Below are positions 1 to 64,000 of a DNA stretch of 64,000 nucleotides, piece by piece. The stretch's first letter is position 1; every line of letters begins with the position of its first letter. The translations under genes were made by a program, and so were the position numbers. Origin of the DNA: Desulfatiglans anilini DSM 4660 (lineage in GTDB: Bacteria; Desulfobacterota; DSM-4660; Desulfatiglandales; Desulfatiglandaceae). A model generated the notes under the pieces. It saw nothing but the letters and a program-made list of their open reading frames with translations, searched no databases and was not told the origin of the DNA. The stretch spans positions 1 to 64,000 of the forward strand of contig NZ_AULM01000017.1 in the NCBI RefSeq assembly GCF_000422285.1. Reading direction: 5' to 3'.

Positions 1-2
1 GT

Positions 3-305
3 CCCACCGATATCCAGCAGAATCTGTGTGCCGATAAAGCCTATGATGGCAAACCCGCATTGAAGACCATCGTTGCCCACGGTTATATTCCCCACGTGAA
101 AACACGGGGGGAGGAGCGCCAGGAAAAAAAGCGCAATCCCGCATGGAAAGCCAGAAGATGGGTGGTTGAAGTGAGTCATTCATGGTTCAATCGCTTCCGT
201 AAAATCCTGGTTCGCTATGAGAAGCTCAGCGATACCTATATGGCTTTGCTGCATATGGCTGCTGCTATCATCGCCTACCGAAAAGTGGGCGTTATTTACG
301 GATAA
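3..305 (+). CDS. IS5-type transposase, C-terminal part (5' end outside window)
   Basis: The reading frame is open from the window edge and ends with TAA at 303-305, so only about the last 100 residues are seen. The segment around DKAYDGKPAL, followed by KTRGEERQEKKRNPAWKARR and a WFNRFRKILVRYEK stretch, matches the catalytic C-terminus of IS4/IS5-superfamily DDE transposases, where the last acidic residue lies in this region. It would catalyse cut-and-paste movement of its element. It lies converging on the AlbA_2 gene and stops only 8 bp from that gene's stop codon, so the element has landed at the downstream end of the defence operon. The terminal inverted repeat cannot be identified with only one end visible. 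An internal TTG or ATG should not be taken as the start. Family level is confident; the exact IS subgroup is not. Confidence 0.8.
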   Translation, partial: PTDIQQNLCADKAYDGKPALKTIVAHGYIPHVKTRGEERQEKKRNPAWKARRWVVEVSHSWFNRFRKILVRYEKLSDTYMALLHMAAAIIAYRKVGVIYG

Positions 306-313
306 GATCTTAG

Positions 314-1870
314 TCACTTCCGGCCTCTTTCTATTGCTCTCATTACCTTCCGCCCCCTCTCAGTCAGCCGGTATTTCTGTTTTTTGCTTCTGGGCTTATC
401 CGGAATTGTCATCTCCAAACAAGATAAATCCATCAAGCGTGAGAGCGCCTTCTTGAAGTTCCCCGTTCGGCTTTCGTATCCAAGCAGAGCAAGCAGTTCC
501 GGTGTGTTTTGTGGAACATCGAGACAGGCGTGCAGGATCCTTTGTTCGATTTCGCTCATGGGCTCATGGGCCTCATCATGGGCCCCGTCATGGGCCTCAT
601 GGGCCTCATGGGCCCGACTCAGTCCCGACTTGGTCACCTGCTTCGGAGTGGCATCACCCGTCACTTCATCTGTAACTTCACCAACCGGTCCAAATTCAGG
701 CACCTTGACGATGATTCGGAAAACGTCCCCTTCGATCATCTCCGGATCAGCGCCGCCATACGCCTTGCCATACCGCATCATCTTCCGCATACCCGAGCCG
801 AGTTCGTCGGCACGGTGGATTTCCCGGAAGAATGCTCCGATTACCGGGTTTTTTGGGAAAGGCGTGAAATTCGCCGGGTCAAGAGCGCCGAAGCCGTTGG
901 GTTTATTGCTGTTTTCAGTGCGGACCTGCCCCCGTTCGATGATCAGCTTGGCGGGAAAGGCGTTGGTGTATTCCCGATGGATCAGGATATTGGAGGCAAC
1001 TTCACGGAAAATGGCATCGCGAAGACTTATGCGCTCCATGCCTTCGAGGAAAAAGGGGTCGGGCAGATGCTTCTGCACAAAGGCGATGATCCGTTCGTAG
1101 CTTTCAATCAGGTTGGTTCTGACCAGATCCCGGTCATCATAGCGATCCAGGTTGACCTTTCGCAAAATGAGATCGGTTCGGTGATGGGGTACTGCTGATA
1201 GAATAAGCTGGTCATTTCCAAGCAAAAGTATGCCTGCCAGCGTGATACCGCTTTTGCCGGTTTCCGGATCGGTCTGGTAAAGTTGGGCGCTTTTCAACAG
1301 GCCCATGTCGTCCATACCGAGCCAGGGATGATCATCCCGCCAGACTCCGGCCAGCCGGCGGCATTTGTCGATGAGATCAGAACGCAAATCGTCCAGCTTG
1401 GCAAAAGGATAGATTTTGTTCTCTGAGTAAGTGGCCTGTTTGCGCTGGTAGAGATCGCCCACCTGTCGAGTGTGATCAGTAATATCGAGATCACCATCCT
1501 CATTGCGGTCATAGATGCGCCCGTTGCATCTGTGGACCTGCGAGCTTTCAGGGACATACACGCGAAGTACCGGTTTTCCTTCAACCGTCACCTCATTTAC
1601 CGATATGTAGGCCGGAGGGTGGATTTTTTGCGGGTTGTTGATGGTGGTAACAAAGTCTTTCTTTATTTGTGAAACAGCATCCGGTTCAATGCCTTGTATA
1701 TCTCCGGAATCCGTGACCCCCAATAAAATCGTACCGCCATGCCGGTTCAAAAAGGCGCACACCGTTTCATAAACATCCCGATTGAGCTGGTTGCGGCAGG
1801 TCTTGAATTCAAGATCGAGGCTTTCGCCCTTGCGAATCAGTTGTATCAATTGGCGTTCGCTGGTGTTCAT
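314..1870 (-). CDS. AlbA_2 (Schlafen-like) / HATPase_c_4 ATP-binding protein in BREX operon
   Basis: 518 residues. Residues about 10-140 form an AlbA_2 (divergent AAA_4, Schlafen-like) domain, seen in ESLDLEFKTCRNQLNRD and the GTILLGVTDSG segment. Residues about 280-400 resemble the RecG-associated HATPase_c_4 module, with the EVASNILIHREYTN and ADELGSGMRKMMRYG motifs. The C-terminus is a winged-helix-like segment after a His/Glu/Ala-rich linker coded by tandem CATGGGCCT-like repeats. Such proteins are annotated as putative transcriptional regulators or ATP-binding proteins, and several occur in phage-defence islands. The start follows the brxC stop by 9 bp, so it is in the same operon. It occupies the place where pglX normally follows brxC in type 3 BREX. 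Its role (regulator, accessory effector or separate defence gene) is inference. Confidence 0.8.
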   Translation of the reverse strand: MNTSERQLIQLIRKGESLDLEFKTCRNQLNRDVYETVCAFLNRHGGTILLGVTDSGDIQGIEPDAVSQIKKDFVTTINNPQKIHPPAYISVNEVTVEGKPVLRVYVPESSQVHRCNGRIYDRNEDGDLDITDHTRQVGDLYQRKQATYSENKIYPFAKLDDLRSDLIDKCRRLAGVWRDDHPWLGMDDMGLLKSAQLYQTDPETGKSGITLAGILLLGNDQLILSAVPHHRTDLILRKVNLDRYDDRDLVRTNLIESYERIIAFVQKHLPDPFFLEGMERISLRDAIFREVASNILIHREYTNAFPAKLIIERGQVRTENSNKPNGFGALDPANFTPFPKNPVIGAFFREIHRADELGSGMRKMMRYGKAYGGADPEMIEGDVFRIIVKVPEFGPVGEVTDEVTGDATPKQVTKSGLSRAHEAHEAHDGAHDEAHEPMSEIEQRILHACLDVPQNTPELLALLGYESRTGNFKKALSRLMDLSCLEMTIPDKPRSKKQKYRLTERGRKVMRAIERGRK

Positions 1871-1879
1871 TCGCGATTC

Positions 1880-4800
1880 CTATTCCAACACGATCCGGAC
1901 CTTTCCGGGCTCCTTGCCCTTGGTCAGCCCGTCCAGGTATTCCTCAAACCGCTTCCTCATCTCCGCTGGGGTGGCCGGTGAGCCGCCCGAGAGCAGGGCA
2001 TCGCGCAGGTCTGCGATCTTGACCGAGACCTTAGTGAGCCCGGAGAGCACTTCCTGCAAGGCGTGGATGAAGTCCTGGTCCAGGTCGTCCGGCAGGGTCC
2101 GCTTCTTTATGAAGCCGTCCACCAGCTTGTGAGGCTCGGGCTTGAGGAGGCTCAGGTTCCCCTTGGTGGTCGGATCTTCAAGGTTGGCGAGCAGCGTCTG
2201 GGTCCAGTTCTCGACCAGCTTGTCGAGCTCGCCGTCCAGGGCGTCCAGTATCGTCGCCGCGGGAGTGGCAGGCGGTTCCGAACCCGGCTTGAAGTTGCAG
2301 TGCGGGCAGACCGGCGATGCTTCCAGTTCCTGCTCGGTGAGCGCAAAGCAGCTCCTTAATCCGGCGAGCCGGTTCTGGAAATCCGAAAGATGCTGGCGCG
2401 GCATCAGATCGATGGTGGAGAGCTTCTGCAGGTCCTTGAGCCGCTCGTCGCCCATGAGCTGGGCCTTGCGCTTGTCCTCGTTCACGCCGAGACGCGCTTT
2501 GGCGTGCATGGAAAGGTAGGCCAGCAGATAAGCCTTCTTGAGGTCGCCGAGCTTGCGCTGGGTCTGCTGGCGGAATGCCGCCGCGCTCCGTTTGGCCGGG
2601 TCACCGATTTGGGCGAGGACCTCGTCCCGCGCCGTCTTCATCTTGTCGATCCATTCGTGGCCGGTGGCCAGGACCGCCTCCGCGGTGGAGAGGTACGATG
2701 CCGTGGACCCGAGGTCCGCCACCAGTTCCTCGAGCGACTTGATTTCGGCAAGGGATTCGAGCCCGCTCCGCTGAGCGGTCACTTCCGAGGCGTCATAGCG
2801 GAAGTTCTTGAGCTTGCCGGTCGTGGTGTAGGCTTGCAGGGATTCGAGGAAGGTCTTGGTCTCGTCCAGTTTCGCGCGGAGCTTCTTGATCTCATCCTCG
2901 GCCAGCAGGTTGCGGCCCCAAAAGAACAATCCGGTCTGCATGCTTTGCTGCACGAGCACGAGTTTCTCCACCGCCGCGGTGACGGCCTTTTGCAGCTCCT
3001 GAACCGGCTCGTCCTTGCCCTGGGTGACCAGTTGCGCCATTCCCGGCGTGAGTCCGAGCAGTTCGAAAAGCGCCTTGAGCGCAGGAAGGTTCCAGTCCTT
3101 GGGTCGCTCGATGTGCTTGAACTGGGCCAGTTCGTCGATGCCGGTTCCGGCCAGTTGTGCCAGACCCGTGGCATCGAACTTCTTGCCCGGGATGGATAGG
3201 ACCACCTCGCCGGCATAGACCAGCGCGGCCAGCACCACCACGGCCCATTCGGGTTCGAGGCGGAGCGATTGCGGCGCGAGGTATTCCACGCCGAGAACGT
3301 CCTGGATCAGCTCGGAGCGGTTGACCACCTGTCCGTGGCCCTTCTTCTTGGCGACACCGAGGATGTGTTTGGCGTATTTGGACCGGTAAGGATCGAGCCG
3401 CTCACCGTCGAGAAGCTCCAGGGCATCCAGTACCGCAGTGGCCTGCTTGGTGCGGTTCTGTCCGGCGATGGCGCGCAGGGTGTCCTGTGCGGCCTGGGCC
3501 CGGTTCGCTCCGGTGATGAGCACCGAGAAGAAGGGGTATTCGGGAGCCTGGTCCTGGAACTTCGTCCCGAGACAGATGCCCGCGGTGGTGTTCACCAGGT
3601 CGCGGAAGTTGATACGTTCGTAGGAGCCGATGCCGGAAAGCTCTCTGATGGACTTACCTTTGGCCCATTCAGTCAGGGACTTGGCGCGCCCCTGGTAGGT
3701 GACCTCGAAGGCCGTGGTCATGTTCTTCTGGAGCCACTGCACGAGATCACGGAGGAAGTTCGATGCCTTGGACTCGTAGGTGGACTTGGCGTGACCCGAA
3801 GCGGTGGATGCAAGGTCCAGGGCAGCGGCGTAGCTTCGAAGCGCGGTGCGGAATTCCTCGTCCGTGTTCGTCAGGCGCAGGAACAGCTCCTCGGGTTTTT
3901 TCTCGTCCTTGAAATGCGGCGCGTCAAAGGGCTGGATGAAGTAGAGGTAGAAGTCCCGCGGCGGCACCGCTGTGGAACGCTCGTTGGGCGCGCCGAAGAA
4001 AAGGTATCCCTGGCGCGCGGCCTTGCGCTCCAGCCATTCGAGTTCGTGCTGCCAGATTTTGTAGCCGGTCACGTAGGTCTGGTCCGTGCACTCCATGACC
4101 CGCCGGAGCGCCTCGTAGTAGTAGCGGTCGAGCTGCGAGGAATCGAGGCTCTCGGCCCGTTTCTCGATCAGCGCGTCGAAATCGTCGGTCTTCTTGAGGT
4201 CCAGGTAATACTGGCGGTTGTCCGGGTTGGACGAAATGAACTGCCCGCTCACCGTCTTGTGGATTTCCCGCAGGACGGTCTCCACCTGGGAGAGCAGGTC
4301 ATCGGCGGGCTCGCCGCCCAGTTCCTCGATGCCCGGCTGGAAGAGGCACAACCCGTCGCGCAGTTCCTCCGCCGTCGCGCCCAGGGTGGCGTAGATATCG
4401 CCCGTCGTGAGCCTGTGGACGGACAGCGCATGGATGAGCTGGGTCGCCATGGGCTTGTATGCCGGGCGGGTGAGGGCCTGCTGGATGCGCGACTCGAGCA
4501 CCATGCTGCAATCGATGACTGCCTTGATGTCCGGAACGGCGCGGAAGGACGGATTCTCGCGCAGGGTCGTCCAGTAGCCGTCATAGGCGATGACTCCGGG
4601 CCGGTCGTCGGGTACGTTCTGGTTGAGGAGCTTCTTCATGGCCAGGGACAGGGTCTTGAGCACCTCGCGCTTCTCCACCGCGGTGACCCGCTCGAAGGTA
4701 TCGATGTAGTCCGGATGCACGGGGAAGAGGCGCACGAACTCGTCCATGCGCTCGTTCATGCGGCCATAGAACTTGGCGAAGGGGGTCAGGTACTCCCGGA

Positions 4801-5608
4801 TTTTCACCTGCTGGTCGGCGGTCTTCTTGAGCAGACGCTCGGCCACCACGAACTTGACATCCTTGCGGGCGATGAGGATTTGCTCGAAGCGGTCCTTCAC
4901 CCGACGGATGCTGTCGGCTACGAAAGAGAATCGAGGGCTATCGAAAATGGCTTCCTGGACGCCGGCGATGAAACGGAATCGTAGGTCCTTGCAGACCTCG
5001 CCGATCTCGCGCAGGAAGTTGAGATCGAGGATAAGTTCCTGATCCTTACGGGTGCGCAGATAGTCGAGCAGTTCGTCTACTACCAGGAGCAGGCCGTGGT
5101 CGGGAAATTCCTGGTGGAAGACGGTCATCATCTCTTCGAAGGAACGCTTGTTATTGGACACCTTGTCCGCGGGCGGAAAGGAATAAGACACACCCATTGC
5201 GGCCAGGTGCTCCTCCAGTTCGGCCAAGAGGATGTCGCGCAAGGACATGGTGGTCGCGCCGATCTCGGTTCGGACCACCTTGAAGCGCCCGCTGATCTTG
5301 CCTGCGGCGCTGGCCACGCTCTTGTCGTTAAGATGCGTGGCGAGATCGCCGTTTTCGGCCAGGGCGGAGATCACGGACATGAGGTGCGACTTACCGGTGC
5401 CGTAGTTGCCGACGACCAGCAGCCCCTTGTTGTCCATGGGCTGGTCGAACTGAAGCTGAGGAACGACGAGATTGACCAGTTTCTCAGCCATCTCCCCGGA
5501 GATGACATAGGTCTCGACAAGCTGTCGGGCAGCGGCGGCCTCGTCGGCGTCACGTAGCTGGACCACGGACTCGATAGGCTCGAATTGGATCAGGTCTCCG
5601 TATTTCAT
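1880..5608 (-). CDS. brxC: BREX-3 P-loop ATPase BrxC/PglY-like (DUF6079 family)
   Basis: 1,242-residue ATPase. Walker A GNYGTGKS lies at residues 67-74 and a Walker B-like hydrophobic strand ending in DE lies at 173-179. [10 protein letters not shown] motif near the C-terminus may bind a metal. Length and motifs fit the large BREX ATPase of the DUF6079 type, which partners with the small P-loop protein BrxF in type 3 BREX systems; these block phage replication and usually methylate host DNA through PglX. The start has a good Shine-Dalgarno (AGGAGGG) 8-9 bases upstream, and brxF ends 34 bp before it, so the two are co-transcribed. The ORF looks intact. I cannot see PglX, BrxH, PglZ or BrxA in this window, so system function is unproven. 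Family assignment rests on recognition, not a search. Confidence 0.85.
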
Positions 5609-5642
5609 CGCTTTTGCCCTCCTGCGCTTTCGTTCCTTGTCT

Positions 5643-6119
5643 TCATGTAACGGCCTCCGGGTTCACTACCAGGAAATCTCGTAAGGGATACCGTTTGTAC
5701 TCGGGGTGGTCCGGCGTCGCATAGACCATGTGCTCGCCGTCGATGGAGCCGCTCCAGGCCACGACCACCGTTTTGTTTCGGGAGAGCCCCTGCAGGAGCC
5801 GCAACGGGTCCTGCTTGAGCGAGACATCGAAGAGGACCTCGACGTTGTCGAGAAGAACCACATCGGCTGCGGATATGCCCACGATCTCCGCGAGGAGGCG
5901 GGGCAACTGTAATGCCCGCTGGCGCTCGGTGAGGTCGAGCATGCGCCGGGAAAGTTCGAGGTTGACGTTGACCAGAGGAGCCGCCGTACGCTCATGAACA
6001 TTCTGGAGCGCGGCGGTCTTGCCCGCACCAGCCGGGGCCACCAGCATGACAAGCCGGTGGTACAGCTCGGCAGCCTGGCCAATTCTCTTTATGACTCTAT
6101 CGGCGAGAGGCTCCGCCAT
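5643..6119 (-). CDS. brxF: BREX-3 system P-loop protein BrxF
   Basis: 158 residues, the usual BrxF length. Walker A APAGAGKT is at residues 28-35 and a Walker B-like [11 protein letters not shown] strand is at 87-97, with D91 the likely acidic residue. BrxF is a small NTPase diagnostic of type 3 BREX and is normally the first core gene, directly before brxC, as here. Its ATG overlaps the stop codon of the upstream HTH gene by one base, which implies translational coupling. The biochemical role of BrxF is unknown in general. Confidence comes from the combination of size, P-loop and the 1.2-kaa DUF6079 neighbour. Confidence 0.85.
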
Positions 6120-6325
6120 TAGCGATCTCCTCCTGAACCGGGCTCGTTCGCTCGCGTTTCCTCAAGCCAGTGGTCAATGGCTCCTTTCCTGAAACGCCAG
6201 TGCCGGCCGATCTTCTGGGAGGGGATCTTGCCTTCCCGAATGAGCTTGTAGAGCGTCGATTTCGGTATCTTCAGGTAGGCGGATAACTCTTCGATGGTTA
6301 GAACATAGCCTTGTTTTTCTTCCAT
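6119..6325 (-). CDS. Excisionase/MerR-type helix-turn-helix protein leading the BREX operon
   Basis: 68 residues from the chosen start. LTIEELSAYLKIPKSTLYKLI followed by EGKIPSQKIGRHWRFRKGAIDHWL is the classic excisionase/AlpA-type HTH_17 fold that binds DNA. A longer reading from 6415 is possible, but its first codons overlap the -35 element of the predicted promoter and encode an unrelated Cys-rich stretch, so the internal ATG at 6325 is preferred. It is the first gene of the brxF-brxC-AlbA_2 operon and overlaps brxF by one base. It probably represses or activates the operon through the palindrome at 6399-6415. An excisionase role for the island is an alternative. Confidence 0.8.
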   Translation of the reverse strand: MEEKQGYVLTIEELSAYLKIPKSTLYKLIREGKIPSQKIGRHWRFRKGAIDHWLEETRANEPGSGGDR

Positions 6326-6386
6326 CAAGTGCAGCTCTCTGGCCTCAAAGCAAAATTCGACCCAGGATGCATTGTAGCAGTCACAT

Positions 6387-6415
6387 AATTTACAGTTATT
6401 GACAGTTGCTGTCAA
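6387..6415 (-). promoter_or_regulatory. Promoter with palindromic operator for the BREX operon
   Basis: Reading the minus strand, TTGACA (6415-6410), a 17-bp spacer and TAAATT (6392-6387) form a sigma-70-like promoter. The -35 region is embedded in the perfect inverted repeat TTGACAGCAACTGTCAA (7-bp arms, 6399-6415). Such a palindrome over the -35 is a plausible repressor site, perhaps for the HTH protein encoded just downstream. That link is inference. Confidence 0.6.
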
Positions 6416-6773
6416 ATGCCCTTAGGAGCGCAGATGGGAAAATCAGCCTCGGATTCCGCTGGTTAGCGCTTTTGAATGTTCCAATCCAGCGATCCCTCAC
6501 CAAATAGAGCCAGGCCGGGAGCTTGGCACCGTTTGTCCGAACGGTGACCAGTACGCGGCGGTAGAGGCAGGGACCGTGTGGGTGGAACCCCTCCAGCCGG
6601 TCAATGGCCGGAAGGCGGGCCTCGGGGTCGTCGAAGGTGAGAAGTTCTCCGTACACGTGGCCCCAGGGCGCGCCTGTGCCCTTATTCGGGAGCCGGTCGG
6701 GGGTTGGCTCGGGATTGAACATACGGACTGTCACAGGTGGACAAAGAAAAAGCCCTGAGCTGTTCTTGCTCAA
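6396..6773 (-). pseudogene. Gamma-glutamylcyclotransferase (AIG2-like) remnant
   Basis: The part from about 6659 down to 6470 encodes HVYGELLTFDDPEARLPAID followed by RLEGFHP and a CLYRRVLVTVRTNG strand. This matches the C-terminal half of the gamma-glutamylcyclotransferase-like (GGCT/AIG2) family. The family's N-terminal YGTLR motif is absent, and the putative start lies inside the tRNA terminator hairpin. The last codons run into the promoter of the HTH gene. I read it as a 5'-truncated remnant stranded between tRNA-Asn and the defence operon, consistent with an island insertion or deletion at the tRNA. A short functional protein cannot be excluded. Confidence 0.55.
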
Positions 6774-6783
6774 GGCTTCCTTT
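6750..6783 (-). terminator. Rho-independent terminator after tRNA-Asn
   Basis: Stem arms AAGCCTTGAGC and GCTCAGGGCTT (one mismatch, 7-base loop) are followed on the minus strand by TTTTTC. On the plus strand the same hairpin is followed by CCTTTT, so it could work in both directions. Confidence 0.75.
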
Positions 6784-6820
6784 TAAATAAAATCGGTGCT
6801 TAATCGACCGTATTTTTATC

Positions 6821-6896
6821 TGGCTCCCCGGGACAGACTCGAACTGCCGACCAAGTGGTTAACAGCCACCCGCTCTACCAACTGAGCTACCGGGGA
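6821..6896 (-). tRNA. tRNA-Asn (GTT)
   Basis: The minus strand gives a full cloverleaf. Acceptor TCCCCGG pairs with CCGGGGA, the D arm contains AGCTCAGTTGGTAGAGC, the anticodon loop is CTGTTAAC with anticodon GTT, and the T loop is TTCGAGT. The discriminator is G and the CCA end is encoded. Its 3' end faces the BREX island, the usual geometry for an integrase attachment site, although no second copy of the 3' end is seen in this window. Confidence 0.95.
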
Positions 6897-6985
6897 ATGG
6901 CGTGATTCGAAGCAATTTTTTTAGCAGGATTCGTGTGGGAGGTCAACAAAAAATTTGGGCCGGGGGCGGCGGGCGGGCAATCCGC

Positions 6986-7014
6986 TTGACAGGTGCGGGC
7001 AGAGTCTCTATGTA
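6986..7014 (+). promoter_or_regulatory. Putative promoter of the selB operon
   Basis: A perfect -35 TTGACA (6986-6991) is followed after 17 bp by TATGTA (7009-7014), a weak -10. It lies about 45 bp upstream of the selB start and nothing else comparable is seen in the gap after the tRNA. Confidence 0.45.
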
Positions 7015-7059
7015 TCAGGTAGCTTGCACGTCTAAACCCTCAAGGTGAGAAACACCCTC

Positions 7060-8964
7060 ATGAAGCAGATCGTTCTCGGCACCGCCGGCCACATCGACCA
7101 CGGAAAGACCTCCCTCATCAAGGCCCTTTCGGGCATCGACACGGACCGTCTCAAGGAGGAGAAGGAGCGTGGCATCACCATCGAACTCGGGTTCGCCCAC
7201 CTGGAGCTGCCGGGCGGGAGGCTGATCGGGATCGTAGATGTCCCCGGGCATGAGAAATTCGTCAAGAACATGGTCGCCGGGGCTACGGGGATCGATCTGG
7301 TGGCGCTCGTCATCGCGGCGGACGAGGGGGTGATGCCCCAGACGCGGGAGCATCTCGAGATCTGCGAGCTTTTGAAGATCCGGCACGGGGTCGTCGTCCT
7401 GACCAAGATCGACATGGTGGACGAGGAGTGGCTGGAACTCGTGCGGGAGGACGTGCGGGAGTATCTGTCGGAGACGTTCCTGGCCGATGCGCCGATCGTC
7501 GAGGTGTCCTCCCAGACCGGGGAGGGGCTGGACAGGCTTTTGAAGGTGCTGGAGGAGCAGGTTTTGAAGATCCCCGAGCGGGAAATGGGGCATCTTTTCC
7601 GGCTCCCGATCGACCGGGTCTTCAGCATGAAGGGGTTCGGGACGGTCGTGACGGGGACCACCATTTCCGGGAGCATCCGGCTCGGGGACGAGGTCACGAT
7701 CTATCCCCAGGGGATCGATTCGAAGATCAGGGGGATACAGGTCCACAACAAGGAAGTGGAGGAGGTGCGGGCCGGGCTCCGCACGGCGGTGAATCTGCAG
7801 GGGGTCGAGAAGGCCTCGATCGAGCGCGGCAACGTGCTCGCGACGCGCAACGGCCTCAGGCCGACCTTCATGGTCGACGTCGAGCTGAACCTGCTCTCGA
7901 GCGCCTCCCGAAAGCTCAAGAACCGAGCGAAGGCCCGCTTCCACACCGGCACCTCCGAAATCATCTCGACGGTGGTCCTGCTCGACCGGGATCTGCTCGA
8001 ACCCGGGTCGAGCTGCTACGCCCAGATCCGGCTCGACGCCCCCACGGCGGTCCTCAAAGGCGACCACTATGTCCTGCGCAGCTACTCGCCGGTCCGGACC
8101 ATCGGCGGAGGGGAGATCCTCAATGCCCTGCCCGGGAAGAAAAAGCGCTTTTCCGAGGCCCCGCTGGCAGAGCTCAAGAAGTTGCACACCGGGGACCTGA
8201 GCGAGGTGGCGGAGGTCTTCGTCCGGCTGGGGCGCTTCAAGGGCGTGGAAGAGGGCGAGCTGCCGTTTCTGGCCAACACGGGCAGGAAGAAGATCGACGA
8301 GTGCCTGAAGGCCCTCAAGGCGCAGAAACGGGTCGTCCAGTATGACCGGGAGCGCGGGCTGCTCATCCATGCCGACTTCTACCAGCGGGCCAGGGAGGAA
8401 CTGCTGCAGACCCTCGAGCGCTACCACCGGGACTTTCCTCTGAAGACCGGCCTCATGAAAGAGGAACTGCGCTCCCGCACGGTCGGGTCCGAGCAGCCGC
8501 GGCTCTTCCAGTTCCTGATGGCGCAGCTGACGGCCGAGGGGCGGGTGGTCCAAGAAAAGGAGGTCGTGCGGCTGGCCGAGCATCGGGTGGCCCTGGCCGA
8601 GGACCAGGAAAAGGTTCGCCGGGACCTCGAGGAGCTGTACCTGAAGGGCGGCCTGCAGCCCCCCTACTTCAAGGAGGTGAAGGAGCAGTTCCCCGGCAAG
8701 ACCGCCGAGGAGGTGCTCAACGTCATGGTCCAGGAAGGGCTGCTCGTCAAGGTGAAGGAGGACCTCTTCTTCCACCGCAAGGTCATGGAGGACCTGGAGG
8801 CGCGCCTGATCGAATTCCTCAGGGAGCACGGCGAGATCACGACCCCGCAGTTCAAGGACATGACGGACGCCTCCCGCAAATACACGATCCCGCTGATCGA
8901 ATATTTCGACCGCACGCAGGTGACCGTCAGGGTCGGGGACAGCCGGGTGCTGAGAAAGAGATGA
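7060..8964 (+). CDS. selB: Selenocysteine-specific elongation factor SelB
   Basis: 634 residues. SelB brings selenocysteyl-tRNA to UGA codons marked by a SECIS hairpin. The GTPase domain has GHIDHGKT at residues 10-17, a DVPGHEKF switch II and TKID; beta-barrel domains follow, then a long C-terminal winged-helix region (residues about 380-634) typical of SelB and absent from EF-Tu. The ATG at 7060 is chosen because AAGGTGAG lies at proper distance before it; an in-frame GTG at 7045 is inside that ribosome site. The stop overlaps the yqeC start (ATGA). Its link to yqeC and xdhC suggests the main selenium use here is selenium-dependent molybdenum hydroxylases, although no in-frame UGA selenoprotein is seen in this window. 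Confidence 0.95.
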
Positions 8965-9788
8965 ACGGGCGGAGCGGCATGGAGGGCGCTGCGGCGGGCG
9001 GGCTTCGGGAGGCCCTGGGCCTGAGGGAAAAGGAGCTCGTGGCGGTCGTGGGGGGCGGGGGCAAGACCAGCCTCATGCTGGCCCTTGCCGGGGAATTGCA
9101 GGCATCGGGCGCCCGGGTGGTGGTCAGCACCACCACCAAGGTCTGGCAGAAGGAGGCCCGGCTGCTTCCGGAATCGGTGACGGCGGGGGGCGAAGGCTGG
9201 GAGGCCGCCCTCGTGCAGGGCCTCGAACGGCACGGGGCCGTTTTCCTAGGCAAAGGGCTTCTTCCTTCGGGGAAGGTGGACGGGATCGCCCCCGAGGAGG
9301 CGGACGCCCTTATCCGGCGCCCGGAGGTGGACTGTCTGATCGTCGAGGCGGACGGCGCGGCCGGACGGCCGCTCAAGGCCCCGGCGGACCACGAACCGGT
9401 CATCCCCGGGGGAGCCTCGCTCGTCGTGGCGGTGATGGGGCTCGAGGCCCTCGGGAAGCCGTTCAGCGACGAATGGGTCTTCCGGGCCGAACGGTTCGCC
9501 GCCCTGACCGGCATGCAGGCGTCGGAGATCATCACGGCGCCACGGCTCGCGCGGGTGTTTCTGGCCGGGGCCGGCCTGTTCAAAGGCAGCCCGCCGGGGG
9601 CGAGACGGGTCGTGTTCCTGAACAAGCTCGATCTCCTCGGTTCGGAGGCGGAGGCGCTTGCGCTTTGCCGCGCGATCCTGGAAGGGTCGGGCGGAGGGAT
9701 CGAGCGGGTGGTCATGGGCGCCGTCAAACAGAAAACATTCAACGTCTTTATCGGGAAGAAGGATGATCAACATCTACGGCAAGGTTAG
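8961..9788 (+). CDS. yqeC: Selenium-dependent hydroxylase accessory protein YqeC
   Basis: 275 residues with a P-loop VAVVGGGGKTSL near residues 27-38 and the STTTKVW motif after it, both characteristic of YqeC. Comparative genomics links this family to selenium-dependent molybdenum hydroxylases, with YqeB and SelD; its exact reaction is not known. It overlaps selB by 4 bp and xdhC by 26 bp, so translation is likely coupled. The VEADGAAGRPLK segment is the second conserved block. Cytosolic; no membrane segment is evident. Confidence 0.88.
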   Translation: MNGRSGMEGAAAGGLREALGLREKELVAVVGGGGKTSLMLALAGELQASGARVVVSTTTKVWQKEARLLPESVTAGGEGWEAALVQGLERHGAVFLGKGLLPSGKVDGIAPEEADALIRRPEVDCLIVEADGAAGRPLKAPADHEPVIPGGASLVVAVMGLEALGKPFSDEWVFRAERFAALTGMQASEIITAPRLARVFLAGAGLFKGSPPGARRVVFLNKLDLLGSEAEALALCRAILEGSGGGIERVVMGAVKQKTFNVFIGKKDDQHLRQG

Positions 9789-10893
9789 GGAACTCGCCCG
9801 CGAGGGGCGTCCGGCGGTCATGGGCACCATCATCCGGCAGGCCGGGCCGGCTCCGCGGGGGCTGGGCGCCAAGTTCCTGGTCATGGAGGACGGCTCCATC
9901 TTCGGGACCATCGGCGGCGGCGCACTCGAAGGGCAGGCGATGGCCGAGGCGCCGAAGGTCCTCGCGGCCGGGCGGCCCGCAACCCTCGAGTTCGACCTGA
10001 CGGGGGTGGACGTCGCGGAGACGGACATGCTCTGCGGGGGCGAGGTGGCGGTTTTCCTGGAGCCGGTTTTCCCGCGCGACGATGCCCATGCGGCGCTTGC
10101 CGGCCGGGTCGTCAAGGCGCTCCAGCGGGGCGGGAGCGGCGGGCTGCTGGTAACGGTCCTCAACCCGGAAAGATGGGCGGCGGACCGGGCCCCCAAGTTT
10201 TTCATGGCGGGTGACGGGACCCGGACAGGCTACGGGGCCGAAGACCGCGCCCTCGGGGCGGCGCTGGAGCCCCGGCTGGGGGCGATCCTCGCGAAGCCGC
10301 AGCCGGTGCTTCTCACGGCGGCCGATGATTCGGGGGCGCTGTTGGACCTTTTCGTGGAGCCGGTCGTAGGCCGCACCGTCCTCTATGTCTTCGGCGGGGG
10401 GCACGTCTCGCAGCAGATCGTGCCGTTCGCCGCACGGGTGGATTTTCCGGTGGTGGTCATCGACGATCGGGAGGAGTTCGCCAACCCGCGGCTCTTCCCG
10501 GATGCCCAGGAGACCCTGGCGATGGCGTTCCCGGGCGTGATGCAGAAGCTGCCCATCGACGAGGCCGCCTACCTGGTGATCGTCACGCGCGGGCACATGC
10601 ACGACAAGACCGTCCTGGAGCAGGCCCTCCGGACCAACGCCCGGTACATCGGGATGATCGGCAGCCGGCGGAAGCGCGACATCATCTATCGGAAGCTCCT
10701 GGAAGAGGGCTTCACCGAAGAGGACCTGGCGCGCGTGCACGCGCCGATCGGGTTGGACATCGGGGCCGAGACCCCGGCCGAGATCGCGGTCAGCATCGTG
10801 GCCGAACTGATCGTGGCCCGCGCGGGGGGGCCGTCGAAGACGGGCGGCGGGATCGCCGTCGAAAGAGGGGTGAAGGGTGGAAGAACATCTTGA
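9763..10893 (+). CDS. xdhC: XdhC/CoxI-family molybdenum hydroxylase maturation factor
   Basis: 376 residues in two parts. An N-terminal XdhC_CoxI domain (GTIIRQAGPAPRGLGAKFLV, then GTIGGGALEGQA) is followed by a C-terminal Rossmann domain (VLYVFGGGHVSQQI, MIGSRRKRD). XdhC proteins bind molybdenum cofactor and help insert the sulfurated form into xanthine-dehydrogenase-type enzymes. The ATG at 9763 is preferred over an upstream in-frame start because it begins the family's N-terminus and overlaps yqeC as expected in a tight operon. The target hydroxylase is not in the window. Beside yqeC and selB the partner is probably a selenium-dependent molybdenum hydroxylase (inference). Confidence 0.9.
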   Translation: MINIYGKVRELAREGRPAVMGTIIRQAGPAPRGLGAKFLVMEDGSIFGTIGGGALEGQAMAEAPKVLAAGRPATLEFDLTGVDVAETDMLCGGEVAVFLEPVFPRDDAHAALAGRVVKALQRGGSGGLLVTVLNPERWAADRAPKFFMAGDGTRTGYGAEDRALGAALEPRLGAILAKPQPVLLTAADDSGALLDLFVEPVVGRTVLYVFGGGHVSQQIVPFAARVDFPVVVIDDREEFANPRLFPDAQETLAMAFPGVMQKLPIDEAAYLVIVTRGHMHDKTVLEQALRTNARYIGMIGSRRKRDIIYRKLLEEGFTEEDLARVHAPIGLDIGAETPAEIAVSIVAELIVARAGGPSKTGGGIAVERGVKGGRTS

Positions 10894-11518
10894 CTGGTTG
10901 ATGGAGCGCTGGGCCGAAAAGGCGGTCGCCAGCCTGAAAAAACACGACTTCGACGCCGTGTTCGTCCAGACCGCGGCCGAGGCGCGGGAGCTGATCCTCG
11001 CGATGGTCGAACCCTATGACAGCTTCGGCTTCGGGGGCTCCGACACGGTCCGGGCCCTGGGGGTCGTCGAGGCGCTGCGGGAAAAGGGGAAGGCGGTCTA
11101 TGACCACTGGCAGGCGGGGCTTACGAAGGAGGCCGATCTGGAGATCCGCCTGCAGCAGGGGCGTTCGGACTGTTTCCTCTGCAGCGCCAACGCCGTTTCC
11201 CTGACCGGGGAGGTCGTGAACGTGGACGGGATCGGCAACCGCACCGCCGCCATGTCGTTCGGGCCGCGCAAGGTCATCGTGGCGGCCGGCGTCAACAAGC
11301 TGACGCCCGATCTGCCCTCCGCCCTCCGGCGCGTGAAGGAGGTGGCCGCCCCCATGCGCGCCCGAAGCCTCGGCATGAAAACGCCCTGTGCGGAGACCGG
11401 CATCTGCTCGGACTGCAGCGCGCCTCAGCGGATCTGCCGGATTACGACGATCCTCGAGCGGCGCCCGCTCCTGACCGATATGACCATCATCCTGATCGGC
11501 CGATCCATGGGGTTCTAA
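10877..11518 (+). CDS. LUD-domain (LutC/DUF162-like) protein
   Basis: 213 residues starting at a GTG with GAGGGG upstream; it overlaps xdhC by 17 bp. The fold signature of the LUD family is visible: the DSFGFGGSDTVRALGV segment, the FLCSANAVSLTGEVVNVDG block and the FGPRKVIVAAGVNKL strand. A Cys-rich tail (CAETGICSDCSAPQRIC) is typical of the stand-alone LUD subgroup in anaerobes. LutC relatives act in lactate utilisation, but this subgroup's role is unknown. Its place at the end of a selB-yqeC-xdhC operon suggests a part in selenium or molybdenum hydroxylase maturation or in the coupled pathway; this is inference. Confidence 0.8.
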   Translation: MEEHLDWLMERWAEKAVASLKKHDFDAVFVQTAAEARELILAMVEPYDSFGFGGSDTVRALGVVEALREKGKAVYDHWQAGLTKEADLEIRLQQGRSDCFLCSANAVSLTGEVVNVDGIGNRTAAMSFGPRKVIVAAGVNKLTPDLPSALRRVKEVAAPMRARSLGMKTPCAETGICSDCSAPQRICRITTILERRPLLTDMTIILIGRSMGF

Positions 11519-11809
11519 ATGGAAAAAAACCGCCATCGATTTTCGGAAAGCTACGACGGGCTCCTGGGCTTCGGCTTCGACCGGGACGTGGACGCCTCGA
11601 CCCTGACCTATTTCCTGCAGCGCTTCGCCCAGGACGATCTGATGGCGCTCATCCGCCGCCGCATCTCTCAGGAGGACATCCACGCCCTCGCGGACCTCGT
11701 CATGCAGATCATGAAGAAATACCTGAACGAGCCCGAGTACCACCGCTATTTTCTGCGGGACGAGGAGGAGGAGCCCCCAGCCGATTCCTCCCCGAAGACC
11801 TCGCGGTAG
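11519..11809 (+). CDS. Small acidic protein of unknown function
   Basis: 96 residues beginning directly after the LUD gene stop (TAA then ATG). It is charged and mostly helical in appearance, with a [20 protein letters not shown] segment and a run of glutamates near the end (DEEEEPP). No known motif or membrane segment is recognised. Its 3' end overlaps the 3' end of the convergent macro-domain gene by 64 bp, so one of the two may be shorter than drawn; however, both proteins show ordinary composition through the overlap. Immediate adjacency suggests co-transcription with the selB operon. Confidence 0.6.
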
Positions 11810-12306
11810 ACTGCCTGATAGGTCTCGAGGGCCTCCCTCCCGAAGCAGACGAACACCACCTCTTCGATCCGGCCGTCAGCGGCGAGGGCTTCCCTGGCCT
11901 CGCGGAGCGCGATGCGGGTGGCGCGCTCGAGCGGAAACCCGTACGCCCCGGTGCTGATGGACGGAAAGGCGATCGAGCGGGCGCCCAGCTCCCGGGCCAC
12001 CTTGAAGCTGTTGCGGTAGCAGGAGGCCAGCAGGGTGTCCTCGTTCCGGGTGCCTCCCCTCCAGATCGGGCCGACCGTGTGGATGACCCATTTGGCCGGG
12101 AGCCGATAGCCCCTGGTGGCCTTGGCTTCCCCGGTGGGGCACCCGCCGAGCTGCCTGCATTCCTGAAGCAGCTCCGGACCTGCCGCCCGATGGATGGCGC
12201 CGTCCACGCCGCCCCCGCCGAGGAGGGAGGTGTTGGCGGCATTGACGATCGCGTCGACCGTCTGCCCGGTGATGTCCCCTTCCACGATGCGTATCTTCTT
12301 CTCCAT
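11746..12306 (-). CDS. Macro-domain ADP-ribose deacetylase (YmdB-like)
   Basis: 186 residues. [20 protein letters not shown] followed by [14 protein letters not shown], and the later STGAYGFP loop, are the ADP-ribose-binding signatures of macro domains of the O-acetyl-ADP-ribose deacetylase type. The enzyme hydrolyses acetyl from O-acetyl-ADP-ribose or removes ADP-ribose from proteins. A strong AGGAGG site precedes the ATG. The C-terminal tail ([15 protein letters not shown]) is low complexity and lies in the overlap with the convergent small gene. It is followed upstream by the lipase gene on the same strand with a 42-bp gap. Confidence 0.9.
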
Positions 12307-12348
12307 GCGTTTGGACCTCCTGCGCTGAAGGTTGTCCGGTCCGGTTCC

Positions 12349-13158
12349 TCAATCGCCGAGGCCGTCGGCGATGTCCAGATACAGCCGGTTCATTGTTTCC
12401 CTGAAGGTGTTCCGGTTCTGCCCGCGAAAGGCGTCACGCCGGCCCCACCACCCGATCATGTTCAGGTGGTCGGCATCGATCCGGCGGATGAGGTAGCGCG
12501 GGTCCCAGACGGCGGACCGGAGCGCCACCAGGCCGTCGTTTTCCCCCTCCTCCCGTTGGATCAGACGAAAAGACGGTTTGAAGATCGGCCGGATCAGTTC
12601 ATAGGGGCGGGCGCCGGCGACCGTTTGATAGCGGACGCCGCACTGCTCCTCGAAGGCGGCCAGACGGCGGTTCATGCGGGCGCACGCTGCGCGGGTGAGG
12701 TCGTGGAACCCGCTGAGGTCGAGCCCGAAGGCGTGGCCGGCGGAAAGGACCCAGCCGAGGCGCCGCGTCCCCCAGTCCGCGAGGGAGGTGCCCAGATGAG
12801 GGGTTCCGATGGTCGTCAGGGATGCGACGCGGTCTTCGAGCCGGTAGCGGTGAATCATGTTGCGGGCGTCCAGCCCGCCCATGCTGTGGGCGATGAGGTG
12901 AATCCGCGGGCGGCGTTTGAAATCCCGGGTGAAGAGCCGGATCTGCTCGAAGAGATCGTGCGCGCGCCGGTCGCACGAGGCGGCCCAGGCCACGCGCGCG
13001 TAGAAGACCTCGTAGCCGTGCGCCCGGAGTGCGCCGGGGATGTGGTGGAAATACTGGAACCGCTCCTCACGGGGTCCGTTCGACCGGACGAAGGGGTTCA
13101 GAAGGCGGTCGAAGGGGCAGATCCCGTGGGCGAGCACGATGGGACAGGTGGTTTTCAT
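12349..13158 (-). CDS. Lipase / alpha-beta hydrolase
   Basis: 269 residues. PIVLAHGICPFDRLLNPF carries the oxyanion-hole HG motif, IHLIAHSMGGLDARN is the nucleophile elbow with Ser in AHSMGG, and DADHLNMIGWWG near residue 230 provides the likely catalytic His. The arrangement resembles bacterial triacylglycerol lipases of the Pseudomonas/Burkholderia type. No signal peptide is obvious, so an intracellular esterase is possible. A lone TTTCCGGATGGAAA tip of the repeat family lies about 60 bp upstream. Confidence 0.85.
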   Translation of the reverse strand: MKTTCPIVLAHGICPFDRLLNPFVRSNGPREERFQYFHHIPGALRAHGYEVFYARVAWAASCDRRAHDLFEQIRLFTRDFKRRPRIHLIAHSMGGLDARNMIHRYRLEDRVASLTTIGTPHLGTSLADWGTRRLGWVLSAGHAFGLDLSGFHDLTRAACARMNRRLAAFEEQCGVRYQTVAGARPYELIRPIFKPSFRLIQREEGENDGLVALRSAVWDPRYLIRRIDADHLNMIGWWGRRDAFRGQNRNTFRETMNRLYLDIADGLGD

Positions 13159-13218
13159 AGGGCCGTGGATCCCCGAAAAGGGTTGTTCTTTTGGACGCCG
13201 GAATGGGTTTAGAAGACC

Positions 13219-13234
13219 GTTTCCGGATGGAAAC
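13219..13234. repeat. Isolated tip motif of the dispersed repeat
   Basis: GTTTCCGGATGGAAAC, self-complementary except the centre, identical to the end motif of the longer elements. No arm sequence is recognisable around it. Confidence 0.6.
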
Positions 13235-13270
13235 GGATTATAGCGCGAAACCGGGGGGGCGTGTCAAAGT

Positions 13271-14170
13271 TCAGGCGAGATTCAGAAGGCTCAGGACGAT
13301 GTACACGGGAACCGCCGCCATGACGGCGGTCCGCACGAGACGCGACCAGGGCGGCCGGAGGAGGGGCAGGAACAGGAGGGTTGCGATCCAGAGGGCGGGG
13401 ACGAAGACCCCGGCCCAGAAGGCGGGGAGGTGCCTCAGAAGATACTGGATGCCGTAGAAGAACCACGGGCCGTGGATGCGCTCGACGGCTGCGTCCGGCG
13501 GGACGGCGGGGTCCGGCGGGATCCACAGGGCGTAGGCCGCCAGTCCCAGCAGGGCTGCACCGAGATAGACCCGGTCGGGAAACCAGTCCCTCACGTGGTC
13601 GCGGATCAGGATGCACACGAGAATCGGAAGGAAGAAGGAATGGTACAGAAAGGGGAGGTAGAAAAAGGCCTCCCCTTCCGCCATTATCAAGCGGGAGAGG
13701 GACGGCCCCAGGAGCGGTACTTCGTTCAGGCAACTCGCCATGATCCGTCCCGCGAAGATTCCCTCCAGATCGCCTTTGAGGATGAATCCGGTAAAAAGGG
13801 TCAGGAAGCAGAGCAGGAGAGAGGCGACCAGACGGCACCATGTCCGGAAGGGATAGGCCGCATAGCGCCTGCGGAGGAAATAATCCGCCGTGTGGAGCAG
13901 CATCAGGATGACGAAGATCTGCCCGGAGCCCTGGTGCATCTGGCGCAGGAAGGCCCCGTAGGGCATCCCTGAGGTGATCGCCTCGACGGTCCTGAAGACG
14001 TCTCCCATGGGGCGGTACTGGATCGAAAGGACGGCCCCCGAGGCCAGGCAGAGGGCGAGGGATGCCAGCCCGAGGCGGGGAAGAACGGGGGAGAGTGACA
14101 GCAGCGCGCGCTTCAGTTCCAAGGGGGCCTCATCGTCGAGGAGCAGGCGTCTGCACAACGAGGCCTGCAT
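13271..14170 (-). CDS. Cytochrome b (b6/b type) membrane subunit
   Basis: 299 residues, strongly hydrophobic. Two histidine pairs match the bis-heme b four-helix bundle: H79 and H93 (13 residues between) in helix B, and H177 and H192 (14 between) in helix D. Two or three further C-terminal helices follow. With the adjacent Rieske protein it would form a reduced bc/b6f-like quinol-oxidising complex in the cytoplasmic membrane. No cytochrome c1 or f gene is seen. The frame upstream is open back to the Rieske stop but holds no ATG, GTG or TTG, so the ATG at 14170 is used, leaving a 132-bp gap. Confidence 0.85.
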   Translation of the reverse strand: MQASLCRRLLLDDEAPLELKRALLSLSPVLPRLGLASLALCLASGAVLSIQYRPMGDVFRTVEAITSGMPYGAFLRQMHQGSGQIFVILMLLHTADYFLRRRYAAYPFRTWCRLVASLLLCFLTLFTGFILKGDLEGIFAGRIMASCLNEVPLLGPSLSRLIMAEGEAFFYLPFLYHSFFLPILVCILIRDHVRDWFPDRVYLGAALLGLAAYALWIPPDPAVPPDAAVERIHGPWFFYGIQYLLRHLPAFWAGVFVPALWIATLLFLPLLRPPWSRLVRTAVMAAVPVYIVLSLLNLA

Positions 14171-14302
14171 CCGGACGTCGCCGGGGGGATGGACGCCCTT
14201 TTTCGTCCCTGTGTGGTGGCTAGGCAGAGAGACGCGATGGTCGTTTTTCCGCTCGGAAGCCGGTCGAGCCGATCGCTGAGGCGGATTCCGGGCGGCATCG
14301 CT

Positions 14303-14704
14303 TTAGAGGACATAGGAAACCGTGAGGTCTCCCCCCTTGGAGAGGGCGACCGGCAGGGTCTCGAGGTCCTTCTCGGCGGGCCCCTTGATCCGGCGCCCTT
14401 CGGCGTCGAAGGCGCTCCCGTGGCAGGGGCAGACGAAGCGGTTCGAGACCGGGTCGTGCTGCACGGTGCATCCGAGGTGGGTGCAGCGGGCTGAAACCGC
14501 TCTGACGCTCTGTTCCTCCTGCAGCAGGAAGACGTTGTCTTTGAAGGACACCCGGCCCCGGCGCTCCTGATGGGAGAAGATCACCTGAACCGTGCGGCGG
14601 CCTGAATGGAGGACGAAGGCGAACGCTGGATAGCCGACCGCGAGCGCCAGGCCGATGCGGGTGCAGAATGCAGCTGCTTTTTTGAGAAAATTTCGTCTGT
14701 CCAA
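14303..14704 (-). CDS. Rieske [2Fe-2S] protein
   Basis: 133 residues. [13 protein letters not shown] begins a Tat-like or anchor N-terminus with one hydrophobic helix (residues about 13-33). The cluster-binding boxes are CTHLGC and CPCHGSAF, spaced as in Rieske proteins of quinol-oxidising complexes. It transfers electrons from quinol on the outer face of the membrane. It lies between the sensor kinase (24-bp gap) and cytochrome b on the same strand. Short overall, as in b6f-type Rieske subunits. Confidence 0.9.
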
Positions 14705-14728
14705 CCTGCCTCCTCTTCCTCGATCGGC

Positions 14729-16873
14729 TCAGGGGTTGGCGGGGTTCGCCCCCTGATTGGAGGGCCGGGCCAGGATATCCGCGAGGGTCCGCTCCAGGTT
14801 CTTGAGGTCATAGGGCTTCGCTGCGGCGGCGGAGAATCCGAAATCCCGATAGTGCTTCACGACGGGGTCTTCCACATATCCGCTCGAGACGATGGCCTTG
14901 ATCCCGGGATCGATCTTCAAGAGCGCTTCCATGGTCTCCTTCCCCCCCATCCCGCCCCGGACGGTCAGATCCAGCAAGACGGCATCGAAGGGTTCGCCGT
15001 CGGTCTTCGCCTGTTGAAAGAGCCGGAGCGCCTCCTCTCCGTTTCCGGCGGTCACCGGTTGATAGCCGGCCAGCGTAAGCATCTGTTCCAGCACATCCAG
15101 GATCATTTCTTCATCGTCCATGACGAGGATTCTACCTTGGCCGGATATTGCCGCCGGTCCGCGAGGCAGGGCCTCTTCCGCCACACGGGGCGATGGGATG
15201 TGCGGCGCCGCTTCCTGAGGTGTTTCGACGGCCGCAGGCAGATAGATCGCAACGGTCGTTCCGAGATCGACGACGGACTGGACGTCGATGAAGCCGCCGT
15301 GATTGCGGATGAAGGCGTAGGATGTGGCCAGGCCAAGCCCCATTCCCTTCTGGGTCCCACGGGATTTGGTCGAAAAATAGAGATCGAAGAGTTTTGGGAG
15401 ATGCTCCGCCGGAATCCCGACCCCCTCGTCCCGAATCTGGATCGCCACGTATGGAGCGCGGGGGCCGTAATGGGAGGCCGGGGCCCTTTTCGGATCGAGC
15501 GGCGTATTCCGGACGGCGATCTCGATGGTGCCTCCGCCGGGCATCGCTTCTTTGGCATTGGTCAGGACGGCGGTCAACACATCGGCGATCTGCACCTCGT
15601 CGAAGGCGACCGGCCAGAGATTCTGATCCACATCGATCCGGCAGAGCACCTGAGCCCCGGCGAGCACCAGCGAGCTGTAGTCCCGTATGATGGGCTCCAA
15701 TGCCCCCTGCTGCTTACGGGGCGCGGCGTCTTTCGAAAGGTTGAGAAAGCGTTGAGTCAATTGAACGGCGCGCAGGCAGTTCGCCTTTGCCCTGTCGAGG
15801 TGCTCCGCAAGATTGGACCCGCCGCCTCCACGCATCGAGGCCAGTTCGAGAAATCCAAGGACACCGGTGAGCAGGTTGTTGAAATCATGCGCGATGCCGG
15901 CCGCCATCATCCTGAGCGACTCCAGCTTTTCGCCGTGGATGCGCTCATTCTCCGCGTGCCGCGCGTCGGTGATGTCCGTCGCGAAAACGGCGATTTGTTT
16001 GACCGACCCATCGGCACCCGGGATGGGGAACCAGTGATTGTCGAAGATCCGGCCGCCGCGTTGATCCTCTTCTCTGACCGGCAATCCCGTTTCAATGACC
16101 TTTTTCGCGGTGCTCGAACGGCGGGCGGCCACCTCCGGTGGAAAGAAATCGAAGATACGCTTGCCTTGCAACTCCTGCAGGGACTTGCCGACCCGCCTGC
16201 AGGCGACGTCATTGGCGGCGAGGACGATTCCGTTGCAATCGAAGAGGACTGCGGTTTCGGTGATCGCGTTCAGCAACGCAGAAAGCCGCCGCTCGCTTTC
16301 CTTCAGGGCGGCCTTGGCCGCGAGTTCATCGGTGATGTCCCTTCCGGAGCCCTTCATTCCGATCGGGATTCCGGCGGCATCGCGCGCAAGAGACGTCTTG
16401 TATTCGAGGATATGCTCGAGGCCGGCTTTGTCCTTGAGCCGAAAAAGCCCGGCCGCAGCCCCTTTCTGCTTGACGGTTGCAAGGTATTCGGGAAATTTGG
16501 GGGCGACATCCTGGGGCATGAAGGTCTGGATGTTCATGCCGCACAATTGGTGTCGATCGTATCCGCAGACCCTCTTCCAGGCCGGGTTTACATCGGAGAT
16601 GCGACCGTCCAGATCGTGAAAGAAGAGGAGATCGGAGACGCCTTCGAAGATGTTGCGGAATTTCTGTTCGTTGGCCTCGAGGGCGGCCAGGCTCTGCTGT
16701 TGCTCCGCGATCTTCGATTGCATCTCCTGGTTGCTGCGCTGCAGTTCACAGATGTGGCGGACGATGCCGGCCTCGAGCTCTGATCGAAGTTCAGCGTCAT
16801 GGATCTTATCGAGGATGGGTTTCAGAAAGCGTGTCGCGTCCATGAAGGAATCCATTGACAGTTCGTAGAACAA
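14729..16873 (-). CDS. PAS-PAS hybrid histidine kinase with receiver domain
   Basis: 714 residues. A coiled-coil N-terminus (about 25-70) leads into two PAS domains (about 70-185 and 195-310). HisKA follows with the phospho-acceptor H329 in AGIAHDFNN, then HATPase_c with LTNAKEAM, DEGVGIP and KGMGLGLAT boxes. A C-terminal receiver carries VMDDEE and the phospho-acceptor Asp in VLLDLTV. No transmembrane segment is evident, so it is probably a cytosolic redox or ligand sensor. It precedes the Rieske/cytochrome b pair on the same strand, so it may respond to the quinone or redox state (inference). The initiation codon could also be the internal ATG at residue 7 or 11. Confidence 0.9.
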   Translation of the reverse strand: MFYELSMDSFMDATRFLKPILDKIHDAELRSELEAGIVRHICELQRSNQEMQSKIAEQQQSLAALEANEQKFRNIFEGVSDLLFFHDLDGRISDVNPAWKRVCGYDRHQLCGMNIQTFMPQDVAPKFPEYLATVKQKGAAAGLFRLKDKAGLEHILEYKTSLARDAAGIPIGMKGSGRDITDELAAKAALKESERRLSALLNAITETAVLFDCNGIVLAANDVACRRVGKSLQELQGKRIFDFFPPEVAARRSSTAKKVIETGLPVREEDQRGGRIFDNHWFPIPGADGSVKQIAVFATDITDARHAENERIHGEKLESLRMMAAGIAHDFNNLLTGVLGFLELASMRGGGGSNLAEHLDRAKANCLRAVQLTQRFLNLSKDAAPRKQQGALEPIIRDYSSLVLAGAQVLCRIDVDQNLWPVAFDEVQIADVLTAVLTNAKEAMPGGGTIEIAVRNTPLDPKRAPASHYGPRAPYVAIQIRDEGVGIPAEHLPKLFDLYFSTKSRGTQKGMGLGLATSYAFIRNHGGFIDVQSVVDLGTTVAIYLPAAVETPQEAAPHIPSPRVAEEALPRGPAAISGQGRILVMDDEEMILDVLEQMLTLAGYQPVTAGNGEEALRLFQQAKTDGEPFDAVLLDLTVRGGMGGKETMEALLKIDPGIKAIVSSGYVEDPVVKHYRDFGFSAAAAKPYDLKNLERTLADILARPSNQGANPANP

Positions 16874-17368
16874 GGCCCATCGGCTGTGTTTTACTCATCA
16901 TCCGCTGCAAAAGAGGCTGCAGGTTGGTCCTTGCTTGTCTTCGGAGCTCCGCCGGCCCTGCATCCGGACATTTTCGAGAAGCCTGGGAACAGGGTTTCTT
17001 CAACACACTGCCAATACGGGCCGAGGAGTCGATGAATGCGCTCCGTTGCTGCGCTCGATTCCCCCGAAGACCGCGTATCTCTATCCTTTTTGCCTAATGA
17101 AAACGCGCTATTCCAAAGACTGCACGTTTCGATGTGCAGGACGCGGGGTATGCAAAATGAAACCGGATTGTGTTTGGTCAAACTAAACCGTTTGTCCTAA
17201 TCTAGAACAAATTCGCCTTTCTGTCAGCAAAGAAGTGATGCAGATTGCGGATGTCCGACACGGTCAGCCCCCGGCCTCGAAGCGGTGGAACCGCCGCTCC
17301 CGACACAGGATCGACTCCGGCTCTGAAACCTTCCTTTCTGGACTGCAGAAGTATAGGATGAATCAGTT
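16874..17368. other. Gene-free stretch
   Basis: No credible gene in either strand; the ORFs here have no family resemblance. A motif like GGGTTTCTTCAACACACTGCC (16993-17013) resembles one near 30868-30893 (TTTTTCAACACGCTG), a minor intergenic repeat. Promoters for the divergent kinase and molybdenum carrier genes presumably lie within 16874-17742, but none stands out. Confidence 0.4.
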
Positions 17369-17587
17369 CCACCGCTTCGCGGCGGGTCCCGGCTTGGTCA
17401 ATATCAAGGAAATCAAGCGTTTGCGCAGAAGCGGCCTGCATCTCGCTGCGCCAGCAACCGTGCAGATTGACGCCGGGATTGGACAGAAAGAACATTTGCG
17501 GATGGCATCTACCTGCAGGTCGCCGTACGGGCAAGCGTGCAGATTGACATTGGGAAAAGTAAAAAAATACCATTTCCGGATGGCAAC
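17369..17587 (+). repeat. Dispersed palindromic repeat copy (two partial right arms)
   Basis: Starts with the module-B hairpin CCGCTTCGCGGCGGGTCCCGG, continues with the left-arm signature (AATATCAAGGAAATCAAGCG), a decayed centre, and two successive right-arm versions (GTGCAGATTGACGCCGGGATT and GTGCAGATTGACATTGGGAA). It ends in CCATTTCCGGATGGCAAC. It lies 155 bp upstream of the molybdenum carrier start. Confidence 0.7.
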
Positions 17588-17742
17588 CGGGATAGTATGA
17601 TGCCCTCCCGAGGGGATGGTCTGGACTTCCGAACGTCGAGACCGCCGGTGAAACGAATGGGTTGATGTAAGGTGGGGAGGGCTGTGAAGATCGTGGAGGC
17701 GATTGTGAAGGGAAGTGTATCATCGAACCGTGGAGCGTTCTC

Positions 17743-18531
17743 ATGCTCTTGAAGATCGTATCAGGTGGTCAGACGGGTGTCGACCGCGCCGCGCTGGATG
17801 TCGCCATCGAGTGGGACATTCCTCATGGCGGGTGGGTTCCGAAGGGGCGCAAGGCCGAGGACGGTGTCATCCCGATGCACTATCAGGTTCGTGAGATGCC
17901 TACCGACTGCTACGCCGATCGAACCGAGCAGAACGTAAGGGATTCGGACGGGACGCTGATCCTGTCCCGGGGGGATCTCGAGGGCGGGTCCAGGTTGACC
18001 TTGGACCTGGCGCTTCGCCACGAGCGCCCGGTTTTGCATGTCGACCTGGCCAGGCAGAACGCCTTTCAGGCCGCTCAGGCGATTCAAACCTTTATAAGGC
18101 GGCACGGCATCCGAACGTTGAATGTCGCAGGGTCAAGGGCGAGCAAGGATCCCGAGATCTACGACCTGGCGCGCAAGGTTCTGAAGGCCGCCCTGTATCT
18201 CGACCTGGTCGAGAGCGCTGGAGCGGGGCCCCGGGCAGACGGCCCCGCCTCGGTGGAGGAGGCGGTGAAACGGCTTGCGGCGGATCTTTCCCTGAAGGAC
18301 AGGATCGAGATCGCTCACATGCCGGAGAGCGGGCTCAGCGGGCTCGATGATACGCTGGGGGAGTATATCCGTGAGCGGTTCGGCCTTCGTTCCGGGAATC
18401 TGGCATTGCTCGAAGCGTGCCGCCGCATGGCCGGGCGCGACGTCCTGCTCGAGGAAGACGCCTCGGCGTTGATTATTCGCCGTTTGTGGGGTCATCTTAA
18501 AGAAACCCATCGGCTGAGAGTCATAAAATAG
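17743..18531 (+). CDS. Putative molybdenum carrier (cpYpsA/LOG-like) with C-terminal extra domain
   Basis: 262 residues. The first about 150 residues match the putative molybdenum carrier family: KIVSGGQTGVDRAALDVAI, a GGWVPKGRKAEDG loop and the SRGDLEGGSRLTLDLA motif, a Rossmann-like nucleotide- or cofactor-binding fold. Residues about 165-262 (SVEEAVKRLAADLSLKDR, EYIRERFGLRSGNLALL) look like a DUF6794-type helical module; such fusions are seen in related anaerobes. Role in molybdenum cofactor carriage is a family name only. It stands alone between repeat copies on both sides. Confidence 0.75.
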   Translation: MLLKIVSGGQTGVDRAALDVAIEWDIPHGGWVPKGRKAEDGVIPMHYQVREMPTDCYADRTEQNVRDSDGTLILSRGDLEGGSRLTLDLALRHERPVLHVDLARQNAFQAAQAIQTFIRRHGIRTLNVAGSRASKDPEIYDLARKVLKAALYLDLVESAGAGPRADGPASVEEAVKRLAADLSLKDRIEIAHMPESGLSGLDDTLGEYIRERFGLRSGNLALLEACRRMAGRDVLLEEDASALIIRRLWGHLKETHRLRVIK

Positions 18532-18533
18532 CG

Positions 18534-18683
18534 TCCATCCGGAGATGAGGGTTTTTCTTCACAAGCATTGCGCGCTCATTCCCACCGCTTCGCGGCGGGC
18601 AAAAAAGCCCCTTTCCTGATGGAAAAAAACTAGTCTCCATCCGGAAATGATTTCCCGGTACAACCCAGTTTCCGGATGGAAAC
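18534..18683 (+). repeat. Dispersed palindromic repeat copy
   Basis: Begins TCCATCCGGAGATGAGGGTTT 2 bp after a stop codon, includes module B (CCGCTTCGCGGCGGG), internal tips TCCATCCGGAAATGA, and ends CAGTTTCCGGATGGAAAC. The end lies 29 bp before the next start codon. Confidence 0.7.
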
Positions 18684-18712
18684 AAATTAACCGTTGGAGG
18701 GACACACTGGAT

Positions 18713-19261
18713 ATGACTGAAGAACGGATCCGCGCCATTGAAGAGGGCAAGGCTTTTCCCTATCCCGTACCTGTAAACGAAGGGACCGTGATGGGTCTGT
18801 GGGATATCGGACTGGTGATGCTGACCCAGAAATTCAGGCTGAAGGATGATGAGTTGGCCGCTTATAAAGAAGGTTTCGGGAGATACAGCTACCTCGAAAG
18901 GCTGGATCCGATCCCCTTGGCGTTGTGGGTTTTCGAATTCCCGGAACCCCTGGGAAAGATCGATGCGCTTTTCAACGCGAGGCTCGCCCGGCCCGAGTGG
19001 CTCGATTCCTATCTGGACACCTCTGCCGGAGGGATCATGAATGCCCTCTACATGTTCCTGGTGGAGGGGAAGATCTACCGGGCGGGCAAATTGCTGGGGC
19101 TCGACCCGGAGGCCGTCGAGATGTTTCACGCTACGATTGCCAAACAGATGGCGGCGGAATACACGCTGGAGACCTTCAAACAGGCCGCCGCGGGCCTTTT
19201 CAGGCAAAGCGCGCCGGAGCTTTTCGAAGAGGGCCGGGTCTTTCAGTTCAGGGAAGACTGA
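18713..19261 (+). CDS. Conserved-looking protein of unknown function
   Basis: 182 residues, mixed helical, soluble, without signal peptide or recognised motif. The ATG at 18713 follows TTGGAGGG by about 11 bases; the earlier in-frame start lies inside the repeat and is rejected. Segments such as YPVPVNEGTVMGLWDIGLVM and EWLDSYLDTSAGGIMNAL have normal protein character and no stop or frame break. The 3' end overlaps that of the convergent M48 protease gene by 14 bp. No function is proposed. Confidence 0.7.
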   Translation: MTEERIRAIEEGKAFPYPVPVNEGTVMGLWDIGLVMLTQKFRLKDDELAAYKEGFGRYSYLERLDPIPLALWVFEFPEPLGKIDALFNARLARPEWLDSYLDTSAGGIMNALYMFLVEGKIYRAGKLLGLDPEAVEMFHATIAKQMAAEYTLETFKQAAAGLFRQSAPELFEEGRVFQFRED

Positions 19262-20519
19262 CCCCGGGTGTGCCGATCGGAGGATGGACCGTCTCGCGGA
19301 TCGCCCGGACGCGGTCGAGAACCGGCGGGTGGCTGTAGTCGAGGAACACCTTGAGGGGGTGGGGGGTCAGGTTTGAAAGGTTTTCCACCGTCAATTTCTT
19401 CAGGGCCTCGATGAGGGCGAAAGGTCTGGTGGAGGTCTTCACGGCGAAGGCGTCCGCGGCGAACTCGAATCGGCGGGAAAGGATGTTCCCGACGATCCCG
19501 AGCAGCATGCTGAGGGGGGTGTAAAGAAGGCCGAAGAAGAAGAACGCCGCATAGGTGGAGGTCTGCTCCATGCGGAACGCCTCGAAAAGCCGCTGATTCC
19601 CGATGAACAGGAGGAGGAGGGCCAGCATCAGACCCGTGGTGAAGATGGACAACAGCAGGGTTTTCAGGGTGTGGTGGTGTTGGTGATGCCCGATTTCATG
19701 CGCCAGAATGGCTACGATCTCCTCCTCGTTGAGCTGTGAAATCAGCGTGTCGAAGAGGACGACGCGTTTATAACGCCCGAAGCCGATAAAAAACGCATTC
19801 GATTTGGTGGAGCGCCGTGAGGCGTCCATGGTGAACACGCCTTTGAGTTTGAACTGTTGAGATTTGGCGTAATCGAAGATGGCGTTGCGCAAAGGGCCTT
19901 CAGGAAGGGGCTCGAAGCGGTTGAAGACGGGCAGGATGAGGACCGGTGCGACAAAGAGCAGGAGCAACTGAAAAGCGGTGACGACCCCCCAGCACCAGAT
20001 CCAGGCCCAGGGCCCTGCATGGTCGAAGAACCAAAGGACCGCAGCGAAGAGCGGACCGCCGATGAGAACGGCCAGGGCCCAGCCTTTCAAGATGTCCTGA
20101 AAAAAGATTCGCGCGGTCGTCCGGTTGAAGCCGAACGTTTCCTCGATGACGAAGGTCTGGTAGGCGGAGAGCGGAATGTCCACCAGTTCGCGCGCCAGAA
20201 GCAGCAATCCCGCAAAAATCAACCCGGTCCAGATCGGACCGACCCCGAACGACCGTGCGAGCGCATCCACCTGATTGAATCCGCCGAAGAGGATGAACCC
20301 GATGATCAACGCCGTCAAAACGGGCTCCGAAACCATCCCGAGCCGGGCGTTGGCCCTCAGGTAGGCCTGCGACCGCCGGTATCCGTCCTCATCGTAGTAA
20401 CCGGCGAATTCCCCAGGAAGACGCGCCTCGAGGCTTTTGAGGTTGAGCCGCTCGACCAGCAGGTCGAGACAGCAGGACCCGATCAGGACGACGAGTACAA
20501 AGACGAGATAGGGGTTCAT
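19248..20519 (-). CDS. M48 family zinc metalloprotease (CAAX protease 1/Ste24-like)
   Basis: 423 residues with about seven hydrophobic segments. The zinc site is HEIGHHQHHH, with the third ligand likely the Glu in RRFEFAADAFAV. The length, the N-terminal membrane segments and the C-terminal SHPPVLDRVRAI motif fit the Ste24/CAAX prenyl protease 1 type of M48, membrane-embedded proteases for quality control in bacteria. It follows nrdJ on the same strand with a 15-bp gap, so co-transcription is likely, although no functional link is known. Confidence 0.9.
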   Translation of the reverse strand: MNPYLVFVLVVLIGSCCLDLLVERLNLKSLEARLPGEFAGYYDEDGYRRSQAYLRANARLGMVSEPVLTALIIGFILFGGFNQVDALARSFGVGPIWTGLIFAGLLLLARELVDIPLSAYQTFVIEETFGFNRTTARIFFQDILKGWALAVLIGGPLFAAVLWFFDHAGPWAWIWCWGVVTAFQLLLLFVAPVLILPVFNRFEPLPEGPLRNAIFDYAKSQQFKLKGVFTMDASRRSTKSNAFFIGFGRYKRVVLFDTLISQLNEEEIVAILAHEIGHHQHHHTLKTLLLSIFTTGLMLALLLLFIGNQRLFEAFRMEQTSTYAAFFFFGLLYTPLSMLLGIVGNILSRRFEFAADAFAVKTSTRPFALIEALKKLTVENLSNLTPHPLKVFLDYSHPPVLDRVRAIRETVHPPIGTPGVSLP

Positions 20520-20534
20520 GACAGCGGCCGGGCC

Positions 20535-23024
20535 TCAGCCGCATTTCGTGAATCCACAGAAGTGGCAGGTCATGCAGCCTTCCTCGAAACTGATCACCTG
20601 ACCGCACTCCGGGCAGGTCTCGCCCATGAGGCTGTTTGCATATCCCCCGTTCTTCCTGGCGTTTTTGCCTTGGAGGTATCGTTTTTCCAGCACGCGGCTG
20701 ATCGCATCGGGGATGGAAAGCACCAGCCCGTCTTTTTGGAAGACCGGGTGCTCCCCGCCGATCCCTTTCAGTTGCTCGACGATTTTGTCGACCTTGACCC
20801 CTGAGCGGAGGGCCAGGGATACGAGACGCCCGATGGCTTCGGTCTTGGCCGTGGTCGACCGCCCCGATTTTCCGATGGTTGCGAAGACCTCGAAAGGCTG
20901 TCCTTCGTAATCCGTCACCGTGACATACAGGGTCCCGAGGCCGGTCACCATCTTGGTGGTGAAACCCTCGAGGGTTTCCGGCCGCTCCTTGACGGCCGTC
21001 ATGAAGCCTTCGGTGCGCTTTTCCTCGTGCGCCACCGAAAGGACCTGGTGCTCCTTGCTGCCGTCGCGATAGATCGTGACCCCTTTGCAGCCCAGTTCGT
21101 AGGCCAGATCGTACACATTCCGGACATCTTCCACGGTGGCGTCCCGCGGCAGATTGACGGTCTTGGACACAGCATTGTCGGTGTGCTTCTGAAAGGCGGC
21201 CTGCATGCGGACATGCCACTCGGGCGTGATGTCATGAGCGGTGACAAAGACCCGCCGCACGTCTTCGGGGATCTCCTTAATTCCCTGGATGGACCCCTTC
21301 CGGGCGATCGTGTCCATCAGTTCCCGGCTGTAGAAGCCGTGCTGCCGGGCGGCGCCTTCGAAGCAGGGATTGACCTCCAGCAGTTCGTCGTTGTCCATGA
21401 CCCGCCGAATGAAACTCAGGGCGAAAAGGGGCTCGATGCCGCTCGAACACCCTGCGATGATGCTGAGCGTCCCGGTGGGCGCAATGGTCGTGGTGGTGGC
21501 GTTGCGATAGGTCGCCCCCTTCTTGCCGTGGTAGATGCTCTTGTCGAAATTTTCGAACACGCCGCGCTCTACGGCGAGCGCGTGGGAGGCCTCGCGGGAC
21601 TTTTTCTGAAAGAAGTCCATGAGCCGCTCGGCTGTCTCGATGGCTTCTTCGCTGTTATAGGGGATGCCGAGCATGAAAAGCATGTCGGCAAAGCCCATCA
21701 CACCCAGGCCGATCTTGCGGTTGCCTTTGACCATGCGGTCGATTTCGGGCAGCGGGTACTTGGACATGTCGATGGTGTTGTCGAGAAAGCGCACGCTGTC
21801 GCGGATCAGGACGCTCAGACCCTCGTAGTCGATCGCCGGCTTTCCGCCCTTTTCGATGACGAATTTTGCGAGGTTGATGGAGCCGAGATTGCAGGCCTCC
21901 ATCGGCAGAAGCGGCTGCTCTCCGCAGGGGTTTGTGCTCTCTATTTCGCCCAGCGAAGGCGTCGGGTTGTCCCGGTTGATCCGGTCGAGGAAGATGATGC
22001 CGGGGTCCCCGTTTTCCCATGCCTGTTTGACGAGGGCATGATAGACCTCCTGAGCGTCGAGGCTTCCTACCGGCCTTTGCTCCCTCGGGTCGATGAGATC
22101 GTAACGCTCGCCTTCGCGAAGGGCCTCCATGAAGACATCCGTGACGGCGACGGATATGTTGAAGTTGTTCAAGTCCTTGTTTTCTTTCTTGCTGGTGATG
22201 AATTCCAGGATGTCGGGGTGGTCGACGCGCAGGATGGCCATATTGGCTCCGCGCCTGGTGCCCCCCTGCTTGACCTGTTCCGTGGCGGTGTTGAAGATCT
22301 TCATAAAAGAGACAGGTCCGGAGGCGACACCGCCCGTGGTCCCTACCCGGCTGTTCTTGGGCCGCAGCCGCGAAAACGAAAAGCCCGTGCCGCCGCCGGA
22401 TTTGTGGATCATGGCGGCGTTCTTGAGGGCGTCGAAGATGCCCTCCATGCTGTCTTCGATCGGCAGCACGAAGCAGGCAGCAAGCTGCCCGAGTCTTCTC
22501 CCGGCATTCATGAGTGTGGGGGAGTTGGGAAGAAATTTGAACTCCGTCATCATGTCGTAAAAGATTTCCTCCATCTCGGCCACCTTGGCGCCGTCGCCGT
22601 ATCGTTCTTCGGCAAGCGCGATGTGGTGGGCCACCCTCCGGAACATCTCCTCGGGGGTTTCGAGGAGTTTGCCCTCTTCGTCCTTTCTCAGGTAGCGCCT
22701 TTCGAGCACGGTGCGGGCGTTTTGGGAGAGGCTGATGGAATCCTTTACGAAAAGGGATTTGTCGATGTGGACGGGGGAGGGTTTGGCGAGGCCGAATTCG
22801 ATCAATTTGGCTTCGATCATCTTCTCGACCATGGGGATGGTGATGGTCTGGATCTCCATCTTGATCAGTTCCTCACGCAAAAAGCGGCTGACGGCCAGGG
22901 CGCGGGTCGCGTCGATGGGATTCGCCTTGACGAGCAGATCCGAGAAACGATGATCATCCAGTCTGTAGGCGGCCAAATCCAGGCTGCCGTCCTCTGTTAC
23001 CAGGAATTTTCCCTTCTCCCCCAT
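20535..23024 (-). CDS. nrdJ: Adenosylcobalamin-dependent (class II) ribonucleotide reductase
   Basis: 829 residues. It reduces ribonucleotides to deoxyribonucleotides using adenosylcobalamin, allowing DNA synthesis without oxygen. Visible marks are GGGTGFSFSRLRPKNSRVG, NPCGEQPLLPMEACNLGSIN with the active-site Cys, and the Cys-rich C-terminus (CPECG, CMTCHFCGFTKCG) typical of NrdJ. The ATG follows GGAAGGGGG. No cobalamin riboswitch signature (B12 box) is recognised upstream, but two NrdR-like boxes lie 300-350 bp upstream in the divergent region, suggesting NrdR repression in response to ATP/dATP. Confidence 0.95.
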   Translation of the reverse strand: MGEKGKFLVTEDGSLDLAAYRLDDHRFSDLLVKANPIDATRALAVSRFLREELIKMEIQTITIPMVEKMIEAKLIEFGLAKPSPVHIDKSLFVKDSISLSQNARTVLERRYLRKDEEGKLLETPEEMFRRVAHHIALAEERYGDGAKVAEMEEIFYDMMTEFKFLPNSPTLMNAGRRLGQLAACFVLPIEDSMEGIFDALKNAAMIHKSGGGTGFSFSRLRPKNSRVGTTGGVASGPVSFMKIFNTATEQVKQGGTRRGANMAILRVDHPDILEFITSKKENKDLNNFNISVAVTDVFMEALREGERYDLIDPREQRPVGSLDAQEVYHALVKQAWENGDPGIIFLDRINRDNPTPSLGEIESTNPCGEQPLLPMEACNLGSINLAKFVIEKGGKPAIDYEGLSVLIRDSVRFLDNTIDMSKYPLPEIDRMVKGNRKIGLGVMGFADMLFMLGIPYNSEEAIETAERLMDFFQKKSREASHALAVERGVFENFDKSIYHGKKGATYRNATTTTIAPTGTLSIIAGCSSGIEPLFALSFIRRVMDNDELLEVNPCFEGAARQHGFYSRELMDTIARKGSIQGIKEIPEDVRRVFVTAHDITPEWHVRMQAAFQKHTDNAVSKTVNLPRDATVEDVRNVYDLAYELGCKGVTIYRDGSKEHQVLSVAHEEKRTEGFMTAVKERPETLEGFTTKMVTGLGTLYVTVTDYEGQPFEVFATIGKSGRSTTAKTEAIGRLVSLALRSGVKVDKIVEQLKGIGGEHPVFQKDGLVLSIPDAISRVLEKRYLQGKNARKNGGYANSLMGETCPECGQVISFEEGCMTCHFCGFTKCG

Positions 23025-23237
23025 TGGTTGTGCCCCCTTCCTGATGGTCTTTGTTGGAATGCTCAGATAAAATACCTGGAAGAAACAAGAGGCTCAGCCA
23101 AAGGCCTTCCTCCGCCTCAAATCCTGATAGATGATCTGTTTGTGATGGATAGCCGTCCCGAACCGGAGAGGCATCTTTACCGTCCACTGATCCAGCCGGG
23201 GTCTTTACGTTCGGGGTAAGGATCAGATACAATCGAC

Positions 23238-23286
23238 CCGGCTTGAACCCGCTTCCAGCACATCTGTGCCGATGCGTTCAAGCCGG
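23238..23286. other. Nested hairpin in nrdJ/M16 divergent region
   Basis: Perfect 11-bp inverted repeat CCGGCTTGAAC / GTTCAAGCCGG enclosing a second palindrome, GCACATCTGTGC. There is no T-run on either side, so a simple terminator is unlikely. It lies in what would be the nrdJ leader or upstream region. Role unknown. Confidence 0.6.
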
Positions 23287-23328
23287 CTGCAATCGTGATG
23301 CGGTTCGATGCCGAGGGCTCTATAGTAC

Positions 23329-23375
23329 TAACTATATATTGTGTGTCAATAGAAAACAAACGCAATATATAAGAT
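23329..23375. promoter_or_regulatory. Pair of NrdR-like boxes
   Basis: Two 16-bp sites, TAACTATATATTGTGT (23329-23344) and ACGCAATATATAAGAT (23360-23375), separated by exactly 15 bp. The known NrdR box consensus is acaCwATATATwGtgt, and the boxes usually occur in pairs 15-16 bp apart. The first site keeps the centre and right half, the second the centre and left half. The adjacent ribonucleotide reductase gene makes NrdR the natural reader. The first box has two mismatches, the second about four. Confidence 0.65.
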
Positions 23376-23449
23376 TTGAAGGACCATTTTTGATCCTATC
23401 CGATAACCTCCCGGAGATACTCGAAGAGTGCGGACATCGAGGAGGGGGT

Positions 23450-26134
23450 GTGTCGGCGAGGGAAAGGAAGGGCATTTTGAGAGCTTTGCAAAGACTAGGT
23501 ACGTGTGTTCTGGCCATGGTGATCCTGCTGGCGGGTTCTGCCGCTTTGCAGGCCGCCTCGGTGGTCGATGGCGTCAAGCGCGTCCGGCTCGAAAACGGTT
23601 TGACCGTGCTTCTGAAGGAAGTTCAGGACGCTGCGGTTTCCTCCGTCCAGGTCTGGGTCGATGCAGGCAGCGCTGACGAGACGGAGGCCGAGGCCGGAAT
23701 CACTCATTTTATCGAGCACATGATCTTCAAAGGGACGCCCAGCCGGCCCGCCGGGGAGATCGCCCGCACCATCGAGGCTGCAGGCGGCAGCATCAATGCC
23801 TATACCAGCCTGGACCGGACGGTCTATTTTGCGGAGATACCGGCTCCCGAAACCGCCACGGCCTTAGACGTCCTGCTGGATGCGGTGCAGTTCTCCCTTT
23901 TCGACGAGGAGGAAATCGCCCGGGAAAAGGAGGTGGTTCTCGAAGAGTACCGGCGCATGGAAGACATCCCGGAAAGGCGGCTCGGTCGCGAGATGATGGC
24001 TCTCTGTTACGAAAAGCATCCTTACGGGCGCCCGGTGATCGGCACCATGGACTCCATCCGCAGCTTCGACCGTACAGGCATCCTGGGATATATGGATAAA
24101 TGGTACACGCCCGAAAACATGCTTCTGGTCGTGGTCGGAGCTTTCGATGGGCAAGCGATCCTCGATAGGATCCGGTCGCAGACGAACCGCTTCCCTGAGA
24201 GACGGGGAGCAAAGAAAGCCCTGCGGCTTGCAGAGCCGCCTCAAGAGAAAACCAGGACGCTCTTGATGCAGGAAAAGGTCGGACAGGTCTACATGGAGAT
24301 GGCCTGGCACATCCCTCCCCTTCTGCATCAGGATATCCCCGCGCTGGATCTGCTGGGGGCGATCCTGGGCGACGGGAAGACCTCGAGGCTTCACTCGCAG
24401 TTGCGCATCGACGAGCGTCTGGTGAACTCCATTTCCGCCGGGGCCTATTCCTTGAAGGATCCCGGTCTCTTTTTCATCAGTTCCGAGTTGAGTTCGGAGC
24501 ATCTCGGCAAGGTTCTGGGGATCATCGGGGAGGAGGCCGCGCTGCTCGGGAAGGAACCGGTGGACCCGCCGGAGTTGCAGCGGGCAATCAACCAGGTGGA
24601 GGCGGATTTTCTCTTCGCGATGGAAAGTGTTTCCGGACAGGCCCGGACCTTGGGGTTTTTCGAGATGCTGGGAGGCGGGTACCGGAGAGTGGAGACCTAT
24701 CTGTCCGACCTGCGGGCGGTCGGTCCGGCGGAGGTCCAACGGGTCGCCGCCCGGTATCTCCGTCCGCAAAATCTGTCGATAGGGATCCTGCTGCCCTCGG
24801 AGGCGCCCTTTGAGGTCGGCACCGACGAGATCGCGGCCTTCTTCGAGCCCGCTTTGGACCGGGAGGCCGCCGAAAAAGGCGAAGCGGTTTCGAACCCGGT
24901 TTCCATGAGGGTTTTTCCGAACGGCATGCGGGTGATCGTCAAGGAGAATCACGATCTGCCCCTATTTTCCGCCACCGGTGTGTTCATGGGCGGGTCGCGG
25001 CTCGAACCGCCGGATAAAGCCGGGCTGTCCAAGTTCACCGCCCGTATGTTGACCCGCGGGACCAGGAACCGGACCATGAAGGAGATCGCGTCCACCCTGG
25101 ACGGATGGGCCGGACAGCTCGAAGGCTTTTCCGGCCGGAACAGTTTCGGCTTGAGCGGCCGGTTTCTCAGCAAAGAGCTTTATCCCGCCATGCTGCTGTT
25201 CTCGGAGTGCCTTCTCCAGCCGGTCTTTCCGGGGGAGGAGATCGAAAAGGTGCGGGAGGACATGCTGGCGGCGGTTCGCGCCAAAGAGGACCGTCCGACG
25301 GCTCAGCTCTTCGATCTGCTGCAGGCGACCCTCTATCGGCATCACCCCTATGGGAAACCGGAGACGGGGACCGCTGAGAGCGTCGCCGGCATCGGGCGGG
25401 AGCACCTCCTGGATTGGTACAAGCGCATGGCGTTCCCGTCCGGATTGGTCATTGCGGTGGTCGGGGACGTGTACGCCGAGGATCTGTTCAGTTTCTTGGA
25501 GACGCTCTTCTCGTCCTTCACCGCCGCGCCGGATGGCCTGCCCGAAGTGTCGGGCGAACCGGCGCTTCTGGAACCTCGCCGGGCGCACCTCGAAAGGCCC
25601 GGGTCGCAGACGCACCTCGCGGTTGGATACCTGGGGGTTTCGATGAAGGATCCTGCCAACGCGCCCATGGCCCTTGTCGACGGCATTCTTTCCGGGATGG
25701 GGGGGAGGCTTTTTCGTGAACTTCGCGATAAGGAGAGCCTTGCTTATTCGGTGACGGCATTCAGGCGGCCGGGTCTCGAGACCGGCCTGTTTGCGGTTTA
25801 TCTGGCTTGTGATCCGGCCAAGACCGTAACGGCCAAAGAAATGATCTTCAACGAACTGGCTAAGCTGCGGGATGCAGGGGTCTCTGAGGAGGAGCTGGCC
25901 GCATCCAAAAGATATCTGCTCGGACAAATAGCGATCGGGCGCGAGACCAACGGCAGCCAGGCGATGCAGATGTCGCTGGACGAGCTTTACGGGCTCGGCT
26001 ATGATCACCAGGACCGCTTCATCGAGGCCATCGGGGCGGTTGCAACCGTTGACATCCAAAGGGCGGTCCAAGCCGTCTTCAGGCCCGAAGGCTGCGTCGT
26101 GGTGAGTGTTGGACCGGGGGCCGGCGAACCCTGA
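23450..26134 (+). CDS. M16 family zinc peptidase (two-domain, exported)
   Basis: About 890 residues. After a signal-peptide-like stretch (ALQRLGTCVLAMVILLAGSA, then ALQA) comes an active M16 domain with the inverted zinc motif HFIEH and downstream EEYRRMED providing the distal Glu. A second complete M16/M16_C half (from about residue 480, VFPNGMRVIVKENHDLPLF) lacks HxxEH, as in pitrilysin/PqqL-type fused enzymes. It probably degrades peptides in the periplasm. The frame is open back to 23243, but that part contains the hairpin and NrdR-like boxes. GTG 23450 and TTG 23477 are both possible starts; the TTG has better Shine-Dalgarno spacing (GGAAAGGAAGGG). Confidence 0.85.
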   Translation: MSARERKGILRALQRLGTCVLAMVILLAGSAALQAASVVDGVKRVRLENGLTVLLKEVQDAAVSSVQVWVDAGSADETEAEAGITHFIEHMIFKGTPSRPAGEIARTIEAAGGSINAYTSLDRTVYFAEIPAPETATALDVLLDAVQFSLFDEEEIAREKEVVLEEYRRMEDIPERRLGREMMALCYEKHPYGRPVIGTMDSIRSFDRTGILGYMDKWYTPENMLLVVVGAFDGQAILDRIRSQTNRFPERRGAKKALRLAEPPQEKTRTLLMQEKVGQVYMEMAWHIPPLLHQDIPALDLLGAILGDGKTSRLHSQLRIDERLVNSISAGAYSLKDPGLFFISSELSSEHLGKVLGIIGEEAALLGKEPVDPPELQRAINQVEADFLFAMESVSGQARTLGFFEMLGGGYRRVETYLSDLRAVGPAEVQRVAARYLRPQNLSIGILLPSEAPFEVGTDEIAAFFEPALDREAAEKGEAVSNPVSMRVFPNGMRVIVKENHDLPLFSATGVFMGGSRLEPPDKAGLSKFTARMLTRGTRNRTMKEIASTLDGWAGQLEGFSGRNSFGLSGRFLSKELYPAMLLFSECLLQPVFPGEEIEKVREDMLAAVRAKEDRPTAQLFDLLQATLYRHHPYGKPETGTAESVAGIGREHLLDWYKRMAFPSGLVIAVVGDVYAEDLFSFLETLFSSFTAAPDGLPEVSGEPALLEPRRAHLERPGSQTHLAVGYLGVSMKDPANAPMALVDGILSGMGGRLFRELRDKESLAYSVTAFRRPGLETGLFAVYLACDPAKTVTAKEMIFNELAKLRDAGVSEEELAASKRYLLGQIAIGRETNGSQAMQMSLDELYGLGYDHQDRFIEAIGAVATVDIQRAVQAVFRPEGCVVVSVGPGAGEP

Positions 26135-26279
26135 GCGGTGGCAGGCGGGCCGGCGTCTTTTATCGAAGCCCCTGCAGCATGATGCGGGGAGAAGAAAACG
26201 GACGATTCATGTGGCCCGGGTGTTTCCGGACGGCAGCCCTCCGGAACCGGTCCTGCGGCAAGAGAAAAGGGAGGTGAAA

Positions 26280-27761
26280 ATGCACCCGATCCTGACAGCA
26301 GCGGCCATGGTCATCCTGCTTGCCGGAGGGGCGGCGGCCGAAGCCGGCCCGAGCGGCGACACGCAGGCGTGTCTCGAGTGCCACAAGCATCTGCACCCGG
26401 GAATTGTCGCCGAATGGCATAAAAGCAGGCATGGGGGGACGACCCCCGCTTCGGCGGTTGTCAAAACGGTGATCGAGAGGCGGGTTTCCTCCGGAGATAT
26501 CCCGGAAACCCTGGCCGGTGTTTCGGTCGGTTGCGCGGAGTGCCACACGATGCGATCGGATGCGCATCCGGACGCCTTCGATCACAACGGTTACAAGGTG
26601 CATACCGTTGTAACCCCTGGAGACTGCGCCGTCTGCCACGCGAAGGAGGTGGAGCAGTATGGCGGGAATCTGATGGCGCATGCTTATGGAAACCTGGTCG
26701 AAAACCCGGTGTACCGGGATTTGATGGACAACATCAACGCTGTCTCCGTGATCGAGGGGGACGGCATGAAGATGAACCCACCTTCCGCAGAGACTCATGC
26801 CGATTCCTGCCTTTTCTGCCACGGAACCAAAGTGACCGTGGCGGGCAAACGGACCGTCGCTTCGGATTTCGGGGACGTGGAGGTGCCGGTTCTTTCGGGC
26901 TGGCCCAATCAGGGTGTCGGCCGGATCAACCCGGATGGAACGAAGGGCGCGTGCAGTGCATGCCACACCCGCCATCAGTTTTCCATAGCCATGGCCCGGA
27001 AACCCCACACCTGCGCGGAGTGCCACAAAGGCCCGGATGTGCCCGCCTATGCAGTTTATCAGGTCAGCAAGCACGGGGGGATCTATGCGGCGAAACAGGG
27101 GGATTGGGACTTTGAAGCCGTGCCCTGGACCGTCGGCAAAGACCTGACAGGGCCCACCTGTGCCACCTGTCACGTCAGCCTGCTGACCGGTCCGGAAGGC
27201 GAGGTGCTGGCCGAGCGGACGCACCGCATGAACGATCGGCTGCCGCATCGGATCTTCGGCCTCATCTATTCCCACCCGCATCCCATCAGCGCGGACACAA
27301 CCACCATACGCAATGCCGCCGGGCTGCCGCTGCCGACGGAGCTCACGGGAGAGCCGGCGGCGGCCTTCCTGATATCGAAGCAGGAACAGGGCCTGCGGCT
27401 CGCGAAGATGCAGAAGACCTGCCTCGGCTGCCATTCGAGCGGTTGGGTCACCGGTCATTTCAATCGCTTGGAAGAAAGCCTGAAGACGACGGATGCCATG
27501 ACCCTCGCGGCTACCAACGTTCTCCTGTCGGCTTGGAAAAAGGGGCTGGCCAAAGGGTTGGACAAGGGTGACAGCCCCTTCAACGAGTCGATCGAAAAGA
27601 TGTGGGTGGAACAATGGCTGTTTTACGCCAACTCGACCCGGTTCGCTTCGGCCATGGCGGGAGCGGACTACGGGGCCTTCGCGAATGGAAGGTGGTATCT
27701 ATCGAAGAACCTCCGGGATATGTTCGAACGGGTGGAGGCTGTTCCCGAAGCTGCCCCTTGA
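26280..27761 (+). CDS. Octaheme c-type cytochrome, hydroxylamine-oxidoreductase-like
   Basis: 493 residues with a signal peptide (first about 20 residues, ending GGAAAEA). Eight CXXCH heme sites are present: CLECH, CAECH, CAVCH, CLFCH, CSACH, CAECH, CATCH and CLGCH. The count, spacing and C-terminal helical domain (WVEQWLFYANSTRFASAMAG, then ADYGAF) resemble the octaheme HAO family, whose anaerobic members reduce nitrite or hydroxylamine in the periplasm. The ATG at 26280 follows GGGAGGTG; the longer upstream frame is not needed. No NrfH-like quinol oxidase gene is adjacent. Substrate is not determined; other multiheme octaheme families are alternatives. Confidence 0.8.
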   Translation: MHPILTAAAMVILLAGGAAAEAGPSGDTQACLECHKHLHPGIVAEWHKSRHGGTTPASAVVKTVIERRVSSGDIPETLAGVSVGCAECHTMRSDAHPDAFDHNGYKVHTVVTPGDCAVCHAKEVEQYGGNLMAHAYGNLVENPVYRDLMDNINAVSVIEGDGMKMNPPSAETHADSCLFCHGTKVTVAGKRTVASDFGDVEVPVLSGWPNQGVGRINPDGTKGACSACHTRHQFSIAMARKPHTCAECHKGPDVPAYAVYQVSKHGGIYAAKQGDWDFEAVPWTVGKDLTGPTCATCHVSLLTGPEGEVLAERTHRMNDRLPHRIFGLIYSHPHPISADTTTIRNAAGLPLPTELTGEPAAAFLISKQEQGLRLAKMQKTCLGCHSSGWVTGHFNRLEESLKTTDAMTLAATNVLLSAWKKGLAKGLDKGDSPFNESIEKMWVEQWLFYANSTRFASAMAGADYGAFANGRWYLSKNLRDMFERVEAVPEAAP

Positions 27762-27924
27762 TGCGCTGACGCCGGCGGGGCCGGGGCATGATCGCCGGAC
27801 CGGGGACGCCGGCGGAGGGTCACGAAGGCTCCAAATAGTCATGGACATCCAAAAAAGATCGTGTTATCAAACGAATTTCCGTTTTGCCGACGCGGAAAAG
27901 AAACCGGTTTGAACGGGGTGAAGT
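27762..27924. other. Gene-free stretch after the cytochrome gene
   Basis: Contains a GC-rich inverted repeat (CGCCGGCGGGGCC ... GGGGACGCCGGCG, about 27770-27816), possibly a factor-dependent terminator because no T-run follows. Otherwise nothing recognised before the repeat copy. Confidence 0.4.
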
Positions 27925-28120
27925 CACTTCCGGATGGAAAAGAATCAGATCCATCCGGAAAACGTGTTTTTTTGCCAATGCCGGCGTCGTCGATCGGCAC
28001 ATTTGTTATCGCGGCCGCCAGGTCGTTTCCCTACAGGTTCTCGATGTTCTTGGCCTGGGCGAATGCCTTGTCGGCGGATTGGAAATCTGGTCGTCGTGGA
28101 TGATCATTTCCGGATGGAAG
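27925..28120 (-). repeat. Degenerate dispersed palindromic repeat copy
   Basis: Carries CACTTCCGGATGGAAAAG, then the opposing tip CCATCCGGAAAACGTG with TTTTTTTGCCAATGCCGGCG (minus-orientation arm), a diverged middle, and a closing CATTTCCGGATGGAAG. The last tip ends 31 bp before the foldase start codon. Confidence 0.6.
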
Positions 28121-28151
28121 CGATATTTCAGGTTCCAGGAGGGTTCACCGG

Positions 28152-30062
28152 ATGCTGCTGAGTCTTATGAGGAAGCATGCCAAGTCGTGGCTGATCAAAT
28201 TCTTGATAACCATTATCGCCTTGGTCTTTGTCTTTTATTTCGGGTACTCCTTTACCTCAAGAGAAGGTGTCAAGGTTGCTTATGTCAACGGTGAATTGAT
28301 CAGCGGGCTGGAGTACGAAAGGGCCTATGCGGACTTCGTCGAGCGGATGCGTTCACAGTATAAGGATTTCTGGAACGAGGGCATGGTCGAGGCGCTGCAA
28401 CTCAAAACCCGCGCGCTGGAATTCCTGATTCAACAAAAGCTGTTGGCTCAGGAAGCGGAACGCCTTGGTTTCAGCGTAACGAAAGAGGAGGCACAGAAGA
28501 CCATCATGTCGTATCCCGCCTTTCAGGTGGATGGCCGCTTTGATTTGAACCGCTACCGACTGCTCCTCAATCACAATCGGATGGCGCCGGAGGATTTCGA
28601 GGCGGCGCTTAGGCAGGATCTGCTTCAGGAGAAGCTCAAACAGTTTATTTTTGCCTTCACGGAAGTGAGTGAAAAAGAGCTGCTGGAGCATTTTCGGTTT
28701 GATAACGAAAAGGTGAAGATCCAATACGCCCTTTTCAGCCCGAATGAAAACGCTGATGTAGAGTTGAATGAAAAAGCGATTAAGGAGTATTTCGAACAAA
28801 ATCGGCCTAGGTACAAAATACCGGAAAAAATGAAGGTCAGTTATCTCGAGTTCAATCCCGATGACTTGAAGGAGCAGGTGACTGTCAACGAGGCCGACGT
28901 GGTTCAATATTACGAGAACAACGCCAAATTGTATACCAAGCCTGAGGAGGTCCGGGCGCGGCATATCCTTTTCAAGGTTCCTGAGGGTGCATCGGAAGCG
29001 CAGGAAAAGGCTGTGGCCGATGTGGCCGCGAAGGTCCATGCGCAAGCGCTGGACGGGGTGGGTTTCGCCGAACTGGCTGCTACGTATTCGGAAAGCGAGA
29101 CCCGAAGCAAGGGGGGCGAGCTCGGCTTTTTTTCCAAGGAAACGGTTCCCGTGGATTTGGCGGTTGTCAAAGACATGATCTTCGGTTTAAAGGCCGGGGA
29201 GATCAGCGAGCCTGTTCGAACGCCTTCCGGATACCAGATCGTCAAAGTAGAGGAGCGCCGGGCGGGGGGTCTCCAGCCCCTGGATGAGGTGAGAGAGAAG
29301 ATCGAGGAGATCCTGGTCAAGAAAACCGCTTCCGAGATGGCAAAAGACCAGGCCCTCTCATTGATGGACCGATTGCCCTATGAAACTCCTTTGACCGAAT
29401 TCGCAGTCGAAAACGACTTATCGGCCAAAGAGTCCGATTTTTTTGATTCAAAAACCGGTCTGCCTGAACTTGGCCCAGATCCCAAGCGGGATCTCAGTAC
29501 GCTTTTCGCTTTGCAAAAGTTCGAAACCAGCGAAATTGTCGAAATAGGGGGCAAATATTATCTGTTCCAGGTGGTGGAACGGCAAGAACCCCGTCTACCC
29601 GATTTCGGCGAAGTCGAGGATCAGGTGAAAGCGGACTACCGGGCGGAGGTTCTCCTCGATGAGGCAAAGAAGCGCGCCGAGTCTTTCCTCAAGGCCTTGC
29701 GTGGTGGGGAATCATGGGATGTCATGGTGAGCAAAGAAAATGTCGCCGTTGAGACGCCTCCGGCCTTCACACGCAGAGGCAGCGTCATCGGGTTAGGGCA
29801 CAACCAGGCTTTCAACGATGCCGCATTTCGCTTGACCCATGAGAACCCCTATCCTCAAGAGGTTTTCACCAATGAGCGCGGTGCGTATGTGATGCGCTGG
29901 GAGGGAACGGAACCCGTAGACATGGAGTTGTTTGAAAAGGACAAGAGCCATTTACACGATTTGGTCATCGAGATCAAGCATCGCCAGGCCTTTGAAGGTT
30001 GGCTGGACGATTTGAGAAAACATGCCAAGATAGAGATTGTTTCCCCGGTGGAAAACCGATAG
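28152..30062 (+). CDS. PpiD-like periplasmic peptidyl-prolyl isomerase / SurA-type foldase
   Basis: 636 residues. A single N-terminal transmembrane helix (residues about 12-35, FLITIIALVFVFYFGYSF) anchors it in the inner membrane. A SurA_N-like chaperone region (about 40-260) is followed by a parvulin domain (about 265-365: ARHILFKVPEG, TRSKGGELGFFSK, GYQIVKVEE), then a second, weaker rotamase-like half. This layout is that of PpiD, which assists folding of proteins leaving the Sec translocon. Start ATG 28152 has GGAGGG 9 bases upstream, directly after a repeat tip. No operon partner. Confidence 0.88.
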   Translation: MLLSLMRKHAKSWLIKFLITIIALVFVFYFGYSFTSREGVKVAYVNGELISGLEYERAYADFVERMRSQYKDFWNEGMVEALQLKTRALEFLIQQKLLAQEAERLGFSVTKEEAQKTIMSYPAFQVDGRFDLNRYRLLLNHNRMAPEDFEAALRQDLLQEKLKQFIFAFTEVSEKELLEHFRFDNEKVKIQYALFSPNENADVELNEKAIKEYFEQNRPRYKIPEKMKVSYLEFNPDDLKEQVTVNEADVVQYYENNAKLYTKPEEVRARHILFKVPEGASEAQEKAVADVAAKVHAQALDGVGFAELAATYSESETRSKGGELGFFSKETVPVDLAVVKDMIFGLKAGEISEPVRTPSGYQIVKVEERRAGGLQPLDEVREKIEEILVKKTASEMAKDQALSLMDRLPYETPLTEFAVENDLSAKESDFFDSKTGLPELGPDPKRDLSTLFALQKFETSEIVEIGGKYYLFQVVERQEPRLPDFGEVEDQVKADYRAEVLLDEAKKRAESFLKALRGGESWDVMVSKENVAVETPPAFTRRGSVIGLGHNQAFNDAAFRLTHENPYPQEVFTNERGAYVMRWEGTEPVDMELFEKDKSHLHDLVIEIKHRQAFEGWLDDLRKHAKIEIVSPVENR

Positions 30063-30195
30063 GTTTCGAGGTACGGGCTGGAGCCTTTGTACGACAGGGT
30101 TGAAACGGCCTTTTTCGGAAAATTTCCGGCCTTGAATGGTTTTCCTGGCTGATGTGGGACGGGTCCCCATGTTGGGTATCGGAAAATCCGTCTCT

Positions 30196-30684
30196 TTACA
30201 GAGGATAGCGCCGGCCGTCGGCCGGCAGGTAAAAATGCCCGTCGATTTCGACGATGTGTTGGGCGAGCTGGTAGTAGGCCTGCCTGTTGAAGCGCGCCGG
30301 AAAGGCGCCGTCCTTGATTTGGCAGTAGGGGATGTTGCCCTCTTTTATACGCAGTGTTTCCGGTTTGAGGAGTTCTTTGCTTCCGTCATTCAAATCGAGC
30401 AGGAATTTCCCCGATTCTGCTTCTTGCTGAGATGACCAGGTAACGGAGCGGACGACATAGGCCGTATCTTCCACATCCAGAAGGCACGGCTTTCCATTCC
30501 AGGTGATGATGTAGCGGCCTTTTTCGTCCAGCGTCATATTTTCGCAGAACATTCGGATCATGTCGATCCGGATGATCTCCGCGCCCTTGTGGTACCATTT
30601 CCCCTCCCGATCGACGTAAATCAGGCAGGGCGGCGGTGTCGTCAATCCCTCGCGCGGGTTGTCGTCTCTGTTTGGTTTTTCCAT
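30196..30684 (-). CDS. DUF1285-like protein of unknown function
   Basis: 162 residues. CLIYVDREGKWYHKGAEIIR followed by FCENMTLDEKGRYIITWNGK and a VEDTAYVVRSV strand resembles the DUF1285 family, small beta-rich cytosolic proteins of unknown role. The ATG at 30684 follows GGGAGGGA by 11 bases; another in-frame ATG at 30705 is possible. The longer frame up to 30828 encodes repeat-like sequence and is rejected. Convergent with ppiD. Confidence 0.65.
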   Translation of the reverse strand: MEKPNRDDNPREGLTTPPPCLIYVDREGKWYHKGAEIIRIDMIRMFCENMTLDEKGRYIITWNGKPCLLDVEDTAYVVRSVTWSSQQEAESGKFLLDLNDGSKELLKPETLRIKEGNIPYCQIKDGAFPARFNRQAYYQLAQHIVEIDGHFYLPADGRRYPL

Positions 30685-30705
30685 GTTGGCGCTGATCCCT
30701 CCCAT

Positions 30706-31440
30706 CTTCGAACTTTTCCTTGAACAAGCGGTTGAAAAAGATCTGCCTGCTACGTTACGCTCACCCCGTGTCAGTGGGGCGCACTTATAGGTCGGCCGCA
30801 CTGCCACGGGATTTCGCATGCATTGCATCCGGCCGTTTTTTTCAACAGCCTGCGCAAAACGGATTTTTCAACACGCTGTCAAGCAGTCTCGGAATACCGA
30901 AGCCGGGGACCGTGACCAATGCCTCCGGTCCTCCCTGCACGCAGAAAAATATACCTGCTGCGGCCCGGCTGCCAATCCGGAAAGGATGGTTTGGGTCGAT
31001 GCCGGCAAACTCGAATGCCTTTTCCGAGGCGGCGTGGAGTTCATCCTGTGGGCGGCCTGAAAGGCTGACCCCGAGGCCGGCCGCAACGGGGCCCGCCCTC
31101 CAGGGGTCGGACCGGGCACGCGAAGCGTGTGAAGAGCCAGCCCTGTTCCGGATCAAATCAACTGTATCAGAAAGTGTCCCAGTCGGCAACGGGACATGTC
31201 TGGGCTCCACAAACGTCCGCTTGACAATTCTTGCCTGTATTCCCTATGCTCTACATGGGCTTTCGCCTCAGATCCCGCTTCAGGACAAGGTGTTTCGCTC
31301 CAGACGAACCGGGTGGTTTTGCCTAGCGCGCCCGGCAGCGAAATGCTCTTCAGGCCTTGTTCGAAGGTGAACGCCGGATGGTCGGGGGTTGGCGGTCGAT
31401 AAAACCGTTTCAATCCCACGTTGTCGTTCCAAAATGATGT
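30706..31440. other. Gene-free stretch with repeat debris
   Basis: No credible coding sequence on either strand: overlapping ORFs up to 216 codons have no family resemblance and cross repeat modules. Contains a TTTTTCAACAGCCTGC / TTTTTCAACACGCTG pair near 30838-30893, similar to 16993-17013, and an inverted module B at 31090-31138. Confidence 0.5.
31090..31138 (-). repeat. Isolated module-B hairpin (inverted)
   Basis: GGCCCGCCCTCCAGGGGTCGG followed by GGGCACGCGAAGCGTGTGAAGAG is the reverse complement pattern of the module at 31491-31583 with a diverged second hairpin. CACGC and GCGTG form a perfect small stem around GAA. Confidence 0.55.
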
Positions 31441-31699
31441 TCCGGTGCAACCCGGTTTCCAGTCGGGAAATGAGGGTGTTTTCTTTACACGCTTTGCGTG
31501 CGCGGTCCCACCCGTTCGGGGCGGGTCCCGGTTTCTTTACACGCTTCGCGTGCTCAGTCCCACCGCTTCGCGGCGGGTCCCGGTATGCCGATATCAAAGA
31601 AATCAAGCGTTTGCGCGGAGGCTGCCTGGCGGCTGCCACACAAGCAAACGTACACATTGACCCCGAGATTGGCCAAAAAGACTATTTCCAGATGGAAAC
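31441..31699 (+). repeat. Dispersed palindromic repeat copy with tandem module B
   Basis: Left tip GTTTCCAGTCGGGAAATGAGG, then two tandem copies of module B (TTTCTTTACACGCTTTGCGTG and TTTCTTTACACGCTTCGCGTG, each with a CCCACC...GGCGGGTCCCGG hairpin). Left-arm signature ATATCAAAGAAATCAAGCG, centre GGCTGCCTGGCGGCTGCC, right arm GATTGGCCAAAAAGAC and final TATTTCCAGATGGAAACC follow. Ends 24 bp before the aldolase start. Confidence 0.8.
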
Positions 31700-31723
31700 C
31701 ACTTATGACAGGAGGATCCTATC

Positions 31724-33019
31724 ATGACATCTGCGCAGGGAAAGGGATCGTCAAATTTTGAAAAAGCGCTGGCGGTCGGTCGTCCCCCCAATGTGGTCAA
31801 GCTGTTTCCGCACTCGAGGGCGCTGCTTGTCAGTGGAAAAGTCGTCGACCGGGCCATGCTTGCCAAAGGCAAGGCCATGACGATAGCGGCCAACGGGCGG
31901 AATCACTTCGTGATCCGGGGCGCCCTGCGGGCCGCCCAGCGGGCCAACGCCGCCATCATCATCGAAATCGCCAAGTCCGAAGGCGGTACGGGCGCTTACT
32001 GCGCCGTCAACTATTGGAACATCGCACGGCAGGTGGATGCGGTGTGCAATGAGCTGGGGATTACGGTGCCGGTGGCTGTTCACGCCGATCATTACGGAAT
32101 CAAGGGAGAAAAGGACATCGAGACCGCCCGTACCGAAATCCCGTCTCTTTTCGATGCGGGCATGACGTCCATTGCCATCGATGCCTCCCATCTGCCCGAC
32201 GACGAGAACCTCCTGGCGAGCATCGAACTCAGCCAGTATGTGCCCGGTTGGGCCGGGCACGAGACGGAGGTCGGTGAGATCAAGGGAAAGGCCGGGTTGT
32301 CGACGGTCGACGAGGCCCTTTTTCTGATCCGGGGCCTCAATGCACACGGTATTTTCCCCGACTGGATCGCCCTGAACAACGGCACCACCCATGGCATCGA
32401 GGAGAGTGATGCGGGGATCCAGGTGCCCCTGACGGCTGACATCCACGCCGCGCTCACAAAATACAAGGTCTCGGGCGCCCAGCACGGGACGTCGGGCAAC
32501 AGCTCCGAGCGTCTGAGGCGGATCGCCCAGGAGACGAGGACGACAAAGGCCAATGTCGCGACGGCCTTGCAGATGCTTACCTGGGGGGTCAAGGTCAATC
32601 CGTACGGCAACGCCCAGTTGGACGAAGCGGGACGCTTCATCAAGGAGCCGGACCGCGGGATGCTCGACTCGCAATGGGCGGAGATGGTGGCCTATGCCGA
32701 ATCCAAGGGGCTGAAAGCGGGGGACTATAAGAAGCTGAACCTGCCGTTTGAAAACAAGCTCCTGAGCCAGCCGGCCGAGATCCGTGAGCGCATGGCAAGA
32801 GGGGTGGAGGATTTCGTTTACGATCTCCTGACCAACGTTTTCAATGCGGAGGACACGGCGCCGCTTGGCATCGAAGCCATTCTGGATGCCGGCTCCTATG
32901 ACCTGGGCCCCAAAGGGCGGCGGATCGAAGACCCGGCGGAGTGGACCGAGGCGAAGATCCGGGAGGGGGCCAAGCGCCTTTCCGGAGACAAGGGGCCGTC
33001 CGGGCATTTTGACGATTGA
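31724..33019 (+). CDS. Class II fructose-bisphosphate aldolase family protein
   Basis: 431 residues, longer than the usual 280-350. Metal and substrate sites of the class II aldolase barrel are visible: VPVAVHADHYGIK, the ALNNGTTHGIEESDAG loop and GAQHGTSGNSSERL. It would cleave or form fructose-1,6-bisphosphate (or a related ketose bisphosphate) in glycolysis/gluconeogenesis; an autotroph or syntroph would use it for gluconeogenesis. A strong AGGAGG lies 8 bases upstream of the ATG. The longer C-terminal region (residues about 340-431) marks a distinct subfamily, so substrate is less certain. A repeat tip ends just upstream. Confidence 0.85.
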   Translation: MTSAQGKGSSNFEKALAVGRPPNVVKLFPHSRALLVSGKVVDRAMLAKGKAMTIAANGRNHFVIRGALRAAQRANAAIIIEIAKSEGGTGAYCAVNYWNIARQVDAVCNELGITVPVAVHADHYGIKGEKDIETARTEIPSLFDAGMTSIAIDASHLPDDENLLASIELSQYVPGWAGHETEVGEIKGKAGLSTVDEALFLIRGLNAHGIFPDWIALNNGTTHGIEESDAGIQVPLTADIHAALTKYKVSGAQHGTSGNSSERLRRIAQETRTTKANVATALQMLTWGVKVNPYGNAQLDEAGRFIKEPDRGMLDSQWAEMVAYAESKGLKAGDYKKLNLPFENKLLSQPAEIRERMARGVEDFVYDLLTNVFNAEDTAPLGIEAILDAGSYDLGPKGRRIEDPAEWTEAKIREGAKRLSGDKGPSGHFDD

Positions 33020-33056
33020 AAGACAGACTGAACGTAACAGGAGGAGGCGGCTCCGC

Positions 33057-34100
33057 ATGGAGGCAGACCTGAGCCGGGTTCCTGCACCGCACACATGGTT
33101 GAAGGATCTGGGCGAAAACGAGCGGATCACCGGGCTGTACCTGGTGAGGGAAAAATCGCTTGGCACCACGCGCAAGGGCGAACCGTTTCTGAGCCTCATC
33201 CTGGCGGACAGGACCGGCGAGATCGAGGCCAAGGTCTGGGACCAGGCCGAGCCGTTGTCGGCCCTGTTTCAAAAGGGGGATGTCATCGAGGTGGAGGGGG
33301 ATGCGTCCTCGTACCGGACGCGCCTCCAGCTCAGGATAAGCCGCCTGAACGTGCCGCAGGAACCTTTCGACCGGTCGCTTTTCGTCGAATCCGCGCCCTA
33401 TCCGCGGCCCGAAATGATGACGGGTTTAAGGGATGTTCTGAGATCGGTCAGGGACCGGCACCTGTCGAGTCTCATCGACCGGGTCTTTGCCGACAAGCCG
33501 TTGATCGATGCATTCAAGGAAGCGCCCGCCGCCAAGAACATGCACCACAACTATCTCGGCGGCCTCCTGGAGCACACCCTTTCTGTCTGCCGTTTGGCGC
33601 GCGCGGTGGCGGAGCATTACCCTTATCTGAACAGGGATTTGCTGCTGACCGGTGCATTCCTGCATGACATCGGCAAGGTCCGGGAACTCAGCTACGACCT
33701 GCTGATCGATTACACCGACGAGGGGCGGCTGCTCGGGCATGTGGTTCTGGGGATGGCCATCCTGGACAAAAAGATCGGCGAGCTGAAGCACTTCCCGCAG
33801 GATCTGGCGCTGCGGCTCAGGCATTTGATTCTGAGCCACCACGGGCAGTTCGAATTCGGCTCTCCCAAACGCCCGAAATTTCTCGAAGGGTTCGCCCTGC
33901 ACCTTGTCGATGATCTGGATGCCAAGATGAACGGCCTGCACCGCTTTATGGAGCGGGATCGGCAGGAGGGGGCCTGGACCGAGTTCAATCGGATGTTCGA
34001 GCGTTACTTCCTCAAGGGCGAGGCCGGCCTGGCCGGCAAGCTCGATGAAACAGGCAAAGAGGAAGAAGCCGATCTGCAGGGAAACTTATTCGCCCATTGA
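33057..34100 (+). CDS. YhaM-like 3'-5' exoribonuclease (OB + HD domains)
   Basis: 347 residues. An N-terminal OB-fold (residues about 20-100, FLSLILADRTGEIEAKVWD) is followed by an HD phosphohydrolase-type domain (about 160-300) with the HHNYLGGLLEHTLSVC and GAFLHDIGKVREL motifs and ILSHHGQ. This is the YhaM/CBF1 layout, an RNA and single-strand DNA 3'-5' exonuclease. The ATG at 33057 follows AGGAGGCGG. It is 37 bp after the aldolase gene on the same strand. Its 3' end overlaps the convergent pcm gene by 15 bp. Confidence 0.9.
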   Translation: MEADLSRVPAPHTWLKDLGENERITGLYLVREKSLGTTRKGEPFLSLILADRTGEIEAKVWDQAEPLSALFQKGDVIEVEGDASSYRTRLQLRISRLNVPQEPFDRSLFVESAPYPRPEMMTGLRDVLRSVRDRHLSSLIDRVFADKPLIDAFKEAPAAKNMHHNYLGGLLEHTLSVCRLARAVAEHYPYLNRDLLLTGAFLHDIGKVRELSYDLLIDYTDEGRLLGHVVLGMAILDKKIGELKHFPQDLALRLRHLILSHHGQFEFGSPKRPKFLEGFALHLVDDLDAKMNGLHRFMERDRQEGAWTEFNRMFERYFLKGEAGLAGKLDETGKEEEADLQGNLFAH

Positions 34101-34838
34101 GGGTGCAGCGGATGGGGCCGCCGGTGCATGGATCATGGGGACGAAGCGGACGTCCATCGTCTCTATGATGCTGAGCCGCCCCTGATGTTTGATCCCTTTC
34201 ACCAGCTTCTGCACGCCGCCGGCCGCGCCCACCGGGATGATGATCCGCCCCCCCTCGGCCAACTGCTCTTGAAGGGCCTCGGGGATCATTTCCGGGGCGC
34301 AGCTCACGACCATGGCATCGAAGGGCGCCTCCTCAGGCCAGCCGAGGTAACCGTCTCCGGTTTTGACATGCACCCGGTCATACCCCAGCTCGGCGAGAAG
34401 CGAGCGGGCCTGTTCGGCGAGGGGCTCCAGGATTTCGATGGTGTAGACGCTGCCGGCGATCTCTGCGAGGACGGCGGCGGCATAACCGGACCCGGTGCCG
34501 ATCTCCAGCACCTTGTCGTCCGGTTTCAGTTCGAGCGCAGCCGCCATAAAAGCGACGATGAAAGGTTGAGAAATCGTCTGCCCCAGGCCTATCGGCAGGG
34601 GCCGGTCGGCGTATGCTGCGCTGCGCCGGGATTCAGGTACGAAGAGGTGGCGCGGGACCTTCCTCATCGCCTCGATGACGCGGGGTTCGGTGATGCCGCG
34701 GCGGATGATCTGTGTTTCGACCATCTCGTTGCGCAGGCGCTCGGTCTCGACCGGGGCTTCCGCCGCCGCCGCCGTCACAGGAAAGACGGCGAGCAAAAGC
34801 ATGGACCAGAAGAGGCGGGCTGGGCGGGTTCTTTGCAT
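34086..34838 (-). CDS. pcm: Protein-L-isoaspartate O-methyltransferase, exported form
   Basis: 250 residues. It repairs isoaspartyl damage in proteins using S-adenosylmethionine. After a signal peptide (LFWSMLLLAVFPVTAAAAEA) comes the Pcm domain: RRGITEPRVIEAMRKVPRHL, QTISQPFIVAFM, and SAM motif I VLEIGTGSGYAAAVL. The ATG at 34838 has AGGAGG five bases upstream, so the signal peptide is real and the longer reading is rejected. A secreted or periplasmic Pcm is known in some proteobacteria but is less common than the cytosolic form. Confidence 0.9.
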   Translation of the reverse strand: MQRTRPARLFWSMLLLAVFPVTAAAAEAPVETERLRNEMVETQIIRRGITEPRVIEAMRKVPRHLFVPESRRSAAYADRPLPIGLGQTISQPFIVAFMAAALELKPDDKVLEIGTGSGYAAAVLAEIAGSVYTIEILEPLAEQARSLLAELGYDRVHVKTGDGYLGWPEEAPFDAMVVSCAPEMIPEALQEQLAEGGRIIIPVGAAGGVQKLVKGIKHQGRLSIIETMDVRFVPMIHAPAAPSAAPSMGE

Positions 34839-35230
34839 GATGACCTCCTGTGCCGACGGAACCGTGAAGTGATGTTGGACCACCTGTCCTCTATCATCCA
34901 TAATTTCCACTGATCCCGAAAGCCCTTTTGGAGGGAAATTCCACCCGTTCCCGAAGCGACGGGTCTTCCCCCGGGTTTTCACTCGATTCCTGCCTTCTCG
35001 GAGAACGGTGCCGGAGCCCGTCGATCGCGGTGACCGGATCGAAGGATCTCGTCAAAGGATGTGTTTCAGCACGGGTCACGAGGCTGCCCTGTCACTGCCG
35101 GCGCAACGGGGTGGTTGCGGCAGGGCGACCCTGAGATGCTCGTTCGGCTGAACGTGCAGATCGATGCCGCGATCAGGCCGCAGGGTTTTCTGTCTCCAGA
35201 TTCTGGCGCTACTTTCAGCGGTACGACTGG
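34839..35230. other. Gene-free stretch
   Basis: Nothing clearly coding. The frame of the following small gene is open upstream with protein-like sequence (FWRYFQRYDWMMERL) from about 35204, so part of this stretch may belong to it or to a decayed longer gene. Confidence 0.4.
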
Positions 35231-35467
35231 ATGATGGAGCGCCTGTGGGATGCCGCCATGGTCTATCGGGAGGAGACGTCCTTCTTGAAGAGCCTGGCGC
35301 TCCAGAACCCGCCGCGCGCCATGGTCATCTGTCCGGACGACATGCCGCCGGCCCGTTTTCTGACGCGGGACCGGCGTAAGATCATCCTCACCGTGGATAT
35401 GGGATACGCCAAGGTGCAGGCGTTGCTGCGTCCGATCAGACGGTTCCTGAAAGGAAGCAGCGAGTAG
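35231..35467 (+). CDS. Small protein of unknown function (possibly gene remnant)
   Basis: 78 residues from ATG 35231. Aromatic and charged residues are distributed as in a real protein (YDWMMERLWDAAMVYREETS, RFLTRDRRKIILTVDMGYAK). The open frame extends upstream with equally protein-like sequence but without a good start or ribosome site, so it may be the 3' end of a decayed gene. No family is recognised. It lies convergent with the lepA-hemW operon. Confidence 0.45.
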   Translation: MMERLWDAAMVYREETSFLKSLALQNPPRAMVICPDDMPPARFLTRDRRKIILTVDMGYAKVQALLRPIRRFLKGSSE

Positions 35468-35554
35468 AACGTACCCGCCGCTCAGTGGTCCTGAGGCTGT
35501 TTCTCATTCCGGGGGCCCCTGGAGGTTGCATTCCGCTGATTTCCCTCAGCCGGT

Positions 35555-35578
35555 GAAAAGCGGGTTTTTAAACCCGCT
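35555..35578 (-). terminator. Rho-independent terminator of lepA-hemW
   Basis: On the minus strand AGCGGGTTT-AA-AAACCCGCT forms a perfect 9-bp stem followed by TTTTC, just after the hemW stop. Confidence 0.8.
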
Positions 35579-35579
35579 G

Positions 35580-36695
35580 CTAGGGGAAGAGCTCGAGCGG
35601 CAGATGGTCCGCAACGAGCATCCCTTCGAGGGTCGGCCGGACCCGGGCGCCGCGCACTTCGATCAGCCCTTCGTCCTCGAGGCGCAGGAGACGGTCCGCC
35701 GGTATCCGGCGGGACATGTCCGGATCGAGGCGGAAGCCCTCGCGCATCCGCAGCCCGAGGGCCGCCTTCTCGAGCGCAATCTGTTCCTCCGTCAACGTTT
35801 CCCCTCCCTCCGCAGGGCTCCTCCCGCCTTCGATTGCCGTACAGTAGCGTCTGATCGATGGGGGGTTCCACCACCGCTTGTTGCCGAGAGAGGAGTGGGC
35901 CGCCGGGCCAAGTCCGAGATACGGCGTGCGGCGCCAGTATTTCCGGTTGTGGCGGGCCTCGAACACCGGCCCCCGGGCGAAATTGGAGACCTCGTAATGG
36001 TGGTAGCCGTGTGATTGGAGAAAGGCGGTCGTTTCGAGGAAGAGACGGCGCGCCCCGGATTCAGGAATCCGGGAGATCGTGCCCTTTCGGGTGCGTGCCT
36101 CGAACTCGGTGCGGGGCTCTATGGTGAGGGTGTAACAGGAAAGGTGCTCGGGTTCGTATTCGAGGACGCTGCGCAGCGTCCTTTCCCATCTCCGGTCGAG
36201 TTCCGGGACCCCCAGGGCGTACATGAGGTCGACGCCGACCACGGGGAACCCGGCCTCGCGCGCATGGTCCAGGGCCGCGCGGGCCTCGGAGGCGTTGTGC
36301 GTTCTTCCGAGGAAGCGGAGCACGTCGTCATCGAGCGACTGAACCCCCAGGATGAGGCGGTTGAAGCCGAGGGCGCGCAGACCGCGCGCCTTTTCGGGCG
36401 TCAGGTCCTGCGGGTTGGCTTCCAGCGTGATCTCGGCGTCTCCGGTGATGGTGAAACGCCGGCGGAGCTCGGCTGAAAGGGCCCCGATCTCCTCTATCCC
36501 GAGGATCGACGGGGTCCCGCCGCCCATGTAGAGACTGTCGAAGGCATCGAATGCTCCGCGGAAGAAGCCGGCCTCCCGGGGCAGGGCCGCCATCCATCGC
36601 GCCAGAGGGGAAAGATGCGCCACCGAAAAGAACCCGCAATAGGGGCACTTTTCGCGGCAGAAGGGGACGTGGACGTAAAGCCCGGGTTTTTCCAA
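35580..36695 (-). CDS. hemW: Radical SAM heme chaperone HemW
   Basis: 371 residues. The radical SAM cluster motif is C13-x3-C17-x2-C20 (CREKCPYC), followed by FFSV rather than the extra Cys of true HemN. YMGGGTPSIL is the SAM-binding glycine block, and a C-terminal HemN_C region follows. HemW-type proteins bind heme and deliver it to respiratory enzymes, which suits a cell with many cytochromes; several were formerly called oxygen-independent coproporphyrinogen oxidase. It follows lepA on the same strand with a 10-bp gap, a common neighbour pair. Confidence 0.9.
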   Translation of the reverse strand: MEKPGLYVHVPFCREKCPYCGFFSVAHLSPLARWMAALPREAGFFRGAFDAFDSLYMGGGTPSILGIEEIGALSAELRRRFTITGDAEITLEANPQDLTPEKARGLRALGFNRLILGVQSLDDDVLRFLGRTHNASEARAALDHAREAGFPVVGVDLMYALGVPELDRRWERTLRSVLEYEPEHLSCYTLTIEPRTEFEARTRKGTISRIPESGARRLFLETTAFLQSHGYHHYEVSNFARGPVFEARHNRKYWRRTPYLGLGPAAHSSLGNKRWWNPPSIRRYCTAIEGGRSPAEGGETLTEEQIALEKAALGLRMREGFRLDPDMSRRIPADRLLRLEDEGLIEVRGARVRPTLEGMLVADHLPLELFP

Positions 36696-36705
36696 GCCGA
36701 CGCCC

Positions 36706-38502
36706 CTATTTGCTCTCCGAGCGGAAAACGGCCACGAAGGCGCTCTGGGGGATGGACACGGATCCGATGGTCTTCATCCGCTTTTTGCCCTTCTTCTGCT
36801 TTTCGAGGAGTTTCCGTTTGCGGGTGATGTCGCCGCCGTAGCATTTGGCGGTTACGTCCTTGCGGAACGGAGAGATGGTCGACCGGGCGATGATGGTGCC
36901 TCCGATGGCCCCCTGGATCGGGATTTTAAAAAGGTGGCGCGGGATCTCTTCCTTCAGACGTTCACAGGCCTGCAGCGCCCGGGTCCTGGCCCGGTCCCGG
37001 TGAACGATCTGGGAAAGCGCATCCACCTTTTCGCCGTTGACGAGAATATCGACCTTGACGAGGTCGTTGGCCCGATAATCCAGGAATTCGTAATCGAAGG
37101 AGCCATATCCCTGCGTGACGGTTTTCAGCCGGTCGTAGAAGTCGTAAAGGACCTCGGCCAGGGGCATGTCGAACTGGATTTCGATCCGCCCCTGACTCGG
37201 GTAATTGAACTTGCTGTTGACCCCGCGCCGCTCCAGGCACAAATCCATGACGGCCCCCATGTAGCGTTCGGGGATCAGGATGCTCGTGCGGATGTAAGGT
37301 TCGAGGGCCTCCTCGATGGTGGCCGGTTCCGGGTAATAGAGCGGATTGTCCACCTCGATGGTCTCTCCGTTCGTGAGGACGAATCGATAACGGACGCTCG
37401 GCACGGTCATGATGACGGATTGGCCGAATTCGCGCTCGAGCCGTTCCTGAAAGATCTCGAGGTGCAGGAGCCCAAGGAATCCGCAGCGGAACCCGAGGCC
37501 CAGGGCGGCGGAGGAATCCTTCTGATACACGAGGGCGGCGTCGTTGAGCTGGTATTTTTCGAGCGCTGCGGTCAGGTCTTCGTAATCCTCGGAACTCATG
37601 GGATAGACCGATGAAAAGACGACCGGTTTGACCACCTTGAACCCTGGCAGCGGCCTGGGGGCGGGCGCCGTGTCGAGCGTGATGGTGTCCCCCACCCGGG
37701 TGTCCTGGACCGTCTTGATCCCGGCGAAGATATATCCTACATCCCCCGCAGAGAGCTTCTTCTGGGGGACACGGGTCAGTTGAAAAAGGCCGACTTCTTC
37801 CACCTTGTAGGTGTTGCCGTTGGACATGAGCCGGATGACGTCGCCCGCCTTCAGCTCGCCATCGAAGATGCGGCAGCTGACGATCGTCCCCCGGAAAGGA
37901 TCGTAGTTGGCATCGAAAACGAGCGCGGTCAGGGGCTTCGAAGGGTCGCCCTTCGGGGGGGGGACCAGCCGGGTGATGGCTTCCATGACCTCCTGGATGC
38001 CGACCCCTTCCTTGGCGGAGCAGAGAAGGGCCATATCCGAATCGAGGCCGAGGTCCATTTCGATCTGTTCCTTGACGCGTTCTATGTCGGCCGAGGGAAG
38101 GTCTATCTTGTTGATGACGGGAATGATCACCAGATCATGCTCCATCGCGGCATAGAGATTGGCCAGGGTCTGTGCCTCGACACCCTGGGAAGCGTCGACA
38201 AGGAGCAGCACCCCCTCGCATGAGACCAGCGCGCGCGAGACCTCATACGAAAAATCCACGTGTCCGGGGGTGTCGATCAGGTTGAGGTGGAAGGACCCTC
38301 CCTTCGCGTCGACATAGGGCAGGGTGACTGCCTGGCTCTTGATGGTGATTCCCCTCTCCCTTTCGATATCCATGTTGTCGAGGATTTGATCTCTGAATTT
38401 GCGATCCTCGACCAGGCCCGTCATTTGAATCATCCGGTCCGCAAGCGTCGATTTTCCGTGGTCGATGTGCGCAATGATGCTGAAGTTGCGTGTCTGGTGC
38501 AT
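36706..38502 (-). CDS. lepA: Elongation factor 4 (LepA)
   Basis: 598 residues, full length. GTPase domain with AHIDHGKS near residues 11-18, DTPGHVDF and NKIDLPSAD; EF-G-like domains follow, and the LepA-specific C-terminal domain ends with KRMKTIGSVSIPQSAF. It acts on ribosomes to promote back-translocation or biogenesis. First gene of the operon with hemW. No Shine-Dalgarno anomaly noted. Confidence 0.95.
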   Translation of the reverse strand: MHQTRNFSIIAHIDHGKSTLADRMIQMTGLVEDRKFRDQILDNMDIERERGITIKSQAVTLPYVDAKGGSFHLNLIDTPGHVDFSYEVSRALVSCEGVLLLVDASQGVEAQTLANLYAAMEHDLVIIPVINKIDLPSADIERVKEQIEMDLGLDSDMALLCSAKEGVGIQEVMEAITRLVPPPKGDPSKPLTALVFDANYDPFRGTIVSCRIFDGELKAGDVIRLMSNGNTYKVEEVGLFQLTRVPQKKLSAGDVGYIFAGIKTVQDTRVGDTITLDTAPAPRPLPGFKVVKPVVFSSVYPMSSEDYEDLTAALEKYQLNDAALVYQKDSSAALGLGFRCGFLGLLHLEIFQERLEREFGQSVIMTVPSVRYRFVLTNGETIEVDNPLYYPEPATIEEALEPYIRTSILIPERYMGAVMDLCLERRGVNSKFNYPSQGRIEIQFDMPLAEVLYDFYDRLKTVTQGYGSFDYEFLDYRANDLVKVDILVNGEKVDALSQIVHRDRARTRALQACERLKEEIPRHLFKIPIQGAIGGTIIARSTISPFRKDVTAKCYGGDITRKRKLLEKQKKGKKRMKTIGSVSIPQSAFVAVFRSESK

Positions 38503-39113
38503 TCTGCTTTGCCCTTTTGCCCGATGATGGACAGCTTGGACGCCGAAGAGGCCGGGGAGCCTGCCGGGCGCTTACCGGTCGCTCCGCTGAAGATGGCCTG
38601 CTTTCCGTGTTCGGCTCCGAGCTGCGGAATGGTTTATGAAACAGCCTGCCGGATGCGCCGGTGAATCGCGCAGGGGTTTTCTGGACGCATTTTCGTCTGA
38701 TCAGGCCGCAGCGAGGGAAGAACAGGGACGCTCTACCCGTATCTGAGCCGCTGTTTTATTTCGATAGGTGCCCCTCAGCCAGGGATGGTAGTAAAAAGAC
38801 TCGAAATCGACCAGAGTGAACCTGAGATCCACCGGGCTCAAAATCGTTGTAAATATAAACAAAATATACATTGAATCAGCGGTGGATGCAAGAAGCGCTT
38901 GAGGTGGAAGGGCATCCTCACACGATCTGGAAGAAGTAGGAATATGCTTTGATTTTCTGAGCATTTCAGCTATCGTTAGCGTGCTTTTCGGTTGGCGGGT
39001 CATATCCTTTTGGGGAGGGCGAAACGGCTCTTGACGCAAGTTCGGCTGTCGGAGCGCGCTTGGGGCCAGATAACGCGACCAGACGATAATTCGAACGATT
39101 GGGTAGGGATAGC
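38503..39113. other. Gene-free stretch between lepA and hyuA-like genes
   Basis: About 610 bp without a credible gene; a 112-codon minus ORF (38701-39039) has no protein-like features. An AT-rich pocket (TTGTAAATATAAACAAAATA, 38849-38868) could hold a promoter, but no -35/-10 pair is convincing. The short inverted pattern CAGCCTGCCGG near 38642 resembles the minor TTTCAACAGCCTGC repeat. Confidence 0.4.
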
Positions 39114-40784
39114 ATGATTCTAGGATTGGACGTTGGCGGCACCCAGACCGATGCCGTCCTGATCGATGAATCCGGCGTTCTGCTGGAGACCAAAACGCCG
39201 ACGAGCGACGATTTGCTGCAAACCCTCAGGGAGTCCCTCGACAAGACGCTCGATGGGGTGGAACCCGCCGGGATCGAACGGATGGTCTTTTCGACCACGA
39301 TGGCCACCAACGCGATTATCCAGGATCTTCTCGAGCCTACGGGTATGATTGTCTCGGCCGGTCCGGGAATGAATCCGGAGTGGTTTTCCATCGGTCCTTC
39401 TTACCACGTTGTGCAAGGCGCCCTGGATCATCAGGGGTTCGAAACCCTGCCTTTGAGAAAGGAAGAGGTCGAATCCACGGCGGACGAGATCAGCCGTGAG
39501 GGCGTCCGCAACATCGGGATCGTCAGTAAGTTTTCCGTGCGCAATCCGGCGCACGAACTCCAGATGGCCCAGTGGGTCGGCGGCCGCTTTGCAGATGTCG
39601 CGCTGGGGCACTCGGTTTCGGGTGTGCTGAATTTCCCCCGCCGGATCACCACCACCTATCTCAATGCCGCCCTGACCGGGATGCACAGGCGTTTTGCCGG
39701 ATGCCTCACAGAGATTCTGGAGGAAAAGGGGTTCAAAGCACCCCGTTATCTCCTGAAGCCGGATGGGGGCACCGTCGCCCTGGAGCAGAGCCTCGGTTTT
39801 CCTGCCAGGACGGCGCAATCCGGTCCGGCCGCCAGCGTCATGGGGGCCCTGGCCGTCGACGGATGCTGCGGCGTCTCTCTCGTATTGGACATCGGGGGGA
39901 CGACGACGGACATGGCCGTAGTATTGAACGGCATTCCGCTTCTGGCCCCGGTGGGAATTCAGATCGGGTTGTTTCGTACGCTGATCCGGTCTCTCTACAC
40001 CCGGTCCATAGGTGTAGGCGGCGACAGCGAGGTCCAGCTCCAGAAGAACGGGGCATTGAAGGTCGGCCCTGTCAGACAGGGGCCGCCGATGGCTTTGGGC
40101 GGGCCGGCGCCGACGCCGACCGATGCGATGGTCACCCTGGGGCTTTTGGACGTGGGGAGTCGCGAACGCGCCCGTGCGGCCATGGAGTCCCTCGGGGCAC
40201 GATTGGGGGGGTTGGATCCCCTGACGGCGGCCGAGCAGGTGCTCGAGCGGATGGCCAAGACCATCGCGGAGGCCGCCCGGGCCTTCATCTTCGCGATCAA
40301 CGAACGGCCCGTTTATACGATCTATGAAGTGCTGCAGGAGAGCCGGATCGAACCCGAATCGATCGTCATCATCGGCGGGCCGGCGGCACAATTGGCCGAT
40401 TACGTGAGCGCCGCTCTGCAACTGCCTTACCGTCTGCCTCCTCACTCCGGCGTCGCGAACGCCATCGGGGCCGCGGTTGCACGAGTCACCTCCGAGATCA
40501 ATCTGCACGCCGACACGCAGCGGGGTACGCTCGTCATTCCTGAGGCGCAGATCATGGAAAGCATCCCTTATCGTTTCAACGTCGATCAGGCCATCGACAG
40601 GGCCACGGACGTCCTGGCCGCGAGGGCGGAGCAGATCGGGGCCGCCGCCGGGGCGGCGCCCGTGACCATCGCTGAAAAACAGGTCTTCAACATGATCAGG
40701 GGTTTCTCCCGCACCGGCCAGATCATCCGGCTGAAGCTGTGCATCGTCCCGGGATTGATCCCCCAATGGAAGCGAGGCGGATGA
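39114..40784 (+). CDS. Hydantoinase A/oxoprolinase family protein
   Basis: 556 residues. An ASKHA-type ATPase fold is seen in MILGLDVGGTQTDAVLID at the N-terminus, the LVLDIGGTTTDMAVVLNG phosphate loop and the IVIIGGPAAQLADYV segment. These proteins are ATP-dependent ring-opening amidohydrolase subunits (HyuA), normally paired with HyuB; no HyuB is present here. The ATG at 39114 is preferred to TTG 39099 because GGTAGGGA sits at the right distance. It is followed after 1 bp by the HDAC-like gene, so the two are a unit. Substrate unknown. Confidence 0.85.
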   Translation: MILGLDVGGTQTDAVLIDESGVLLETKTPTSDDLLQTLRESLDKTLDGVEPAGIERMVFSTTMATNAIIQDLLEPTGMIVSAGPGMNPEWFSIGPSYHVVQGALDHQGFETLPLRKEEVESTADEISREGVRNIGIVSKFSVRNPAHELQMAQWVGGRFADVALGHSVSGVLNFPRRITTTYLNAALTGMHRRFAGCLTEILEEKGFKAPRYLLKPDGGTVALEQSLGFPARTAQSGPAASVMGALAVDGCCGVSLVLDIGGTTTDMAVVLNGIPLLAPVGIQIGLFRTLIRSLYTRSIGVGGDSEVQLQKNGALKVGPVRQGPPMALGGPAPTPTDAMVTLGLLDVGSRERARAAMESLGARLGGLDPLTAAEQVLERMAKTIAEAARAFIFAINERPVYTIYEVLQESRIEPESIVIIGGPAAQLADYVSAALQLPYRLPPHSGVANAIGAAVARVTSEINLHADTQRGTLVIPEAQIMESIPYRFNVDQAIDRATDVLAARAEQIGAAAGAAPVTIAEKQVFNMIRGFSRTGQIIRLKLCIVPGLIPQWKRGG

Positions 40785-40785
40785 T

Positions 40786-42096
40786 ATGCTGAAAGCTTCA
40801 CGCAAGATCGGGCTGGTCTTTTTTCCGGCCTTTGACTGGGCCATCAGCCCGACGCATCCTGAAAGAGAAGAGCGCCTGCTCTATACCCAGGATCAGGTTA
40901 TGGAGGAAGGGCTGCTGGATGTGGACGGCATCATCGAGTACCGGGTCAGGCCGGCCACGACGGCAGACATTCAGCGGGTGCATTTCTGCGTCCCCGACGA
41001 GGAGGCCGTGACCACCGAGAGCCACCTCATATCCGCCGGCGGGTGTCTGGTGGCGGCGGATGCCGTGCTCAGAGGAGAGGTGGAAAGCGCCTTCGCTCTG
41101 GTGAGGCCGCCCGGGCATCATGCCATGCGGGTTGTTCACGGCAACCGGGGGTTTTGCAATATCAACATCGAAGCGATCATGATCGAATATCTGCGGGACC
41201 GTTATGGAATCCGCAAGGTGGCCATCGTCGACACGGATTGCCACCACGGCGACGGCACCCAGGATATCTACTGGCACGACCCGGACACCTTGTTCATCTC
41301 GATCCATCAGGACGGGAGGACCCTTTATCCCGGTTCGGGTTTCCCCCACGAGGCCGGCGGGCCCAATGCACAGGGGGCCACCGTCAACATCCCGCTCCCC
41401 CCGAAGACCGGTGAGGAAGGTTTCCTTTATACGCTCGAGGAGCTGGTGATGCCGCTCCTGGAGCGGTTCGAGCCCGAGCTGGTGATCAATTCCGCCGGCC
41501 AGGACAATCATTTCAACGACCCCATCACCAACATGAATTTTTCGGCGCGGGGCTACGCCCAGCTGAATGCCCGTCTGAGGCCCGATCTGGCCGTGCTCGA
41601 AGGGGGATATGCCGTCGAGGATGCTCTGCCGTATGTGAATCTGGGGATCATCATGGCGATGGCGGGCCTGGACACCTCCTGCGTCAAAGAGCCGAATTAC
41701 GATCGGGACTATCGGCCTCAGCCTCCGGATATCACCATGCACATCCATCGTGTGGTCGACGAGATCAAGACCCTTTTTCTCGAGGGCGGATTGAACAAGA
41801 CCGCTTTCACCGAGGGGGAGATCGTCGAACGGAACCGCAACATTTTCTACGACACCGACATGATCTACGAAAAGCAGCGCGAGAGAATCCGCGCGTGCTC
41901 CCATTGCGCGGGGGCTTTGTCGATCGATTCGAGCGCCACCACCGGCCGCCACATCCTCGGCGTCCACATCCCGCGGGACGCCTGCGATCTGTGCCAGGCG
42001 ACGGGGAGAAAGTGGTTCGAAGAGGCCGCTTCCGGCGGTTCGTTCAATCAAGTGTATCTGCAGGACCGTGTGCGGCGGGTTTATGAAAAAATCTGA
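40786..42096 (+). CDS. Histone deacetylase-family amidohydrolase with C-terminal zinc-ribbon-like tail
   Basis: 436 residues. Active-site motifs of the arginase/deacetylase fold are seen: RPPGHHA, VDTDCHHGDGTQDIYW with its metal-binding Asp and His, NSAGQDNHFNDP and LEGGYA. It likely removes acyl groups from an acylated amine such as acetylpolyamine; bacterial members rarely act on histones. The C-terminal 80 residues add two Cys pairs (CSHC and CDLC), a probable zinc ribbon not present in classical members. The start codon begins 1 bp after the HyuA-like stop. Confidence 0.85.
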   Translation: MLKASRKIGLVFFPAFDWAISPTHPEREERLLYTQDQVMEEGLLDVDGIIEYRVRPATTADIQRVHFCVPDEEAVTTESHLISAGGCLVAADAVLRGEVESAFALVRPPGHHAMRVVHGNRGFCNINIEAIMIEYLRDRYGIRKVAIVDTDCHHGDGTQDIYWHDPDTLFISIHQDGRTLYPGSGFPHEAGGPNAQGATVNIPLPPKTGEEGFLYTLEELVMPLLERFEPELVINSAGQDNHFNDPITNMNFSARGYAQLNARLRPDLAVLEGGYAVEDALPYVNLGIIMAMAGLDTSCVKEPNYDRDYRPQPPDITMHIHRVVDEIKTLFLEGGLNKTAFTEGEIVERNRNIFYDTDMIYEKQRERIRACSHCAGALSIDSSATTGRHILGVHIPRDACDLCQATGRKWFEEAASGGSFNQVYLQDRVRRVYEKI

Positions 42097-42279
42097 TTGG
42101 CTGCGGGAATCGGCCGATGGCCGGCGTTTTCGGCTGAGGCCGGGCACTCTTCCGGGCATCGATGGCGCATGACAGGGTCGATGCCCCACGAAGGTTCGCG
42201 GGGTTGCCCATCGGTCCGGCCTGTTGCGCAGGTCTGAGGGCTGACGCGGACGAAGCAGCCGGACAAGAGCGGTTTCTGC

Positions 42280-44013
42280 ATGCAAAGCCATGTGAGAGGG
42301 ATGTCTTCGCAGAGAGAAAGGGTCAGGTACCGGCTCGACCGGATCGGAGCCGGGCAGGGCGTCGGCTGGTTTGCTTGCGTGCCGGAGAACGAATGGACCC
42401 TGCCGGACGGGTTGGCCTATCTTCGCGATCACCCCTATGATTCTTTCATGCACAGGCATCTGCTCGGGGTTGTCGGCAGGATGGAAGAGGATGAGGCGCG
42501 CTCCCTCTTGAGCGGCAGCGATTCGCCCGGTGATCCCGTGCGCCTGGTCCTTGCCGCGGAGCGGCTGGTCGCGAAGGACCGGCTTGGAGAGCTGCCGCCC
42601 CTGCTCGGCGGAATCGACCGGGCGGTCTTGCGGGCGGCTTCGCCCCTGATCGATCTGGAGTGGTCGCAGCTGGGCTTCGCCCAGGGCCACCTTTACTGGC
42701 TGCGCTGTTTCGCCCGGAACATGATGCGGCATGAACCGCTGCCTGATCCGGATTGCGCGGAGCACGAGATTCCTTTCGATCTCCCTGCGCTGGCTCTCTG
42801 GAGGGGATCCGTGGTTCGTCTGGACGAACGGCAGGCCTGCTGCAGGGTCGACGAGGCGCCGAAGGGCGGGGGGGCTCTGAAGGAGACGTGCAGGGCCTTG
42901 ACCCGTGCCCTGGAGGGCCTGGGGGTGCTCCAGGGGTGGGAGTCGAGGACCGAGGCCACTGTGAGCCCATACGCGGTGGAGCGGCCCTGGCGGACCACCA
43001 TCGGGGTGGCGGCCGGGCGGAACCGGTTCGAACTGGAGGTGAACCAGATCAGTTACGGCCGGGGGTTCAACATCCATCAGGCCCGGATCTCCTGTTTGAT
43101 GGAGATTGTAGAGCGCTTTTCCGCCTTTGCCGCTGTCGAGGATGGGAGATGCCCCGGGTACAGGTGCGAACATGCCCTGTTGAAGGGTACTTATGAGGAG
43201 CTCGAGGCTGGCGGCGTTCCCGTACTCGATCCTGCGGCGTTGACCCTGGAGGTCCCTTACGCAGGCGATCCCCTCTATTGGGTGGATGGCGAGAGGGTAA
43301 TCGGCGGCCGGAGCGAGGCTGTCTATCTGCCGGCGCAGCTGGCTTTTCTATTCGCCAATCTGGACGAGCCGGACCTGACCAGCGGACTTTCATCCACGGG
43401 TTTCGGGGCCGGGCGGTCGCCCGCGGCGGCCAAGCTGAGTGCGCTGCTCGAAGTCATCGAGCGCGATGCCGAAAAGGTGGTGCCGTTCACGGAGGAGCGC
43501 TGCTTTCTGATGGACATGGAAGGCGCCGAAGGCGCCGAAATTCTCGACAGCCTGGCGCTGAAAGGCATCGTTATCCAGTTCCGGGATATGACTTCGGAGT
43601 TTGGCATTCCCTGCTACCAGGCCTTCATCGTGGGGCCGGGGGGCGTCATCCTGAAAGGGAGTGCCGCTCACCTCGACGGCCGTCGCGCCCTCCTCTCAGC
43701 CTTGACGGAAATCCCATACCCTTATCCTTACTGGTTCGGTGCCGTGCCGCCGCCTCCCACCCTGCCGGTCCGGCGGATGCGGGATATCCCCTGTTACGCC
43801 TCGGGAGACGCGGAAGCCGATTTGGGGAGGGTCGAAGGTCTGCTCGAAGCGAACAGGCTCGCTCCCATCTACGTGGATCTGACCCGTGAGGACCTCGGGA
43901 TCCCGGTTTATCGGGCGCTGGTGCCGGGGCTCGAGATGATGACGGTGTATGATCGGTTCTCACCTCTTTGTCTGAGGCAGTTCGCACACTATCTTCATAG
44001 GGCCGACAGTTGA
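42280..44013 (+). CDS. YcaO-family ATP-dependent protein
   Basis: 577 residues. An N-terminal region of about 190 residues without recognised motif is followed by a YcaO domain. The FNIHQARISCLMEIVERFSA block and KLSALLEVIERDAEK block carry the Glu and Arg residues of the YcaO ATP site, and a PxPxP-like proline-rich stretch (AVPPPPTLPVRR) occurs later. YcaO proteins phosphorylate backbone amides to make azolines or, with TfuA, thioamides. No TfuA, precursor peptide or cyclodehydratase E1-like gene is seen nearby. A shorter start at 42301 is possible. Function probably protein or peptide backbone modification (inference). Confidence 0.85.
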   Translation: MQSHVRGMSSQRERVRYRLDRIGAGQGVGWFACVPENEWTLPDGLAYLRDHPYDSFMHRHLLGVVGRMEEDEARSLLSGSDSPGDPVRLVLAAERLVAKDRLGELPPLLGGIDRAVLRAASPLIDLEWSQLGFAQGHLYWLRCFARNMMRHEPLPDPDCAEHEIPFDLPALALWRGSVVRLDERQACCRVDEAPKGGGALKETCRALTRALEGLGVLQGWESRTEATVSPYAVERPWRTTIGVAAGRNRFELEVNQISYGRGFNIHQARISCLMEIVERFSAFAAVEDGRCPGYRCEHALLKGTYEELEAGGVPVLDPAALTLEVPYAGDPLYWVDGERVIGGRSEAVYLPAQLAFLFANLDEPDLTSGLSSTGFGAGRSPAAAKLSALLEVIERDAEKVVPFTEERCFLMDMEGAEGAEILDSLALKGIVIQFRDMTSEFGIPCYQAFIVGPGGVILKGSAAHLDGRRALLSALTEIPYPYPYWFGAVPPPPTLPVRRMRDIPCYASGDAEADLGRVEGLLEANRLAPIYVDLTREDLGIPVYRALVPGLEMMTVYDRFSPLCLRQFAHYLHRADS

Positions 44014-44155
44014 CAACCTCCCGAGACCCGGAGTCCTCCTGCGTCGGGCCGGAAGCGCTTTTTTGACGGAGTCCGGCGCTTTCTGAAAGACAGGCATCTT
44101 CAGATCTGGAAGGCGTGTCCGCTCGGATGGACCGGTGTGTCGGGTTGAAAACGCC

Positions 44156-44800
44156 TCACAGGGTTTGCCGCCCTTTTGTTCTCATGAGGCGTTCTACCTC
44201 CAACGGGCTGTTGATGTTGAAAAATGAGGCCAGCTGCGGATCGAAACGCCGCAATTCATCTTCCTTCACATATCGGACGGAGACGTGTTCGAATAACCGT
44301 ATGATCTGCAGCGTGTTTTGAAAAACCAATTGCTTGACAGGGGCAAGGCAGGCAGGCCCGTAGAGGGCATGAAGGGCTTCGAAACGATGTCCGATCATCG
44401 GGACGACGATGTCGAACCCCTCTGCGGCCGCAGCCATGTGACGGATCAATTCGGCATTGAGCGTGGGCATATCGCAGGCCACTATGAATCCGGGTTTCGG
44501 AAAGAGGGCACTGAGCGCCGTAAGTAGACCACCCATGGGACCTTTCCCTTTGTAGATGTCTTCGAACATGGGGCGGTCGAGGTAGCCGTAGAGGTTCGGT
44601 GTATTGGTGATCAGAATGACTTCTTCGAAAACGGTGTCCATGACGTTAAAAACACGCTCGATCAGGGGAATGCCTTCCAACTCCACAAACGCCTTGTTCG
44701 TTCCATAGCGAAGACTTTTCCCACCTGCCAGAATGACTCCGGCAACGTCGGCGATTTTCGGGGCGGTTGGTAACGGGGGTGTTTTTGCTTCAATGGTCAT
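44156..44800 (-). CDS. mobA: Molybdenum cofactor guanylyltransferase MobA
   Basis: 214 residues. GVILAGGKSLRYGTNKAFVE is the nucleotidyltransferase signature, GKGPMGGLLTAL the second conserved loop, and CDMPTL carries the metal-binding Asp. It attaches GMP to molybdopterin to form the guanine dinucleotide cofactor used by DMSO-reductase-type enzymes such as formate dehydrogenase. Convergent with the YcaO gene. It complements the yqeC/xdhC genes elsewhere in the window, which serve the other molybdenum enzyme class. Confidence 0.9.
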   Translation of the reverse strand: MTIEAKTPPLPTAPKIADVAGVILAGGKSLRYGTNKAFVELEGIPLIERVFNVMDTVFEEVILITNTPNLYGYLDRPMFEDIYKGKGPMGGLLTALSALFPKPGFIVACDMPTLNAELIRHMAAAAEGFDIVVPMIGHRFEALHALYGPACLAPVKQLVFQNTLQIIRLFEHVSVRYVKEDELRRFDPQLASFFNINSPLEVERLMRTKGRQTL

Positions 44801-44976
44801 AATGAATTGCTTTTACAGGATCTCTGCGGCTGGTGCGCCTCAGTCCGAGCGGTTCGTCAGGGCTGCTCCGCGGAACCGGGCGGGTCCGAATGGGGGGCCT
44901 CCGGTTGACAGATGTAGAAAACCTGGTATTTTTGAAGGGTAACGCTTCATAACACCACAATGACAGGGAGACGATT

Positions 44977-45192
44977 TTGAGCAAAGATGAACTCATCAAG
45001 CTGGAGGGTCAGGTGACCAGAATCCTGGGCGGAGGGGCTATGGAAATCCAATGCGAAAACCAGTTGACCATCCGCGGTGTTCTTTCAGGGCGCATGAAGA
45101 AAAACCGCATCAGGGTCATGGCGGGCGATCGCGTCCAGATCAGCATCTCCCCTTATGACACGACCCACGGGCTGGTCACATATCGCTTCTAG
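44977..45192 (+). CDS. infA: Translation initiation factor IF-1 (divergent copy)
   Basis: 71 residues, S1/OB-fold. The C-terminal block RIRVMAGDRVQISISPYDTT followed by HGLVTYRF matches IF-1. The start is TTG at 44977 with GGGAG seven bases upstream. The middle (ILGGGAMEIQCENQLTIRGV) departs from the usual PNAMFRVELENGH pattern, suggesting a second paralogue rather than the housekeeping gene next to ribosomal proteins. It stands alone, with no ribosomal gene nearby. Confidence 0.85.
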   Translation: MSKDELIKLEGQVTRILGGGAMEIQCENQLTIRGVLSGRMKKNRIRVMAGDRVQISISPYDTTHGLVTYRF

Positions 45193-45243
45193 TGGAGCAC
45201 CGTTCTGAAAAGCCCGGCAAAGCCCCCTAAGACCGGTGGAAAC

Positions 45244-45648
45244 TCAGTCACGTTCGCATATTTCAATCAACACCCCATTGGTCTCCTTAGGATGAATAAA
45301 GGCGATTTTAGCGCCTCCCGCTCCTCGCCGCGGCGTCTGGTCGATCAGGCGCACGCCTTTGGACTTCAACTCTTCCAGAGCCTCTTCGATGTTTTCGACA
45401 CAAAAGGCGATATGCTGGATTCCCTCACCGCGGGAATCGATGTACCGGGCCACGGGGCCGTCGGGCTCGGTGGATTCGAGCAGTTCCACTTCACTGTCTG
45501 TGATGGGGAGGAAGGCGACTTTGACCTTCTGGTCTGCGACAGTCTCGATATCCTTGATTTTCAGCCCGAGCACATCGGTGTAAAACTTGCCGGCTGATGC
45601 GATTTCCTTGACTGCGATGCCAATGTGGTCGATGTGTTTGACTTTCAT
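45244..45648 (-). CDS. mce: Methylmalonyl-CoA epimerase
   Basis: 134 residues, a glyoxalase/VOC-fold protein. KHIDHIGIAVKEIASAGKFY holds the first metal His; EGIQHIAFCVENIEEAL and GVLIEICE hold the others. It interconverts the two methylmalonyl-CoA epimers in propionate oxidation or synthesis and odd-chain fatty acid breakdown. The ATG follows GGGAGG. No mutase genes are adjacent. A minus-oriented repeat copy starts about 70 bp upstream. Confidence 0.92.
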   Translation of the reverse strand: MKVKHIDHIGIAVKEIASAGKFYTDVLGLKIKDIETVADQKVKVAFLPITDSEVELLESTEPDGPVARYIDSRGEGIQHIAFCVENIEEALEELKSKGVRLIDQTPRRGAGGAKIAFIHPKETNGVLIEICERD

Positions 45649-45715
45649 AGATTTTCCTCCCGGTTGAACTGAAGGTGTCAGCCCTTGGAGACTTGCTTTC
45701 AGGGATGGTGCTTCT

Positions 45716-45858
45716 TAGATTCCGTCTGGAAATGGTCTTTTTGTCCAATCTCTGGGTCAATCTGCGCGCCTGCTTGTGCGGCGGCCTGCAGGTCGCCTCC
45801 GCGCAACTGCTGGATTTCCTGGATCTTGGACAAAAACCGTCATTTCCGGCTGGGAAGC
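45716..45858 (-). repeat. Dispersed palindromic repeat copy
   Basis: Plus-strand text ATTCCGTCTGGAAATGGTC, then TTTTTGTCCAATCTCTGGG, GGCGGCCTGCAGGTCGCC, and CATTTCCGGCTGGGAAGC at the far end. Full-length, minus orientation. Confidence 0.85.
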
Positions 45859-45906
45859 TATTCCGTTTTCAAAGCTTTATTTCCGGGTGGACACTTGTTA
45901 GGATGC

Positions 45907-46080
45907 TTTCATCCGGAAATGGTCTTTTTGTCTCATCTGGGCGTCAATCTGCCCGTTTGCTTGTGCGGCGACCTGCAGGTCGCCTCCGCGCAAGCGCTTG
46001 GTTTTTTTTGATATTGGCAAAAAACCTCATTTCCGGATTGGAAACTGGGTTCTACCGGGAAATCATTCCCGAATGGAAAC
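45907..46080 (-). repeat. Dispersed palindromic repeat copy, with extra tip
   Basis: Starts TTCATCCGGAAATGGTC, centre GGCGACCTGCAGGTCGCC, ends CATTTCCGGATTGGAAAC near 46043. An additional tip pair follows (CCGGGAAATCATTCCCGAAT, then GGAAAC to 46080). The final tip ends 43 bp before the next start codon. Confidence 0.85.
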
Positions 46081-46123
46081 TAAATTAGCATGATTCGTCG
46101 ACATTTTTCAAAAGGTTTTAAAG

Positions 46124-46372
46124 ATGAATAGACGTCAGTTTGTCTTTTCTCAAGCCCCGGCAAAAAGAAACCATCAACCCCAGGCTCACTTCGATCAGCT
46201 GGAGGCGACGGAGCTTTACTGCCCGAACTGCCGGCGGGCCGTTCCTGTGAGGCAGTTTCTGCTCCTGGTCTTGCCGGAGGGCGACAAGTATGAATATCGA
46301 TGCCAGTTCTGTGGAACAAAGGTCGGAGACAAGATCGATCGCCCGGCCCCCTTTCCGGGGCTGGTCAGGTAA
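46124..46372 (+). CDS. Small zinc-ribbon-like protein
   Basis: 82 residues. Two Cys pairs, CPNC and CQFC, about 30 residues apart form a likely zinc ribbon around a hydrophobic strand. No enzyme motif. It ends 3 bp before the next gene, so it heads a three-gene operon (46124-48194) of unknown role. Function unknown. Confidence 0.65.
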   Translation: MNRRQFVFSQAPAKRNHQPQAHFDQLEATELYCPNCRRAVPVRQFLLLVLPEGDKYEYRCQFCGTKVGDKIDRPAPFPGLVR

Positions 46373-46375
46373 AAG

Positions 46376-47281
46376 ATGACAAGCGATCCTTTGGCGCCGG
46401 TCGCCGGCGGCGGGACCACCCTGTGTTATCCGGACGGGGCGAAGAGTTGCTTCGCCTGCTGCCCCCCAATACGACCTGCGGGCTATGAGCATATCGACTA
46501 TCGAACTATGATCCAGCGCATGCTGCGGGAGAACACGCGCTCCTTCGACCGCCTCGGCAAAGATGCCTCCCCGATTACGGGCTTCAGCTGCTGGGCCCTT
46601 GGGTACTTGGACCGGGAATGCCGGCTGGTTGGATGCCTGCTCCACCCGGCAACGAACAACGGCGTGGATATGCGCTACCGCGTCGATTACGGGGATAAGT
46701 GCCGCCGTGAAAAATGCCCCCAAGCCGTTGAATTCGAACGGCTGTCGCCCGGCTCGCAGCGTTTCTGGCTGAGATTGACCAGGGACCTCGACAGCTTCGC
46801 GTATTCGAGCCGCAGAACGAACCCTCTCTTCACCCTACTTGACTGGGGCGCCGAGGTCCTGGAGGCGGTTGCCCGCGGAGTGACGGAGGAGATCGCGTCT
46901 TCGAGGGAACTGTGCGAGCGGCTGCCGTTTTTCCGCACCGCACTTCAGCCGAAGGCCCATGGCTACTTTCTCAAGCGGGCGATGGATCATGCCGGGACGG
47001 CCCCCCTGAAGCGGACGGACTTCTCTGCCCGATTCGAGGGCTTCACCCGTTTTGCCGCGGATCGAGTCCGCACGGCTTTGGATCCGGCGGATGAAACTGG
47101 TCCTTTTACGCATCGCCTGCCGCTCGACCGTCATTTCCTCGATTTTGTCCGCCTCTCGGGGGGTGGAAAACGCATGGGTCTTGAAAAGGCCCTGGCGATC
47201 AAAAAAGCGCTCGACGCAGCCTTCGAAGATATGCTGTCCAGTGGTTTCGGTGTCGATCGGCGAGACGCGCTCCCGGGATGA
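46376..47281 (+). CDS. Cysteine-rich protein of unknown function
   Basis: 301 residues. Ten or more Cys lie in the first 125 residues in clustered patterns: CYPDGAKSCFACC, CWALGYLDRECRLVGC and CRREKC. This suggests a metal or iron-sulfur site somewhat like the YkgJ Cys clusters, though the spacing differs. The second half is helical without motif. Its stop is 7 bp before the nucleotidyltransferase-like gene and its start 3 bp after the zinc-ribbon gene. I do not recognise a family. Confidence 0.65.
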   Translation: MTSDPLAPVAGGGTTLCYPDGAKSCFACCPPIRPAGYEHIDYRTMIQRMLRENTRSFDRLGKDASPITGFSCWALGYLDRECRLVGCLLHPATNNGVDMRYRVDYGDKCRREKCPQAVEFERLSPGSQRFWLRLTRDLDSFAYSSRRTNPLFTLLDWGAEVLEAVARGVTEEIASSRELCERLPFFRTALQPKAHGYFLKRAMDHAGTAPLKRTDFSARFEGFTRFAADRVRTALDPADETGPFTHRLPLDRHFLDFVRLSGGGKRMGLEKALAIKKALDAAFEDMLSSGFGVDRRDALPG

Positions 47282-47288
47282 TGGGATC

Positions 47289-48194
47289 ATGGAAGAGCGA
47301 ATCATTCGTCTGATCGAAGAGAGGGGTCCGCTTACGGGCACCGATCTGTATGATGCCCTCGAGGTGGACGGCATCGTTCTCTGGCAGACCTGCAAAAGGT
47401 CCGGCCGCCTGCTGGTGCGGAGCGTGGGGACGCATTACCTGAGGCTCGACCGGCGCTTGGAAAGGCTGGTGCGTCTTTCCCCGTCGATCTGGCGGGAATT
47501 CCTGACCTACTCGGTGATCGGGCTTCGGTCCGCGCCGGAGGCGGTGGAAGAGCGTGCGGAGCAGGTGCGCCGGCATATCGAGGAGGTGAGCCGCGCCAAG
47601 GTCGATCTGGTGTATCGCATCGTTTCCGGTCTGGGGATGTGGCTGGAGTCGGAGTATCAGTCAGGCTGGCGGTATTGTTTCATCATCGCCGGTGACATCG
47701 TTTACAACATGGCCCACGATGTTCCCCGCCCCGAGCGCAGCACCGGAAGGCTGGTGCAGGGATCGGACATGGACCTGGTCGTGATCGTGGAAGACGGCTG
47801 TCCGGCCGAGGTTTGCCGCCGGATCGATGCGGCGATCTTCGAGGAGAAATCCCGGCTCCTGATGACGCCCCACCTGCGCGAAGAAATAGACTACGTTGTC
47901 AAGGATCTCAGCAGGGTCCGGGAGCAGATGCATTTTGACGACTTCAAGCGGATGGTGGCCTGCAAGATCCTGCACGAAGGCGCGTTTCTCTATGGCGACG
48001 AGGGTCTTTTCCAGACGGTGAAGGCCCTGCTGCGATCGGAGGGTGTGCTGGAAAAACTCCTGGACATGGAGCGTTCCGCCCGTATTTTTCGGCGGCAGGC
48101 GGAGGAGATGCTCCTGACCGGGGATCCGGACGCGATTCGCCTTGAAAACCTGTCGAGTTTTTATCCTGCTGAAGAGTCGGAAGAATTCGAATGA
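47289..48194 (+). CDS. Winged-helix plus nucleotidyltransferase-like protein
   Basis: 301 residues. The N-terminus (residues about 1-60, IIRLIEERGPLTGTDLYDAL) looks like a winged helix. The middle has GSDMDLVVIVED, which matches the G-S-x-x-D-x-D core of polymerase-beta-type nucleotidyltransferases, followed by EEIDYVVKDLSRV with a possible third Asp. Such proteins transfer nucleotides to proteins, drugs or tRNA, or are toxin-like. ATG 47289 is used because upstream codons belong to the previous gene. Target unknown. Confidence 0.65.
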   Translation: MEERIIRLIEERGPLTGTDLYDALEVDGIVLWQTCKRSGRLLVRSVGTHYLRLDRRLERLVRLSPSIWREFLTYSVIGLRSAPEAVEERAEQVRRHIEEVSRAKVDLVYRIVSGLGMWLESEYQSGWRYCFIIAGDIVYNMAHDVPRPERSTGRLVQGSDMDLVVIVEDGCPAEVCRRIDAAIFEEKSRLLMTPHLREEIDYVVKDLSRVREQMHFDDFKRMVACKILHEGAFLYGDEGLFQTVKALLRSEGVLEKLLDMERSARIFRRQAEEMLLTGDPDAIRLENLSSFYPAEESEEFE

Positions 48195-48198
48195 GGGG

Positions 48199-49545
48199 TC
48201 AGCCGAGCAACGCCTGTACGATCTGTGCGATGCGGTGGGCGTAGTCCTCGACCGACTTTTCGTCCTCGCCCTCCACCATCACCCGGCACAGAGGTTCCGT
48301 CCCCGAGTAGCGCACGAGCACTCGTCCTTTTCCGTTGAGCGTTCTTTCCACTTCAGCCACCACGTCCTGCAGGGGCGCCACCGATTTCAGATCCGGCTTT
48401 TGTTTGACGGGAATGTTCAGGAGGATCTGAGGGAAGATGCGCATCCGCTTGGCCAGCAAAGACAGGGGAGCTCCAAGCAAGGTCATGGCCTTGAGCACCT
48501 GCAGACCTGAAAGGATGCCGTCGCCGGTCGAGTGGTGGTCGAGGAAGATCATGTGTCCGGAGTCTTCGCCCCCCAGAACCGCCCCTTCGGCGATCATGGC
48601 GGCCAGGACATGCCGGTCCCCGACGGAGGTGGTGATGTGCCGGATGCCCATCGCTTCCAGGGCCGGTCGCAGTCCGCAGTTGCTCATGATGGTGCTGACC
48701 ACGGCGTTGCCTGCCAACATGCCCTGCCTCTGAAGCATCTCCGCGCAAACCGCCAGGGTTTGATCCCCGCTCAGGACGAGGCCGTTTTCGTCCACGGCGA
48801 TCAGCCGGTCGGCATCTCCGTCGAAGGCAAGCCCCGCATCGGCTCCGCGTTCGATGACGGCCCTGCAGAGCGCCTCGGGATGCTGGGATCCGCATCCCTG
48901 ATTGATATTGGTGCCGTCGGGAGCGTCAAAGAGGACATGAACCCGGCCCGTAATCCGTTTGAAGAGGGCCGGCGCCACGGAGGAGGCCGCTCCGTTGGCG
49001 CAGTCGATGACAACCGACAGATGCTGCAGGCGGGGGCCCCCGGCGAGAGAGGATTCAAGAAAACGCCCGTAGCGGTTCTGGGCGCGCGGGACTCGGCGAT
49101 ACCGGCCGGGCGCCGCAGTTTCCTTTGACGACTGCTGCGGCGGGCCCGCCAGCAACTCCTCGATTTCGGCCTCCTCGGGATCGGAGAGTTTGAGCCCCTC
49201 GGATGAGAAGATCTTGAAGCCATTGTAAGAATAGGGGTTGTGGGAGGCGGAGATGACGACGCCGAAACCCGCTTTCAGGCGCCGTGCGAAGTAGGCGATG
49301 CCGGGTGTCGGCAGAACCCCGGTTGCATACGCGTCTCCCCCCGCAGAAAGGATTCCGGCCGCGAGGGCCTGTTCGAGCATGTCCCCGGATTGCCGGGTGT
49401 CGCGGCCGATCACGATGGCCGGAGGCTGACCGTGCTTCCGGCAGATGGAGATCAGGGTGCGGCCGAGATGAACGCCCATGTCGACGGTGACGGGATGCTC
49501 GTTGGCGATGCCGCGGATTCCGTCCGTGCCGAACCATCTTTTCAT
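48199..49545 (-). CDS. glmM: Phosphoglucosamine mutase GlmM
   Basis: 448 residues. It converts glucosamine-6-phosphate to glucosamine-1-phosphate for peptidoglycan and lipopolysaccharide. The phospho-serine loop ISASHNP has S101, the metal loop is AFDGDADRL, the sugar-binding loop GGEDSGHM, and the phosphate-binding tail RYSGTEPLCRVM. Start has AGAGG upstream and overlaps the end of the GlmU-like gene by 4 bp. Together with rapZ this forms a cell-wall amino-sugar unit. Confidence 0.93.
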   Translation of the reverse strand: MKRWFGTDGIRGIANEHPVTVDMGVHLGRTLISICRKHGQPPAIVIGRDTRQSGDMLEQALAAGILSAGGDAYATGVLPTPGIAYFARRLKAGFGVVISASHNPYSYNGFKIFSSEGLKLSDPEEAEIEELLAGPPQQSSKETAAPGRYRRVPRAQNRYGRFLESSLAGGPRLQHLSVVIDCANGAASSVAPALFKRITGRVHVLFDAPDGTNINQGCGSQHPEALCRAVIERGADAGLAFDGDADRLIAVDENGLVLSGDQTLAVCAEMLQRQGMLAGNAVVSTIMSNCGLRPALEAMGIRHITTSVGDRHVLAAMIAEGAVLGGEDSGHMIFLDHHSTGDGILSGLQVLKAMTLLGAPLSLLAKRMRIFPQILLNIPVKQKPDLKSVAPLQDVVAEVERTLNGKGRVLVRYSGTEPLCRVMVEGEDEKSVEDYAHRIAQIVQALLG

Positions 49546-50813
49546 GATGAAACCTCTTTACCGAAGGTGACGGGGAGCATCTGCATGGCGGCCTCGACAG
49601 GGTGATCGACGATATCCTGAAGCCACAGGCTCCCCTGACCGCTCGAGGCCTGGTCGAGTCCGCGGATGGTGTCCAGGTAATCCCTGCCGCGTGGACCGGC
49701 GGTTTTTTCGAGTCCGTTCAGGAAGGCATCCAGCAGAGCAGGGCTTCCCGCATACTGGAGGGTCTGATCGAAAGTCCCCGAAATCTCTGACCACCGTTCA
49801 TGGAACTCGCGCTGCTGATGCCACGCCTTCGGCGGTGCTTTCCCGCCGCCGGCCTTCTCGATCAGGTCCATGGACCGGGGGAGCCTCTGCGCGACCTCGC
49901 CGAGGCGCTTGATCCGTTCCCCGATGGCAAGCGTGATGGTTTCGACGGCGGCGTCGTGAAGGGTGGAATCCATAGATCCGATGGCGATGAACCGCGAGCG
50001 GACGACCTGGTACCACTGCCGGAGGGCGGCAAGGTTTCCGAGGTATACCAGGTTCAGATGGACGATCCGCTTAAGCTGGGAGTAAAGCCCGGGATGGTGC
50101 GCGATGTGCCTTGGGACCGGTTTCTGCCCGAGGATCAACGTATTTTCTTCCAGCACGTCCTTTCGAAGGATATTTCCGGCGGCGGCTACCGTGCCGTAGG
50201 CGACCGTCATGGGGCCGACCATCCCGCCCTGCCCGCCGAGGAAGATCGGCGGCTGATTCAACATCACGCCGCGGGGCACATCGCCGATCAGGGAGGCGGT
50301 GGCTTTGTCCTGGTTCGGGGTGTAGTTGAAGTGGATATAGCTGCTTCCAATCTCGCTGTGGTTCTTTTCGTCCGTGCCGCCGGCCATGAGGCAGTCGCAG
50401 AAATTGATCAGGCTGCCCAGCGTGACGAAAGGCAAGAGGATCGTCTGCTTCAGGCCCACGCAATGGGCCGCGCGGGACTTCTCCTCCAGCAGGCACCCGG
50501 ATCGTATCTGGGCCCCCGACCCGGCGGAGGCGCCTGAGAGAAAGCAGGAGCCCTCGAAATAGCCTCCTTTCAGCTGGACGTCGGCACCCACTTGGCAGTC
50601 TTTGACCGTGGCGGGGGCTTCGTAGCCGAGCTCGACCCGGGGTAGGATGAGCGTCTTGGAGCCGAAGATGCGGCACCCGGCATGGAAAGTGACCCCTTCG
50701 CCGGATATGCGGTCGAGGCGGACCTCGGGCCCTATCTCGACGGTGGATGGGCACGGGATTCGGACGCCCTTGCGCTCCAGGATTGCGACAGGGTGATCGA
50801 TGGATGCTTGCAT
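49542..50813 (-). CDS. GlmU-like left-handed beta-helix protein lacking pyrophosphorylase domain
   Basis: 423 residues. Residues about 20-230 show hexapeptide-repeat character (GPEVRLDRISGEGVTFHAGC, VTLGSLINFCDCLMAGGTDE), a left-handed beta-helix related to the acetyltransferase half of GlmU and to UDP-GlcNAc pyrophosphorylase annotations. The pyrophosphorylase motif GxGTRM is absent. Residues about 240-423 are helical. It overlaps glmM by 4 bp and follows rapZ after 20 bp, so it probably acts in UDP-GlcNAc supply, as an acetyl- or nucleotidyltransferase-like partner or a regulator. Confidence 0.75.
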   Translation of the reverse strand: MQASIDHPVAILERKGVRIPCPSTVEIGPEVRLDRISGEGVTFHAGCRIFGSKTLILPRVELGYEAPATVKDCQVGADVQLKGGYFEGSCFLSGASAGSGAQIRSGCLLEEKSRAAHCVGLKQTILLPFVTLGSLINFCDCLMAGGTDEKNHSEIGSSYIHFNYTPNQDKATASLIGDVPRGVMLNQPPIFLGGQGGMVGPMTVAYGTVAAAGNILRKDVLEENTLILGQKPVPRHIAHHPGLYSQLKRIVHLNLVYLGNLAALRQWYQVVRSRFIAIGSMDSTLHDAAVETITLAIGERIKRLGEVAQRLPRSMDLIEKAGGGKAPPKAWHQQREFHERWSEISGTFDQTLQYAGSPALLDAFLNGLEKTAGPRGRDYLDTIRGLDQASSGQGSLWLQDIVDHPVEAAMQMLPVTFGKEVSS

Positions 50814-50833
50814 GACGCCTCCTCGGGACAGGC

Positions 50834-51733
50834 TTACGCCTTTTGGTTCTGAGTTTCCCGTTCCTTCGAGACGAGGTTCAGGTCCCGGTGTGTCAGGATG
50901 ATCTCACGGCCGGGGTCCTGCAAATGATCGAAAACCTTTTCGGCCGCGGTCACGGAACGGTGCCGGCCGCCGGTGCAGCCGAAGGCCAGGGTCAGGTAGG
51001 CCTTTCCCTCTTTCTGATAATGCGGGAGGAGAAAGTCCAGGAGTCCGAACACGCGGTCGAGGAAGGCGATGGTCTCCGGCCACTTGAGAACGAACTGCTG
51101 CACCGGGGGGTCTGTTCCGCTGAGGGGCTGAAGTTCGGGGATGAAATAGGGGTTGGGGATGAAGCGCACGTCAAGCACGATGTCGGCCTCGGCCGGGACG
51201 CCGTACTTGAAGCCGAAGGACAGCACGTTGATCCGCATGCTTCCTGACCGAATGTGGCGGGAGGTGTGGTTCAGGATCCATTCCTTCAACTGATGAACGG
51301 TCATGGCCGACGTGTCGATCACCTGGTCGGCGATCTGTTTGAGACCTTCCAGCTGTTTACGCTCGAAGCGGATGCTCTCTCTCAATCCTTTGCGGTGGCC
51401 GATGGGGTGCTGACGCCGCGTCTGGCTGTAGCGCTGGATGAGGACCTCCTCGGCGGCCTCCAGAAAAAGGATGTGCAGCCGGTAGCCCTCTTGCCTCAAG
51501 GAAGCGAATACATCCTGGTAATGCTGGAGGAAATCCTCTTCACGCAAGTCCATCCCGAAAGCGAGTTTCTGTATTTCAGAGCCACTGCCGGAGCGCAATT
51601 CCAGGAACCTTGGCAGAAGGAGGACGGGCATGTTGTCCACGCAGAAAAAGCCCGCATCCTCCAGGGCGTGGATCGCCGTGCTCTTGCCGGAGCCTGATAG
51701 ACCGGAAATGATGAGTAGATGGAATTTCTTCAT
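50834..51733 (-). CDS. rapZ: RNase adapter / nucleotide-binding protein RapZ
   Basis: 299 residues. Walker A GLSGSGKS at residues 11-18, then FFCVDNMPVLLLP; the C-terminal half has FGFKYGVPAEADIVLDVRFI and AFGCTGGRHRSV, as in RapZ/YvcJ. In enterobacteria RapZ binds glucosamine-6-phosphate and controls glmS mRNA decay. Here it sits directly upstream of a GlmU-like gene and glmM, so its link to amino-sugar control is built into the operon. No PTS genes are adjacent, unlike the enterobacterial rpoN arrangement. Confidence 0.92.
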   Translation of the reverse strand: MKKFHLLIISGLSGSGKSTAIHALEDAGFFCVDNMPVLLLPRFLELRSGSGSEIQKLAFGMDLREEDFLQHYQDVFASLRQEGYRLHILFLEAAEEVLIQRYSQTRRQHPIGHRKGLRESIRFERKQLEGLKQIADQVIDTSAMTVHQLKEWILNHTSRHIRSGSMRINVLSFGFKYGVPAEADIVLDVRFIPNPYFIPELQPLSGTDPPVQQFVLKWPETIAFLDRVFGLLDFLLPHYQKEGKAYLTLAFGCTGGRHRSVTAAEKVFDHLQDPGREIILTHRDLNLVSKERETQNQKA

Positions 51734-51994
51734 GAACGTATCCCTTCAGGGCGTTTGACCAACGGCCACACATCATGGCCAGGCACGGCCCAGGTTCCCG
51801 AGAGGGTAAAAACCCTTTCCGGGCGACCTTGATCGTCCATCCGGGCGCCGAGAATGGATGGTTTCCTGCTCACGGTCCTCCGGAATGTATACCGCTTTTT
51901 GCTTGTGGCACCAAAATTCATGGATATAATAAAAATTTGGCCTTGTAGATGCAAGGACTCTTGCACTCGCCGGTTGTGTAGCCGTGTGAGCAAG
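51734..51994. other. Gene-free stretch between rapZ and hdr operon
   Basis: No credible coding sequence; a 165-codon minus ORF runs through the repeat and is rejected. An AT-rich segment (ATGGATATAATAAAAATTTG, 51931-51950) might contain a promoter for the hdr operon, but no clear -35 is seen. Confidence 0.4.
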
Positions 51995-52185
51995 CCCGCC
52001 CCCTGCGGGGAGCCGGTGTCTTCACACCCTTTCGGTGAGCAGTCCCACCGCTTCGCAGGGGGTCCCGGTTTGGGCGGTATCGAGGAAATCAGGTGCCTGT
52101 GCGGAGGCGACCTGCAGGTCGCCGCACAAGCAAACGGGCAGATTGACGCCGAGATTGGCCAAAAAGACCATTTCCGGATGGAAAC
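51995..52185 (+). repeat. Dispersed palindromic repeat copy with module B
   Basis: Two module-B-like hairpins (GCCCGCCCCCTGCGGGGAGC region, and CACACCCTTTCGGTGAGCAG then CCGCTTCGCAGGGGGTCCCGG) precede the main element: GTATCGAGGAAATCAGGTGC, centre GGCGACCTGCAGGTCGCC, right arm GATTGGCCAAAAAGACC and CATTTCCGGATGGAAAC. Ends 42 bp before the hdrC start. Confidence 0.85.
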
Positions 52186-52227
52186 CAGGTTGAATTCAGT
52201 CCGTTGGAGAGCAGACAGGAGGTTCAC

Positions 52228-52707
52228 GTGTCCCAGATCAACCCGGATGAGGTGTTTGACGATTTTGCAGAAATGGTTGCCGCGGAGCCCGGCGGCGAGG
52301 CTATTCGATCCTGCTATGCCTGCGGCACCTGCAGCGCCGGATGCCCGGTGCGGCGGGTGAACAGCGCCTACAATCCACGCAAGATCATTCGCATGATCCT
52401 CTTAGGCTTGAAGGACAGGGTTCTGGCGAGTGATTTCATCTGGCTTTGTTCGAGCTGTTACACCTGTCAGGAGCGGTGTCCGCAGGGTGTGAAAATTACC
52501 GACCTGATGACGGCTGTGCGCAACATCGCCGTAAGAGAGGGGTTTTCTCCCTCGGGTGTGGCGATGCAGGCCGATTTGATTCGACGTCATGGCCGACTGT
52601 ATCCTCTGGATGATTTTGACCATAAGAAACGTGAAAAGGCCGGGCTTCCACCTCTGCCGTCCGAGATCGAGGAAGTGGCCCGTCTGCTGGAAACGAGGGA
52701 AAAATGA
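52228..52707 (+). CDS. hdrC: Heterodisulfide reductase subunit C-like ferredoxin protein
   Basis: 159 residues. Two [4Fe-4S] motifs are present, CYACGTCSAGCP and CSSCYTCQERCP, as in HdrC. It passes electrons between HdrB and HdrA. The GTG start at 52228 has CAGGAGG upstream. It overlaps hdrB by 4 bp and begins a four-gene operon. The repeat tip ends 42 bp upstream of the start. Confidence 0.92.
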   Translation: MSQINPDEVFDDFAEMVAAEPGGEAIRSCYACGTCSAGCPVRRVNSAYNPRKIIRMILLGLKDRVLASDFIWLCSSCYTCQERCPQGVKITDLMTAVRNIAVREGFSPSGVAMQADLIRRHGRLYPLDDFDHKKREKAGLPPLPSEIEEVARLLETREK

Positions 52708-53591
52708 ACCGATATGCATTCTTCCTGGGCTGCACCATACCCGCCCGCTCCCGCAATTATGAGATGTCGGCGCGAGCGGTTGCGAAGCGGCTTGGATTGG
52801 AGATCGTCGATATTGCGGATTTCGGGTGTTGCGGATTTCCGATGAAGGCGACGGACCAAGCGGCGGCGGGTTTGCTTGCGGCCCGAAATTTGGCACTGGC
52901 GGAGGCCGCAGGGATGGACATCTGCACCCTCTGCAGCGCCTGCACCTCGATGTTGTCGGAGGAAGCGCACCGCCTGGCTCACGACGCGGGGCATCTCGCA
53001 GAGGCCAACCGGCATCTGGCAGGGATCGGCCGCAGTTGCAGCGGGACGGCGCGAGTCAGGCATTTTGCCCGGGTGCTCATTGAAGACGTGGGGCTCGACC
53101 GGATCAGAGAGAGTATCACCGTGGACCTGAAAGGTCTTCCAGTGGCGATTCATTATGGGTGCCATTACCTCAAGCCTTCGGAGATCTATCCCGGCTGGGA
53201 TGATCCCGAGGCCCCGAAATCGATCGAACGGATCCTGGAGGCGATCGGTGCGCGGCCGGTGGCCTATGCGGGTGAGAAGGACTGCTGCGGCGGCGCGGTC
53301 CTCGTGGCTGATGAAGATACGGCCCTTGGCATGGCAAAAGGAAAACTCGATCATGTCAAAGCAGCCGGGGCGAAGACCCTGTGCGTTGTTTGTCCCTTTT
53401 GCAGTGTCATGTACGACGACAACCAGAAGAGCATCGAGAACAAATTTGAGACGCGATACCAGATCCCGGTCCTTTTCCTTCCTCAGATCATGGGCCTTGC
53501 CATGGGGGTGGACCGCAAGGAATTGGGGCTCAATATGAATGTGGTCAAGACGAAGCAGCTGACGGGGGAGATCCTTGGACAGGACGAGTGA
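52704..53591 (+). CDS. hdrB: Heterodisulfide reductase subunit B-like protein
   Basis: 295 residues with two CCG domains. The first has FFLGCTIPARSRNYE and FGCCGFP followed by CTLCSACTSML; the second has HYGCHYLKPS, KDCCGGA and CVVCPFCSVMYD. In methanogens these Cys bind the noncubane [4Fe-4S] clusters that reduce the heterodisulfide. In sulfate reducers and syntrophs the natural disulfide partner is unknown. Overlaps hdrC by 4 bp and the next gene by 17 bp. Confidence 0.92.
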   Translation: MNRYAFFLGCTIPARSRNYEMSARAVAKRLGLEIVDIADFGCCGFPMKATDQAAAGLLAARNLALAEAAGMDICTLCSACTSMLSEEAHRLAHDAGHLAEANRHLAGIGRSCSGTARVRHFARVLIEDVGLDRIRESITVDLKGLPVAIHYGCHYLKPSEIYPGWDDPEAPKSIERILEAIGARPVAYAGEKDCCGGAVLVADEDTALGMAKGKLDHVKAAGAKTLCVVCPFCSVMYDDNQKSIENKFETRYQIPVLFLPQIMGLAMGVDRKELGLNMNVVKTKQLTGEILGQDE

Positions 53592-54597
53592 AGATGTTTT
53601 GGTGATTGGTGGAGGGATCGCCGGGCTCACCGTGGCGCTGGGGCTGGCAAAGGAGGGCTGGCGCCCCTGGCTGATCGAAAAGGAAGATCGGTTGGGGGGG
53701 CATGCAGCCGCCTATGTCTGCAAGGCGGTCGAAGGGGAGTGTCAGAGGTGCGGCGCATGCCTGGTCGACCTGGCCTTGAAGGAGCATGCGTCGGAGGCCC
53801 GGATCAAGACGCTGGTGAACGCCGCGATCGAGAGGATCACGCCGTCGGGAAGCGGGCACCTCGCTGCTCTGGAAACCCCGGATGGTTTGGTCGAGCAGCC
53901 TTTCAGGGCTGTCGTTTTGTGCCACGGTTTCACCCCCTTCGATCCCCGCTCCCGGACCAACCTGGGATATGGGCGTGTTCCGAACATCATGACCGGGCAT
54001 GAGCTCGAGGCGATGCTCAAGGTTACCGGCAGGGTGCTTCGGCCGAGCGACGGGGCGGTTCCGCGGCAGATGGCCTTTGTGCAGTGCGTGGGAAGCCGGA
54101 ACGCCAGGCTGGGACATCCCTACTGTTCCCAGGTCTGCTGCGGCTACGCGCTGCGGATGGCCAGGCAGATCAAGAACCGTCTGCCCGAGACGGACCTGAC
54201 CTGTTTTTATATGGATATCCAGACCTATGGGAAGGATTTCCCCGACGTCTGGCCCGGGTTGGGCGGGGAGATCCGCTTTGTTCGGGAGATCCCGGGCGAT
54301 TACTTCAGCCTCGAAGGGGATAGGGTGGGAGTCCTGGTCGAAACGGGGGATGCCGTCGAAGAGCTGTCGTTCGACTTGCTGGTGCTGTCCGTGGGCATGG
54401 CGCCCTCTCCGGATCAGGATCGCTTCTGCGAATGGTTGAACGCACCGGTGGGGGCTGAAGGATTTCTGCGGTCGGATCCTGACAGCGGCGTATTCGTCGC
54501 CGGTAGTGCTGCAGGCCCCATGAGTATCGTCGACAGCATCGCCCATGCGCGGGCTGCGGTGAGGGACGTGGCGGGTTTTCTGGAGGGTCGGAAATGA
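53575..54597 (+). CDS. HdrA-like/QmoA-like FAD oxidoreductase (half-size)
   Basis: 340 residues, about half the usual HdrA. VLVIGGGIAGL at residues 8-18 is the FAD Rossmann motif. A cluster-binding insert has C49, C56, C59 and C62, as in HdrA/QmoA. A C-terminal FAD-binding GVFVAGSAAGP segment completes the flavoprotein. The start is TTG 53575 overlapping hdrB by 17 bp; no in-frame UGA is present, so it is not a selenoprotein. It overlaps the following gene by 4 bp (ATGA). The Hdr electron-bifurcation flavin would lie here or in the next protein. Confidence 0.88.
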   Translation: MDRTSEDVLVIGGGIAGLTVALGLAKEGWRPWLIEKEDRLGGHAAAYVCKAVEGECQRCGACLVDLALKEHASEARIKTLVNAAIERITPSGSGHLAALETPDGLVEQPFRAVVLCHGFTPFDPRSRTNLGYGRVPNIMTGHELEAMLKVTGRVLRPSDGAVPRQMAFVQCVGSRNARLGHPYCSQVCCGYALRMARQIKNRLPETDLTCFYMDIQTYGKDFPDVWPGLGGEIRFVREIPGDYFSLEGDRVGVLVETGDAVEELSFDLLVLSVGMAPSPDQDRFCEWLNAPVGAEGFLRSDPDSGVFVAGSAAGPMSIVDSIAHARAAVRDVAGFLEGRK

Positions 54598-56135
54598 AGT
54601 TGGGAGAATACGATAAGACAGTCTTGGTTATAGGAGGCGGACCGACCGCATGGGAAATGAGCCGTTCCCTCGCACAGGATGGAATCCCTGTCATGGTTGC
54701 CGCGCCTGACGACGCGGAGCGGGCCGATATGCCGTCCGGGGTCGAATGGATTTTGGGGGCGCAGGTGACGGATGTCATCGGGCAGGTCGGGGATTTTGCC
54801 GTCTGGTTGAAGGCCGGGGGCAAGCGGTTCGAGCGGCGCGCGGGGGCCATCATCCTGGCCCTGGATGCAAACCGTCAGCCGGGAGTGCTGCCTGCCGGCG
54901 CGGCCTTCGGTGAACGTATCCGGGCCATGACCGAGGCCGAAGACGTGCTGTTCGGTCGACAGGGGCATCCGTCCCTTCGAAGGGTGATTGTCCTGGACCG
55001 TTTGGATGGGTTGTCGACGGCGGCATCGCACGAGCGGCTTCTGCGGTTTGCCGTCAGGGTTCAGGAAGAGTGCAACGCCACGGTTTATGTCTTGACTTCC
55101 CAGGTGAAGGTTGCTTCGATCGGTCTCGAAATCCTGTATGGTCGTTTGAGGGACGGCGGAGGGCTCGTTGTCAAGCCGGATGCCGTTCAGGTGGAGACGG
55201 GAGACGATGCGGTCAGGATTCGTTTCAGGGATACGGTTCTGGACGAAGACGTGGTTCTGGAGGCGGATATGCTGGTCGCAGCCGAAGACGAGGCCCCTTC
55301 TCCGGAGCTGGAGCGTCTTGCGGGGGTGCTGCGCATCGAGCGCGACAAGCAAGGGTTCCTGCAGGCCGACAATGTCCTGCGGCGGCCATGCCTGACCAAC
55401 CGCCGGGGCGTTCTTTCAGTCGGTTCGAGCGCCGCCCCGTCGACGCAATGGGATACAGAACAAGGCGTCACGGCTGCCACGGTCGAGATCCGTGAGCTTT
55501 ACCGCTGGATCGAAGAGGAGGACCATCCGGACACCATCCTATACAACCGGGATTTCTGCGCATTCTGTTTGACGTGTTTCCGGGTCTGCCCCCACGGCGC
55601 GATTCATTTTACCGACCGGCCGAATTTCCTGCCGCTTGCCTGCCAACGTTGCGGACTTTGTGCCGCCGCCTGCCCGGGCGAGGCGCTGGAACTTGTCGGC
55701 TACGAGAAGGAAACCTTTTTCAAGACGTTGAGTAGCCTCAAACCCCTTGATGTGGAGGGTTCGAAACGGATCGTCGCCATCGCCTGCACGAAATCCGCCG
55801 GCCGGGTGCTGAATGCTGCGCCAGCGGATGCGGAGATCAGAAAGGGGCTGGCTTGGGTGGAGGTCCAGTGTGCCGGGACGATTCGGACCACCTCTCTCCT
55901 GCGGCTGCTCGCCCGTCCCGGACTGGTGGATGGAGTCCTGGTTCTGGCTTGCCACAATGGGAACTGTCGATCGGGGACGGGTACGGTCGTTGCCAAGAAC
56001 CTGGTGGAAAGCGTCAAGGTCCTCCTGAAGGCCATTGGCGCGGACCCGGGGCGGATCGGCTACATCTCGACTGCGGCCAATGACGAGGTCGAGTTGGCCC
56101 GGCAGATCACCGCGTTCCGCGACGGACTTCGCTGA
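54594..56135 (+). CDS. HdrA-like / ferredoxin / MvhD fusion protein
   Basis: 513 residues. An N-terminal Rossmann domain has LVIGGGPTAWEMSRSLAQDG. Two [4Fe-4S] motifs follow near 321 (CAFCLTCFRVCP) and 350 (CQRCGLCAAACP). The last about 90 residues are MvhD/FrhD-like (VEVQCAGTIRTTSL, LACHNGNCRSGTG). Such fusions couple Hdr to an electron donor such as a hydrogenase or formate dehydrogenase and resemble QmoB. No donor gene is adjacent, so the partner is unknown. Confidence 0.88.
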   Translation: MKLGEYDKTVLVIGGGPTAWEMSRSLAQDGIPVMVAAPDDAERADMPSGVEWILGAQVTDVIGQVGDFAVWLKAGGKRFERRAGAIILALDANRQPGVLPAGAAFGERIRAMTEAEDVLFGRQGHPSLRRVIVLDRLDGLSTAASHERLLRFAVRVQEECNATVYVLTSQVKVASIGLEILYGRLRDGGGLVVKPDAVQVETGDDAVRIRFRDTVLDEDVVLEADMLVAAEDEAPSPELERLAGVLRIERDKQGFLQADNVLRRPCLTNRRGVLSVGSSAAPSTQWDTEQGVTAATVEIRELYRWIEEEDHPDTILYNRDFCAFCLTCFRVCPHGAIHFTDRPNFLPLACQRCGLCAAACPGEALELVGYEKETFFKTLSSLKPLDVEGSKRIVAIACTKSAGRVLNAAPADAEIRKGLAWVEVQCAGTIRTTSLLRLLARPGLVDGVLVLACHNGNCRSGTGTVVAKNLVESVKVLLKAIGADPGRIGYISTAANDEVELARQITAFRDGLR

Positions 56136-56210
56136 TCTGCAGCCGTGGCCGATTTTTCGGGAGTCGATGCCGGGTCGCCGAAGATTCTGGAAAGACCTGT
56201 GCCAGATAGC

Positions 56211-56387
56211 TTCCAATCCGGAAATGAGGATTTTTGGATAATATCAAGGAAATCAAGCGTTTTCGCCGAGGCGACCTGCAGGTCGCCGCACAAGCAAACG
56301 TGCAGATTGACGCACAGATTGGCCAAAAAGACCATTTCCGGATGGAAACTGAGTTCTACCGCAAAATCATTTCCGTATGGAGACCAG
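56211..56387 (+). repeat. Dispersed palindromic repeat copy
   Basis: The clearest copy: TTCCAATCCGGAAATGAGG, ATATCAAGGAAATCAAGCG, GGCGACCTGCAGGTCGCC, CAAGCAAACGTGCAGATTGA, GATTGGCCAAAAAGACC and CATTTCCGGATGGAAAC, ending near 56349. A further degenerate tip (ATTTCCGTATGGAGACC) follows to about 56387. It lies between two convergent operons. Confidence 0.9.
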
Positions 56388-56404
56388 ATAACGAATCGGA
56401 GGTT

Positions 56405-59400
56405 TCAGGGTTCGTTGGGCGAGGGTATGCTTTCGAGTGCCTGATCGAACTTACGGGCGATCAGGTACTCGAATTCTTTGCCGATGAAGTCCCTGTTTTT
56501 TTTCAAGAATGATTTGATGCTATTCCAATAGTCCACCAGATCTTCAGGGTTGTGAATCGTCAGGAGGATGTTCTCGATCTCTGTCAATTTTTCCCGTCTC
56601 AGATTGTCCTTCCTCAATTCATAGAAGTCGTTCAGCCGTTGCTTCTGCTCTTCGAGAAGGCCGATTTCCCACGAGCGGTCTGCAAGATCACGGAATATCG
56701 CGTGCATTTCACCAAAGTCGTGGCATAAGGTCATTTGCCTGTCCGCCTGATGCACCAGCATGTCCGTGATTTCTGTCAATCGCTTTTCATAAGACCTTTC
56801 GAGCTTCAACTCATAATCGTCCGTTTGAAAGGGATATCTCCTCAGCGATCTGAGGCTGTAGTGGAAGTAGTCTTTGAGTTGATCTATTTTGTCGATACTT
56901 TGCATGTAAACGATCTTTTCTTCGATATCGAGCTGGTCTCTGAAGTCGACGGAGAGGGTATTGGGGAACTCCTGCTTCCTCAAAATGAGGTCGGTCTTGC
57001 TGGTCAGCAGCCGTTCCAGTTCCTGCCTGTCGTTCCAGATCTTTTCGATCGTAATGCTGTGGAGGTAATCGTTCAAGGCTTCGTATCGTTTGTCGATTGT
57101 CCGGCTGACAGGATAAAAATTCAGGAAGAGCGGCTTTTTCTGGGCGAATGCGCGTTTGGCGACCAGGAGCACCAGTGCAAGGAGCTTGATCTGGTTGTCA
57201 TAACTCAAAAAGTTGCTTACGCGTTCATACCAGAAGATGCGGATTTCGTCGTCGACGAGGTGATTGAGCAGAAAATGGCGGAGCGATTCGGGGAGCGTCT
57301 GGAGCGTGTTGTAGATTCTCAGGGCTTCGAAGGCCTCTCTTTCGAAGGTCGCGTAACCGATGCTGGTGAATTTGTGCCGTTTGTAAATATACTCCAGAGG
57401 TGTTTTCAGGACCAGATTGGCTATATCGATGAATTCCACATACCGGATGCCGCGCAGGCGCAGGATACGTTCGACCGAGAAAATCATCTTGCCGGCGGAG
57501 ACGCGTTTCGTTTTCGGCAGTTTTTCCCATCGGGTCGATTCGAGATAATCCCAAGGGGTTGTTTCCTCCGTCAGCCCGGTCTGCTGATACTCTTCGAGGG
57601 CGAAAAAGATCCCGCCGCGCAGAGCGAAACGCTCCTCGACAGCCTGGGACAGAGTGGTTTTCCCGTCCAGGATTTCATGGCAGAGGGTTCGCGTGCGGAA
57701 CATCCAGTCAGCGAGGTCTTCAAGAAGGAGATCTTCCCGGATGGCTGAGAGCATGATGAAGGAAAGCACGAAAAAGGCATCGAAAATAAGCGGGTCGCCG
57801 GCTTGGAGGACATGCTGGATAGCCAGGAAGGAAAACTCCCCCCGCAGGATGTGGTGCAGCAGGCTGTGGTGCCTTACCAGGAAAATGAGGGCGTTCAATT
57901 CCTCCGTGTCCATTCCATAACGCTGATCCAGAGGTTCATGGGAGAGGATGCAGGCGCCGGCGTCCCCCAGATCCCCAGGATTGATCAGACCATGGTATTT
58001 CTCCCGCAGCTCGGGGATCCGCCCGATGTCCTGCATGATGAACGCCTTGACGAGGGCCCTGAATACAGGGCGATTGCCTCCGATACGGTCCACCGTTCTT
58101 TCCAGTTCTTCGATCTGGGGTTCGCTCGTCCCGATAATGCCGGTGGCCATCGGTCCGAACTCTTTTTTGGCGAGCTTGTGCAGAACGGACACGTCATGGA
58201 ACGCCTCTTTCTGGTGTGTAAAGAGGGCCTGAAGTTTTTTGGTGGTGGCGATGATGTAGTGGAGTATCGGCGACTTCAGGTAAAGATGACCAGACAGATC
58301 CGCTTTTTCGAGGGCGGTCAGCTCCGGCAGAACGAAAGCGAGCAGATGAGGTGCGTATTGGTGAAGGAGATCCAGGTTTGTGTAGACCTCGTCCGGCTTG
58401 AAGATGTTTTTCAGAAAGTTTGCGCGCAGATTCTCTTTCAGCTCTTCGGCCCGGCTGAACCAGCGACGTTGCCGGGCAGGAAGCTGCAAGGCCTGTGTTT
58501 CGTTCTGTTCGGTGATCCTCTGGTGGCTTTGACAAAAGCTTTCGATGTTTGAAAAAAGGGCGTCGAGGGTCCCGAGCTCTTCGAGGGGAATGTCCGAAAG
58601 GTAGCTTCCCTCGAGCTGTGCCGCGAGAACCTGCAGCTGCCGGGTGTCCCGCTCGATGTCGATGTATGAGATCTCGAGGGAGTGAAAACGCTCATTGACC
58701 CTGAATTGGAAGCCGGTTCCGATGACGAAGGATGTTTTGGCGAGGTAAAGCTGTCGGCTGAACTGGCGCAGGAAAGCCGGGCTGAGATATTGGGTGTTGA
58801 TGGTGCGCACTTCTTTTTCAACTCTCCTGACCCGTTTTTCGGCATCGGCTGTTTCGAGGTCCGCCAAGATGGGATTGAAGTTGATAATTTCGTTTCGGGT
58901 GATATGCACGCTGATCCACAGGAGAATATATACGAGGCGGCTCTCCATACGCTGGGAAAGATGACCGGTTCCATGGAACTCGATGCCGAAGAACTTGCGG
59001 TAAAACTCGGGGGCCTGAATGGGGTCCGATTTCAGATAAGCGGATTCGAATTCCCCCAGGGTTTCGACGAACTGAATAGCGTTCTCTATCCTGAGGATCC
59101 TTTTGGGATCGTAGTCAGCTAGGACCTCCTTTTCCATGGGGCCTTTGTGGCAGAGTTCCTGCCAGTTTTCCATAAATTCAAAATGATTCATCATTTTGAG
59201 GCTTTTGCGGACGATCTTGCTCTTGATTCCCCCCATGGAGGTGATCTTTTCATCGAGGAGACGGTCCCAGTCAAGGTCGCGGTTGGTCACGATCCGAACG
59301 GTGTATTCATAGAGTTCGAACAGCTCCAAAAGCTGCTCCGAAGGCATCGGAGACTGGCGGGCCGCCTCTGTTTCAGCCATGGTCATCAGGCGGCAATAAC

Positions 59401-61123
59401 GGAGGAGGTTGACCGCCTGCTTGGGTTCCAGGGTCCTGGCCAGATCGGACAGGGGTTTCAGCGCCTTTTCGTTCATTTTTCCCGAGATGACGCGTCCCAT
59501 GGCGCTGTGGCTCAATACGATGAGGGCGATTTCCCGCAGCTCATGATGCGAAAAACCGAAAAAACGAAGATAGGGAAGGTTTTTCAAAACGCGGGTGCGG
59601 GAGCCTTCAATGCCGTCGGGATTCAGGTACTCGCGTATTTTCTTGAGGCGGTTGATCTTCTGAATCAATTTGAGGGCATCGTTCAAGGCGGGATGACGCC
59701 GGGCCTTGTTCTCGAGGGGCTGTCGAAGACGGTCGATGTAAATTTGAGGACTGCCTCTGTATTTTCCTTTCTTGAGTTTTTCGAGCACCCTGAGAGTCCG
59801 CAGCACGTATTCAAAGGAGTCTCTGTAGTCGGCCAACAATTCCGTCTGGCACCCGATCAGCCTGGACTCCGTGACCTCTTCGACGATTCTGGCGATCTCG
59901 GGCTCGATGACTTTTTTCTGGCCCAAATAGTTGATCAGATAATCCGGTGCGTAATCTTTGCACGAAAAGCGCTCCGCCCAATCTTCGGCCACATACTCGG
60001 GGACGAGCGGCTTCAGGAAGATTTTATCGAAGAAAATGGAGACCGTTCGCTCCCAGTTTTTGGCCTGGTTGCGAAGAAGGGCGGGTTCTGCAAATTCAAA
60101 ATCGAAATAGGGAAGGGTTTCAATCTCCTCAACCGATATTTCGTCAATCGGTTTTCCTTTGGTGAGGTGGTCGAGAACCTCTTGTTCAATATAGAGGCCG
60201 CTCAAATAATTCTGAAAATCAGAGATATTAATAAGGCTTTTGGATCCGTTGAACTTGTATCTCTTCTTCGTCTTAAAAATATGCGTAAATAGGGCAAACT
60301 TTTTTAATTCTCTCAACGTTTTAAGAGTCACTTCGGTGCTGCGATTGGTTTTTTCAGTGTGATATTTTGCAATTATAAAAATTTCACCATTGTCTTTCAA
60401 CAAGCGATACACATGCGCTAATATATAAATCGCATATTGATCAAGCCTTCTCCTTGACAGCATTTCGCGGGATAATGCGCTGAATTTTTCAAACAGAATG
60501 ATCTCGTAAATATCACTTGTAAATAAGATAAGATCGAAGGTTATGTTGAGGTTTATCAACGTATCAATCGAATCTATCACGATAAATTCATGATCTTTAA
60601 AAGTGAGACTGATTTCATTGATGACAAGGTCATCCTGTTGTCCAATGATTCCGATCGTGCTGTGCTCTTTTAAAAATTTCTTTTTGCTGTGATACTCGAT
60701 GATTCTGCCGATTTGATAGACTCTCGAGCGGATATGCGCAAGGGTGTTCGATAGAATGTGAAAAGGGATGAGATAATAGGGCCGCCCGAGACTCGAAAAA
60801 CGGATCAGAAGGCCGATCCGTTTGTAGATTTGATTGATTCTCTTGAAGTTTTTGCGAATGTCTTCAGGGTTGTCGAGATCGATGGATTGAAGAAATTCTA
60901 TATCATCATCGTCGAGGCGGTCGTATATTTCGAAAAGGCCCAATCCATAGGCATTGCCGCCGAAACGGCTTTGCAGTTGGGACGGATGTTTGAGAGACGG
61001 AAATGTCCCCAGAAGGATGTCTGCCGGGTCGATGCCAAGAGAAGCGTATTCTTCAGGGCGGATCGGTTTGAAGGAGCTTTCTTCGAGGAGGTGTTCCGTA
61101 GAGAGCGATTCACTGGGATCCAT
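56405..61123 (-). CDS. Very large protein with methyltransferase-like and GlnD-like HD regions
   Basis: About 1,572 residues from ATG 61123 (a TTG eight codons upstream is also possible). Around residues 155-290 a Rossmann-like pattern (STIGIIGQQDD, FDLILFTSDIYE, RLLKDNGEIFIIAKY) resembles a degenerate SAM methyltransferase. Around residues 1025-1150 a GlnD-like HD region appears: AFIMQDIGRIPE, where HD is replaced by QD, and LVRHHSLLHHILRGEF. The rest is helical, with no signal peptide. I do not recognise the family as a whole. The 5' part (60180-60750) is much more AT-rich than its neighbours, a sign of transfer or special constraint. Alone in its transcription unit. Confidence 0.7.
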   Translation of the reverse strand: MDPSESLSTEHLLEESSFKPIRPEEYASLGIDPADILLGTFPSLKHPSQLQSRFGGNAYGLGLFEIYDRLDDDDIEFLQSIDLDNPEDIRKNFKRINQIYKRIGLLIRFSSLGRPYYLIPFHILSNTLAHIRSRVYQIGRIIEYHSKKKFLKEHSTIGIIGQQDDLVINEISLTFKDHEFIVIDSIDTLINLNITFDLILFTSDIYEIILFEKFSALSREMLSRRRLDQYAIYILAHVYRLLKDNGEIFIIAKYHTEKTNRSTEVTLKTLRELKKFALFTHIFKTKKRYKFNGSKSLINISDFQNYLSGLYIEQEVLDHLTKGKPIDEISVEEIETLPYFDFEFAEPALLRNQAKNWERTVSIFFDKIFLKPLVPEYVAEDWAERFSCKDYAPDYLINYLGQKKVIEPEIARIVEEVTESRLIGCQTELLADYRDSFEYVLRTLRVLEKLKKGKYRGSPQIYIDRLRQPLENKARRHPALNDALKLIQKINRLKKIREYLNPDGIEGSRTRVLKNLPYLRFFGFSHHELREIALIVLSHSAMGRVISGKMNEKALKPLSDLARTLEPKQAVNLLRYCRLMTMAETEAARQSPMPSEQLLELFELYEYTVRIVTNRDLDWDRLLDEKITSMGGIKSKIVRKSLKMMNHFEFMENWQELCHKGPMEKEVLADYDPKRILRIENAIQFVETLGEFESAYLKSDPIQAPEFYRKFFGIEFHGTGHLSQRMESRLVYILLWISVHITRNEIINFNPILADLETADAEKRVRRVEKEVRTINTQYLSPAFLRQFSRQLYLAKTSFVIGTGFQFRVNERFHSLEISYIDIERDTRQLQVLAAQLEGSYLSDIPLEELGTLDALFSNIESFCQSHQRITEQNETQALQLPARQRRWFSRAEELKENLRANFLKNIFKPDEVYTNLDLLHQYAPHLLAFVLPELTALEKADLSGHLYLKSPILHYIIATTKKLQALFTHQKEAFHDVSVLHKLAKKEFGPMATGIIGTSEPQIEELERTVDRIGGNRPVFRALVKAFIMQDIGRIPELREKYHGLINPGDLGDAGACILSHEPLDQRYGMDTEELNALIFLVRHHSLLHHILRGEFSFLAIQHVLQAGDPLIFDAFFVLSFIMLSAIREDLLLEDLADWMFRTRTLCHEILDGKTTLSQAVEERFALRGGIFFALEEYQQTGLTEETTPWDYLESTRWEKLPKTKRVSAGKMIFSVERILRLRGIRYVEFIDIANLVLKTPLEYIYKRHKFTSIGYATFEREAFEALRIYNTLQTLPESLRHFLLNHLVDDEIRIFWYERVSNFLSYDNQIKLLALVLLVAKRAFAQKKPLFLNFYPVSRTIDKRYEALNDYLHSITIEKIWNDRQELERLLTSKTDLILRKQEFPNTLSVDFRDQLDIEEKIVYMQSIDKIDQLKDYFHYSLRSLRRYPFQTDDYELKLERSYEKRLTEITDMLVHQADRQMTLCHDFGEMHAIFRDLADRSWEIGLLEEQKQRLNDFYELRKDNLRREKLTEIENILLTIHNPEDLVDYWNSIKSFLKKNRDFIGKEFEYLIARKFDQALESIPSPNEP

Positions 61124-61172
61124 TTGCACCCTTTGGAAAAGAATCAAAAAGGTTGTTTACGCTGTAAAAATC

Positions 61173-62276
61173 TCATTCAGCCCTGAGTTTGATGTCGGAG
61201 TTTGGAGGCAAAGGCCATGTTTTCAAAGCGGAAACGAAGCGCTCCCAGACAGCTCCCAACCCGTTGGGTTGCCGGATGCAAAAAATGATCATGAGCAGGA
61301 TGGCGGCTGTTTCCCAGACGGGGAACGGAAAATGGGACCAAAGGGCGCTAAATGTGCCGGAGATTCGATGGCTTGCAGAGCTGAGTACTTCAGAAAAAAG
61401 GACCAGGAAGGATGCACCGAAAAAGGGACCGATCAGCCGCCCCACGCCTCCGAAAAGCACCAGGAGGATCAGTACAAGGGATAATGGGACTCCGAAGCTG
61501 TGCACCGTCGGCAGGCCATAAAGCAGAAAGAAAAGACCGCCTGCCATGCCGGCGCAGAAAGCGCAGACAGAAAAGCCCAGGCATGTCAGAGGCCATTCCC
61601 GGATGCCGGCTGCCGCAGTTGAAGGGCGGTCTTCACGCAGGCTCCTGAGCGCCCTCCCATACCGCGTGTGAAGGAGATTCTGGAGCAGGAGGGTGATCAG
61701 GATGGCCGTGAGCAGCGCCACGATCATCAGGGTTGGTTGAGCGTGAGGCTTGAACGACGCTGAAGCAGGCACCAAAAGTAAGACCGTTTGATTCCAGAGA
61801 GGGTCGTGTTTTGGAAGAAGGGCCAATCCATACGTGATGAGAAGTTGCGCCAGGAGGGTCACCGCGGCAAGATGAAAGGGTTTAAGACGAGCCGAAGGCC
61901 ACGCGAAGAACAGGAAACTCAAAGCGGCAGCGCTTGTTCCGCCGGCAGGCACGGCAAGCCAGAAAGGCATGGCGAGCTTTTCCAGGAAAAACATCGTGGC
62001 AACGGCGCCCGTACCAAATAAGGCACCCTGGCAAAAAGAAACCTGTGCAGAAAATCCGATCAGGAAATTGAGTCCTTGAGCCGCAAGCGCATAGATGGAA
62101 ATTCTAGTCAAAAGAGACAGTCCGTTTTCAGGCGCCCATAGGACGAGGGCAAAGCTGATCAGGCCGAGAGGCAGCAGAAAATGCAGGGTTGTCGAGGAGC
62201 GCCGAATCGGATGAATGATCCGAGAAACGAGGGCTAAATCCGAACCGCTGTCTTTTTCTGCCTTTCGATAGGGCAT
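61173..62276 (-). CDS. livM: Branched-chain amino-acid-type ABC permease LivM
   Basis: 367 residues with about 8-10 membrane segments. The GLNFLIGFSAQVSFCQGALF helix and the cytoplasmic TRYGRALRSLREDRPSTAAA loop, which contacts the ATPase, identify LivM; VLFGGVGRLIGPFFGASFL is the late conserved segment. It would import branched-chain amino acids or aromatic/aliphatic acids. LivH, its obligate partner, is not found where expected. A minus-oriented repeat tip lies 28 bp upstream of the start. Confidence 0.85.
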   Translation of the reverse strand: MPYRKAEKDSGSDLALVSRIIHPIRRSSTTLHFLLPLGLISFALVLWAPENGLSLLTRISIYALAAQGLNFLIGFSAQVSFCQGALFGTGAVATMFFLEKLAMPFWLAVPAGGTSAAALSFLFFAWPSARLKPFHLAAVTLLAQLLITYGLALLPKHDPLWNQTVLLLVPASASFKPHAQPTLMIVALLTAILITLLLQNLLHTRYGRALRSLREDRPSTAAAGIREWPLTCLGFSVCAFCAGMAGGLFFLLYGLPTVHSFGVPLSLVLILLVLFGGVGRLIGPFFGASFLVLFSEVLSSASHRISGTFSALWSHFPFPVWETAAILLMIIFCIRQPNGLGAVWERFVSALKTWPLPPNSDIKLRAE

Positions 62277-62304
62277 GTTGTGTATCAGCCTGAAGAATTA
62301 ATGA

Positions 62305-62446
62305 GTTTCCATCCGGAAATGGTCTTTTTGGCCAATCTCGGCGTCAATCTGCACGTTTGTTTGTGCGGCGACCTGTAGGTCGCCTCCGCACAAACGCTTG
62401 ATTTCCTTGATATTGGCCAAAAATCCTCATTTCCGGATTGGAGGCT
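62305..62446 (-). repeat. Dispersed palindromic repeat copy
   Basis: GTTTCCATCCGGAAATGGTC, TTTTTGGCCAATCTCGGCG, centre GGCGACCTGTAGGTCGCC, ATTTCCTTGATATTGGCC and CATTTCCGGATTGGAGGC. Full-length; its tip ends 28 bp upstream of livM. Confidence 0.9.
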
Positions 62447-62539
62447 CGGTCCTACCGGGACATCATTTCCGCATGGATCTAATGGGTGTCTCTTCGTGCG
62501 GAAACGGTCTTTGGGTCGCCGTATAAGGAAAAGCACCGT

Positions 62540-62582
62540 TTGACGCCGGGAATGGCAAAAAAGATCATTTCCGAGCGGAAAC
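62540..62582 (+). repeat. Partial repeat (right arm only) at the truncated gene end
   Basis: TTGACGCCGGGAATGGCAAA then ATCATTTCCGAGCGGAAAC matches the right arm of the repeat and stops at the TAG of the acyl-CoA synthetase-like ORF. Confidence 0.65.
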
Positions 62583-63790
62583 TAACAGGGCATTCCGAAT
62601 CTGTCTTCGAGCGGATGCGCTCGCATCTCTTGTAAGGGTATGCCATAGGCCCTCAAAAAGTCCAGTGTTTGTCTTTTCAAAGGGGAGCCGTGTGTGTAGG
62701 CGGCTCGACAGGCTGCAAGGCCGATCCGCGCCTTCAGCGGTCCGCAGAGCAGGTGGCGAAGGGTCCAGCGCAGGACCGTTTTCAGGCGTGAGGTCCGGCC
62801 GAAGGAAGCGGCCTCGGGGTCGCCGGCGTTGAGCGAAAGATTGAGCGCATGAAGCCTTTTCAACACGGGTGTGCCGCCTTCTACGGCGAGTCGGATCTGT
62901 GCGGCGAATTCCTGCCAGAAGGTGCATCTCGCCACGACAACATCGGGGCGGATCAAACCAAGGTCTTCGGCGAGTGTTTCAGGTGTTTCAGGAAAGTGGA
63001 TCACCATTCCCGCGCAGGTGGCGACCGCAAGAGACCAGAATTGCTCGACAGGAGATGGCGCAGGTTCGAAAGACGCCCAGTTCGCCCCTGAAAGCCACGG
63101 AAAGGCCTTCAGCCAGGTTGCGGCAGGAACAATCAGGCCTCGATGCGTCATAGGGACCAGGGGCGCAACTAAATTCGCCGAATCCCTCAAAATCAGGCTG
63201 GCCTGATCGTCCGGGTTTCCCGCCCACAATTCTTTGATAAAAAGATCAGGCTGGGCGGTATCGATTTCTCCACCTATCTCGATGACCTCAGCCAGCCCAA
63301 TCAGCCAAGGATTGTCCCAGTAAGGGTGCGTCAGGCTTGGATCGACATAGATCACCCTTTTCAAAGAGGGGAGATCCTTTCGATAAAGCAGCAAATGATC
63401 GATTTCGCCATATCCTGATGCAACAAGCAGAGAAGCGTGAGTCCTTCTCAAACATTCCAGTGTGGCGGCTGACAAGGGGCCGCTCGGCAAAGAGACACTT
63501 GTGCAGCCGAGGGCTTGGGCCGCAAGGGTGCAGAACAGCCATTCCGACTGGTTGCTCAGGAGGATCGCTATCTTTTCTCCGCGCCGCACCCCAAGAGCGA
63601 TAAATCCGAGGGCAATTTTTCTGGTGTAGTGCAGATATTGGCGCCTGGAATGGGTTTCCCAGTGACCCAGACGCATTTCCTTGATGGCGGGATGGCCATC
63701 GATATGGTCTTCGGCCTGCCGCCAAAGGATCTGTGGCAGGGTAAATCGGGTCAGTACGGCAAGGTTTTCGATGTCAGATACCGGATTCAA
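62582..63790 (-). pseudogene. Decayed AMP-binding acyl-CoA synthetase (3'-truncated)
   Basis: 402 codons, against about 600-650 for the acyl-CoA synthetases usually placed inside deltaproteobacterial liv clusters. The N-terminal fold is recognisable (RQYLHYTRKIALGFIALGVR, KIAILLSNQSEWLFCTLAAQ, LGCTSVSL). Where the ATP P-loop TSGTTGxPKG should stand the text is LRDSANLVAPLVPMTHRGL, so the catalytic loop is lost. The ORF stops where the YGxTE motif would follow (FLRAYGIPL), and a repeat right arm begins exactly at its TAG. TTG 63790 is a likely start. I infer a degenerate gene, although the frame is free of stops. Confidence 0.65.
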
Positions 63791-63821
63791 TCTGCAACTC
63801 CGTCCTGCAATGATGGGAAGT

Positions 63822-64000
63822 TTAAGCAGGAAAATGTGCGGAAAGCGGTTCGGAGCGGCCAAAATAGGAATCGAGCACGCGGGGATGATTCTGAATGAAT
63901 TCCGGCGCCCCTTCGGCGAGCTTGGCACCGAAGTCCAGGACGACTACTCTCTCGGCAAGTTCAAACACCCTGTTCATATCATTTTCGACCAGAAGAATGG
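63822..64000 (-). CDS. livG: Branched-chain amino-acid ABC transporter ATPase LivG, C-terminal part
   Basis: Only the last 59 codons are in the window. ILLVENDMNRVFELAERVVV followed by LDFGAKLAEGAPEFIQNHPR and SYFG is the H-loop-to-C-terminal segment of LivG-type ATPases, with N replacing the usual H in the VEHDM H-loop. That His normally senses the ATP gamma-phosphate, so this copy may be impaired. It precedes the acyl-CoA synthetase-like ORF and livM on the same strand. Confidence 0.8.
   Translation of the reverse strand, partial: ILLVENDMNRVFELAERVVVLDFGAKLAEGAPEFIQNHPRVLDSYFGRSEPLSAHFPA

Follow-up and report, generated by a model that had tools for sequence, protein, structure and literature searches.

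The gene at positions 56405 to 61123 of the window, by which we mean the whole 64,000-nucleotide stretch of Desulfatiglans anilini DNA that was analysed, encodes a 1,572-residue protein in which a methyltransferase-fold domain is very probably followed by two tandem HD/alpha-beta modules, the second of them with a GlnD-type neck and HD domain. The best explanation overall, to which we assign a probability of about 42%, is that this is a cytosolic, vertically inherited protein of the Desulfobacterota, built of retired enzyme modules and acting as a sensor or scaffold.

The gene, its family and its conservation

The original prediction had placed a protein of about 1,570 residues at these coordinates, which proved right; the strand, which it left unstated, is minus. 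A single intact frame runs from an ATG at 61123 to a stop codon ending at 56405, and the plus strand of the same interval is riddled with stops. The D. anilini genome contains one copy, the sister genome carries an intact copy with 97% identity, and the gene is also single copy in most relatives that have it. The features discussed below are the following.

56405..61123, minus strand: whole gene, 1572 aa
60929..61072, minus strand: N-terminal strap (HPS..LxSRFGGNAYGxGLFE), residues 18-65, the most conserved block of the family
59894..60766, minus strand: class I methyltransferase-like fold, residues 120-410, from structure match; GxGxG loop absent, D184 kept
60134..60766, minus strand: AT-rich segment, residues 120-330; GC3 0.45 vs 0.69, raised dS, lowest dN/dS of the gene
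59024..59866, minus strand: HD-like copy 1, fully degenerate, residues 420-700; keeps H539 (65/66 members) in GHS/TxxGRxxxGK
58604..59026, minus strand: alpha/beta segment copy 1 (FHGTGH ... INFNP ... GTGF), residues 700-840, from predicted secondary structure and self-alignment
58289..58606, minus strand: helical neck, residues 840-945, matching the neck before the HD domain in GlnD and tRNA nucleotidyltransferase
57644..58291, minus strand: HD-like copy 2, GlnD-type, residues 945-1160, from profile and structure matches
58019..58033, minus strand: QDIGR (residues 1031-1035) where GlnD has HDIGK; Q in 50/66 members
57866..57871, minus strand: H1085 and H1086, retained histidines of the HD core
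56894..57271, minus strand: alpha/beta segment copy 2, residues 1285-1410, from model and self-alignment
56408..56896, minus strand: C-terminal long-helix region, residues 1410-1572, from the AlphaFold2 model

Most genomes of the family and of the order have a full-length orthologue, with 43-57% identity. Profile matches were obtained in 62 of the 85 genomes of the class and, for the phylum, in 52 of 395 genomes sampled, the weakest matches in these counts being only HD-domain cross-hits to proteins of other families. Named relatives include Delta proteobacterium NaphS2, Desulfatiglandales bins, Desulfacinum, Desulfosoma, Desulfoferrobacter, Syntrophobacteraceae, Dethiosulfatarculus and Desulfarculus. 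The orthologue tree separates by order-level lineage into a Desulfatiglandales-like clade, a Syntrophobacteraceae-centred clade and the Desulfarculaceae. The labels 'Myxococcota' and 'Aminicenantes' attached to some loci were rejected as evidence of transfer, being titles given to metagenome-assembled genomes by their submitters, and the loci fall within Desulfobacterota clades. Some orthologues appear as two frames or two matched pieces (G026/L125 at ~9485; G057:C33 at ~9050), perhaps through assembly error or as pseudogenes.

Conservation is near-uniform and almost without gaps along 1,560 residues of the family; column counts given here refer to 66 non-redundant members. A comparison of the genus's two genomes gives a dN/dS of 0.068 over the whole gene and 0.026 in residues 120-330, as against 0.38 for the neighbouring livM, 0.23 for the AMP-ligase gene and 0.25 for livG, and the gene is under strong purifying selection. 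A single-copy gene of 1.6 thousand codons maintained in this way over several order-level lineages of sulfur-associated bacteria is probably important to its hosts.

The domain combination had been described as unfamiliar, and our searches agree with that description. Neither Pfam, NCBIfam nor PDB sequence searches with the protein gave a match, nothing significant came from Pfam and PDB when 27 members or their profile served as queries, and the curated family libraries searched (Pfam, NCBIfam) have no model for this family. Degenerate GlnD/HD pseudoenzymes were also sought in the literature, without result. The anti-phage defence models of PADLOC gave 0 matches to the window protein; a weak match to PADLOC PbeC was seen in 3 of the 27 members of alignment A1 (best E 7e-4).

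A methyltransferase fold without its glycine loop

In the AlphaFold2 model of residues 1-960 (pLDDT 86, confident), residues ~121-407 adopt a class I methyltransferase fold with the seven-strand Rossmann arrangement (best VIA Z 14.5, 164 residues aligned, rmsd 3.4). A methyltransferase-like pattern had been noted at residues 155-290 from the sequence, and the structure prediction proposed as a check yielded both this Rossmann fold and an HD fold. The protein shares the Rossmann fold with class I SAM methyltransferases (METTL6, 8OWX, Z 14.5), but differs from them in the absence of the glycine-rich SAM loop and in its unusual N-terminal strap. Across the 66 members motif I (GxGxG/DxGxG) is absent: columns 157-165 read IGLxTxxxD, only G158 is conserved, and position 161 is mostly T or S with no conserved glycine after it. 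The acidic residue after strand 2 is kept (D184, D in 52 and E in 7 of 66), as is an LLKPxGE motif, and strongly conserved polar residues of the N-terminal domain are N57, Y59, N97, R108, D184, D204 and H281.

The strap region contains the invariant residues G30, G39, H46, P47, G55, G56, Y59, G60, G62 and E65, and its GGN(A/V)(Y/F)G is kept even in the most distant homologues. Its pLDDT is locally low, and in view of the model the strap is likely to be a loop ordered by a ligand. Judging from the motif columns, the fold would not use SAM in the usual way. Dre2/anamorsin (4M7R), which is in the Foldseek match list of this domain, offers a precedent: it too is a larger protein whose N-terminal domain is methyltransferase-like, devoid of the Gly-rich loop and with no detectable SAM binding (PMC3440578), but it is a eukaryotic Fe-S protein without HD modules.

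The main rival to a sensor or scaffold starts from this same domain and supposes that the N-terminal domain is enzymatically active as an atypical SAM-dependent methyltransferase, its strap replacing the glycine loop and the HD-derived arm recognising the substrate. The class I fold itself, the retained acidic residue and LLKPxGE motif, the invariant strap with H281, and a dN/dS that is lowest in residues 120-330 all speak for such an enzyme; it is nevertheless rather unlikely, given a position 161 that offers no glycine loop and the distant homologue L209, in which a gap (in an uncertain part of the alignment) covers a good part of the fold's C-terminal half, the remainder of the protein being retained.

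A degenerate GlnD-type HD module

In the AlphaFold2 model of residues 740-1572 (pLDDT 90, confident), residues ~825-1157 form a neck and a helical core of the HD superfamily. The best match is 3WFQ (Z 13.9), the alignment with which begins at model residue 86, that is, protein residue 825, followed by PPX/GppA at 10-11 (PPX 10.9) and TmpB at 8.6. When residues 880-1180 were compared by hhalign with aligned GlnD proteins from the same lineage, the match reached Prob 96 and E 4.4e-9, whereas the reversed profile gave E 0.19; residues 900-1130 pair with the GlnD neck and HD domain, QDIGR lying over HDIGK and FLVRHH over FLIRHH. The family profile also matches a GlnD at E 2.2e-4 (G008:C187) and, up to 4.5e-7, proteins of 450-500 residues in other genomes, all at the same HD positions. 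Profile comparison and fold therefore agree with the original prediction of a GlnD-like HD region at residues 1025-1150 with QD as its first pair.

The region had also been called degenerate, and the H...HD...D metal ligands have indeed been lost. The first histidine is Tyr in 46 of 66 members, the HD pair is mostly QD and otherwise RD or YD (His in 1/66), and the final Asp is replaced by Met, Ala or Leu across the family, which leaves only D1032 (46/66) and H1086 (62/66). Since members from the Syntrophobacteraceae still have an intermediate histidine (THAERGA), the decay is stepwise. Further stepwise decay is seen in distant, shorter homologues with frames of 1253 and 1147 aa (L208, L209; G131, G163), which no longer have either the HD2 motif or the C-terminal alpha/beta segment but retain the N-terminal strap, H539, FHGTGH and IN(F/L)N.

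The likeness to GlnD, the PII uridylyltransferase/uridylyl-removing enzyme, comprises the neck and the HD domain with its surrounding helices, but here the catalytic His and Asp residues are replaced, the HD module occurs twice and the length is 1,572 rather than ~890 aa. At the sequence level, no stretch matches GlnD outside the neck and HD domain, no nucleotidyltransferase match to Pfam was found among 27 members, and neither the GlnD ACT profile nor Pfam revealed tandem ACT domains; a nucleotidyltransferase fold in degenerate form may still lie within the alpha/beta segments. True GlnD genes are separate in the D. anilini genome: two full-length genes lie in opposite orientation ~3 kb apart (G000:C106 8531-16386), and several relatives also have two. 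The C-terminal HD domain of Ppx/GppA (2FLO, 6PBZ, 8JGX) shares the HD fold (Z 10-11), but no actin-like domain was found by sequence in our protein.

The solved neck-HD structure closest to the model belongs to a tRNA nucleotidyltransferase with an HD-like body (PDB 3WFO-3WFS, 'tRNA processing enzyme'), aligned over 241 residues with only 14% identity, from which our protein differs in having no catalytic head and in the loss of the HD signature. Taken with the weak similarity of profiles to PolyA_pol-HD proteins from the same lineage (E 6.6e-4), this would fit an RNA- or tRNA-binding protein descended from a tRNA nucleotidyltransferase/HD ancestor, with the neck and HD domain as an RNA cradle and the methyltransferase-like domain as a pseudo-modifier. 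We consider such a protein improbable: the GlnD match is far stronger (E 4e-9) and GlnD acts on protein, the structural match may reflect merely the common HD fold, and no nucleotidyltransferase head was found, residues 640-860, 1260-1440 and 1-430 giving no match to the own-lineage PolyA_pol profile and none to Pfam.

An internal duplication

A second, more degenerate HD-plus-alpha/beta copy, missed by the original prediction, is present at residues 420-940. Residues 445-920 are collinear with residues 979-1529 (E 3.2e-6, with 0.12 and 0.15 for the reversed controls), and the match holds for the HD parts alone (420-690 vs 940-1270, Prob 92.9, E 3.8e-7) and for the alpha/beta parts alone (690-940 vs 1270-1572, E 9.7e-5). 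From this self-alignment of both halves, the architecture is therefore a methyltransferase-like domain followed by HD1, alpha/beta 1, HD2 and alpha/beta 2. Compared directly with the GlnD profile, HD copy 1 gave only E 0.28-0.33, its link to GlnD running through copy 2, and the alpha/beta segments had no match to GlnD NTase/ACT or PolyA_pol profiles.

A putative sensor or scaffold

As the usual catalytic residues are gone, a role as sensor or scaffold is likelier than that of a standard enzyme, and from the ligand columns neither HD copy would be expected to carry out the usual hydrolysis of nucleotides. The strap and the methyltransferase-fold pocket would bind a small ligand, nucleotide-like or SAM-related, the long HD/alpha-beta arm would pass this signal to a partner protein, and the whole could thus serve as a sensor or scaffold. 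This regulatory mechanism, in which ligand sensing is passed to a partner, is put forward tentatively, at somewhat less than even odds. Of the functions raised by the original prediction, a large signalling or stress protein is possible, with signalling or scaffolding favoured.

Several observations are consistent with a sensor or scaffold: the loss of the HD ligands and the Gly-rich loop across 66 members; the predicted folds, and the GlnD match and internal duplication, each with reversed controls; the persistence of strap, H539, FHGTGH and IN(F/L)N in distant homologues without the HD2 motif; a dN/dS of 0.068 vs 0.23-0.38 in decayed neighbours, together with near-uniform conservation and mostly single copy number; the absence of relatives among plasmids (tblastn) and scanned viral contigs; and the Dre2 precedent. 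Against it, lost consensus ligands are no proof of lost catalysis, the seven conserved polar residues of the N-terminal domain could equally form an active site, and no partner gene is conserved across all lineages.

With still greater reserve, we suggest that the protein stands for a kind of giant regulator not described before: duplication of a GlnD-type HD module, loss of its catalysis and fusion to a strap-gated methyltransferase-fold ligand pocket would have produced a sensor of metabolites, or a scaffold, that serves sulfate-reducing and syntrophic Desulfobacterota. Should the protein indeed be a regulator assembled from pseudo-enzymes, it would illustrate how GlnD-type HD domains are recruited without catalysis and would offer a concrete target for knock-out and ligand screening in sulfate reducers and syntrophs.

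Genomic neighbourhood

Two genes upstream belong to a branched-chain-type ABC transporter/AMP-ligase operon (window 61173-63928; L206), which is decaying in this genus with relaxed dN/dS.

61173..62276, minus strand: LivM-like permease immediately upstream across a 49 bp gap; relaxed selection
62582..63928, minus strand: AMP-ligase remnant, ~255 C-terminal residues missing in comparison with relatives

The AMP-ligase is without its C-terminal third, and no trace of LivH or LivF was found in the 3 kb searched at this operon. Many relatives share the same upstream genes, and in the Desulfatiglandales-like clade the gene directly follows a LivF/G-type ATPase, AMP-ligase or LivM gene, often with a 3 bp gap, in 26 of the 40 loci with enough upstream DNA. 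This arrangement would suit an accessory or regulatory subunit of a branched-chain-type ABC transporter/acyl-CoA ligase operon, a role we hold to be very improbable: the transporter operon precedes the gene in 0 of 23 loci of the Syntrophobacteraceae/Desulfarculaceae clade, and in the window's genus it has decayed while the 1,572-residue gene stays intact under strong purifying selection, so that independence from the transporter is the better reading. Downstream, a convergent group on the plus strand (window 52204-56135) encodes a CCG-domain (HdrB-like) protein, an FAD oxidoreductase and an FAD/4Fe-4S/FlpD protein (Hdr/Mvh-type electron transfer); such redox genes also adjoin the gene in several relatives.

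The AT-rich stretch

The AT-rich N-terminal coding part noted originally was confirmed by GC3, which is 0.41-0.56 over codons 1-400 and ~0.61-0.74 in the rest of the gene. That the gene was acquired horizontally, which had been raised as one possibility, is barely credible: orthologues at the same locus follow a vertical distribution through most of the family and order, the tree follows orders, no plasmid or viral sequence matches, and the shift, found in one genus only, is limited to residues ~100-330, where dS is raised and the nearest relatives are ordinary. For residues 120-330, GC3 minus that of the rest of the gene is -0.24, five SD from the mean of 66 family members (-0.006, SD 0.048). 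The sister genome has the same AT-rich part, whose dS is 0.395 vs 0.15-0.18 elsewhere in the gene. The closest relatives of this part are themselves ordinary clade members, which favours a local mutational shift over transfer.

Follow-up and report, generated by a model that had tools for sequence, protein, structure and literature searches.

The window, a stretch of 64,000 nucleotides from Desulfatiglans anilini DSM 4660, forms an end of contig C15 (74,651 bases) in a genome of 4.67 Mb, and genes were read past its edge. A livG-like ATPase gene, a shortened acyl-CoA synthetase-like gene and a livM-like permease gene follow each other on one strand (Table 1). Directly 3' of livM, and in the same orientation, comes a gene for a protein of 1580 aa that has no match to any Pfam family above the family's cut-off. 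The open reading frame of the synthetase-like gene extends over 62582-63928 (-), or 448 aa; its upper part is probably non-coding, because a genus mate (G001) has a stop there, and the real protein is probably about 400 aa long. Copies of a dispersed palindromic repeat lie in the 305-base gap between the synthetase-like gene and livM, and elsewhere in the window. Past the window edge, a response regulator, the TRAP transporter genes DctP, DctQ and DctM, and a synthetase of 551 aa that has both AMP-binding domains occupy the site at which relatives carry livK. No description of this locus was found among the titles and abstract openings that literature searches gave.

Table 1. Features of the locus and related elements. 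Positions are those of the window unless a contig (C) or locus (L) is named.
Feature	Position	Strand	Remarks
livG-like ATPase gene, 3' end	63822..64000	-	full gene C15:63822-64667, 281 aa; ABC_tran, BCA_ABC_TP_C
Shortened acyl-CoA synthetase-like gene (about 400 aa)	62582..63805	-	no P-loop, later core motifs or C-terminal domain
Degenerate repeat arm (74%)	62493..62583		end overlaps synthetase stop codon
Full repeat copy in synthetase-livM gap	62304..62446	+	G001 carries a 96% identical copy in this position
livM-like permease gene, 367 aa	61173..62276	-	fast-evolving
1580-aa ORF	56405..61147	-	follows the operon in intact family loci too
Repeat copy (93%)	56208..56350	-	not found in corresponding G001 spacer
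Further copy of the same palindromic element	52069-52185		
TRAP transporter, complete 551-aa synthetase and response regulator	C15:65069-70561 (= L010:2070-7562)		beyond the window
Synthetase of G044 with independent in-frame C-terminal deletion	L081 4109-5365		another genus

The ancestral arrangement can be read from related genomes. A locus search with the window protein as query found no loci; a search with an alignment of the synthetases of 12 relatives, from which the window's was left out, gave 80 loci, and 24 of these were used in the structure alignment. Syntenic loci were fetched from 36 other genomes of the family and order (16 and 20), which makes 37 with the window. In the intact layout, EtfA-EtfB-TetR stand divergently to livK-livG-synthetase(about 650 aa)-livH-livM-livF, and within the family a gene of 1580-1640 aa closes the operon after livF, its product being 50-60% conserved. 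Comparison with an intact cluster of a relative, which the initial annotation had proposed, thus recovered the order livK-livG-synthetase-livH-livM-livF-(1580-aa gene). An intact family locus (e.g., JACNIU010000109.1 of the Desulfobacterales MAG NIOZ-UU19) shares gene order and synteny on both flanks with the window; unlike the window, it is complete, and it is slow-evolving in most genomes. Only livG, the shortened synthetase and livM are retained in the window, and livK, livH, livF and the C-terminal part of the synthetase are gone. The livH gene is present in 32 of the 37 loci, undeterminable in three and absent only in the window and its genus mate. Downstream livF is present in 24 loci, undeterminable at a contig end in eight, and absent with enough contig in five (the window, G001, G035, G012 and G037).

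The shortened synthetase retains a recognizable N-terminal half. Its Pfam AMP-binding match covers profile positions 2-127 of 384 only (E 5.7e-15), against 3-359 plus a C-terminal domain in G016, whose ortholog is intact. Modelled with AlphaFold2, the short protein gives a fair structure (pLDDT 78, pTM 0.79) with adenylating enzymes among its PDB matches (TM up to 0.67, by query length), so that Pfam and fold matches both place an AMP-binding fold in the N-terminal part. The loss of the TSGTTG P-loop, seen in the initial annotation, is borne out: in the P-loop block (ortholog residues 201-220) the window keeps none of the 11 residues invariant in 24 intact orthologs, and the motif site reads LRDSAN, or LRDSAG in G001. 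The gene does end early, as had been noted, and the missing part is longer than the 200 or so residues first estimated; homology stops at about residue 395 of the 649 in the ortholog, so about 250 residues are missing, including the C-terminal domain with its hinge. No remnant of this C-terminus was found at the locus by tblastn; the full-length query also matches the neighbouring 551-aa synthetase (24%). The protein shares N-terminal homology and fold with the ANL (AMP-binding) acyl-CoA synthetases, the nearest NCBIfam model being FadD11, and differs from them in lacking the P-loop and the C-terminal domain. Ligase activity would not be expected of a protein with this sequence.

The transporter part is reduced as well. 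Pfam and NCBIfam profiles identify LivG and LivM as homologs of the livKHMGF family of branched-chain amino acid ABC transporters, at scores below the NCBIfam equivalog cut-offs, and the operon order of the window's ancestor resembles that of this family. Compared with it, the window lacks livK, livH and livF, and LivG has lost the signature glycine (LPYG to LPTF) and the H-loop histidine in both the window and G001. Both residues are needed for ATP hydrolysis. The sequence VEND, flagged earlier in the LivG tail, was confirmed over the full gene. Walker A and Walker B are retained. LivG keeps 99 of the 152 residues invariant in 24 intact orthologs, among them 18 of 23 in two Walker A blocks and 13 of 16 in the Walker B block, with 6 of 15 in the Q-loop block and 5 of 16 in the block after Walker B. 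Of the parts of a functional Liv-type ABC importer, the locus lacks the second permease, the second ATPase, LivK and the full set of ATPase motifs. By tblastn, no remnants of livH, livF or livK were found at the locus, where the LivF query hit LivG itself (25%). The window genome and G001 yielded no ortholog of livH or livF elsewhere; the best matches were a 44% livH paralog and a 55% livF paralog, both in a second, complete cluster on C4.

In place of livH, the initial annotation had seen two repeat copies. The absence of livH stands, and the gap holds one full copy and one degenerate arm of the repeat. It had also placed the TAG on a repeat arm, and this holds, since the stop codon at 62582-62584 overlaps the end of the arm. 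The element, of 140-147 bases, has at least 41 stretches at 92% identity or more in its own genome, a lower bound as 40 of 376 first-look candidates were scored. It was matched in 26 of the 61 genomes searched, its own and G001 included, and it folds as a strong hairpin (-71 kcal/mol, z -9). Three copies lie inside the window within about 10 kb of one another. The copy at 56208-56350, next to the 3' end of the 1580-aa gene, has no counterpart in the corresponding G001 spacer, so the element is either mobile or prone to loss. Palindromic repeats of the REP/REPIN type, which are mobilised by a RAYT transposase (Y1), are likewise short, dispersed palindromes with a strong hairpin, and the genome holds 10 Y1_Tnp matches; the unit of 140 bases is unlike theirs.

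The age of the losses is given by G001, whose genome lies on one 4.8-Mb contig. It has the same order of LivG, short synthetase, repeat, LivM and 1580-aa gene, the same VEND, no P-loop, and a synthetase stop at the same site (TGA, for TAG in the window). Since layout and motif losses are shared, the losses arose on the genus stem, before the two species split, and an assembly fault or recent break is ruled out by the same layout on a single contig. The initial annotation had looked, for evidence against its deletion reading, to a relative with the same short synthetase and a livH in an intact system elsewhere; G001 is such a relative in its synthetase, and a livH ortholog elsewhere was not found. 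On the opposite strand, two genes (340 and 513 aa) at 53575-56135 (+) are identical or nearly so in the window and G001 (dS 0 and 0.018), and the genes flanking them differ at dS about 0.2, which suggests recent exchange or gene conversion of this pair.

The three remaining genes have changed fast and have stayed intact. The window lies at 6.0 (LivG), 5.1 (synthetase) and 10.8 (LivM) times the usual distance from intact family members, against 1.1-1.2 times for EtfA, EtfB, TetR and the 1580-aa gene. Between the window and G001, the only two species with this layout and the one pair on which the constraint estimate rests, dN/dS is 0.19 (0.12-0.29) for the synthetase, 0.23 (0.14-0.37) for LivG and 0.38 (0.26-0.55) for LivM. 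The TRAP, EtfB, response-regulator, 551-aa synthetase and 1580-aa genes give 0.04-0.08, and TetR has no amino-acid change. Beyond the 1580-aa gene, on the other strand, one gene is identical, and another has a dN/dS of 0.25 (0.04-0.89), with too few differences to judge. Within the synthetase, the N-terminal 190 codons give 0.13, and constraint is weakest, at 0.31, in the hundred codons with the lost P-loop. Neither species has a stop or an indel in livG, the synthetase or livM, the lone gap in the synthetase alignment being an effect of the chosen start; in two spacers, 2 and 3 indel events were counted over 299 and 394 aligned bases. Differences are unequal among codon positions in all three genes (p = 8e-9, 5e-4 and 3e-4). 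In neutral simulations over the full distance, the fraction of frames staying open was 0 for the synthetase, 0.016 for LivG and 0.0045 for LivM; over half the distance, for one lineage, it was 0.0075, 0.10 and 0.07. Spacer divergence is 0.11-0.12, against dS about 0.2, and with this as the neutral rate the ratios become about 0.4, 0.4 and 0.7, so that LivM would be weakly constrained. That the three products are still selected as proteins is shown by their open frames, the lack of indels and the bias among codon positions. With no stops, no frameshifts and no dN/dS near 1 in either species, the genes are constrained remnants and not neutral pseudogenes. The locus had been called eroded at the outset; this is right for the C-terminus and livH lost from the ancestral cluster, but the lesions are old, and what remains is open in both species and constrained.

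Similar losses occur in other lineages, though in genomes that are fragmented. G035 and G044 (the latter only 58% complete) have no livK, and G035 also has no livF, the G044 contig ending there. In the G044 synthetase, 711 bases are deleted in frame, starting where the window's homology ends; the ends of the deletion joint carry a six-base near-match, and no copy of the repeat element was found in its 7.5-kb locus. In G012 and G037 livF is gone and the P-loops read TSGTTD and TSGTAG, and the G037 synthetase stops at residue 486. The P-loop is TSWTTD in G017 and TSGTRG in G082, where LivG has AEDD, and it is changed in G044 too. Values of dN/dS are 0.28-0.35 for G035-G044 (neighbours 0.10-0.13) and 0.17-0.25 for G012-G037 (neighbours 0.07, 1580-aa gene 0.13). 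Erosion of the operon thus looks recurrent across lineages. In a further genome, G081, neither livK nor livG lies beside the synthetase.

The reading to which we lean, with modest confidence, is that the locus is a reduced descendant of the livK-livG-synthetase-livH-livM-livF operon whose remaining products serve a reduced, non-catalytic role. The ancestral operon, beside TetR and EtfBA, probably served to import a fatty or other organic acid and to activate it; the TetR protein carries a YsiA-type C-terminal domain, which fits fatty-acid regulation. The genus has lost its binding protein, one of the two permeases, one of the two ATPases and, from the synthetase, the catalytic half. With a TRAP transporter and a complete synthetase now at the livK site, uptake and activation probably passed to the TRAP block. 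Judging by their motifs, the three remaining products would no longer make acyl-CoA, and LivG would hardly be able to hydrolyse ATP in the normal way. They would most likely form an ATP-binding, membrane-attached, non-catalytic set that is co-expressed with the 1580-aa gene. The constraint could also stem from selection against misfolded, toxic products or from polar effects within the operon on the 1580-aa gene, and not from a useful function.

This last point leads to the main rival, a slow decay in which selection on a retired operon has weakened, the genes are on their way out, and the frames stay open mainly since stops would block transcription of the 1580-aa gene or misfolded membrane proteins would harm the cell. 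It is a possible account, though a doubtful one. The 5-11 times usual distance of the three genes, against 1.1-1.2 for their neighbours, fits decay, as do the stepwise losses of livK (G035, G044) and livF (G035, G012, G037), the changed P-loops of G044, G012, G037, G017 and G082, the intermediate dN/dS of the G035-G044 and G012-G037 pairs, and the 1580-aa gene directly 3' of livM. However, polarity alone would not curb amino-acid change, and dN/dS has upper bounds of 0.29, 0.37 and 0.55; Walker A and Walker B, moreover, are preferentially kept. How the deletion came about is a separate matter. The initial proposal, that a single recombination between repeat copies removed livH together with the synthetase C-terminus and so broke the system, is a model of the deletion step that could accompany either a reduced role or slow decay, and it draws on the full repeat and degenerate arm lying exactly in the gap with the stop overlapping the arm. 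We consider it rather unlikely. With at least 41 copies genome-wide, the presence of one in a spacer is not special; G044 lost the same half of its synthetase by an in-frame deletion with no element found in its locus; and the losses of livK and livF are left unexplained. Moreover, blastn found no element in 33 loci of other genera (G044 and intact loci included, L185 and L188 left out), and an intact ancestor that already had the repeat is thus not known. The repeat may have brought about the deletion, or it may have come in afterwards.

The long stem leading to the window and G001 (4.09 changes per column) would also fit a distant homolog set that was transferred into the same place and is not the old operon at all. 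This is very improbable: after G001, the best matches among 85 genomes of the order are syntenic orthologs of the same family, no closer homolog occurs in 395 genomes of the phylum (own and G001 included), and the locus agrees with that of the family in gene order and on both sides. In the tree, the window groups with the other fast-evolving rows (G082, G012, G037 and G017), a placement that came with a warning of long-branch joining and was not used. A wider form of the preferred reduced-role reading, speculative and in our judgement unlikely, is that liv-synthetase operons within the order have repeatedly and independently turned into catalytically stripped, selected sets. The window genus would be the most advanced: a LivG that binds ATP but does not hydrolyse it, the one permease and a synthetase N-domain without ligase activity would act together, next to the 1580-aa protein, as a sensor or a scaffold.

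The locus is a transporter-synthetase operon in which half the genes and the catalytic motifs were gone before two species split, and in which selection at the protein level persists. Caution is needed in annotation, as these genes should be described neither as a working importer and acyl-CoA synthetase nor as dead. The TRAP block at the livK site may be a functional replacement of the Liv importer. Related lineages display earlier steps along the same path, and whether such operons decay or are repurposed becomes testable.
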